A DNA stretch of 32,731 nt from a bacterium (lineage in GTDB: Bacteria; Planctomycetota; Phycisphaerae; UBA1845): the NCBI GenBank assembly GCA_024231775.1, contig JAAEQG010000742.1:1-32731 (forward strand). The letters are read 5' to 3'. Shown in pieces: positions 1 to 32,731 of this stretch; positions within the stretch are counted from its first letter, which is position 1, and each line of letters starts with the position of its first letter. Made by a program: the position numbers and the translations under genes. The notes beneath the pieces were generated by a model that was not told the origin of the DNA, searched no databases, and worked only from the letters and a program-made list of their open reading frames with translations.

Positions 1-1
1 A

Positions 2-220
2 AGTCAGGCCGTGCTTGGGAGCATAAACGGCCCGGAAGAACGAACGAAGATGTTGGGAGATTCCTTTGTTCGGCGGATTCTCCGGGGTCCCATTGGAATC
101 CGCCACGTGGAAGGAAAGTCGTCTCTTCGGGCAGGCGGGATGGATCCGGATCGCACCGTTGAACGCACTTATCGCCAACGACTTGGCGGCAGCGTTGCCC
201 ACGATCACTGGAGCACGTGA
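2..220 (+). CDS. possible 3' end of an upstream gene, unrecognised (5' end outside window)
   Basis: This frame is open from the left edge to a TGA that overlaps the ATG of the permease gene (bases TGATG), an arrangement typical of translationally coupled genes. The residues (for example SFVRRILRGPIGIRHVEGK) match no family I recognise. Third-position GC is only moderate compared with the genes further on. It could be the tail of a real gene or an open leader region. The only evidence for coding is the open frame and the stop/start overlap. Confidence 0.22.
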   Translation, partial: SQAVLGSINGPEERTKMLGDSFVRRILRGPIGIRHVEGKSSLRAGGMDPDRTVERTYRQRLGGSVAHDHWST

Positions 221-1671
221 TGGTACAGGTAGCCTCTCGAAGCAGTGCGGTGATCTACGGTCTCGATGATCGGCCGCCGTTTGTTCGGGCGGTGGTGCTG
301 GCGTTGCAGCATACGCTGACCATGTTCGGGGCTACGGTGGCGGTTCCGCTGTTGCTCGGGCCGAGCATGGGTATGGATCAGGTGCAGATCGCCGTGCTGA
401 TCTCCTCGGTGATGCTGTGCAGCGGGCTGGCGACGTTTATTCAGGTGACGTTCGGCTCGCGCCTGCCGATCATTCAAGGCGTCTCGTTCAGCTTCCTGGC
501 GGCGTTCTTCGCGATCATCGCCTATGGGCAGGACCCTGCTCATCCGCTCGGTCCGGCGGAGATCATGCAGTACATCGCCGGGAGCATCATCGTCGGGGCG
601 GTCCTGGAGATTGTCGTCGGGTTCACCGGGCTGGTCGGCGGGCTGCGGCGAGTGCTGAGCCCGGTGGTGGTGGGGCCGGTGATCATGCTGATCGGTCTGG
701 CGCTGTTCAAGCATGGCGCTCCGAAAGCCGGTACGCACTGGCCTACCAGCGGTCTGACCATTCTGCTGGTGATTGTGTTCTCGCTGGTGCTCGCCCGGCG
801 GATGCGCTTCTTCCGCATCTTCCCGATCCTGTCCGCCATCGTCATTGTCTGCGGGTTGTGCGCCGTCTTGTCGTTCACCGGGGTGATCGAAGCCGGGCAC
901 CCAGCTTTCGTCAGCCTCGAACCGTTGCATTCCAGCGACTGGGTGCGGGCCAATCCCGCCGACGTTGTTTTTCCATGGGGCGTGCCGAGGTTTCGGCTTG
1001 GCTTTGTCGTTGCGGTGCTGGCGGGCTACCTGGCATCGATCATTGAGTCGTTCGGCGATTACCACGCCTGTTCGTATATGGCTGGCGCGGGCGACCCTAC
1101 GGCGAAACAGGTTTCGCGTGGGATCGGGTGTGAGGGAGTTGGGTGCCTGCTGACCGGTTTGCTGGGCGGATTCAGCTCGACTTCGTACTCGGAGAACGTC
1201 GGACTGATCGGGCTGACCAAGGTGGCTTCACGCTATGTGGTGCAGATCGCCGCGGTGCTGCTGATCGTGCTGGGGATCTTCGGCAAGTTTGGCGCTCTGG
1301 CGGCGGCGATCCCCGGACCGGTGGTGGGGGGGCTGTACTGTGCGTTGTTCGGACTGATCTCCGCCGTGGGGATTCAGCAACTCGCCAAAGCCGACCTCTC
1401 CAGCGACCGCAACCTGTTCATCGCCGGGTTCAGCCTGTTCATGGGCCTGAGCGTTCCGGCGTACTTTGACGGTTCCGCCGCCGCCGTGTATCCCCCAGGG
1501 GTCGGTCCGCTGCTCGAAACCCTCCCGCCGATGCTGGCGGACCTGCTCAAGGCGATTGGCGAGACCGGTATGGCCGTCGCCGCCATCATCGGCATCGTGC
1601 TCGACAACCTCATCCCCGGCACACCGACGGAACGCGGGCTGACCGTCCCCGGCGGGTCCATGACAGCTTAG
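220..1671 (+). CDS. NCS2-family nucleobase (uracil/xanthine-type) permease
   Basis: An integral membrane symporter of the nucleobase-cation symporter-2 family, which imports uracil, xanthine or uric acid with protons or sodium. The 483-residue product has about a dozen hydrophobic segments. The family's opening is present (ALQHTLTMFGATVAVPLLLG, residues about 26-45), as is GVSFSFLAAFFAI with its upstream QVTFGSRLPIIQG. The substrate-site half-helix region contains IIESFGDYHA and GFSSTSYSENVGLIGLTKV, and the C-terminal half contains AAAIPGPVVGGLYCALFG. A GTG at 217 is an alternative start. The ATG at 220 is preferred because GGAG lies about 7 bases upstream. Substrate cannot be read from sequence. 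A hydantoinase/dihydropyrimidinase encoded 20 kb away would fit a pyrimidine or hydantoin substrate, but that link is only inference. Confidence 0.93.
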   Translation: MVQVASRSSAVIYGLDDRPPFVRAVVLALQHTLTMFGATVAVPLLLGPSMGMDQVQIAVLISSVMLCSGLATFIQVTFGSRLPIIQGVSFSFLAAFFAIIAYGQDPAHPLGPAEIMQYIAGSIIVGAVLEIVVGFTGLVGGLRRVLSPVVVGPVIMLIGLALFKHGAPKAGTHWPTSGLTILLVIVFSLVLARRMRFFRIFPILSAIVIVCGLCAVLSFTGVIEAGHPAFVSLEPLHSSDWVRANPADVVFPWGVPRFRLGFVVAVLAGYLASIIESFGDYHACSYMAGAGDPTAKQVSRGIGCEGVGCLLTGLLGGFSSTSYSENVGLIGLTKVASRYVVQIAAVLLIVLGIFGKFGALAAAIPGPVVGGLYCALFGLISAVGIQQLAKADLSSDRNLFIAGFSLFMGLSVPAYFDGSAAAVYPPGVGPLLETLPPMLADLLKAIGETGMAVAAIIGIVLDNLIPGTPTERGLTVPGGSMTA

Positions 1672-1714
1672 GCGGGCTGATGCGGCCCACTGCGCGTCCA
1701 TGTTGCCAACGCCT

Positions 1715-1905
1715 CGAGCAGCCCCAACGGGGCGTCATAGATCAGCCCAGGGCAACGCCCTGGGTTCTCGTGATCGAGACAAACGCGAGCCCTGACGGGG
1801 CGGCATGGCTTTACTTCGCCCCTTCAGGGCTTACGTTGCTTCGGGCAATCCTGCCCCAGGGCGTTGCCCTGGGCTGTCATAGAGCGCCCTTTCAGGGCGA
1901 AGAAG
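1715..1905. repeat. inverted pair of interspersed hairpin repeats (CCCAGGGC/GCCCTGGG family)
   Basis: The gap between the permease and tryptophanase genes (1672-2096) holds two copies of one element in opposite orientation. Each is centred on a perfect hairpin. The first has arms CCCAGGGC and GCCCTGGG at 1746-1764 with loop AAC. The second has the same arms at 1854-1872 with loop GTT. Flanking bases also match after reverse-complementing, such as the 'agccctgacgggg' and 'agccctgaagggg' stretches. The rest of the gap, 1906-2096, shows only a ribosome-binding site (GGAG) before tnaA. Confidence 0.8.
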
Positions 1906-2096
1906 GGTGTCCAGACGCAGCGATGTTCGCGCGGAAACAGTTGCTCGGCGACAGAACGCTCAAAAGCCCGCCCATACTGTCACGCGCCCGTCCCCGGCGG
2001 CATGTCGTCGCCGCCGTAGCCGAACCCGGAAGCGACTGCTAACATGGCCGCCTCATACATGCGGTCCGGGCTGTCCGGGATCTGCGGAGTGCTCCC

Positions 2097-3443
2097 ATGA
2101 AGACGATTATCGAGCCGTTTCGCATCAAAGTTGTTGAACCCATCAAGATGACCACTCCCCAGGAGCGGGAGGAGGCCTTGCAGAAGGCGGGGATGAACCT
2201 CTTCCTCGTTCCGGCTGAGGAGGTGCTGATCGACCTGCTCACTGACAGCGGGACCGGGGCGATGAGCAGCGAGCAGTGGGCGGGGATCATGCGCGGGGAT
2301 GAGTCCTACGCCGGGGCTAAGAGCTACTTTCGATTCGAGGAACGCCTTCAGGAGATGACCGGGTTCGACCACGTTCTGCCCACCCACCAGGGGCGGGCCA
2401 GCGAGCGCATCCTCTTCGAGCTGGTCGGCGGTGAGGGCAAGGTCGTACCCAACAACAACCACTTCGACACCACCCGGGCCAACATCGAGCATTCCGGCGC
2501 GTCGGCTGTCGATTTGGTGGTCGATGAAGGCAAGAACCCGCGCGATCGCTCACCCTTCAAGGGCAACCTCGACGTCGCCAAGCTCGAACGCCTGTTCAGC
2601 GAGGTCGGGCCGGAGCGCATCCCCCTGGTGATGATTACGATCACCAATAACAGCGGCGGGGGTCAGCCGGTCAGCCTGCAAAACATCCGCGACGTCCGCG
2701 AGGTCTGTCGCAAGCACAACAAACCGCTCTTCCTCGACGCCTGCCGCTTCGCCGAGAACGCTTATTTCATCAAGCTGCGTGAGCCCGGTCAGGGCGACCG
2801 CTCGGTGGCAGCCATCACCCGCGAGATGTTCGGTCTGGCGGACGGGGCGACCATCAGCGCCAAGAAGGACGGTATGGTCAACATCGGCGGGGTGCTGCTG
2901 CTCCGTGACGAGGAGCTCTATCGTCAGGCCCAGAACCTGCTCATCCTGACAGAGGGGTTTCCCACCTACGGCGGGCTGGCGGGGCGCGATCTGGAGGCGA
3001 TGGCCCAGGGCTTCGAGGAGGTCCTGCACGAGGACTACCTGGCCTATCGCCTGCGTAGCACCGAGTACCTGGGCGTCAGACTGCTGGATATGGGCGTTCA
3101 GATCGTCGAGCCGCCGGGCGGCCACGCGATCTACATCGATGCCAAGAGCTTCTGTGCCCACCTTCCGCCGGAGCAGTTTCCGGGCCAGTCCCTGGTGTGT
3201 GCCCTCTATCGCCACGGGGGGATCCGGTCCTGCGAGATCGGCAGGGTCATGTTCGGGGAGAACGCCACCATGGAACTGGTGCGGATGGCCATCCCCCGGC
3301 GGGTCTACACCCAATCGCATGTGGACTACGTGATCGAGGTGATCGGCGAGGTCTACGAGCGGCGGCAGGCGCTGAAGGGCCTGCGGATGGTCTACGAACC
3401 CCCTGCGCTGCGGCATTTTACGGCGACTTTCGAGGAGGTCTGA
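2097..3443 (+). CDS. tnaA: tryptophanase (tryptophan indole-lyase)
   Basis: A PLP-dependent beta-eliminating lyase (EC 4.1.99.1) that converts L-tryptophan to indole, pyruvate and ammonia in the cytoplasm. The 448 residues match the family over full length: EPFRIKVVEPIK at the N-terminus, LLTDSGTGAMSSEQWAGIMRGDESYAG, PTHQGRASE, and the PLP-lysine motif SAKKDGMVNIGG with the Schiff-base lysine expected at K257. The ending YEPPALRHFTATFEEV is also typical. Tyrosine phenol-lyase is the close alternative. Here residue 124 is Asp (HFDTTR) where that enzyme has Thr124, and the Arg381 position is Ile (SCEIG), so tryptophanase is favoured. GGAG sits about 10 bases before the ATG. No adjacent tryptophan permease (tnaB) or evident tnaC-type leader is visible. 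Confidence 0.93.
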   Translation: MKTIIEPFRIKVVEPIKMTTPQEREEALQKAGMNLFLVPAEEVLIDLLTDSGTGAMSSEQWAGIMRGDESYAGAKSYFRFEERLQEMTGFDHVLPTHQGRASERILFELVGGEGKVVPNNNHFDTTRANIEHSGASAVDLVVDEGKNPRDRSPFKGNLDVAKLERLFSEVGPERIPLVMITITNNSGGGQPVSLQNIRDVREVCRKHNKPLFLDACRFAENAYFIKLREPGQGDRSVAAITREMFGLADGATISAKKDGMVNIGGVLLLRDEELYRQAQNLLILTEGFPTYGGLAGRDLEAMAQGFEEVLHEDYLAYRLRSTEYLGVRLLDMGVQIVEPPGGHAIYIDAKSFCAHLPPEQFPGQSLVCALYRHGGIRSCEIGRVMFGENATMELVRMAIPRRVYTQSHVDYVIEVIGEVYERRQALKGLRMVYEPPALRHFTATFEEV

Positions 3444-3653
3444 GACCGCTCCCCAGGCGGAGCCTCCGGAAGCGATCGTTCCTTGACGGATGCGGCGGCA
3501 CCCACGAGAATGACTCCGGGTAGTGGCGTACCTTGCGCTGCGACCGACCGGCGGGTGCGGGTATTGGCCAGCCGGATTCCGAGGCGCACACCGGAACTCC
3601 CGGAGCGAACGAAGTTCGTTTTCCGAATAGTTACTCGGTTGGAGGAACTGTGC

Positions 3654-4997
3654 ATGGCGGCTGCCAGAGCGCAAGCAAAGGGTGGAGTAAGCGGGATTCA
3701 CATTTGGCTGATCGTGTTCGTTGCCCTGTGGCTGACGTCCACGGTTCTGCTGGTGCTCCTGTACACCGATCAGAAGGACCTGGTGTCTCGGAACGAAGAT
3801 CTCCGGCGAGATCTTGACGCCAACCAGGCCAACCTCAGCGATGCCCGCGACATCCAGCAGGGTATTACCGAGGTGGCTGTGGGCAGCGCCGACACCACCC
3901 TGCAGCAGGTTCGTGAGCGGCTTGGCGAGCTGAGCACGCGGATTGCGGGCGACCAGCGGGTCCCTGAAGCTGCGGCCTTTGCCGACGCGTCCTATCACGA
4001 TGCCCTTTCTCTGCTCTACGATGCCTTCAGTGCCCAGGCGGACCTGCGCGAACAGGCGGATGCGCGCAATCGAGAACTCGGCGACGAGACCGCAGCCCTG
4101 GGCGCCGCCAACGAGCAGTTGAAGACAGACTACGACGGGCGGATTGCCGAGCAGAGTCGCCGTCTGGATGAGCTTGCGGACGCCTCCGAAGAGTATGCCA
4201 AAGCCCGCGACCGCGAGGTCGACACTTTCGAACAGAAGCTCGAGAACGTCTACACGGAGGCGAATCGGGACATCCAGGAGATGCGCGACCGGATCAGGCG
4301 TCTCACCGGGGAGTTTGACGACCTGCAAAGCCGATACACCGAACTCAAGGACCGGCTTGGGGAACTCCAGATCAGGCCGCAGGAGCTCATCACCGCCCGT
4401 CAGGCGGATGGGCAGGTGGTCACCGCCAAGCCTGGAGAGGGCGTGGTCTACATTGACCTGGGTCGCGACGCCGGGCTGGTGCTGGGGCTCCAGTTTGCCG
4501 TCTACAACGGATCCGCCGGAATCCCTGCGGACGGGAAGTCCAAGGCTCGCATCGAAGTGGTCAACATCTTCGACCAGGCGGCGGAGTGTCGCGTGGTGGA
4601 GGTGCATGGCCGCATGCCCATCCTCGAAGGAGATTGGGTCGCCAATCCCGTGTTCGACAGCGAACAGGCGCTGCAGTTCATGGTGGTCGGTCGCTTTGAC
4701 GTGGACGGGGACGGTGAGTTTGATGGCCAGGGCGCCGGCCACATCGAGTCGCTGGTGGATCAGTGGGGAGGCGAGCGGGTGGATGAGCTGTCCGCCCGGG
4801 TGGACTTCCTGGTCTTGGGCGACGCTCCGCCCAAACCGATCACGATCGGTGACCCCACACCGGAAGCGGCGGCCCGCTATGCCGCCGCCGAGAGGGTGCG
4901 CAATGAATACGATGAAACCCTCAGGGCAGCACAGGCCCTGTCGATTCCCATCCTGACCCAGAACGTATTTATGCACTTCCTGGGGTATGCTGGATGA
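3654..4997 (+). CDS. membrane-anchored coiled-coil protein with C-terminal BRCT-like segment, function unknown
   Basis: The start is the ATG at 3654, with GGAGG 8 bases upstream; the frame is open further upstream but without a better signal. The 447-residue product has a short N-terminal tail and one transmembrane helix at about residues 13-37 (IHIWLIVFVALWLTSTVLLV). A long charged coiled coil follows (about 40-255, rich in E, D, R, Q and A). Next is a small beta-rich segment (VVYIDLGRDAGLVLGLQFAVY, about 263-285) that resembles short domains of other envelope proteins. A last segment (about 345-397) reads GRFDVDGDGEF, IESLVDQWGGERVDE and VDFLVLGDAPPKP, resembling the helix and final strand of a BRCT fold as in NAD-dependent DNA ligase. 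No catalytic motif is seen. The topology implies a large C-terminal part on one face of the membrane. It lies just upstream of dnaG but is separated from it by a promoter. Confidence 0.85.
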   Translation: MAAARAQAKGGVSGIHIWLIVFVALWLTSTVLLVLLYTDQKDLVSRNEDLRRDLDANQANLSDARDIQQGITEVAVGSADTTLQQVRERLGELSTRIAGDQRVPEAAAFADASYHDALSLLYDAFSAQADLREQADARNRELGDETAALGAANEQLKTDYDGRIAEQSRRLDELADASEEYAKARDREVDTFEQKLENVYTEANRDIQEMRDRIRRLTGEFDDLQSRYTELKDRLGELQIRPQELITARQADGQVVTAKPGEGVVYIDLGRDAGLVLGLQFAVYNGSAGIPADGKSKARIEVVNIFDQAAECRVVEVHGRMPILEGDWVANPVFDSEQALQFMVVGRFDVDGDGEFDGQGAGHIESLVDQWGGERVDELSARVDFLVLGDAPPKPITIGDPTPEAAARYAAAERVRNEYDETLRAAQALSIPILTQNVFMHFLGYAG

Positions 4998-5151
4998 CCT
5001 CGCTGCGGTGATCGGGGGTTGCCCACCGAACGGCACTGTTAAAATAGGTAAACTGACAAGTTCTCCCGGCCAGGGTCCTGACGGCGTGTGTCGCACGCGG
5101 TGGCAGGCTGCTCAATCCTGCCTGGTAGTTCGTTCCTGACCGGCTGTGGAT

Positions 5152-5180
5152 TTGACGGGACGGTACACCGGTTGTATACT
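5152..5180 (+). promoter_or_regulatory. sigma70-type promoter of dnaG-rpoD
   Basis: A TTGACG -35 hexamer at 5152-5157 and a TATACT -10 hexamer at 5175-5180 are separated by exactly 17 bases. Transcription would begin near 5187, leaving a leader of about 130 bases before dnaG. The remainder of the gap 4998-5316 shows nothing else I can name. Confidence 0.7.
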
Positions 5181-5316
5181 GTAATGTCTAACCATAGACG
5201 CTTGTTTTTGCGTTCCAATAGCTGTCATTCTGGGTTGGGGTAGAGTATCCCGTTGTAGAGCAGGGCTTTCGTTACGGCGACCTTGAGGTCCCGCGTGATA
5301 GGGGTGTGCGGTTCCC

Positions 5317-7164
5317 TTGCATAGCTTCCAGGACGTCAAGGAGCAGATCCGCCGGAGCGTCGATCTGGTGGACTTGGTGTCTGAGCATGTATCGCTCAGG
5401 CGCGCGGGGCGCAACCTCAAGGGCCTGTGCCCGTTCCACAAAGAGAAGACTCCTTCCTTTAACGTCCTTCCCGATCGACAGATTTTCAAGTGTTTCGGAT
5501 GTGGTGTGGGAGGCGATCTCTTCAAGTTCGTCCAGCTGACCGAGAACGTCGAGTTCGTGGATGCCCTGCGCATCCTGGCTGACCGCGTCGGGGTCGAGTT
5601 GGCTCCACCTCGGCCGTCGGCGCCGGGGGAGACGACGGTAGGTCGTGCGGACTTGTTGCGGGTCAACGAGTGGGCGACGCGTTGGTTTCGCGAGCAGTTG
5701 CTCGGCGCCGTGGGCGGCGAGGCGCGGGCCTACCTGGAGCGTCGCGGAGTGTCCGCGGAGATCAGCGAGAGGTTCCAGATCGGACTCGCTCCGGGTTCGG
5801 GCGAGTTGCAGGTTGCCGCCCGTCGCGCCGGTCTCAGTCAGGAGTTGCTGACCGCGACGGACTTGGTCCGCGCCGGGGACCACGGAGGAGTATACGAAAC
5901 GTTTCGCGATCGGCTGATGTTCCCGATCCGCGATGCGAGCAACCGGTGCATCGGGTTCGGCGGCAGGACGCTGTGCGATGCTCCGGCGAAGTACCTTAAT
6001 ACCGCGAGTAACGAGCTGTTCGACAAAGGACGCTGCCTCTATGGACTCCCGTTGGCTCGGGCAGCGATAACCGAACGTAGCGAGGTCATCGTCGTCGAGG
6101 GTTATACGGACTGCATCGCCTGTCACCAGCATGGTTTTGCCCACGCCGTCGCTACCTTGGGGACCGCCGCGACGGAGGAGCACATGCGTGCGCTCCGGCG
6201 CTACACGGACAGCGCGGTTCTGCTGTTCGATTCGGACGCTGCGGGACAGGCGGCTGCGGAGCGTGCTTTGGCGGTGGGTTTGCAGCAGAATCTGACCGTG
6301 CGGATCGCTCAGATCCCGGAGGGGGGCGATCCCGCGGATTACCTCCAGAGTACCGGACCTGGCGAGTTCACCGAGTTGTTGAAATCGGCTTCTGAGGCGC
6401 TAGGATTCATGTGGGAGCGCACCCGCGCCCGCTTCAACGGTCCGGAGGGAGGTTCGGCTCGCCGCCAGCCTGTGGTCGAGTTTATCGACCTTGTTGCGGA
6501 ACTGAGTCGATTCGGCGCCGTGGACGCCATTCAGAGGGGGATCATCATTCATCAGGTGGCCCGACTGCTGGTTTTGCCCGCGGAGGAGGTCTCCGCGCTG
6601 ATTACCCAGCGTGCCCGGCGTTTGCGGACCGGCGCTCAGCGCGCCTCCCAACCGGAGGAGGCGGTGGTTCAACCGCCCGCGCTCGACGCTCGCCAGCGGG
6701 TCCTGGTCAGCATGTTGGAGGTGCTCATCGGAGAACCGGGGTTATTCGGTTCGGTGGCTGAGGTGTTCCGCCCGGCGCAGTTTGCGGACCCAACGTATCG
6801 ACACATTGCGGAGGTCTTCGTGGAGATGGCGGGGCGGTACGGGGAATTCGACGTTGCGGAGCTGCTCTCCGCCCTGGAGTCTCCTACAGAGGCCCAATGG
6901 GTGACGGACATGGTGCTCCGCTCTGCCGCATATGATGACCCGGGCGCCACGCTCGTGGAGTTGCACGTTCGCTGGGAGCAGTTTGACGGTGTTCAGCGCG
7001 GTCGAGATGCTGCGGACAAGGTCCGCAAGCCCCCGTCGGGCGGGGGGCAGGACATTACGGAGGAAGAGGTCGACGCTTGCCTGGCGGCTGTGCAGCAGAG
7101 CTGTTCGCAGCACCACTTTTCGTCGGCGAAGGCGGCGGTAGGCGGCGAGGGCATCGGCAGATGA
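5317..7164 (+). CDS. dnaG: DNA primase
   Basis: Synthesises the RNA primers for replication at the fork together with the DnaB helicase. The 615-residue product begins with a CHC2-type zinc finger (C38, H41, C59, C62; GLCPFHKEKTPSF then FKCFGCGVGGDLF). The catalytic core follows, with YLERRGVSAEISERFQIGLA, RLMFPIRDASNRCIGFGGR and KYLNTASNELFDKG. Its TOPRIM site has E261 in VVEGYTD and D305/D307 in LLFDSDAAGQ, where most primases have D-G-D. The C-terminal domain (about 430-600) is the expected but poorly conserved helicase-binding part. The start is TTG, because an in-frame stop lies 18 bases upstream and no ATG or GTG is available; a purine-rich GGGG stretch is about 10 bases upstream. It is followed after 36 bases by rpoD, the classical primase-sigma pairing of the macromolecular-synthesis operon, here without rpsU. 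Confidence 0.95.
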   Translation: MHSFQDVKEQIRRSVDLVDLVSEHVSLRRAGRNLKGLCPFHKEKTPSFNVLPDRQIFKCFGCGVGGDLFKFVQLTENVEFVDALRILADRVGVELAPPRPSAPGETTVGRADLLRVNEWATRWFREQLLGAVGGEARAYLERRGVSAEISERFQIGLAPGSGELQVAARRAGLSQELLTATDLVRAGDHGGVYETFRDRLMFPIRDASNRCIGFGGRTLCDAPAKYLNTASNELFDKGRCLYGLPLARAAITERSEVIVVEGYTDCIACHQHGFAHAVATLGTAATEEHMRALRRYTDSAVLLFDSDAAGQAAAERALAVGLQQNLTVRIAQIPEGGDPADYLQSTGPGEFTELLKSASEALGFMWERTRARFNGPEGGSARRQPVVEFIDLVAELSRFGAVDAIQRGIIIHQVARLLVLPAEEVSALITQRARRLRTGAQRASQPEEAVVQPPALDARQRVLVSMLEVLIGEPGLFGSVAEVFRPAQFADPTYRHIAEVFVEMAGRYGEFDVAELLSALESPTEAQWVTDMVLRSAAYDDPGATLVELHVRWEQFDGVQRGRDAADKVRKPPSGGGQDITEEEVDACLAAVQQSCSQHHFSSAKAAVGGEGIGR

Positions 7165-7200
7165 TCGCCGCCTCTGCGGTTGTGGGCAGGTGGCGGAAGG

Positions 7201-8916
7201 ATGGAGGATCAAAAGTTGATCATGACCACGGAAAGTAATCCGGGCAATCCGATCGAGACTGCGATTGTCGAGTTGATACAGCTTGGGCAGAAGCGGGGCT
7301 ACCTCACCTGGGAAGAGCTGAACGAGGCTATCCCCGACGAGGCGGTCACCCCCGACCACCTGGATGCGATCCTGCTCCGTCTGGAGGAGCGCAAGATCGA
7401 CATGGTCGATGAGATCGAAGCCGAACGGCTGGAGGCCGGCAGGAAGTCCAAGAAGTCGAAGCGCGATGGGGACGGCAAGACAGATCCGCCCCGCACCGCT
7501 ACGGCGGACGAGGTTCCGGTACGCAGAATCGACGACCCCGTGCGGATGTACCTGACCCAGATGGGCGAGATCCCTCTGCTAACTCGCAAGGAAGAGATCC
7601 GCCTGGCCAAGAAGATCGAACTTACCCGCATGGCCTTCCGCCAGAAGGTGCTGGAGAACGACTACTGCGGGTCTCAGGCGGTGGACATTCTCCAACAGGT
7701 GCGCGACGGACGCCTGCCCTTCGACCGCACCATGAAGATCTCCACGTCCGAACAGGCCGCCAAAGCCACAGTGCTGGCCCGCATGATCGCCAACCTGCCG
7801 ACGGTCCGGGGTATGCTGGAACAGAACGAAGCGGACTGGAACAGCCTCCAGGGCGGCCGGGTGCCGGCGGCGGTCCGGCGCGAGACTGCCCTGCGTCTCA
7901 AGCAGCGCCGGCGAAAGATCTCCAAACTGCTCGAAGAGCTTTCCCTGCGCACCAGCCGGGTGCAGCCGCTCATGCGCAAGCTGATGAACCTCAACCTCAA
8001 GATGAGAGATCTGGAGCGGCGCCTCGTCGCCCAGAAGAAGCGCCAGACCGTAGCCGATGACGATCTGGCGGCGATGAAGGAAGAATGCCAAGGCATCCGT
8101 TCGCTGGTCCTGGAGGATAGCGACTCGCTGACCCGGCGTCTGACCGGTATCCAGCGGGTCTTCGGCGAGTACGAGGACTCCAAGCGCAAGCTCTCCGGCG
8201 GGAATCTGCGCCTGGTGGTGAGCATCGCCAAGAAATACCGCAACCGTGGCCTGAGCTTCCTGGACATTATCCAGGAGGGGAATACCGGATTGATGCGGGC
8301 GGTCGATAAGTACGAGTACAAGCGCGGATACAAGTTCAGCACATACGCGACTTGGTGGATTCGCCAGGCCATCACCCGGGCCATCGCCGACCATGCCCGC
8401 ACCATTCGCATTCCGGTACACATGATCGAGACCATGAGCCGCCTGCGCAACATCAGCAAGCAGTTGCTCCAGGAACTCGGCCGAGAAGCCACCATCGAGG
8501 AAATCGCCACCCGCGCGTCCATGCCGGTCAGCGAAGCCCGCCGGGTGCTCAAGATCAGTCGCCAACCCATCTCCCTCGATCGTCCCGTGGGCGAAAGCGA
8601 AGACTCCTACTTCGGCGACTTCATCGAAGACGAGGCGGCGGAGTCTCCCATCAGCACTGCCGGCGGGGGTATGCTCTCCGAACGCATTGAGGAGGTCCTC
8701 AAGACCCTGACGTACCGCGAGCGCGAAATCATCAAGCTCCGTTACGGAATCGGAGACGGATACACCTACACCCTCGAAGAAGTCGGAAAGATCTTCAAGG
8801 TCACCCGGGAACGGGTCCGCCAGGTGGAAGCCAAAGCCATTCGCAAACTTCAACATCCGGTGCGGGCGCGCAAGCTGGAAGGCTTCCTGGACGTCCTCGC
8901 CCAAGCTAGTCAGTAG
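7201..8916 (+). CDS. rpoD: primary RNA polymerase sigma factor (sigma70)
   Basis: The housekeeping sigma factor that directs RNA polymerase to -35/-10 promoters. From the ATG at 7201 the product has 571 residues. Region 1.1 comes first ([20 protein letters not shown]), then a basic linker, region 1.2 ([21 protein letters not shown]), and a long helical non-conserved region of about 230 residues. Region 2 contains [39 protein letters not shown] and [19 protein letters not shown]. Regions 3 and 4 follow, ending with [12 protein letters not shown] and [26 protein letters not shown], 7 bases upstream, supports this start; an ATG at 7222 is a possible alternative. Consensus-like TTGACG/TATACT and TTGGTC/TAAAAT promoters in the window are what this factor would read. 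It is co-transcribed with dnaG. Confidence 0.96.
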
Positions 8917-9009
8917 TCCGAAACGCGCTCCGCAGTCGTGGGGGAAACCCGTGGAGCCGGCGCCTGCGCACCAGCGACAGGCCGCCCGGCCCAGGCGGCG
9001 TACGCCCCA

Positions 9010-9034
9010 AAAGAGCTGCGTCCTCGTTTCGACA
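9010..9034 (+). repeat. 25-bp repeat, copy 1 (direct)
   Basis: A 25-base unit starting AAAGAGCTGCGTCC and ending CGTTTCGACA. It is repeated directly 36 bases later with a single G/A difference and again, inverted, at 10490-10512. It lies in the 336-base gap after rpoD (8917-9252), which otherwise shows no gene. Confidence 0.85.
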
Positions 9035-9045
9035 CCCGCCCCAAC

Positions 9046-9070
9046 AAAGAGCTACGTCCTCGTTTCGACA
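9046..9070 (+). repeat. 25-bp repeat, copy 2; left arm of the inverted pair around the HEPN gene
   Basis: This copy reads AAAGAGCTACGTCC and so on. Its first 23 bases are perfectly complementary to 10490-10512. The two arms enclose the lower-GC HEPN gene and nothing else. Confidence 0.85.
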
Positions 9071-9252
9071 TCTGGAGAAAAAGCACTCAGGAGCAACAGA
9101 TTAGATGCGATTGCCCTGCCCCTTCTGTTGGAGTAGTCAGCATGGAATTGACGCGATAGCGCGAACCTGCGATACTGCCCCGTTTCGAGTATTGAATGGC
9201 CCCTGGGGACGCTACCGGTTTGCGCGCGAGCACGAATAAGGGAGTCACGATC

Positions 9253-10480
9253 ATGCAACTTCGAGATAAAGACATTCGTCATCATCTTTGGAAGACGTTT
9301 CAGTCTGCGCTTGCTGCGCTTGAGGACAGACCAATATCTGCGGCGATATGCAGGGGACTGGTGGGGGGACGCCCCCCCCCCTTCTCTGATGACTGACGAT
9401 CGGCTTCATGTCGTTGATGAAGCCATAGAGCAACAGAGCCTCTGCTGCTTCTTTGAGGACAAAGTGGTAGCGGGTCTGCCCCACCCTCGCTACTGCACAT
9501 CAGAAGACCTCGTCTCCGCGTTCAGGACGCAGATGGTCTCGTCTATCGCGGTCGCCGAGCCTATCGGTGCCGCGGAGTTTGATGAGGTCTATGAGCGGTT
9601 TATGCTTGCCGTTGACGCGTTCTGCGGCGAGGAGCACGTGTCTGAACCGATTCCAATCGTGACTAGCGGTCTTGCGAAGGGCGCTGCCGTAAACCCTGTT
9701 CGGTTCTGGGGTGGTGGCAGTTTTCTCACGGCTGATCGATTCCGCGTTTGGGTTGTTGGCAGCCTGCCGTACATGTACGACCCTGCATGTGAAGATCCCG
9801 GTTCTTGTGCGTCGCGGTGCGTTTATGTGTCGATCTGTGCGACTTGTACTAAGGATGCGTTCAGGAAGCTAACAGAGGAGTTGCCAGCAGTATTGCGCGT
9901 GCTGTTCTCGTCAGACGTGCTCGTTAATTGGAACGGCTGGCCCGAGGATTTTGGAGTGGCGCCCGCACTCATCGACATGTACTTCAGCAATGTAAAGACG
10001 AAGGACTCCATTGATAGACGCATCCGGAATGCAATCCAGTTACTTATCGACGCGGATTCTAACTGCAGCCGAGGCGTAAGTATCGCCCTCAACGTGGCGG
10101 CGTTGGAGGCGTTGTTGGGAGAAAGGACGGATAGTATTGCAGGTTCTCTCGCCGATAGCACTGCGGTCCTTCTGGAGCCGGACCTTAACTATCGGTCAAG
10201 AGCGGTCCGGCACATAAAACAACTCTATCACATACGTTCACGGGTGCTGCATGGACAGCAGCTTGAAGGGGAAGTAGGGATCCTGTCTGATGCACGACAG
10301 GTAGTCTCCGGGGCGATGAGGGCTATTGTCGAGAGATGTCAGTTCATGAGGCGAATCGACCAAACCCCTGAGAGGCCAAGCGACTTGCTGAAAGAGCTGA
10401 AGGAGAGCAAGTTCGGCGGTGGCCCACCGGCGGGTGTCTCTGAGTCTTCGGTTACCGGGTTATGGAGGCACGCGCCGTAG
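9253..10480 (+). pseudogene. Apea-like HEPN-domain protein, reading frame split at a 10-C tract
   Basis: An ATG at 9253 has GGGAG about 8 bases upstream and begins MQLRDKDIRHHLWKTF. That frame stops at 9396, just after a run of ten C at 9372-9381. The next frame is open from before the tract to 10480. Removing one C, or adding two, fuses the two into one 408-residue protein. The C-terminal third resembles the Apea-like HEPN domain: SIALNVAALEALLG, then RSRAVRHIKQLYHIRSRVLHGQ in two adjoining parts, the last holding an R-x4-H motif (RSRVLH) like the RNase site of HEPN proteins. The middle has a cysteine cluster (DPACEDPGSC, SRCVYVSICATC) that could bind metal. No transmembrane segment is seen. 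A shorter product could start at TTG 9311 or ATG 9389, neither with a good ribosome-binding site. GC is visibly lower than in neighbours (about half in stretches counted by eye), suggesting transfer. Family assignment is moderate, and any toxin or defence role is inference. Confidence 0.6.
9363..9381 (+). other. G6-ACG-C10 slippery tract inside the HEPN gene
   Basis: Six G at 9363-9368, then ACG, then ten C at 9372-9381. The G run can pair with the C run as a hairpin. The upstream frame with the good start needs a one-base deletion here to join the long downstream frame. The tract could be a slippage (phase-variable) site, a real frameshift mutation, or a homopolymer sequencing error. Confidence 0.8.
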
Positions 10481-10489
10481 GCCACGGAT

Positions 10490-10512
10490 TCGAAACGAGG
10501 ACGTAGCTCTTT
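10490..10512 (-). repeat. inverted copy of the 25-bp repeat; right arm of the pair around the HEPN gene
   Basis: The 23 bases starting TCGAAACGAGGACGTAG are the exact reverse complement of 9046-9068. They begin 10 bases after the HEPN stop codon and are followed within 20 bases by another repeat family (10530-10557). Confidence 0.85.
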
Positions 10513-10529
10513 CTTGACGCGGGTTGCAC

Positions 10530-10557
10530 TCCGCTCCCTCACGGTCGCGGCTCGGTT
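10530..10557 (+). repeat. TCCGCTCCCTCACGG repeat core, copy 1
   Basis: A 28-base core (TCCGCTCCCTCACGG, then TCGCGGCTCGGTT) that recurs identically at 17177-17204 and 22394-22421, always in the same orientation. Here only the core is shared. It lies in the short gap between the convergent HEPN and M28 genes. Confidence 0.85.
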
Positions 10558-10607
10558 TGTGGCTCGCTTGCGTTCCGCGGTCCACGGAGGGCACGTCGAA
10601 TCTCGGG

Positions 10608-13598
10608 CTACTTGCGCACCGTGGGCGTGATCTGCAGCTTGACCTGCTTGTCGTCGCGCAGGACCACGATCGAGACCGCCTGGTCGGGCTTAACGGCGTT
10701 GAGCACGACCGAGTAGTCCTCCAGGCTGCGGATCTCCTGGCCGGCGAACTCGATGATGATGTCACCGCCCTGGAGCCCCGCCTTCTGGGCGGGGCTGTCG
10801 CCACTTACGCCGCTGATCTTCATTCCGGCGACGTTGCCGGCGGCGAAGTCAGGGACCGTGCCGGTGAAGATGCGCCGGCGACCTCCACCGCCGCCCTTGG
10901 GAGTGGCTCGTTTGACCTCGGCGTATGCCGGGGAGGTGGCACGTTGGACGAGTTCGATTCCCAGCTCCCGGGCGAAGCGGGCGATTCGAGTCATGCCCAG
11001 GTAGTTCAGCGTATCCGCATCGTCGGTGGGGCGGTTGTAGTCGTCGTGGATGTCGGTGAACATCGAGAGCACGGGTACTCCCGCGGGGTAGAACGCCGTG
11101 GTGTCGGTGGGGAGGTAGGGATCGTCCTGCAGTGACAGATTCAGCGGAACACGGACGTTGATCCTCTCTATCCAGGAGCGCCACTGCGGCGACGACCCCA
11201 CCGCCTGGACCAGCAGCTTGCCCGCCTGCATGCGCCCGACCATGTCGAAGTTGACGTAGGCTTTGATCCGGTCGAGCGGGCAGGGAGCGTGCTGGGCGAA
11301 GTACGAAGATCCGATGATCCCGATCTCCTCACCAGACCAGCAGGCGAAGATCGTCCCGCGCCGGGGCTGATGATCGCCTGCTTGCTGGTGGGCCTGGGCG
11401 AGCGCCGCAGCCAGTTCGAGCACGGTCGCGGTCCCCGAGGCGTTGTCGTCCGCCCCGTTGTGGATCTGTCCTTCCTCGCCCGCCAGCGCTCGCGAGCCGC
11501 CCGCCTCTCCGTGGCCGATGTGGTCGTAGTGGGCGCCGAACACGATGAACTCGTCAGCCCGTTCGTCGTCGCCGGTACCGGGCAACATGCCGACGACGTT
11601 GCGGCAGCGACCTTCGCGCCGTTCGAGATGCATGGTCGGCCCGACGTATGTCTTGGTGACGCCCTTGAAGTCGTCGGGGATGCTCCCGGTGTCCAGCAGG
11701 GTCTGCCATTCGCCCAGGTTCTTACCGCTCTGCTGGAGCAGGCGATTGGCGGCATCGACCGTCAGGCAAGCCGCCACAATGCCCGCGTCACTTGCGGAAC
11801 GCGAAAGGGACAACAGCTCGCCGGCGCCGGGGGTGTTCGGCCCGACGACCAGCAGGAAACCGGTGGCGCCGTGCTGCTTGGCTTGCATGGCTTTGTAGCG
11901 GGGGTTGCTGTACAGGCCGTACCGGATGCGCTGCTCGGTCTCAAGCTTCTGCGGTACGTCGTCCAGCACCAGGACGATCTTCCCGGCGACGTCCAACCCC
12001 GCGTATGAATCGTACTTACCCTGGCCTTTCTCTTCGGGGACCACCAAGCCGTACCCGACGAAGACCAACTCGCTATGCACCGCGGCGTTGGCGGTGAAGG
12101 ACAGCGGTCGAAAGTCCTGCTCGGGGGTCAGCGGATCGAACGTCGTCGCGTGGGGGTTGTCGGTGAATCCCAACTCGTTCTTCTCGGGGATCATCTCCAC
12201 GCCCTGGGGGAAGGGGAACTCCTGGAAGTAGCTCCCGTTGTCGCCCAAGGGTATCAGCCCGGCTTCCTTGAACCGTGCGGCGATGTATTCCCCCGCCGCG
12301 TTCACACCCTTGGTCCCGGTCATGCGCCCTTCCAAAGCGTCCGCCGCGAGGAAGCTGACGTGAGCGTAGAGATCGTTGCTGGTGATTGCGGGCTTGAGGT
12401 CGCCCTTGGCCTTGGGCGGCGGACCCGCTTCCCAGCCGCCGTTGGGTACATGGGCGGAGGATTCGGGTTCGGGAGTCCCGCGCGACGGCGCGGCGCGCAC
12501 TGCTGCGAGGGCTGCTTGGTGGTCCCAGTCAGCCAGGAAGAGTTGGGCGCGGCCGCGTCCCGGGGTGTTTCGTCCGCTAGTCCAACTGAAGGTCTTACCG
12601 CCCGGAGCGAACACCGGCAGGCCGTCAAAGCCGTCCGTGTGGGTCACGCGCACCGGTTGCTTCTCTCCGGATGCGGCGGCGATGTAGATCTCGAAGTTGG
12701 CGAACCCCAGTTTGTTCGAGCCGAACGCGAAGTAGTCACCCGAGGGGTGCATGTACGGAGCCCAGGACATGCACTTGAAGTCGGTCAACTTGCGGCGGTC
12801 GCTACCGTCCAGCTTCATCGTATAGACGTCGCAGAGCAATCCGTTCTCTTCGAAATGACGCCAGATGATCCGCCGGCCATCGGGGGTGAAGAACGGCCCG
12901 CCGTCCTCGCCAGGCCACTCGGTCAACCGGCGCTGCTGCGAACCGTCCGCGTTCATCAGGTATATCTCGCAGAAGTGCGCGGGTGAGCGCTCGAAGCGAG
13001 CCTGATCCTCCGGCGACATCTGGTCCGTGGGATAGACCTGGCGGTTGGAGGCGAAGACGATCAGCTCGCCGTCCGGCGAGTAGGCACACTCCGCGTCATA
13101 TCCGAGAGTCTCGGTGAGGCGGAGGGGGTTACGCCCGCGGGAGTCGGTGGCGAAGATGTCGTAGTGTTCGTCGTAGTCCCAGCGACGGCGCTCCCGGGTG
13201 GGGTTGTTCCGTTCCGCGTATTCCTCTTTCTGTTTGTCGCGGGCTCGGGGATCGAGGTGGGTCGAAGCGAAGAGCACCTGGTCGGTCCCCGGACGGAAGA
13301 ACGAGCACGTCGTCCGTCCGAATCCGGGGGAGATCAGACGGACCCGCCCGGTGGTCAGATCGAGCGTGTGGATCTGGAAGAACGGGTTTCCCGGATAGCG
13401 CTCGCTCTGGAAGATCAAGTGCGCTCCGTCCGGTGAGAAGTAGCCCTCGCCGGCGCGCCGCCCCTCGAACGTCAGTTGCCGCGCCTGGGTGATGAAGCGG
13501 TCGGACGCAACCGTTTCCGCCGCGAAGCTCCCGGCGGTTGCGCCGAAGGTCATCGCCCAGACCGTACCGATCATCAACCGTTGCCACTGGATGTACAC
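10608..13598 (-). CDS. exported M28 metallopeptidase with PD40 beta-propeller, PA and PDZ domains
   Basis: A 996-residue secreted or periplasmic peptidase. The start is GTG at 13598, with AGGAGGTGA just upstream. An N-terminal signal peptide runs to about ATAGSFAAE. Residues about 35-370 form a TolB/PD40-type beta-propeller with repeated blades such as YSPDGELIVFASNR and FTPDGRRIIWRHF. A protease-associated segment follows (SELVFVGYGLVVPEE, YAGLDVAGKIVLVLDD). The M28 catalytic domain then supplies the expected di-zinc ligands: FGAHYDHIGHG, NGADDNASGTA, ACWSGEEIGIIGS (catalytic Glu), YVNFDMVGR, and FTDIHDDYNRPTDD. A PDZ domain closes the protein (GVSGDSPAQKAGLQGGDIII). Members of this family are aminopeptidases, and the propeller and PDZ probably hold or select peptide substrates. 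It stands alone on its strand. Substrate preference cannot be read from sequence. Confidence 0.92.
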   Translation of the reverse strand: MYIQWQRLMIGTVWAMTFGATAGSFAAETVASDRFITQARQLTFEGRRAGEGYFSPDGAHLIFQSERYPGNPFFQIHTLDLTTGRVRLISPGFGRTTCSFFRPGTDQVLFASTHLDPRARDKQKEEYAERNNPTRERRRWDYDEHYDIFATDSRGRNPLRLTETLGYDAECAYSPDGELIVFASNRQVYPTDQMSPEDQARFERSPAHFCEIYLMNADGSQQRRLTEWPGEDGGPFFTPDGRRIIWRHFEENGLLCDVYTMKLDGSDRRKLTDFKCMSWAPYMHPSGDYFAFGSNKLGFANFEIYIAAASGEKQPVRVTHTDGFDGLPVFAPGGKTFSWTSGRNTPGRGRAQLFLADWDHQAALAAVRAAPSRGTPEPESSAHVPNGGWEAGPPPKAKGDLKPAITSNDLYAHVSFLAADALEGRMTGTKGVNAAGEYIAARFKEAGLIPLGDNGSYFQEFPFPQGVEMIPEKNELGFTDNPHATTFDPLTPEQDFRPLSFTANAAVHSELVFVGYGLVVPEEKGQGKYDSYAGLDVAGKIVLVLDDVPQKLETEQRIRYGLYSNPRYKAMQAKQHGATGFLLVVGPNTPGAGELLSLSRSASDAGIVAACLTVDAANRLLQQSGKNLGEWQTLLDTGSIPDDFKGVTKTYVGPTMHLERREGRCRNVVGMLPGTGDDERADEFIVFGAHYDHIGHGEAGGSRALAGEEGQIHNGADDNASGTATVLELAAALAQAHQQAGDHQPRRGTIFACWSGEEIGIIGSSYFAQHAPCPLDRIKAYVNFDMVGRMQAGKLLVQAVGSSPQWRSWIERINVRVPLNLSLQDDPYLPTDTTAFYPAGVPVLSMFTDIHDDYNRPTDDADTLNYLGMTRIARFARELGIELVQRATSPAYAEVKRATPKGGGGGRRRIFTGTVPDFAAGNVAGMKISGVSGDSPAQKAGLQGGDIIIEFAGQEIRSLEDYSVVLNAVKPDQAVSIVVLRDDKQVKLQITPTVRK

Positions 13599-13895
13599 AG
13601 GCTCACCTCCTCGTCAGTCCCACGCCGTGGGCGTTTTGCGTTCGTAACGCCGCCCGCGTCTCGATGCGTTCATGGAGACGGGGGCAGCAGCCGGCCGGAT
13701 CGAACGGTGCAAGTGACTCGATTTCCGCGGGGCCGTCAAGGTGAGTATCGGTGGGGGGACGTCGATGGCGTGCCCGGTGGAGGTCTGCTAGACTTGCTCG
13801 CCGGTCTGGTGAAGGCGTCGTGGGGGGCTTGCTCCGCGGGTACGAAGCGCCGTACCTGCTCGCGGAGGCTGTGGCTGGACGAATAGAGACATCGC

Positions 13896-14420
13896 GTGGA
13901 CGTGTGCGGAATCGATCCCGGGTTGAACATTACCGGATACGGCCTGCTCCGGTCCGGCGGCGGCGGTCTTTCGGTGGTGGATGCGGGGGTGTGTCGGTCG
14001 TCGGCCAGTGATCCGCTGGAGCGGCGCCTGGCGGATATCGAGGCGGATGTCGCTGAGCTGTTCACCCAGCATTCCCCGGCGGTGGTCGCGGTCGAGAAGC
14101 TCTACGCCCACTACAAGCATCCTCGAACGGCGGTGGTGATGGGTCACGTGCGTGGCGTGATTCTGGCGGCGGCAGCTCGGTGTGGGATCGAGGTTCGCGG
14201 GTACAACGCCACCCAGATCAAGCGCTACCTCACCGGAAACGGGCGGGCGAGCAAGCGCCAGGTGCAGCAGGCGGTGATGCGCGAACTTCGGTTGGCTACG
14301 CTTCCCGAACCGGCGGACGTCGCCGATGCTCTCGCTGTGGCGCTTTGTTGCGCCGGAGATGTATTCGCAAACCCTGAGAGGGGGAGCGACACCGTATCTA
14401 CGCGCACCGCACGGGTTTGA
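13896..14420 (+). CDS. ruvC: Holliday junction resolvase RuvC
   Basis: A dimeric endonuclease that cuts Holliday junctions at the end of recombinational repair, working with RuvAB. The 174 residues carry the four acidic catalytic residues at the spacing of the E. coli enzyme: D7 in CGIDPGLNITGYG, E67 in VAVEKLYAH, and D141 and D144 in PADVADALAVAL. The start is GTG. The 297-base gap upstream (13599-13895) contains the M28 ribosome-binding site and nothing else recognisable. ruvA follows after 37 bases, so the two are almost certainly co-transcribed. ruvB is not in the window. Confidence 0.94.
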   Translation: MDVCGIDPGLNITGYGLLRSGGGGLSVVDAGVCRSSASDPLERRLADIEADVAELFTQHSPAVVAVEKLYAHYKHPRTAVVMGHVRGVILAAAARCGIEVRGYNATQIKRYLTGNGRASKRQVQQAVMRELRLATLPEPADVADALAVALCCAGDVFANPERGSDTVSTRTARV

Positions 14421-14457
14421 ACAAGCGACCGCGGTGCGCGGGCGCGGGGCGGACTTT

Positions 14458-15090
14458 ATGATCGTACGCATCACTGGAATCGTAGCCGACGTGTATGAGG
14501 ATCACGTGGTCCTGGATCGCGATGGTCTGGCCCGCGAGGTGCTTGTGCCTCACTACGCCGTCGGTGAGTTAGCGGCCTGCCGCGGTCGCGAGGTTACACT
14601 GCATACGCTCGAGTACCTGGAGGGTAACCAGTCCACGGGCAATCTCACCCCGCGTCTGGTGGGTTTCGCCTATCCGGACGACAAGCGGTTCTTCGTACGC
14701 TTCATATCGGTGAAGGGTATCGGTCTGCGGAAGGCGCTCAAAGCCCTGGCTGAGCCGGTGACCCGCATCGCCGCGTCGATCAAGAACGCGGACACCAAGG
14801 CCCTGACCCGCCTGCCGGGTATCGGCACCCGCGCAGCCCAACTCATCGTCGCCGAGCTACGCGGCAAGATAGACGAGTTCGTCCATGGCGCCGACGTCGT
14901 CTCCGCCGAGGATCTCGCCGGCCTCACCTCTCAGCAGAAGGACGCTCTCGACGTGCTGGTGGCTTGGGGAGACGCGCGCCAGGACGCTGAGAGGTGGCTG
15001 CAACGCGCCGCCCAGATTCACCCGGAGATCGAATCGCCCGACGAATGGGTCCGCGCCGCCTATCGGATCAAGACCGGTACGGAAACATAG
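14458..15090 (+). CDS. ruvA: Holliday junction branch-migration protein RuvA
   Basis: A tetrameric junction-binding subunit that loads the RuvB helicase. From the ATG at 14458 the protein is 210 residues, close to the usual 200, and starts in the family manner (MIVRITGIVADVYEDHVVLD, an OB-fold). Two helix-hairpin-helix motifs follow: FISVKGIGLRKALKAL and LTRLPGIGTRAAQLIVAEL. The C-terminal domain that contacts RuvB contains ALDVLVAWG. The frame is open upstream into ruvC, but the ATG matches the family start. Its stop is 55 bases from the convergent trpA stop, with no clear terminator hairpin between. Confidence 0.93.
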   Translation: MIVRITGIVADVYEDHVVLDRDGLAREVLVPHYAVGELAACRGREVTLHTLEYLEGNQSTGNLTPRLVGFAYPDDKRFFVRFISVKGIGLRKALKALAEPVTRIAASIKNADTKALTRLPGIGTRAAQLIVAELRGKIDEFVHGADVVSAEDLAGLTSQQKDALDVLVAWGDARQDAERWLQRAAQIHPEIESPDEWVRAAYRIKTGTET

Positions 15091-15145
15091 CCCGCCCCGT
15101 GTCGTTCCTTACTTGTTGAATTGCTGGTGAGACGTGGCTCCGGAG

Positions 15146-15967
15146 CTATCCAACGCCGTCGGCCAGCCCTTCGACGAACTGGGCTACGGATTCGACGATG
15201 GCGTCGCGGGGTTGGCCGGCATCCAGGGCATCGGTGATTCGGCGTACGATGGCGCTGCCGACGATGGCGCCGTCGGCAACCGTACACACCTGACGAACGT
15301 GCTCGGCGGTGCCGATCCCGAAGCCCACGCAGACCGGTAGGCTGCTGACCGCGCGCAGGTGCTCCACGCGGGTCCGCAGATCGTGGGGCAGCTCGTCGCG
15401 CTCTCCGGTGATGCCCCGGGTTGACACCAGGTAGACGAACCCGGAACTGCGCCGGGCGATCTCCTCCGCCCGGGCGGCTGGGGTGGTGGGGGCGACCAGC
15501 ATGACGTGCCGCAGCTGGTGGGCCGCGGCGGAGGCGCCAAGGTCAGACGATTCTTCATAGGGGATGTCCGGGATAATCAGTCCGTCGAACCCGGCGTCCG
15601 CCGCCCGGTGTACGAATGCTTCCGTCCCCACGCGCCGGACGATCGAGAACGACACCATCGCTACGAGGGCGGCTTGCACCTGAGACCGCAGTGCCGCCAC
15701 CATCTCGAAGAGCTGCTCGGTCTTCTGACCGCCCTCCAGGACACGATAGAACGAGTCTTGGATCACCGGGCCGTCGGCGATGGAGTCTGAGTAAGGGAAC
15801 CCGATTTCCACCGCCGCGACTCCACGCCGATCGAATCGGCGGATCCACTCCGCAGTGGCGTCGAGGTCGGGATAGCCCCCGGTCAGATAGGGCATCAAGG
15901 CACCATGGCCGGCGGCAGCCGTCAGGCGAAGGTCGATTCGATTAGCGCCGTTTGCTTCGGTTGACAT
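15146..15967 (-). CDS. trpA: tryptophan synthase alpha chain
   Basis: Cleaves indole-3-glycerol phosphate to indole and glyceraldehyde-3-phosphate, channelling indole to TrpB. The 273-residue TIM barrel has the catalytic pair E54 (AAVEIGFPYSD) and D65 (IADGPVIQ), spaced as Glu49/Asp60 in the Salmonella enzyme. FDGLIIPDIPYEES, the phosphate-binding end GFGIGTAEHVRQV and GAIVGSAIV are also present. The usual PFSDP is PYSDS here. The gene is solitary: trpB is not adjacent and trpD lies 10 kb away on the same strand, so trp genes are dispersed in this genome. With tryptophanase nearby the cell both makes and degrades tryptophan. Confidence 0.95.
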   Translation of the reverse strand: MSTEANGANRIDLRLTAAAGHGALMPYLTGGYPDLDATAEWIRRFDRRGVAAVEIGFPYSDSIADGPVIQDSFYRVLEGGQKTEQLFEMVAALRSQVQAALVAMVSFSIVRRVGTEAFVHRAADAGFDGLIIPDIPYEESSDLGASAAAHQLRHVMLVAPTTPAARAEEIARRSSGFVYLVSTRGITGERDELPHDLRTRVEHLRAVSSLPVCVGFGIGTAEHVRQVCTVADGAIVGSAIVRRITDALDAGQPRDAIVESVAQFVEGLADGVG

Positions 15968-16192
15968 GGGCGCAGACTATACCTCGGGTCAAGAAAAAAA
16001 TCTTCACAATGTGGCAATCGGCGGGCCATGCCGCCACCGCACCCCAGGGAAGATCATAACATCCTTGTTCAACGGGGGTAGCGCGCCACCGCCCCGACGT
16101 CTCCGACGCTCGGTGATCGGGCACTATTCGGATCGCCTCCGGCACACACTTTGCGGGGGCCATCAATACTTGCGCAAGAAATATATTTCGCT

Positions 16193-16221
16193 TTGGTCAG
16201 CGTGTTGGTCGATGGTAAAAT
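16193..16221 (+). promoter_or_regulatory. sigma70-type promoter of the structured RNA
   Basis: TTGGTC at 16193-16198 and TAAAAT at 16216-16221 are separated by 17 bases. The predicted start, about 16228, coincides exactly with the first base of the RNA's closing stem. The preceding stretch 15968-16192 shows no gene. Confidence 0.7.
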
Positions 16222-16227
16222 GCGGTA

Positions 16228-16433
16228 GCCCAATGAAGATTCTGCCATGCTCGTCAGGGAGAACACATTGGTTGAGCCGTAGAGCGAACCCAGGGAGATC
16301 GTTGACACGGCGCTGAACGACGTACCGACTCGATAGGGTCGGCGGTCCGAGCGGCTGGCGGTCACCCACCTATAAGCGAGGTTCGACAATCCTCTCCCAA
16401 CGGCATTGCGGTGGTCTCTTCACCACATTGGGC
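16228..16433 (+). ncRNA. ssrS: structured autonomous RNA, probably 6S RNA
   Basis: A 206-base unit whose two ends are perfectly complementary (GCCCAATG at 16228-16235 with CATTGGGC at 16426-16433). Pairing continues inward with small bulges: CTGC/GCGG, ATGC/GCAT, GGGAGA/TCTCCC (16257-16262 with 16393-16398), ATT/AAT, and GTTGAGCC (16271-16278) with GGTTCGAC (16380-16387). I count about 36 pairs in one long irregular closing stem. Beyond it lie an open region with a possible 3'-side hairpin (ACCT/AGGT near 16367-16382, competing with the stem end) and a terminal domain with hairpins such as CCGAC/GTCGG at 16324-16341. A promoter ends 6 bases before it and a terminator follows, so it is a free-standing gene. 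Length, rod shape and the CACCCACCT...AGGTTCG...CGGCAT pattern fit 6S RNA, which binds the sigma70 holoenzyme. It lacks primase-operon, SRP, RNase P or tmRNA hallmarks. The structure is clear; the family name is inference. Confidence 0.6.
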
Positions 16434-16441
16434 GATCTGAG

Positions 16442-16479
16442 GCGGGCTTACCGTTTTAACGGATAAAGCCCGCTTTTTT
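16442..16479 (+). terminator. rho-independent terminator of the structured RNA
   Basis: The stem GCGGGCTT (16442-16449) pairs with AAGCCCGC (16466-16473) and is capped by a second stem, CCGTT/AACGG. It is followed directly by six T at 16474-16479. It is the only textbook terminator I see in the window. Confidence 0.9.
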
Positions 16480-16643
16480 AACGGTTCTCTTCCCGAGAAG
16501 TTAGTGGATCCGGCGAGGGCGAAGCCCTGGCGGGAGGCCCAGGCTCCGATGGGGCAGAATGAACGTGCTACCCGAGCTTCGACGGTGGGTGATTAAGACC
16601 CTGCGGACCGGGCAGGTGGCACACCCGCCCGGTCCGTCGAAGT

Positions 16644-16744
16644 GCATCGCCCCGGAGGGGCGCATGGCTGTAGCCAGGGGTGAAGCGCAGCGCAACCCCT
16701 GGAAACTGAACCACCCAACGCACCCGCCCCGGCAGGGGTGGTGG
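16644..16744 (+). repeat. interspersed repeat with CCAGGGGT/ACCCCTGG hairpin, copy 1
   Basis: An element of about 100 bases beginning near 'gcatcgccccggagg' and ending 'ggcaggggtggtgga'. Its central hairpin has arms at 16674-16681 and 16695-16702 around a loop containing 'gaagcgcagcg'. A second copy lies at 26567-26707. It occupies part of the gene-free stretch 16480-17268, which is a patchwork of repeats with no credible coding frame. Confidence 0.8.
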
Positions 16745-16851
16745 ACGGCGAGCGCACGAAGTTTCCGGGAAGACAAACCGAATCCGCGTACGCAGCATTC
16801 GACATGTGCCCGTGCCCTTTCGGGGCACCGAGAGGGTCAGGGTGTTCTGGT

Positions 16852-16906
16852 CCAGGGGTTCCCCCTTGACTTGCGGCACAGCCGCAAGTCAAGGATTCAC
16901 CCCTGG
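16852..16906. repeat. 55-base nested perfect inverted repeat
   Basis: The outer arms CCAGGGGT (16852-16859) and ACCCCTGG (16899-16906) enclose inner arms CCTTGACTTGCGG (16864-16876) and CCGCAAGTCAAGG (16882-16894) around a 5-base loop, CACAG. Both arm pairs are perfect, with 4 unpaired bases on each side between them. There is no T run, so it is not a standard terminator. Confidence 0.9.
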
Positions 16907-17111
16907 CTAAATGCCTTGGCCCCGATTTGAGCATCTTCGTGGCCATTCTGTCCCCACCTGGAGATCCGCCCGTGGGTCGGATCAACGAGATGGGGCACCC
17001 GGCGCGACGATGACGCACGGGCAAACGAGCTTGCCCATGTCACCCGCCGGAAGAGGGCGGAACGCAACCGATGAAGTCCAATCGGAACGCCCGAGCCGCG
17101 CAAGCCCCCAC

Positions 17112-17128
17112 CCTTTGTTGAACAAAGG
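17112..17128. repeat. 17-base palindrome CCTTTGTT-G-AACAAAGG
   Basis: Perfect 8-base arms around one G. A further hairpin, GGGCAA/TTGCCC around 'acgagc', lies some 75 bases upstream. Both are part of the repeat patchwork before glnA's 3' end. Symmetry alone does not show whether this is an operator or a repeat fragment; the setting favours the latter. Confidence 0.6.
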
Positions 17129-17154
17129 ACGGGGCACCCGGGCGGTTCTTTTGC

Positions 17155-17226
17155 GGGAACGTTCGTCTCCGGCATCTCCGCTCCCTCACGGTCGCGGCTC
17201 GGTTCAGTAGACGCCCTCGGCACCCG
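17155..17226 (+). repeat. TCCGCTCCCTCACGG repeat, copy 2 (extended)
   Basis: The 28-base core at 17177-17204 is embedded in about 72 bases that match 22373-22443 nearly throughout, from 'gggaacgttcgtctccggc' to 'ccctcggcacccg'. It ends 43 bases beyond the glnA stop codon. Confidence 0.85.
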
Positions 17227-17268
17227 ATCACAGTCATCCCGGACCCGGCATCATGCCAAGTGCAGTCT

Positions 17269-18708
17269 TCAGAACTGGCCCCAGAGGTACTGGTTGGTCA
17301 CCTCATGGTGGAACATGACCTCGCCGCGTTTCACCAACGCCCCCAACTCGCGCGGGCAGCGGTCGGCGGAGCGCTGCTTGGCATCGAGCAGACGCGACTG
17401 CACGTCTTCGCCCAGCAGCTCGGTTACCCAGCGGCTGCCTTTGAACAGGCGAAGCGCGTCGTAGATGTTGCCCGGTAGGAACCGGGTGCGCGGCCGTTTT
17501 TCCTCATCCACCTGGTCCGGTCGGGGACCTTCGAGCCCGGTGCGGAGCAGGGAGTATATCAACAGGTACGGGTTGGCGTCCGGGCCCACTGAGCGCACCT
17601 CGATGCGCGCCGTGCGCTGGTTGGCCAGGGGGATTCGCACCATCGCCGCCCGGTTCACCGCGGAGACTTTGATCTGGTTGGGGGCTTCAAACTCGGGGTC
17701 CAGCCGGCGATACCCGTTCACGCTGGAGTTGAGCACCAGGCAGATGTCCGGAGCGCTGTGCAGGATGCGGTCGATGAACTCCCAAGCCGTCCCGGACAGT
17801 CCGTCACGACCGTCGGCTTCGTAGAAGATGTTCTTCTCCCCGCGCTCCAGCGAGATGTTGGTGTGCATGCCGCAACCGTTGATGCCCGCGACCGGTTTGG
17901 GCAGGAAGCTGGCAGTCATCCCCAACCGCTGAGCCACCTGGCGACAGAGCAGTTTGTAGAGCTGGATCTGGTCGGCGGTGATACACGCCTCGGCGTAGGA
18001 GAAGTTCATCTCGAACTGCGAAGGGGCGACCTCCGGGTGGTCCTTCTCGTTTCCGAAGCCCATGGCCCGCTGCACCTCGGCGGCGGCGTCCATGAACTGA
18101 CGCAGCGGGTCCTGCGGAAGCGAGTGATAGTAACCCCCGGTGGAGATGAACTCGAAGCAGCCGGTTTCGTGGTAGCGCCGCTCGGCGTCCGGACCTTTGA
18201 ACAGAAACCCCTCGATCTCCGGGGCGACGTAAGCGGTCGTCCCGTCGTGTTTGTGCATCCGGTCGGCGTAGCGGTGCAGGAGTGATCGGAAGTCTCCGGG
18301 GTACGGAGAATCGTCGCGGTTGCGGACCTCGGCGAAGACCACGACCTTGCCCGGGCCGAACACGTCGGCGGGTAGCCAGTAGAACGCCGGCCAATCGATG
18401 GATAGCTTGAGGTCGGACTCAGCCTGAACCGCGAACCCGCGGATCGATGACCCGTCGAAGGTCAGATTGTCCGCAGATCGAAGGAGGAAGTTCTTGTCGT
18501 AGTCCAACATGTGCAGGCGACCCTCGACGTCCGAGAAGCACACCGTAACCGCCTTGATTCGCTTCTCGTCCGCCAAGTAGCGGCGACGCTCCTCCTCGAC
18601 CTCGGCGGGGTCCGCGCGCTCAGCCCGCTGCCTCTTGGCGGCCAGGTTTCGGTCTTCCAGCTCCGCGTAGGACAGCTCCAGAAAGTCTCTCAACCCAGGA
18701 CTGCTCAT
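17269..18708 (-). CDS. glnA: glutamine synthetase, type I
   Basis: ATP-dependent ligation of ammonia to glutamate, the entry step of nitrogen assimilation; the enzyme is a dodecamer in the cytoplasm. From the ATG at 18708 (GGAG 7 bases upstream) the product is 479 residues. The family landmarks are present: LTFDGSSIRGF in the beta-grasp domain, the metal-site Glu in YVAPEIEGFLF, QFEMNFSYAEA, the ATP/ammonium region KPVAGINGCGMHTNIS, and NQRTARIEVRSVGPDANPYL. The C-terminal part carries GNIYDALRLFKGS, whose Tyr aligns with the residue adenylylated in many type I enzymes; whether it is modified here is unknown. An upstream ATG at 18768 is less likely because a promoter lies in that interval. 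No nitrogen-regulation genes (glnB, glnE) are adjacent. Confidence 0.94.
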   Translation of the reverse strand: MSSPGLRDFLELSYAELEDRNLAAKRQRAERADPAEVEEERRRYLADEKRIKAVTVCFSDVEGRLHMLDYDKNFLLRSADNLTFDGSSIRGFAVQAESDLKLSIDWPAFYWLPADVFGPGKVVVFAEVRNRDDSPYPGDFRSLLHRYADRMHKHDGTTAYVAPEIEGFLFKGPDAERRYHETGCFEFISTGGYYHSLPQDPLRQFMDAAAEVQRAMGFGNEKDHPEVAPSQFEMNFSYAEACITADQIQLYKLLCRQVAQRLGMTASFLPKPVAGINGCGMHTNISLERGEKNIFYEADGRDGLSGTAWEFIDRILHSAPDICLVLNSSVNGYRRLDPEFEAPNQIKVSAVNRAAMVRIPLANQRTARIEVRSVGPDANPYLLIYSLLRTGLEGPRPDQVDEEKRPRTRFLPGNIYDALRLFKGSRWVTELLGEDVQSRLLDAKQRSADRCPRELGALVKRGEVMFHHEVTNQYLWGQF

Positions 18709-18767
18709 ATCACTGCTCCGTGTCGTTATGTTCGATCTCGCATCTGTATCACTCCAGCGTGTTCCCA

Positions 18768-18797
18768 TCTATACGGCCAATCTGCAACAAGAATCAA
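18768..18797 (-). promoter_or_regulatory. candidate glnA promoter
   Basis: On the minus strand, TTGATT (18797-18792) and TATAGA (18773-18768) are separated by 18 bases. This would give a leader of roughly 50 bases before the ATG at 18708. It lies in an AT-richer patch of the otherwise GC-rich gap 18709-19233, in which I see no other element with confidence. Confidence 0.45.
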
Positions 18798-19233
18798 GCT
18801 TTTTATTATGAATCGGAGCAACTGAAGCTTAAATATGGCAATGGGTAGGCTAGGGCATGTCGAATTAGGCTTACTCCTGTGTGCTCAGGCATGGTTTCGG
18901 ACGTTCTTGGCGTGGAGTGGTCCTCTGGAGCCCGTTCGGAGAATGTGCCCCAAGGCCTGTGGGCCTCGAATCAGGCTAGCGAGGGCCGAATCCCCCCCAG
19001 GCCTGCGCGAGATTCCACATGTGCCCCGATGGAGGGCTGGCCTGCGGTACGCCTCCGGCGCCTTCTACGCTCCCATCCTCGGCGGTTAGTTCCGGCTGAG
19101 GTTGGTTTTTCGGACCTGGGGGTACATTCGGCACAGCGGTTGCATCCGGGGACCACGGACGCTATCAGACCGGTTGAGCAAGGCCAGGCCGGGCGGCGTT
19201 GACAGCGAGCCAGCTCGAACCAGCACGGTGATC

Positions 19234-20871
19234 ATGAGCACACAAACAATCGAGAATGCGGGTGGGATGAGGACCGAGATTCTGCTTGGAGACGAGGCTG
19301 TAGGACTGGGCGCGCTCCATGCGGGCATATCCGGGGCCTTCTCTTATCCAGGCACTCCGGCTACGGAGATCCTGGAGTACATCAGCGGGTGCAGCCAGCG
19401 CGGTGATTGTGTGAACGGGCGCAAGCCGGTCGCGGCGAGCTGGTCGGCGAATGAGAAGGTCGCGTACGAAGAAGCCCTGGGCATGTCCTACGCGGGCAAG
19501 CGCGCCCTGGTGAGCATGAAGCACGTCGGTCTGAACGTGGCGGCGGATCCGTTCATGAGTTCGGCGTTGACCGGAGCCAACGGCGGGCTGGTGGTCGTCG
19601 TCGCGGACGACCCGGGAATGCACTCCTCGCAGAATGAGCAGGACAGCCGGTTCTACGCCCGGTTCGCCCAGATACCTGCTTATGAGCCCTCGGATCAGCA
19701 AGAGGCCTACTACATGACTTTGGAGGCTTTCGAGCAGTCCGAACGCCTCAAGCTACCGATCATGATCCGCCTGGTGACCCGGTTGGCCCACAGCCGCGGA
19801 AACGTGAAGGTGCTGGAGCACGGCAAGAGCCAGACTGCTCTGGACGCGGTCCAGGATTCCGCGGACTGGACGCTGATGCCGATGAACGCGCGCAGGCGTT
19901 TCGCTCGGCTGGTGGAGACCGAGGCGGAGCTTGATCGCCTGGCGGACGACTCGACGCACAACGTGCTGAAACTCGCGGGGCGGATGGGGATCATCTGCTC
20001 GGGGATTGCCTACGGATACGTGTTGGAAAACGTAGGGCCGGCGACGGATTTCTCCATCCTCAAGATCACCCAGTATCCGCTGCCGAAGGGGAAGATTCGC
20101 CAACTGGCGGAGCACTGCGACGAGATCACCGTCATTGAAGACGGCTATCCGTTCATCGAGACCCAGCTCAAGGGTGTTCTCGGAGCGGAGGACAAGGTGA
20201 TCCACGGGAAACAGAGCGGGCATTTGCCCAAGACCGGTGAGCTCACCCCGGACCTGGTGCGGGCTGCGCTGGGACTGGAGCCGCGTCCGTCCCGTGATCG
20301 GGCCTCGGACCTGGGCGCACGACCGCCGCGGCTGTGCACGGGCTGTCCCCATACGGATTCGTACCGTGCGATCGGTGCGGTCCTGGAGGCGCACGATCAT
20401 CCGGTGGTGTTCAGCGATATCGGTTGTTACACCCTGGGGGCTCTTCCGCCGTACAACGCGATCCAATCGTGCGTGGACATGGGGGCTTCGATTGGAATGG
20501 CCCGGGGGGCATCGCTCTCGGGGGTTCATCCGTCGTGCGCGGTGATCGGAGATTCGACGTTTACCCATTCCGGCCTGTCGCCGCTGTTGGGCGCGGCGCG
20601 GGACAACAGCAACATGACCGTGCTCATTCTGGACAACTCGACGGTGGCGATGACCGGGGGCCAGGAGGGTCTGGTTTCCGGCGAGGAGCTCGTGGAGTTG
20701 GTCTGCGGTCTGGGGGTGGATAAGGAGCACGTGCGCACCATCGTTCCGCTGCCGAAGGCCCACGAGGATAACGTGCGGGTGATTCGTGAGGAGGTCGACT
20801 ACGAGGGACTGTCCGTAGTCGTATCAGCCAGAGCGTGTGTGCAGGTCAAGAGAGCGGGGAGCCCGACATGA
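19234..20871 (+). CDS. iorA: indolepyruvate ferredoxin oxidoreductase, alpha subunit (short form)
   Basis: The thiamine-diphosphate catalytic subunit that oxidatively decarboxylates aryl pyruvates, such as indolepyruvate from tryptophan transamination, to aryl-acetyl-CoA with ferredoxin as acceptor. The 545 residues show the N-terminal pyrimidine-binding domain (RTEILLGDEAVGLGALHAG, SYPGTPATEIL, VAASWSANEKVAYEEALGMS, MKHVGLNVAADPFM). The C-terminal TPP/Mg domain has RPPRLCTGCPHTDSYRAIG, DIGCYTLGALPPYNAI and VIGDSTFTHSG. It ends shortly after DYEGLSVVVSARACVQVKR, without the CxxCxxCxxxC ferredoxin domain that closes archaeal IorA. The ATG at 19234 has no strong ribosome-binding site; the ATG at 19267 (MRTEILLG) is an equally good candidate. 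The stop overlaps the iorB start (ATGA). Confidence 0.92.
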   Translation: MSTQTIENAGGMRTEILLGDEAVGLGALHAGISGAFSYPGTPATEILEYISGCSQRGDCVNGRKPVAASWSANEKVAYEEALGMSYAGKRALVSMKHVGLNVAADPFMSSALTGANGGLVVVVADDPGMHSSQNEQDSRFYARFAQIPAYEPSDQQEAYYMTLEAFEQSERLKLPIMIRLVTRLAHSRGNVKVLEHGKSQTALDAVQDSADWTLMPMNARRRFARLVETEAELDRLADDSTHNVLKLAGRMGIICSGIAYGYVLENVGPATDFSILKITQYPLPKGKIRQLAEHCDEITVIEDGYPFIETQLKGVLGAEDKVIHGKQSGHLPKTGELTPDLVRAALGLEPRPSRDRASDLGARPPRLCTGCPHTDSYRAIGAVLEAHDHPVVFSDIGCYTLGALPPYNAIQSCVDMGASIGMARGASLSGVHPSCAVIGDSTFTHSGLSPLLGAARDNSNMTVLILDNSTVAMTGGQEGLVSGEELVELVCGLGVDKEHVRTIVPLPKAHEDNVRVIREEVDYEGLSVVVSARACVQVKRAGSPT

Positions 20872-21542
20872 TCAAGAACGTCGTGCTGGCGGGAGTGGGG
20901 GGGCAGGGCATCCTCTCGATTGCGTACTGCATCTGCAAGGCGGCGCTGAACCGTGACTACCAGATCAAGCAGTCCGAGGTCCACGGAATGGCTCAGCGCG
21001 GGGGCAACGTGGAGAGCCACGTGCGCTACTCGGATTCGAGTATCGCCAGTGCCCTGATCCCTAAGGGCCAAGTCGATCTGGTCATCGCAGTCGAGCCGGT
21101 GGAGGGACTGCGCCAGGAGGACCATCTCAGACCGGACGGCTGTATCGTCAGCAGCGTGACCTCGATCATGAACTTCGACGGTTACCCCGATCCAGCCGGC
21201 TTGTTGGAGCGGATCGCTGCGGTGGAGGATCATGTCCTGGTGGACAGCAAGCACCTGGCTAAGATCGCGGGGAACGCCCGGGTGGAGAACATCGTCATTC
21301 TCGGAGCCGCCAGCGATCGCTTGGGCCTTCGGCTCGACGAGTTCGACAAGGTGCTGGAGGAGTTGTTCGCTGCCAAGGGCGATCGGGTTGTGCAGGCGAA
21401 TCAGCGCGCCCTACGGATCGGTCGTCGCGCCGCCGAGTTCTATCGCGAGCGGGTGGCCGGGAAGGACACGCCGCAGCAGGTTCTCCAGCACGTCAAGGAG
21501 CTTCCGGTCGAGACGCTCTGTCCCGCGGAGTCCGCGGTCTGA
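20868..21542 (+). CDS. iorB: indolepyruvate ferredoxin oxidoreductase, beta subunit
   Basis: The gamma-domain partner of IorA that completes the 2-oxoacid:ferredoxin oxidoreductase. The 224 residues begin with the family motif NVVLAGVGGQGILSIAYCIC, then QIKQSEVHGMAQRGG, which is diagnostic for the IorB-type pyruvate/ketoisovalerate gamma domain. VDLVIAVEPVEGLR and NIVILGAASDRLGL follow. The ATG overlaps the TGA of iorA, so translation is coupled and the two subunits should be made in equal amounts. No terminator is evident after it. The 295-base gap to the next gene holds nothing recognisable. Confidence 0.93.
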   Translation: MIKNVVLAGVGGQGILSIAYCICKAALNRDYQIKQSEVHGMAQRGGNVESHVRYSDSSIASALIPKGQVDLVIAVEPVEGLRQEDHLRPDGCIVSSVTSIMNFDGYPDPAGLLERIAAVEDHVLVDSKHLAKIAGNARVENIVILGAASDRLGLRLDEFDKVLEELFAAKGDRVVQANQRALRIGRRAAEFYRERVAGKDTPQQVLQHVKELPVETLCPAESAV

Positions 21543-21837
21543 GGCCTACGTTCACTCTCCGTTCCCTTGCGAATCTCGTTTTATCTGGACGCCCCGTCGG
21601 TGCAGATGATTGACGTCGTGTCCGGGCGTTGGGGCGAGCCTGTTTGGAGATGCCAGGTTGCCCTTTCGGTCGCTCTGTGCAGATGCTGCGATTAAGAGTC
21701 TTAAGCGGAAATTGGCGAGCGGAGCTCGTGTCCCGTTTCCGCTCGTACGGGCATGCGTCAGTCGCGTTGAAGGGAAGTGCCTGGATGGGTGGCGAATCCA
21801 GGATGGGCTCCTGGCGGCTGGAGAGGTTTCAGATAAC

Positions 21838-22269
21838 ATGAGCATCATGGACACTACTTTCGCCACCGCGCTCAACTGTATGGACGGTCGGGTCCAGCTA
21901 CCCGTCAATGCGGCAGTACGCGCCATGTTTGGGGTTGCTTATGTGGATACCATCACCGCGCCGGGGATGGTCAGATTCCTCGCTGACGAGTGCGATGCCG
22001 CCGAGACCAAGGCTGTGCTGTCGCATACTCGAGTCAGCCTGGACAAGCACGGATCGCGCGGCATCGCCGTAGCCGCCCACCATGATTGCGCCGGGAACCC
22101 AGGCAGCGAACAAGCCCAGAAGGATCAATTGGCCAAGGCGGTCACTTTCTTAAGAGCGCGATTCGCCACCTGCAGGATCGTCGGGTTGTGGGTGGATGCT
22201 GACGGCGCGGTGCAGGTTGCCGTTCCCGCTCCGTCAGGACACCCCGACCGGGTAGAGGCACCGTCGTAG
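21838..22269 (+). CDS. small beta-carbonic-anhydrase-like protein
   Basis: A 143-residue protein with the metal-binding layout of beta-carbonic anhydrases in compact form: C14-x-D16-x-R18 (LNCMDGRVQLPV) and H81-x2-C84 (AAHHDCAGNPGS). These give the Cys-His-Cys zinc ligands plus the Asp/Arg dyad. VDTITAPGMVRFL and KHGSRGIAV between them match short homologues of about 130-140 residues. True beta enzymes are some 200 residues, so hydration of CO2 is plausible but not assured. The start at ATG 21838 (GGAGAGG about 11 bases upstream) or ATG 21847 fits the family length; the frame is open further upstream but looks non-coding. It stands alone between iorB and the convergent hydantoinase gene. Confidence 0.75.
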   Translation: MSIMDTTFATALNCMDGRVQLPVNAAVRAMFGVAYVDTITAPGMVRFLADECDAAETKAVLSHTRVSLDKHGSRGIAVAAHHDCAGNPGSEQAQKDQLAKAVTFLRARFATCRIVGLWVDADGAVQVAVPAPSGHPDRVEAPS

Positions 22270-22372
22270 TCCGAGAGAGCAGACGTACGGTTGGGGGCTG
22301 ATCGCCAGTGCACCGAATCGCTCGAAGCTGCGGGTCATCCGAGCCGCGCCTGTCAGGAAGCGGTCTTATCCC

Positions 22373-22443
22373 GGGACGTTTGTCTCCGGCATCTCCGCTC
22401 CCTCACGGTCGCGGCTCGGTTCGGTAAACTCCCTCGGTACCCG
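22373..22443 (+). repeat. TCCGCTCCCTCACGG repeat, copy 3 (extended)
   Basis: A near-identical copy of 17155-17226 in the same orientation, from 'gggacgtttgtctccggc' to 'ccctcggtacccg', in the 252-base gap between convergent genes (22270-22521). The remainder of that gap is featureless to me. Confidence 0.85.
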
Positions 22444-22521
22444 TGAATCCAACAGAGTCGAGGCGCCGGGCTGACCGGCGGGGAGCGTGCTACGCGTGGC
22501 TTCGTGGCGATACTGACACGC

Positions 22522-23922
22522 TTATCTTCCGGCGACTCCGGGGTTCTTTCGCGGGACATACGCGCCGTGGCCGTTCTGGCCGACGAACTTGTAGCCGTCG
22601 ACGATCACCTTCCCGCGGCAGAGGGTCGTCTCCGCGAAACCAGCCAGGTCCCAGCCTTGGTAGGGGCTCCAATCGGCGTTGGTCTCCATCTTCCGCCAGT
22701 CGACTTTGATGGTCTTCTTGGGGTGGATGATGGCGAGGTCCGCGTCGGTTCCAACGTCCAGACTGCCCTTCCGCGGATACATGCCCATGATCTTGGCGGG
22801 ATCGGAGCAGCACTTCTGCACGAACTGCTCGAGGCTGATCCTCCGCTTGAGCACGCCGTGGGTGTAGACGATCGGCAGAAGGGTCTCCAGTCCGGGCAGG
22901 CCCATGGGGATCTTGCTGTAGTCGCCCTTCCAGATGGCCTTCTGCTTGGTGGTGAAGGTACACGTGTCCGTGGAGACGTTAGTTAGCGTGTTGTCGCGCA
23001 AGGCCTTCCAGAGGCGCTTCTGGTCTGCCTTGGTCTTGATCTGGGGCTGGCTGGCGTAGAGGTGCCCGTCCTTGCGGGCGAACACCGAGTCATCGAGCAC
23101 CAGGTACTGGGCGCAGGTCTCAGCCAGGACATTGACGCCGCGGTCCTGGGCTTCCTTGATGAGGTCCGCTCCGGCGCCGACGGACATGTGGACGATGAAC
23201 AGCTTGCCCCCGGTGACCTCACACCAGGTGATCGCCCGCTGGATCGCTTCGGCTTCGATATACGGCGGGCGGGTCATGGCGTGCAGCTTGGCGCCGTACT
23301 TCTTCTTGAGCTTGGGATCGTCCGCCCGGGCCATCAGCAGATCGAGGGCGCTGGACGACTCGGCGTGGATCATCAGCATTGCGCCCGCCCGCTTGCACTC
23401 CTCGAGCCCGGCGATAATAGCGCCGTCGTCACTCTGCCAACCCATGGCGGCGTAGATCATGAACTCCTTGGCAGTGGGTATCCCGCGCTCGACCATGCTG
23501 GGCAGCTCTTTGAGGTGCCGACGGTGGTCGGTGATCGTGCCATGAAAACCGTAGTCCACACAGGCGATGCCCTCAGCCTTCTTGAACCAGTTGTCCACCG
23601 CCTGACTCATGGACTCCTTGCCGTAGGGGATGGCGAAGTCGATTGTGGTGGTGATCCCGCCGCGCGCCGCAGCCCGATGCCCACTGTTGTAGTCGTCGGA
23701 CGAGTTAGAGCCCATGAACGGCAGGTCGAGATGAACATGCACGTCCACCCCCGCGGGGATCACGTAACGTCCCTTGGCGTCGATGATGAGCGCGTTGGTA
23801 TCAGCGCTAGCCAGGTTCCGTCCGATCGCGGCGATTCTCTCGCCGCGGATGCCCAAGTCGCCACGAGTGCGCCCCATGGCGGTGACCAAAGTTCCCCCGG
23901 TGATGATCGTGTCGAATCTCAT
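22522..23922 (-). CDS. hydA: D-hydantoinase / dihydropyrimidinase
   Basis: A cyclic-amidohydrolase that opens dihydropyrimidine or hydantoin rings to N-carbamoyl amino acids. The 466-residue TIM-barrel protein has the expected two-metal site: H62 and H64 (GVDVHVHLDLPF), the probable carbamylated lysine K152 with substrate tyrosine Y157 at the family spacing (AKEFMIYAAMG), H186 (LMIHAESS), H245 (FIVHMSVGA) and D319 (NVSTDTCTF). Most relatives have D-H-C at the last motif; here it is D-T-C. The C-terminal part has KGSLDVGTDADLAII, typical of the amidohydrolase beta-sandwich. The gene is monocistronic in appearance. Products could be used for carbon or nitrogen salvage. Allantoinase is a less likely alternative. 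Confidence 0.88.
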   Translation of the reverse strand: MRFDTIITGGTLVTAMGRTRGDLGIRGERIAAIGRNLASADTNALIIDAKGRYVIPAGVDVHVHLDLPFMGSNSSDDYNSGHRAAARGGITTTIDFAIPYGKESMSQAVDNWFKKAEGIACVDYGFHGTITDHRRHLKELPSMVERGIPTAKEFMIYAAMGWQSDDGAIIAGLEECKRAGAMLMIHAESSSALDLLMARADDPKLKKKYGAKLHAMTRPPYIEAEAIQRAITWCEVTGGKLFIVHMSVGAGADLIKEAQDRGVNVLAETCAQYLVLDDSVFARKDGHLYASQPQIKTKADQKRLWKALRDNTLTNVSTDTCTFTTKQKAIWKGDYSKIPMGLPGLETLLPIVYTHGVLKRRISLEQFVQKCCSDPAKIMGMYPRKGSLDVGTDADLAIIHPKKTIKVDWRKMETNADWSPYQGWDLAGFAETTLCRGKVIVDGYKFVGQNGHGAYVPRKNPGVAGR

Positions 23923-24022
23923 GGCAGTCCTTCCGTATGGCTAGCACTCTCGCAAACGGTTCTCAGAATGAGAGCGTCATGGGTACAGGTAGCAGCTGCA
24001 CAACCGCATTGTATAGCAGATT

Positions 24023-24811
24023 TCAGCTTCGCCCAGACGACGAAGTGCCATTCTCCGTTGGATTCTGAGTGGATTTCCGCATTAGGTAGAAGACGTAGCC
24101 GTAGGAATCACCGTAGCGGTCGTAGATGGCGATCTCGCGCTCAGTATCGTCGAGAACCTCGGCCAGGGCCGAGTTGGTGTCGGCCTCCTCGCGCAGTCGA
24201 GCCACCCGTTTTCTCAGCGGCGTGTAGTACTCATTCCACCAAGCCGAGGGCGGAAGCGTGAAGTGGTCGAGGACTTCGTACCCACAGTCTGTTGCAGCTC
24301 TGATGTTCCCTTCCACGGTCGTTATGGCCGGATATTCCGCATGCCAGAACGCCTCGGCTTCCTCCGGTGGGTCGTCGGTCAACCAGGTTGCCTCGCTGGC
24401 GACCAGCAAGCCTCCGTCACGCAGAAGCGGGCGCCAAAGTCGCAAGCCTGCCTCGAACCCGACAATGTAGATGGCGCCTTCGATCCAGATCAGGTCTACG
24501 CTATCGGGCTGCTCTTTGAGTTCTTCCATGCGACCGAGTCGCGTGCTGACCAGCTCGGATAGTCCCTCACCCTCGGCAGATCGTCGGAGATGGGCCAAGT
24601 AGGGAGCGTGGAAATCCACGGCAATGATCGGCGTCTGGTATTGTCGGGCGAGAACGAGCGTCTGCTTGCCGGGGCCGCAACCCAGGTCGAGTATGCGTGG
24701 TCTAGGGGGCAGGGGTGGCAACCGCCGAATCGCGTCACTGGTGGCCTCGTCGCTGCCCGGTCCCTCGCGGGGAATGTCACGATGCAGAATGAAGAGAGCG
24801 TCCAAGTTCAT
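24023..24811 (-). CDS. class I SAM-dependent methyltransferase, substrate unknown
   Basis: A 262-residue Rossmann-fold methyltransferase. Motif I is RILDLGCGPGKQTLVLA (about residues 38-54), followed by the acidic ribose-binding residue in IIAVDFHAPYL. Motif IV-like PDSVDLIWIEGAIYIVG and LLRDGGLLVASEATWL come next. The N-terminal segment LFILHRDIPREGPGSDEAT is typical of a family of small-molecule methyltransferases found in bacteria and archaea. The C-terminal 90 residues (WWNEYYTPLRKRVARL and onward) form a helical cap likely to select the substrate. The ATG at 24811 is chosen because it matches the relatives' start; ATG 24853 is possible and gives 14 more residues. The 321 bases upstream (24812-25132) show no feature. 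Confidence 0.82.
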   Translation of the reverse strand: MNLDALFILHRDIPREGPGSDEATSDAIRRLPPLPPRPRILDLGCGPGKQTLVLARQYQTPIIAVDFHAPYLAHLRRSAEGEGLSELVSTRLGRMEELKEQPDSVDLIWIEGAIYIVGFEAGLRLWRPLLRDGGLLVASEATWLTDDPPEEAEAFWHAEYPAITTVEGNIRAATDCGYEVLDHFTLPPSAWWNEYYTPLRKRVARLREEADTNSALAEVLDDTEREIAIYDRYGDSYGYVFYLMRKSTQNPTENGTSSSGRS

Positions 24812-25132
24812 TGCAGTCACTCGCTGGTGGTCATGGTCCGGGTTTTCGTACATCCTTGCCGTTGAACCGCTTTCGTCAACCGCAGTCGAAGCCACAACAA
24901 GCGGAGGTCGCATCGGCGGTTGGCGGGCGTAGCGAACCGATTGCCGCCGGACTCCACCACGGTTTGTGGGTGACGCCGAACATCACGACGCTAACCCATT
25001 CCAGCAGGACCACTTACGGTGCTTCTGGCGCATGGACCTATCATCAGGGTATTGTGCTGCCCGGCTCTGCGCCGGTCAATGAGGCATGATTGGTCACGAC
25101 GGTGTGAGGGGTGCTCACGCACAGCGGATCGG

Positions 25133-25405
25133 TCATCCGAGAGGCCGACGGAGGAGGGCTTGCTGGCAGGTGTTGCACAGGTCGAAGCGAAGTCGCCGAT
25201 AGGTCTGGTCTTCGATCTCGTCCGGGTTGGCGGTGTAGAGCTGCTCGACCAGCTCCTTGATCTCGGAGGTGTGGTCCTTGGCGAGCTCACTTTGGCTGAA
25301 CTCGAGGGGAGCGGCAGCGGCGTAGACTTCCATCTTGACGATGAACCGCCGGGGATCGTTGGCGGTGAGGCTACAGCCGCACTTGTCGCACTCGTAACGG
25401 ATCAC
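25133..25405 (-). CDS. small zinc-ribbon protein coupled to trpD, function unknown
   Basis: A 90-residue protein with two CxxC knuckles, C6/C9 (RYECDKCGC) and C77/C80 (FDLCNTCQQ), which would bind one zinc. Between them lies a conserved-looking stretch (RRFIVKMEVYAAA) and an acidic helix (HTSEIKELVEQLYTANPDEIE). Similar short proteins ending in a 'LC..C....L..PLG' pattern recur in planctomycetes, to my recollection. Its ATG overlaps the trpD stop by four bases (ATGA), so it is translated with TrpD. Whether the two proteins act together is unknown. A regulatory or metal-sensing role is possible, but nothing in the sequence shows it. Confidence 0.8.
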   Translation of the reverse strand: MIRYECDKCGCSLTANDPRRFIVKMEVYAAAAPLEFSQSELAKDHTSEIKELVEQLYTANPDEIEDQTYRRLRFDLCNTCQQALLRRPLG

Positions 25406-26406
25406 GCGTTGGTCAACTCGACAAGGCGGTCCAGGGTCTTCTTGGCGCGGTGGTCGTCAATCGCTTCGCCTGCGGCGCGGAATCCAGCGGGCAGGTCATC
25501 CGCTCGGCCAGCCACAACGAGCGCGGCGGCGGCGTTGAGCAGGGTGTGGTCTCGGGCTGGTCCGGGGGTCCCGGATAGGATTCCCCGCACAACCTGGGCG
25601 CTCTCCTCCGCAGAATTCACCGCCAGGTCAGCCAGGCAGGCGCGCGGGACGCCCAAATTCTCCGGACTGATCCGGCGCGTCTCGATTCGTCCGTCGCGCA
25701 ACTCGGTGATGCGCGTCTCCGCCGTGACGGTCAGGTCGCACAGACCGTCCAGGCCATGCACGACCATGGCATGCACCGCTCCCAGTTGCCCGAGTACCTC
25801 GGCGATCGTTTCGGTAAGCTCCGGTCTGGGCACGCCCAGAACCTGGCGCTGGGCTCCGGCGGGGTTGGTCAAAGGTCCGAGCAGGTTGAAGATCGTCCGA
25901 ACGCCCAAAGCCCGGCGGGCGCCCGCGGCGTGCTTCATGGCTGGATGCAGCGCCCGGGCGAATAGGAACCCGATCCCGATCTCTTGCAGGCAGCGCTCCA
26001 CGGTGGTCGGCGGGCAATCGATGCGCACGCCCAGAGCCTGCAGAACCTCTGCGCTACCGCTGACGCGCGTGTTGGTTACGTTGCCATGCTTCGCGACGGT
26101 CGCCCCCGCTGCCGCAGCCACCAACGCGGCGGTGGTCGATACGTTGAACGTGCTGATCCCATCCCCGCCTGCTCCGCAGGTGTCGATGCAATCCTCTGCG
26201 CAGTGGATGGGCGTGGCGTGGGTCCGCATCGCCTGGGCTGCACCGGTGATCTCCTCGACGGTCTCGCCCTTGACGGCGAGCGCGGCGAGAAACGCACCCA
26301 GCAGGGCATCCGGCGCTTCGCCTGCCATGATGGTCTCGAAGGCCTGGGCGGATTCCCCGCAGGTCAGATCCTGGCCGGCAATGAGTTTTTCCAGAAGAGT
26401 CCGCAC
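25402..26406 (-). CDS. trpD: anthranilate phosphoribosyltransferase
   Basis: Transfers phosphoribose from PRPP to anthranilate, the second step of tryptophan synthesis. The GTG at 26406 is chosen: it has GGAGG 6 bases upstream and gives MRTLLEKLIAGQDLT, the usual family start, and 334 residues, the usual length. An ATG at 26421 overlaps that ribosome-binding site. The PRPP motif DTCGAGGDGISTFNVST (about 75-91), AKHGN (K106-N109), HPAMKHAAGARRALGVRT and IFNLLGPLTNPAG are present. The loop after KHGN is unusual: VTNTRVSGSAEVL replaces the common RxVSSxSGSADVL, removing the first Arg. The downstream zinc-ribbon gene overlaps its stop codon. trpA lies 10 kb away. Confidence 0.93.
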   Translation of the reverse strand: MRTLLEKLIAGQDLTCGESAQAFETIMAGEAPDALLGAFLAALAVKGETVEEITGAAQAMRTHATPIHCAEDCIDTCGAGGDGISTFNVSTTAALVAAAAGATVAKHGNVTNTRVSGSAEVLQALGVRIDCPPTTVERCLQEIGIGFLFARALHPAMKHAAGARRALGVRTIFNLLGPLTNPAGAQRQVLGVPRPELTETIAEVLGQLGAVHAMVVHGLDGLCDLTVTAETRITELRDGRIETRRISPENLGVPRACLADLAVNSAEESAQVVRGILSGTPGPARDHTLLNAAAALVVAGRADDLPAGFRAAGEAIDDHRAKKTLDRLVELTNA

Positions 26407-26566
26407 GAGCCACCTCCGCATAGCGCCGACCGAGCACGTCCATTGTCCAGCGTAGCCAATTGCACCACAGATCACCGCCGGATACAAGAATATCGTCTTG
26501 CGATGGTTCGTACTCGTCCGGGGCACTGGAGTATGATGGGGTCCGCATCCAGGGGACTTGGTGAAT

Positions 26567-26707
26567 GCGTCGCCCCGAAGGAGCGCACGGTTCTAGCCAG
26601 GGGTGGAGCGCAGCGGAACCCCTGGACACCGGACCGCGCACAGACTTCGCCCCGGCAGGGCGGGGGAAGATTAGGCGCACAGATGCCGCCCCGGTAGGGG
26701 CGGTGGA
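26567..26707 (+). repeat. interspersed repeat with CCAGGGGT/ACCCCTGG hairpin, copy 2
   Basis: The counterpart of 16644-16744: 'gcgtcgccccgaagg', hairpin arms at 26597-26604 and 26618-26625 around 'ggagcgcagcgga', then 'cgccccggcaggg'. A partly repeated 'gccgccccggtagggg' unit at the end makes this copy longer. It fills most of the gap between the divergent trpD and mnmE genes (26407-26734). Confidence 0.8.
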
Positions 26708-26734
26708 CTAGAAGCTGTTTTGCCGAACGAACTC

Positions 26735-28141
26735 ATGTTCGATGTATTGGATGACACGATCGCGGCAGTCTCTTCGCCGCCCGGGTACGGGTTGCGAGGG
26801 ATCGTGCGGGTCAGTGGTCCCCAGGCTATCGCGATCGCCGCGGTTATGTTCTCCGACGATGAGGCTGGGCCTCTGGCGGAGCGGCGCGGTTCTTGCCGTT
26901 ATCCCGGACAGATTCACCTCGAACCCCACGCCACCGTGCCCGGTGAGCTCTATCTCTTCCGCGCTCCGCGCAGCTACACCCGCCAGGATGTCGTCGAGTT
27001 TCACACGCTCAGCTCGCCGCCGGTGCTGGCTATGTTGCTCGAACGGATCTACGAACAGGGCGCTCGCGGTGCGGAACCGGGTGAGTTCACCGCCCGGGCG
27101 TTCTTCAACGGGGCCTTGAGTCTGGATGAAGCCGAGTCGGTGGGGGCGCTGATCCGGGCGCGATCGGATGCCCAGTTGCGTAGCGCCCATGCTTTGCGCA
27201 ACCACGCGCCGGCCCGCACCGCTCAGGTCTGGAGTGAGCAGCTCGCCGAGGTGGTCGCTCTGGTCGAGGCGGACATCGACTTCGCCGAGGAGCCCATCGA
27301 GTTCATCACCCCCGGAGAACTGATCGCCCGGTTGAAGACGTTGCGCGCCGAGCTGGACGCTCTGCTATGCAGCGCAGACAGCGTCGAGCGCTTCGAGGTC
27401 CTGCCCACGGTCCTGCTGGTCGGACCTGCCAACGCCGGGAAGAGCTCCTTGATGAATGCGTTATCGGGTGTCGAGCGGGCGATCTGCTCGGCGGTCGAGG
27501 GGACCACGCGCGATGTGCTGACCGCACCGCTTGCCCTGCCGGCCATGGATTGCCTTCTGGCGGACGGGGCCGGTCTGAACCGCACTGACGATGAGCTGTT
27601 GCTCCTGGCCCAGTCGATGACCCGAGAAACCGCCGCCCGGGTGGACCTACTGTGTCTGGTACTGGACATCTCCCGCGAGGTTCCAGGCGACGTCTTCGAG
27701 ATTCTCCGCCATCATCCCGAGAAACGCGCAGTTATCGCTGCCAACAAGACCGACCTGCTAGGCGCGGATGTCGTCGGTGCGAGGATCAAGCGGATGGTTG
27801 CGACGGCGTCTTTCCCGGTAATCGGCACCAGCGCCATCTCCGGAACGGGCACCACCGAGCTTAGGAGGGCGATCCAGGCCCAGCTCGGCGAAGATCGAGG
27901 CGGTGCCGAAGACCGCTCGATCCTCCTGGGGACCCGACAGCGCAACGCACTCCGGGCGGCGTCTGACGCACTGGACCGGGCCATCACGCACAGCCGGGCG
28001 ATCGACTCGACCATAGAGCGAGCCGATCTGATCGCGTTCGATCTGCGCGAGGCGCTCGAGGCCCTTGCGGCGGTGTGTGGGCAGGTGAGTACCGAAGACC
28101 TGCTGACTCAAGTCTTCAGCCGCTTCTGCATCGGTAAGTAG
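26735..28141 (+). CDS. mnmE: tRNA modification GTPase MnmE, divergent
   Basis: With MnmG it installs the 5-carboxymethylaminomethyl group on U34 of certain tRNAs. The 468-residue product has the three expected parts. The N-terminal folate-binding domain opens DTIAAVSSPPGYGLRGIVRV and contains SYTRQDVVEFH. The helical domain includes PGEFTARAFFNGALSLDEAE and EADIDFAEEPIEF. The G domain has P-loop GPANAGKSSLMNAL with the potassium-binding Asn, VEGTTRD and NKTDL, and the C-terminal motif FCIGK is intact. Departures from the canonical enzyme: the folate-domain HGGP region reads TLSSPP, switch II DTAG reads DGAG (D277-G280), and the position of the catalytic glutamate (E282 in E. coli) is Leu289. 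ATG 26735 is preferred over TTG 26720. No strong ribosome-binding site is visible. mnmG is not in the window. Confidence 0.88.
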   Translation: MFDVLDDTIAAVSSPPGYGLRGIVRVSGPQAIAIAAVMFSDDEAGPLAERRGSCRYPGQIHLEPHATVPGELYLFRAPRSYTRQDVVEFHTLSSPPVLAMLLERIYEQGARGAEPGEFTARAFFNGALSLDEAESVGALIRARSDAQLRSAHALRNHAPARTAQVWSEQLAEVVALVEADIDFAEEPIEFITPGELIARLKTLRAELDALLCSADSVERFEVLPTVLLVGPANAGKSSLMNALSGVERAICSAVEGTTRDVLTAPLALPAMDCLLADGAGLNRTDDELLLLAQSMTRETAARVDLLCLVLDISREVPGDVFEILRHHPEKRAVIAANKTDLLGADVVGARIKRMVATASFPVIGTSAISGTGTTELRRAIQAQLGEDRGGAEDRSILLGTRQRNALRAASDALDRAITHSRAIDSTIERADLIAFDLREALEALAAVCGQVSTEDLLTQVFSRFCIGK

Positions 28142-28410
28142 CCGGGTCATTCGTGTCCTGTTAAGTCTGACCGGATTAATGCCGTTACGACCGCAAGTCT
28201 GCACCAGGACAAGGAACAGGTTCCTTCGCCGTCCTCCGTTCGGTACAATCAGACCATTGACGTTCCGCTGAAGCAGCAATTGCTTTTCGGGGGACGGCGT
28301 TGGCGGGACGCCTGTGTCGACTTAATGGCACTCACCGCGAGGGGAAATGGCGCACCGTTGGCAACACGGTGACGGACAGCCAGCCTCCAAACAGAAGAGG
28401 AACCGACATC

Positions 28411-30561
28411 ATGCGGCGGTCTGGCATTGTGATCGTATTGATAGCGTTGATGGTGACGCCGGCGGTGGTGGCGGTGGCCCCCCCGGGTATGCTCGTGCGG
28501 GCGGCGGATGACGAGGTGAATCCTCTGCCGCGCCACCGGACGTCGTGGGAACGACAGCACCCGGTCCCGCCCATCCCGCTCGAGCAATTCACGCAGAGGA
28601 CTCCGCCTACAGGTGCGGTGTACTGCCCGCCCGAGTACGCCCCGAATGAGGGGATGCTGATTCGCTGGGGCGCGTACAACTCTGTGCTGACCGAACTCAC
28701 CGTGACGGTCACCACGCTGGACCCGGATGCGATGGTGTACATCGTAGCCACCGTAGCGCAAGGGGACAGTGCCGCGGTGACGCTGGATGGGGCAGGTGCT
28801 GATATGTCCCAGGTCGAGTTTATCACCTACACCTCCGACAGCGTGTGGATGCGCGATTACGGTCCGCGTTTCATCTTCGAGGACGGCGCGCGGGCCATTG
28901 TGAATCACACGTACAATCGTTCGTTCCGTGCGTACGACAACGCATTCCCCGGCATCCTGGGGACGCTCTGGGGGGAGACTGTCTACGACATACCGCTCGT
29001 GCATGGTGGCGGGAACTTTCACCTGTTCGCCAATGGTGATGCTTTCATGAGTTCGCTGGTGCTCGGCGAGAACCCCAGCCTGAGCGAGCAGGACGTTAAG
29101 GATCTGTATCAGGACTACCAGAACCTCGACCTGACCATCTATCCCGGGTTCCCTACCGGTTTCGATTCGACGCAGCACATCGATATGTGGATGATGCCGC
29201 TGGGGGACGACAGCGTAGTCATCGGGGAGTACGATGTCGGTACGGGGCAACCATACACGATCAGCGAGAACGCGGTCACCGATCTGAGTGGACGTGGATA
29301 CACCATCCATCGCACGCCCGGGTGGAATGACGGTGGTACCCACTATACCTATACGAATGCGGTGATCCTCAACGACCTACTGCTCATTCCCGCGTTCGGC
29401 GCTCCGTACTTGACCGAAGACGCAGCCGCTCAGGCGGTCTTTGAGGGAGCGCTGCCCGGGCATACGGTTGTTCCGGTGGACTGCTCAGATATCATCCATG
29501 CCGCCGGAGCCATTCACTGTGTGGTCATGCACGTACCTGCGTACGCCAACCCTTTCCCATCCGTCACCGTGTTGACTCCTGACGGCGGAGAGTCCTGGGC
29601 GTCCGGACAGGCCGTGGACATCACCTGGCAGGCGACCGACGATGTAGGCGTCACTGGGATTGACCTATACTGCTCCACGAACGGAGGCAGCAGCTATCCC
29701 CATCTGATCGCTACGGGGGAGGTGAATGACGGAGCGTATGCCTGGACTGCACCGTCGATGTGGACCGATCGCTATCGCATCAAGGTCGTGGCGCATGACG
29801 CGGACCTGAACATGGGGGAGGACGAGTCCGACGCGGACTTCACCGTTGGCCGGGCTCCGGTGCTGGCCCACGCCTTTACGCTGGACGTTGATCCCGGCTG
29901 GACTGTCGAGGGCGATTGGGAACATGGCGTACCGACCGGCGGTGGAACCCACAATTACGATCCCCAAAGTGGTTACACCGGCGCCAACGTCTATGGATAC
30001 AACCTCGAAGGTGACTACCCTCGCAACATGTCGGAGACCGAGTACCTTACCTCAATCCCCCTGGACTGTCAGGGGCTGTCCGCGGTGGAGCTGCGCTTCT
30101 GGCGCTGGCTGGGGGTGGAGTCGAGCGAACCCGAGTTTGACCATGCCACTGTGGAGGTGTCCACCGACGGTCAGGCGTGGCAGCCGACCTGGGAGGCTGC
30201 GGGCGCCGACATCGGGGATACAGAATGGACTCAGATGGTTCTGGACATTTCAAGCGTCGTCGATGACCACGCGACGGTCTACCTGCGCTGGGGCATGGGG
30301 CCGACGGACGGTTCGGTCACGTTTCCCGGATGGAACGTTGATGACATCGAGATCTGGGGAGCGTCACCATGTGATCTGAGTGGCGACGGTCTGGTCGATC
30401 CTGCGGACCATGCGTTCTTCGAGCGATGTCATGCCGGGCCAGGCGTCGGCGTACCCAACCTGCTCGACTACGACTGCGCCGCCTGCGACCTCAGCGGCGA
30501 CGGCGATGTCGACTTGGCGGACTTTGCCGTCCTTCAGAGCTGTTCTGCCCCGGCTCCGTGA
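28411..30561 (+). CDS. secreted agmatine/peptidyl-arginine-deiminase-type protein with Ig-like and dockerin-like regions
   Basis: A 716-residue exported protein. A signal peptide (MRRSGIVIVLIALMVTPAVV) leads into a guanidino-modifying domain of the PAD_porph/agmatine deiminase type (about residues 60-385). Catalytic motifs are visible: VWMRDYGPRF (D149), VHGGGNFHLF, the H256-x-D258 pair in TQHIDMWMM, and the nucleophile C370 in AGAIHCVVMHVPA. A fibronectin/Ig-like segment follows (VTVLTPDGGESWASGQAVDI and onward), then a jelly-roll-like region (about 485-650). Two dockerin-type Ca-binding units close it (CDLSGDGLVDPADHAFF and CDLSGDGDVDLADFAVL). The likely reaction is hydrolysis of agmatine or peptidyl-arginine guanidino groups outside the cytoplasm, releasing ammonia; the substrate is not determinable. 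AGAGG lies about 10 bases before the ATG. The 269-base gap upstream has no other feature. Confidence 0.88.
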   Translation: MRRSGIVIVLIALMVTPAVVAVAPPGMLVRAADDEVNPLPRHRTSWERQHPVPPIPLEQFTQRTPPTGAVYCPPEYAPNEGMLIRWGAYNSVLTELTVTVTTLDPDAMVYIVATVAQGDSAAVTLDGAGADMSQVEFITYTSDSVWMRDYGPRFIFEDGARAIVNHTYNRSFRAYDNAFPGILGTLWGETVYDIPLVHGGGNFHLFANGDAFMSSLVLGENPSLSEQDVKDLYQDYQNLDLTIYPGFPTGFDSTQHIDMWMMPLGDDSVVIGEYDVGTGQPYTISENAVTDLSGRGYTIHRTPGWNDGGTHYTYTNAVILNDLLLIPAFGAPYLTEDAAAQAVFEGALPGHTVVPVDCSDIIHAAGAIHCVVMHVPAYANPFPSVTVLTPDGGESWASGQAVDITWQATDDVGVTGIDLYCSTNGGSSYPHLIATGEVNDGAYAWTAPSMWTDRYRIKVVAHDADLNMGEDESDADFTVGRAPVLAHAFTLDVDPGWTVEGDWEHGVPTGGGTHNYDPQSGYTGANVYGYNLEGDYPRNMSETEYLTSIPLDCQGLSAVELRFWRWLGVESSEPEFDHATVEVSTDGQAWQPTWEAAGADIGDTEWTQMVLDISSVVDDHATVYLRWGMGPTDGSVTFPGWNVDDIEIWGASPCDLSGDGLVDPADHAFFERCHAGPGVGVPNLLDYDCAACDLSGDGDVDLADFAVLQSCSAPAP

Positions 30562-30594
30562 TTCGGGCTCTGCGGCGGAGGGGCGACCGGCGTC

Positions 30595-31767
30595 TCAGGG
30601 CTCATTGTTGCTGAGCACGACAAGTGAGGTTTCCGGCGGGGCGAGGAAGCGCATTCGGGGCGCCTGTCCGCGTTCATGGCCCACGCCGCGGCTGACATAG
30701 ATGCGGCGACCGTTCAGCTCGTGGTATCCTCCCGCGCCCACCGATCGGGGAACTGTTGTCGCCGTAACCAACGGACCGATCAACGGCAAGCACACTTGTC
30801 CCCCGTGGGTGTGGCCGGCGACGACGAGATCGACCCGCGTGTCCTCCGATAGAGCCTGCACTGCGTCCGGGGTGTGGGCAAGTAGGATCCTGATGTCGTC
30901 AGCCCCAGCCGCGCCCTCCAGTTGCTCCACAGTCTGCCGTGCCTCGGCTGACGAATAGGAGAACTCGATACCTCCGATTCGCAAACGCCGATCGCCAACC
31001 CGCGTCTCGACAGTCTCATTCACCAGCAGCCTGATCTGCGTTCCCTCTACGATCCGCTGCACCCAGCGGGGGCGATCGATGTTGCCGAGCACGCAGAAGA
31101 CGCCGCCGGGTGCGGAAAGCTGCGACAGTAACTCGCGCAGGGCGATCTCTTCCCGAGCGAACATATCCGCCGTTCCCTGAAACAGATCGCCGGGCAACAG
31201 GATCACGTCGGGTTCGAGGGCCATCAACTGCGCGACAGCGGCCCGTTCGTAATCCGTGACCCTGTTCGTCTGGATGTCCGCCAACACGCCGACCTTGACG
31301 TCGTCCTCCCCTTCGCGCTGCACGTGCACCGGCACGTATGCAGTCTCCATCTGTAACCAGTACGGTTCGACGAATGTGGCGTAGACGCCCACGGGAACCG
31401 GGATCAGGCAGGCGGCTGCAATGATCCGCGCGAGGCGAGTAGCGCGGCGGACCGGGCGACCGCCACATCGCACCCAGGCAAGCGTCAGGAGGACAGCGCC
31501 GACAATCGGGACCGCCACTGCTAGTTCGAGGTATGCAAAATGGACGAATCCAAACCTGTTCACGCCCAGCGAAAGCAGCAGTGGCAACTTGGCTACGAAG
31601 AGGCTTCCCGCCGCCAGCCCCGCAAGCACAGCGCGAAAAACGGTGATCACCGGACGATCATCGCCGCCAGCTAGCCTCCAGGGACAGAGCAGCACGGCCA
31701 GGGCGGCGCTCGCATCGAAGAGCGCGCACGCCAGGGGGAACACGAAGAACCAATCTGCGTCCATCAT
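30595..31767 (-). CDS. membrane metallophosphoesterase with altered metal-site histidines
   Basis: A 390-residue protein with about four N-terminal transmembrane helices (residues 5-135), followed by a calcineurin-like phosphoesterase domain resembling YkuE-type membrane enzymes that act on lipid-linked phosphates. Motifs: D164-I-Q166 (GVLADIQTN) in place of the usual D-x-H, GD194 (LLPGDLFQG), GN229-I-D231 (VLGNIDRP) where GNHD/E is expected, H298 (LLAHTPD), and H319/H321 (VAGHTHGGQ). The histidine of motif I and the catalytic histidine of motif III are therefore replaced. The protein may use a different metal arrangement or be a weak or altered enzyme. It ends 34 bases from the convergent deiminase gene and lies downstream of purU on the same strand. 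Confidence 0.85.
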   Translation of the reverse strand: MMDADWFFVFPLACALFDASAALAVLLCPWRLAGGDDRPVITVFRAVLAGLAAGSLFVAKLPLLLSLGVNRFGFVHFAYLELAVAVPIVGAVLLTLAWVRCGGRPVRRATRLARIIAAACLIPVPVGVYATFVEPYWLQMETAYVPVHVQREGEDDVKVGVLADIQTNRVTDYERAAVAQLMALEPDVILLPGDLFQGTADMFAREEIALRELLSQLSAPGGVFCVLGNIDRPRWVQRIVEGTQIRLLVNETVETRVGDRRLRIGGIEFSYSSAEARQTVEQLEGAAGADDIRILLAHTPDAVQALSEDTRVDLVVAGHTHGGQVCLPLIGPLVTATTVPRSVGAGGYHELNGRRIYVSRGVGHERGQAPRMRFLAPPETSLVVLSNNEP

Positions 31768-31884
31768 CCACCAAGTCTCGGTTGCGCCAGATTCTGCTGC
31801 TCCATTTCCAGATGTACGGCTGATGGCGGATTAGTGTTCATGGTGTTCTGTAATGAACTTGACCGCTAGCGTGCCCGGGCAGGA

Positions 31885-32731
31885 TCAGTCGAAGGCGATG
31901 GTCTTGTTCTGGCTGACCAAGATTTTGTCCTCGACGTGCAGGCGTACTGCGCTGGCGAGGACGGTGCGTTCGAGATCGCGGCCTTTGCGGACCAGGTCGT
32001 CGATGTTGTCCCGGTGGTCGATGGGCATGGTGCTCTGGGCGATGATCGGTCCCTGGTCGAGTTGCTCGGTCACGTAGTGGCTGGTGGCGCCGATGAGCTT
32101 GACCCCGCGCTGGTACGCCTGGTGGTAGGGCCGCGGACCGGCAAACGCCGGCAGGAAGCTGTGGTGGATGTTGATGATCCGTTCGCGGTATGGGTCCACC
32201 AGCGCCGGGCTGAGGATTTGCATGTAGCGGGCCAGCACCACGAAGTCCACATCAGCATCTGTCAGCATACCCAGCAGACGTTGCTCCTGGGCGGCCTTTT
32301 CACCTGGCGTCATCGGAAGATGGTGGAACGGTAGTCCGCACTCCTCCACCTGCGGTTTGAGATCCGGGTGGTTGCCCGCCACGAAGGGGATGTCCACGCC
32401 CAACTCGCCCGACCGCCAACGCCAGAGTAGATCGTTGAGGCAGTGGCTCTCCCGGCTGACCAGAATCGCCATGCGCTTCACCCGGTCACCCCAGTGCACC
32501 TGCCAACTCATCTGATGCCGGTCGGCCACCTCCTGCCACGCCGGGGCAAACGACTCTGCATCGAGTTGGAAACCATCGTGTTCGACCTCCACGCGCATGA
32601 AGAACTCGCCATGCTGCGGGTCGGTGTGCTGGTCGGATTCCAGCAGGTTGCCATCGTATCGGGCGATGAAACCCGCTACGGCGGCTACGATCCCTCGCCC
32701 ATCGGGACACGAGATCAACAGGCGTGCGGTG
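31885..32731 (-). CDS. purU: formyltetrahydrofolate deformylase (5' end beyond window)
   Basis: Hydrolyses 10-formyl-THF to THF and formate, balancing one-carbon pools and supplying formate for purine synthesis. The visible 282 residues begin inside the N-terminal ACT domain (TARLLISCPDGRGIVAAVAG) and read off the right edge with no stop, so a few residues are missing. A TTG at 32718 is not a convincing start. The catalytic formyltransferase domain has MAILVSRESHCLNDLL, the active-site stretch INIHHSFLPAFAGPRPYHQA, and GVKLIGATSHYVTEQLDQG with the catalytic Asp. It ends in QNKTIAFD, close to the E. coli ending. The metallophosphoesterase gene follows after 117 bases, with nothing else in that gap. 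Confidence 0.95.
   Translation of the reverse strand, partial: TARLLISCPDGRGIVAAVAGFIARYDGNLLESDQHTDPQHGEFFMRVEVEHDGFQLDAESFAPAWQEVADRHQMSWQVHWGDRVKRMAILVSRESHCLNDLLWRWRSGELGVDIPFVAGNHPDLKPQVEECGLPFHHLPMTPGEKAAQEQRLLGMLTDADVDFVVLARYMQILSPALVDPYRERIINIHHSFLPAFAGPRPYHQAYQRGVKLIGATSHYVTEQLDQGPIIAQSTMPIDHRDNIDDLVRKGRDLERTVLASAVRLHVEDKILVSQNKTIAFD

Follow-up and report, generated by a model that had tools for sequence, protein, structure and literature searches.

The locus at 16228-16433 of a planctomycete contig (JAAEQG010000742.1; "the window" hereafter means the whole stretch analysed, 32,731 nt) is best explained as a single-copy 6S RNA (ssrS) gene, a reading to which we give a probability of about 93% and in which the RNA would occupy the RNA polymerase holoenzyme and be released by pRNA synthesis through collapse of its central bubble. 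By mimicking an open promoter, 6S RNA parks RNA polymerase and thereby acts as a global brake on transcription. The 6S sequence also appears to carry a built-in switch for polymerase release, a proposal that is evolutionarily supported and agrees with modelled folding. The features of the locus and its surroundings are collected in Table 1.

Table 1. Features of the putative 6S RNA gene and neighbouring genes, in positions of the window
Feature	Positions	Strand	Remarks
dnaG	5317-7164		followed by the sigma factor gene
Primary sigma factor gene (rpoD)	7180-8916		sigma-70 regions 1.1 to 4
trpA	15146-15967	-	upstream of 6S, divergent
Promoter	16193-16221	+	weak -35, then extended -10 TGG-TAAAAT (16213-16221)
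Predicted 6S RNA transcript	16228-16433	+	206 nt; start 7 nt past -10; ends pair; contains the RF00013 match
End-closing helix, 5′ strand GCCCAATG	16228-16235	+	pairs with 16426-16433
Rfam RF00013 (6S/SsrS) match	16236-16418	+	model positions 1-187 (full length)
Putative pRNA template	16267-16280	+	start U16280 (CCGU); predicted pRNA 5′-ACGGCUCAACCAAU
Helix P2, 5′ strand GTTGAGCC	16271-16278	+	beside the central bubble; pairs with 16380-16387
5′-bubble strand CGAACC of alternative helix	16285-16290	+	pairs with 16380-16385; from covariation and constrained folding
Apical hairpin CCGAC...GTCGG	16325-16342	+	all five pairs altered on both sides in relatives
Conserved ACCCACC	16364-16370	+	far edge of central bubble; near invariant across planctomycetes
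Shared 3′ strand GGTTCGAC	16380-16387	+	P2 partner in the free state; GGTTCG pairs with the second GAACC copy when collapsed
End-closing helix, 3′ strand CATTGGGC	16426-16433	+	pairs with 16228-16235
Intrinsic terminator, hairpin and T tract	16439-16479	+	hairpin 16439-16476; -22.3 kcal/mol, z -5.44
glnA	17269-18768	-	downstream of 6S, convergent

The initial annotation had proposed 6S RNA for this unit, and comparison with covariance models bears the proposal out: the 6S model RF00013 matches over its full length and above its gathering score, and no other Rfam family reaches threshold over the 206-nt unit, the next matches lying outside it or far below threshold. Because this single score is only marginally over the gathering score (47.0 versus 46.4 bits), the weight of the identification has been placed on the homologues. 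The genome contains one 6S copy, and the window also encodes the class of partner that 6S RNA needs, in the form of a primary sigma factor that has region 1.1.

The gene is free-standing, with its own promoter and terminator and a length of about 200 nt, as for 6S RNA (RF00013). Of the 17-spaced promoter described at the outset, the -10 element stands, inspection of the sequence placing TAAAAT at 16216-16221 with TGG directly 5′ of it at 16213-16215. The -35 hexamer belonging to that spacing, TTGGTC (16193-16198), is weak, with three of six positions agreeing with the consensus, and is bettered by TGGTCA (16194-16199, spacer 16), with four of six. When both strands are scanned from 15950 to 16700, this is the sole promoter-like site (0.2 expected). 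GCTTTGG is common to both same-genus copies at the promoter position, and a TGN-TANNNN element lies 12-19 nt 5′ of the 6S core in most relatives.

At the transcript termini, the two end strands form a perfect 8-bp closure. Among 30 relatives the end sequences vary yet still pair, cognate partners giving a helix score of 19.2 versus 13.2 for mismatched partners (0 of 5000 permutations), and this maintenance of the end helix supports the boundaries of the 206-base unit as first drawn. With a folding energy of -83.7 kcal/mol (z -2.69), the unit is equalled by none of 200 shuffles. The terminator is likewise upheld and had been overlooked by a simple terminator scan because its stem is interrupted; most relatives' 6S copies also have a hairpin and T run on the 3′ side.

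The absence of covariation in the closing stem had been named as grounds for abandoning the 6S reading, and the covariation found in homologues speaks strongly for it. In A4, an alignment of 32 sequences that, like A5, was fitted to the covariance model, which favours the model, 90.2% of cells hold standard pairs versus 79.8% with shuffled partners, and double changes occur in 23 pairs and 126 cells versus 36.9 in shuffles, none of 500 shuffles matching the observed value on any of five measures. Sliding the partners by 1-3 columns reduced pairing to 55% or less. The phylum-wide set of 58 sequences behaves in the same way, with 89.1% paired, 307 double-change cells versus 104, and again 0 of 500 shuffles on all five measures. 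Compensatory pairs are already present in a MAFFT alignment built without structure; RNAalifold found only 24 pairs on it, and the structure was therefore set by hand and then checked. The rod that RF00013 requires, with a central bubble between its closing and apical stems, is thus maintained through compensatory change, while the GARCC-GGUUC core of helix P2 is almost invariant and 99.4% paired in the 32 sequences.

Next to P2, the 5′ strand of the bubble carries GARCCG(A)U, a motif that is near-universal among the copies aligned across the phylum and whose position we take to be that of U44, the pRNA start of E. coli 6S RNA. Judged from sequence, pRNA synthesis would begin at U16280. A second copy of GAACC lies a few bases past the first (seven in the window), and, since both face a single GGUUC on the 3′ side, the two helices that they can form are mutually exclusive. 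The distal part of the 5′ bubble can thus pair with the 3′ strand of P2 to the exclusion of P2, which places the RNA in the collapse-helix subtype. In the 32 sequences the alternative helix is 90.2% paired, with a covariation of 0.285 versus 0.134 in shuffles (0 of 500) and 22 double-change cells versus 8.1. Its core being nearly invariant, this covariation derives mainly from two edge pairs. One of them, columns 54-175, is standard in 27 of 32 sequences and occurs as five types (U-A, A-U, C-G, G-U and G-C); the corresponding extension of P2 forms in only 19 of the 32.

Partition-function folding of 30 sequences, in which 14 nt at the pRNA template were forced open by hand with polymerase absent from the model, is consistent with such a switch. 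In the free RNAs, GGUUC is held by P2 in 27 of 30; with the template blocked, it moves to the second copy with a probability above 0.5 in 24 of 30 (0.90 for the window), versus a mean of 0.07 and 0 of 30 above 0.5 in a control with a shuffled 5′ bubble. No switch was seen in six of the 30 (L005, L006, L015, L019, L022 and L026). The window's template-blocked fold is the collapse helix and not the release hairpin of the E. coli type.

A working cycle can be proposed from these elements. When nucleotides are scarce, the rod with its open centre would mimic an open promoter and occupy the housekeeping sigma-70 holoenzyme, as expected from family membership. Once growth resumes, the polymerase would use the RNA as template, from U16280 leftwards, for a short pRNA, whose synthesis would unzip P2 by drawing GAGCC (16274-16278) off GGUUC (16380-16384). 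The freed GGUUCG could then pair with CGAACC of the second copy (16285-16290), upon which the central bubble would collapse and the RNA would leave the polymerase.

The RNA resembles E. coli SsrS and RF00013 in its full-length model match, its rod with a central bubble, the GARCCGAU start and a P2 of the GARCC-GGUUC type. Release of E. coli 6S RNA involves a 9-bp hairpin within the 3′ side of the bubble (PMC8876501), whereas here the alternative partner of GGUUC sits on the 5′ side. A closer parallel is provided by B. subtilis 6S-1 and Aquifex aeolicus 6S RNA, for which a central bubble collapse helix has been inferred (PMC8876501) and in which the distal 5′ bubble likewise pairs with the 3′ strand of P2. 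They differ from the present RNA in that here a near-repeat, GAACC...GAACC, faces one GGUUC and the support comes from covariation and not from probing. A role of the alternative helix in release is proposed by analogy with the B. subtilis work. In Isosphaeraceae and relatives (L093, L071, L123, L089 and L137), the 6S alignment core measures about 143-150 nt versus about 170 elsewhere; the missing part is the apical arm, and most of these short forms retain AACCCG in the bubble opposite CGGGTT. The length of the Isosphaeraceae copies, about 145 nt, suggests naturally occurring versions in which the outer arm is shortened; they invite comparison with the truncated 6S-1 RNAs, which still cycle in vitro (PMC8876501).

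The rival that we take most seriously accepts a 6S RNA and has it leave the polymerase without a bubble-collapse helix, the second GAACC being kept for polymerase contact or otherwise. The near invariance of the helix core and the six sequences that fail to switch in silico are what this account would lead one to expect; the edge pairs, which covary over five pair types and outdo the competing P2 extension, argue against it, and we regard it as unlikely while leaving it real weight. Much less probable is an Ms1-like RNA, with the same rod shape, that binds core RNA polymerase without a sigma factor and makes no pRNA. Ms1 is structurally related to 6S RNA, which it replaces in Actinobacteria (PMC9130861), and it shares the rod, the large central bubble and, by analogy for the RNA described here, polymerase binding. 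The full-length match, however, is to the 6S model, and the conserved pRNA start GAACCG(A)U and switchable P2 strand are needed only by an RNA that serves as template; these features all fit a 6S-type template, in contrast to the core-binding Ms1. Moreover, Ms1 has been reported from Actinobacteria only, and the host here is a planctomycete.

It is slightly less probable still, and very improbable in itself, that the unit is some other trans- or cis-acting small RNA of convergent 6S likeness, for instance a regulator of divergent trpA or convergent glnA. The gene does lie between these two, and divergent trpA stands beside the RNA in three relatives as well (trpA adjoins 6S in G000, G001, G009 and G010). 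However, the RNA has a promoter and terminator of its own, and it persists where the neighbours differ even within the genus: the third same-genus copy (L023) lacks an adjoining trpA and is flanked by gidB and a SpoIIE-like gene. The 6S RNA gene is thus retained as the preferred reading. A linkage between 6S and rpoD was also considered and rejected, since the two share the 33-kb window and are far apart in complete relatives, so that no conserved cluster is formed.

Two matches to Acido-Lenti-1 (RF01687), inverted to each other, lie elsewhere in the window, at 1720-1764 (-) and 1855-1899 (+). Across the genome there are 75 such matches, 22 neighbouring pairs of which are inverted with a spacing of 134-136 bp, and a Y1 transposase (PF01797) gene (C62:16359-16697) is found about 330 bp from one copy. 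Acido-Lenti-1 here looks like a mobile palindrome of the REPIN/RAYT type rather than an RNA gene. GC-rich palindromes also occupy 16501-16700, 3′ of the 6S terminator; among them, a copy at 16648-16700 resembles Acido-Lenti-1 but scores below threshold (19 bits).

The gene is widespread among planctomycetes. In a search of 60 relatives, RF00013 gave matches at E ≤ 0.001 in 35 and over the gathering threshold in 20; a model built from 30 of the 60 (R1) found 6S RNA in 55, with one copy each. A further model (R2) detected it in 63 of 80 near-complete genomes of Phycisphaerae, the class being assigned by NCBI titles, and a second planctomycete class, the one that includes Paludisphaera soli, has it in 76 of 100 genomes. 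Named isolates with the gene are Singulisphaera sp. GP187, Paludisphaera soli, Tautonia sociabilis and Planctomycetes bacterium Pan216. Across the phylum, a search of 394 genomes gave 129 hits, an underestimate because only about seven candidates were scored per genome. In the second class, 11 of 12 genomes of family f63 and two of three of f66 gave no match, nor did any genome sampled from f77, f78 or f82; twelve match-less genomes searched again with more candidates and with RF00013 yielded nothing better than E 0.087. Outside this survey, a three-part pattern of planctomycete 6S RNA (CCCACYT, GGTTC and CGGCATTRCGG) also finds 6S-like loci (L061, L075, L094, L131 and others), with Nitrospinaceae, Caldilineaceae, Methylophaga and Paenibacillus among the carriers; of 80 loci, almost all match model R1.

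The initial annotation was right that 6S RNA is poorly documented in planctomycetes: in the literature searched, only PMC5673643 treats the subject, and it states, citing Wehner 2014, that the RNA is missing in Pirellula staleyi, Rhodopirellula baltica and Thermogutta. This published absence fits the 6S-less families if those families are the relatives of Pirellula, and the absence cases are atypical, most sampled genomes of two classes carrying the gene. On balance we favour the view that the duplicated GAACC has been selected as a two-state switch and that 6S RNA was lost in only a few families, the reported absence reflecting the genomes first examined. Two points are new with respect to the literature searched, namely that the RNA occurs widely in planctomycetes and that covariation supports a collapse switch there; Rfam or RefSeq may already list some of the copies.

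Planctomycetes are often slow-growing bacteria. 6S RNA, common among them yet absent in definable families, offers natural comparisons between lineages with and without it. For a release mechanism that has until now been deduced from A. aeolicus and, by probing and mutants, from B. subtilis, the covarying alternative helix adds evidence of a comparative kind.
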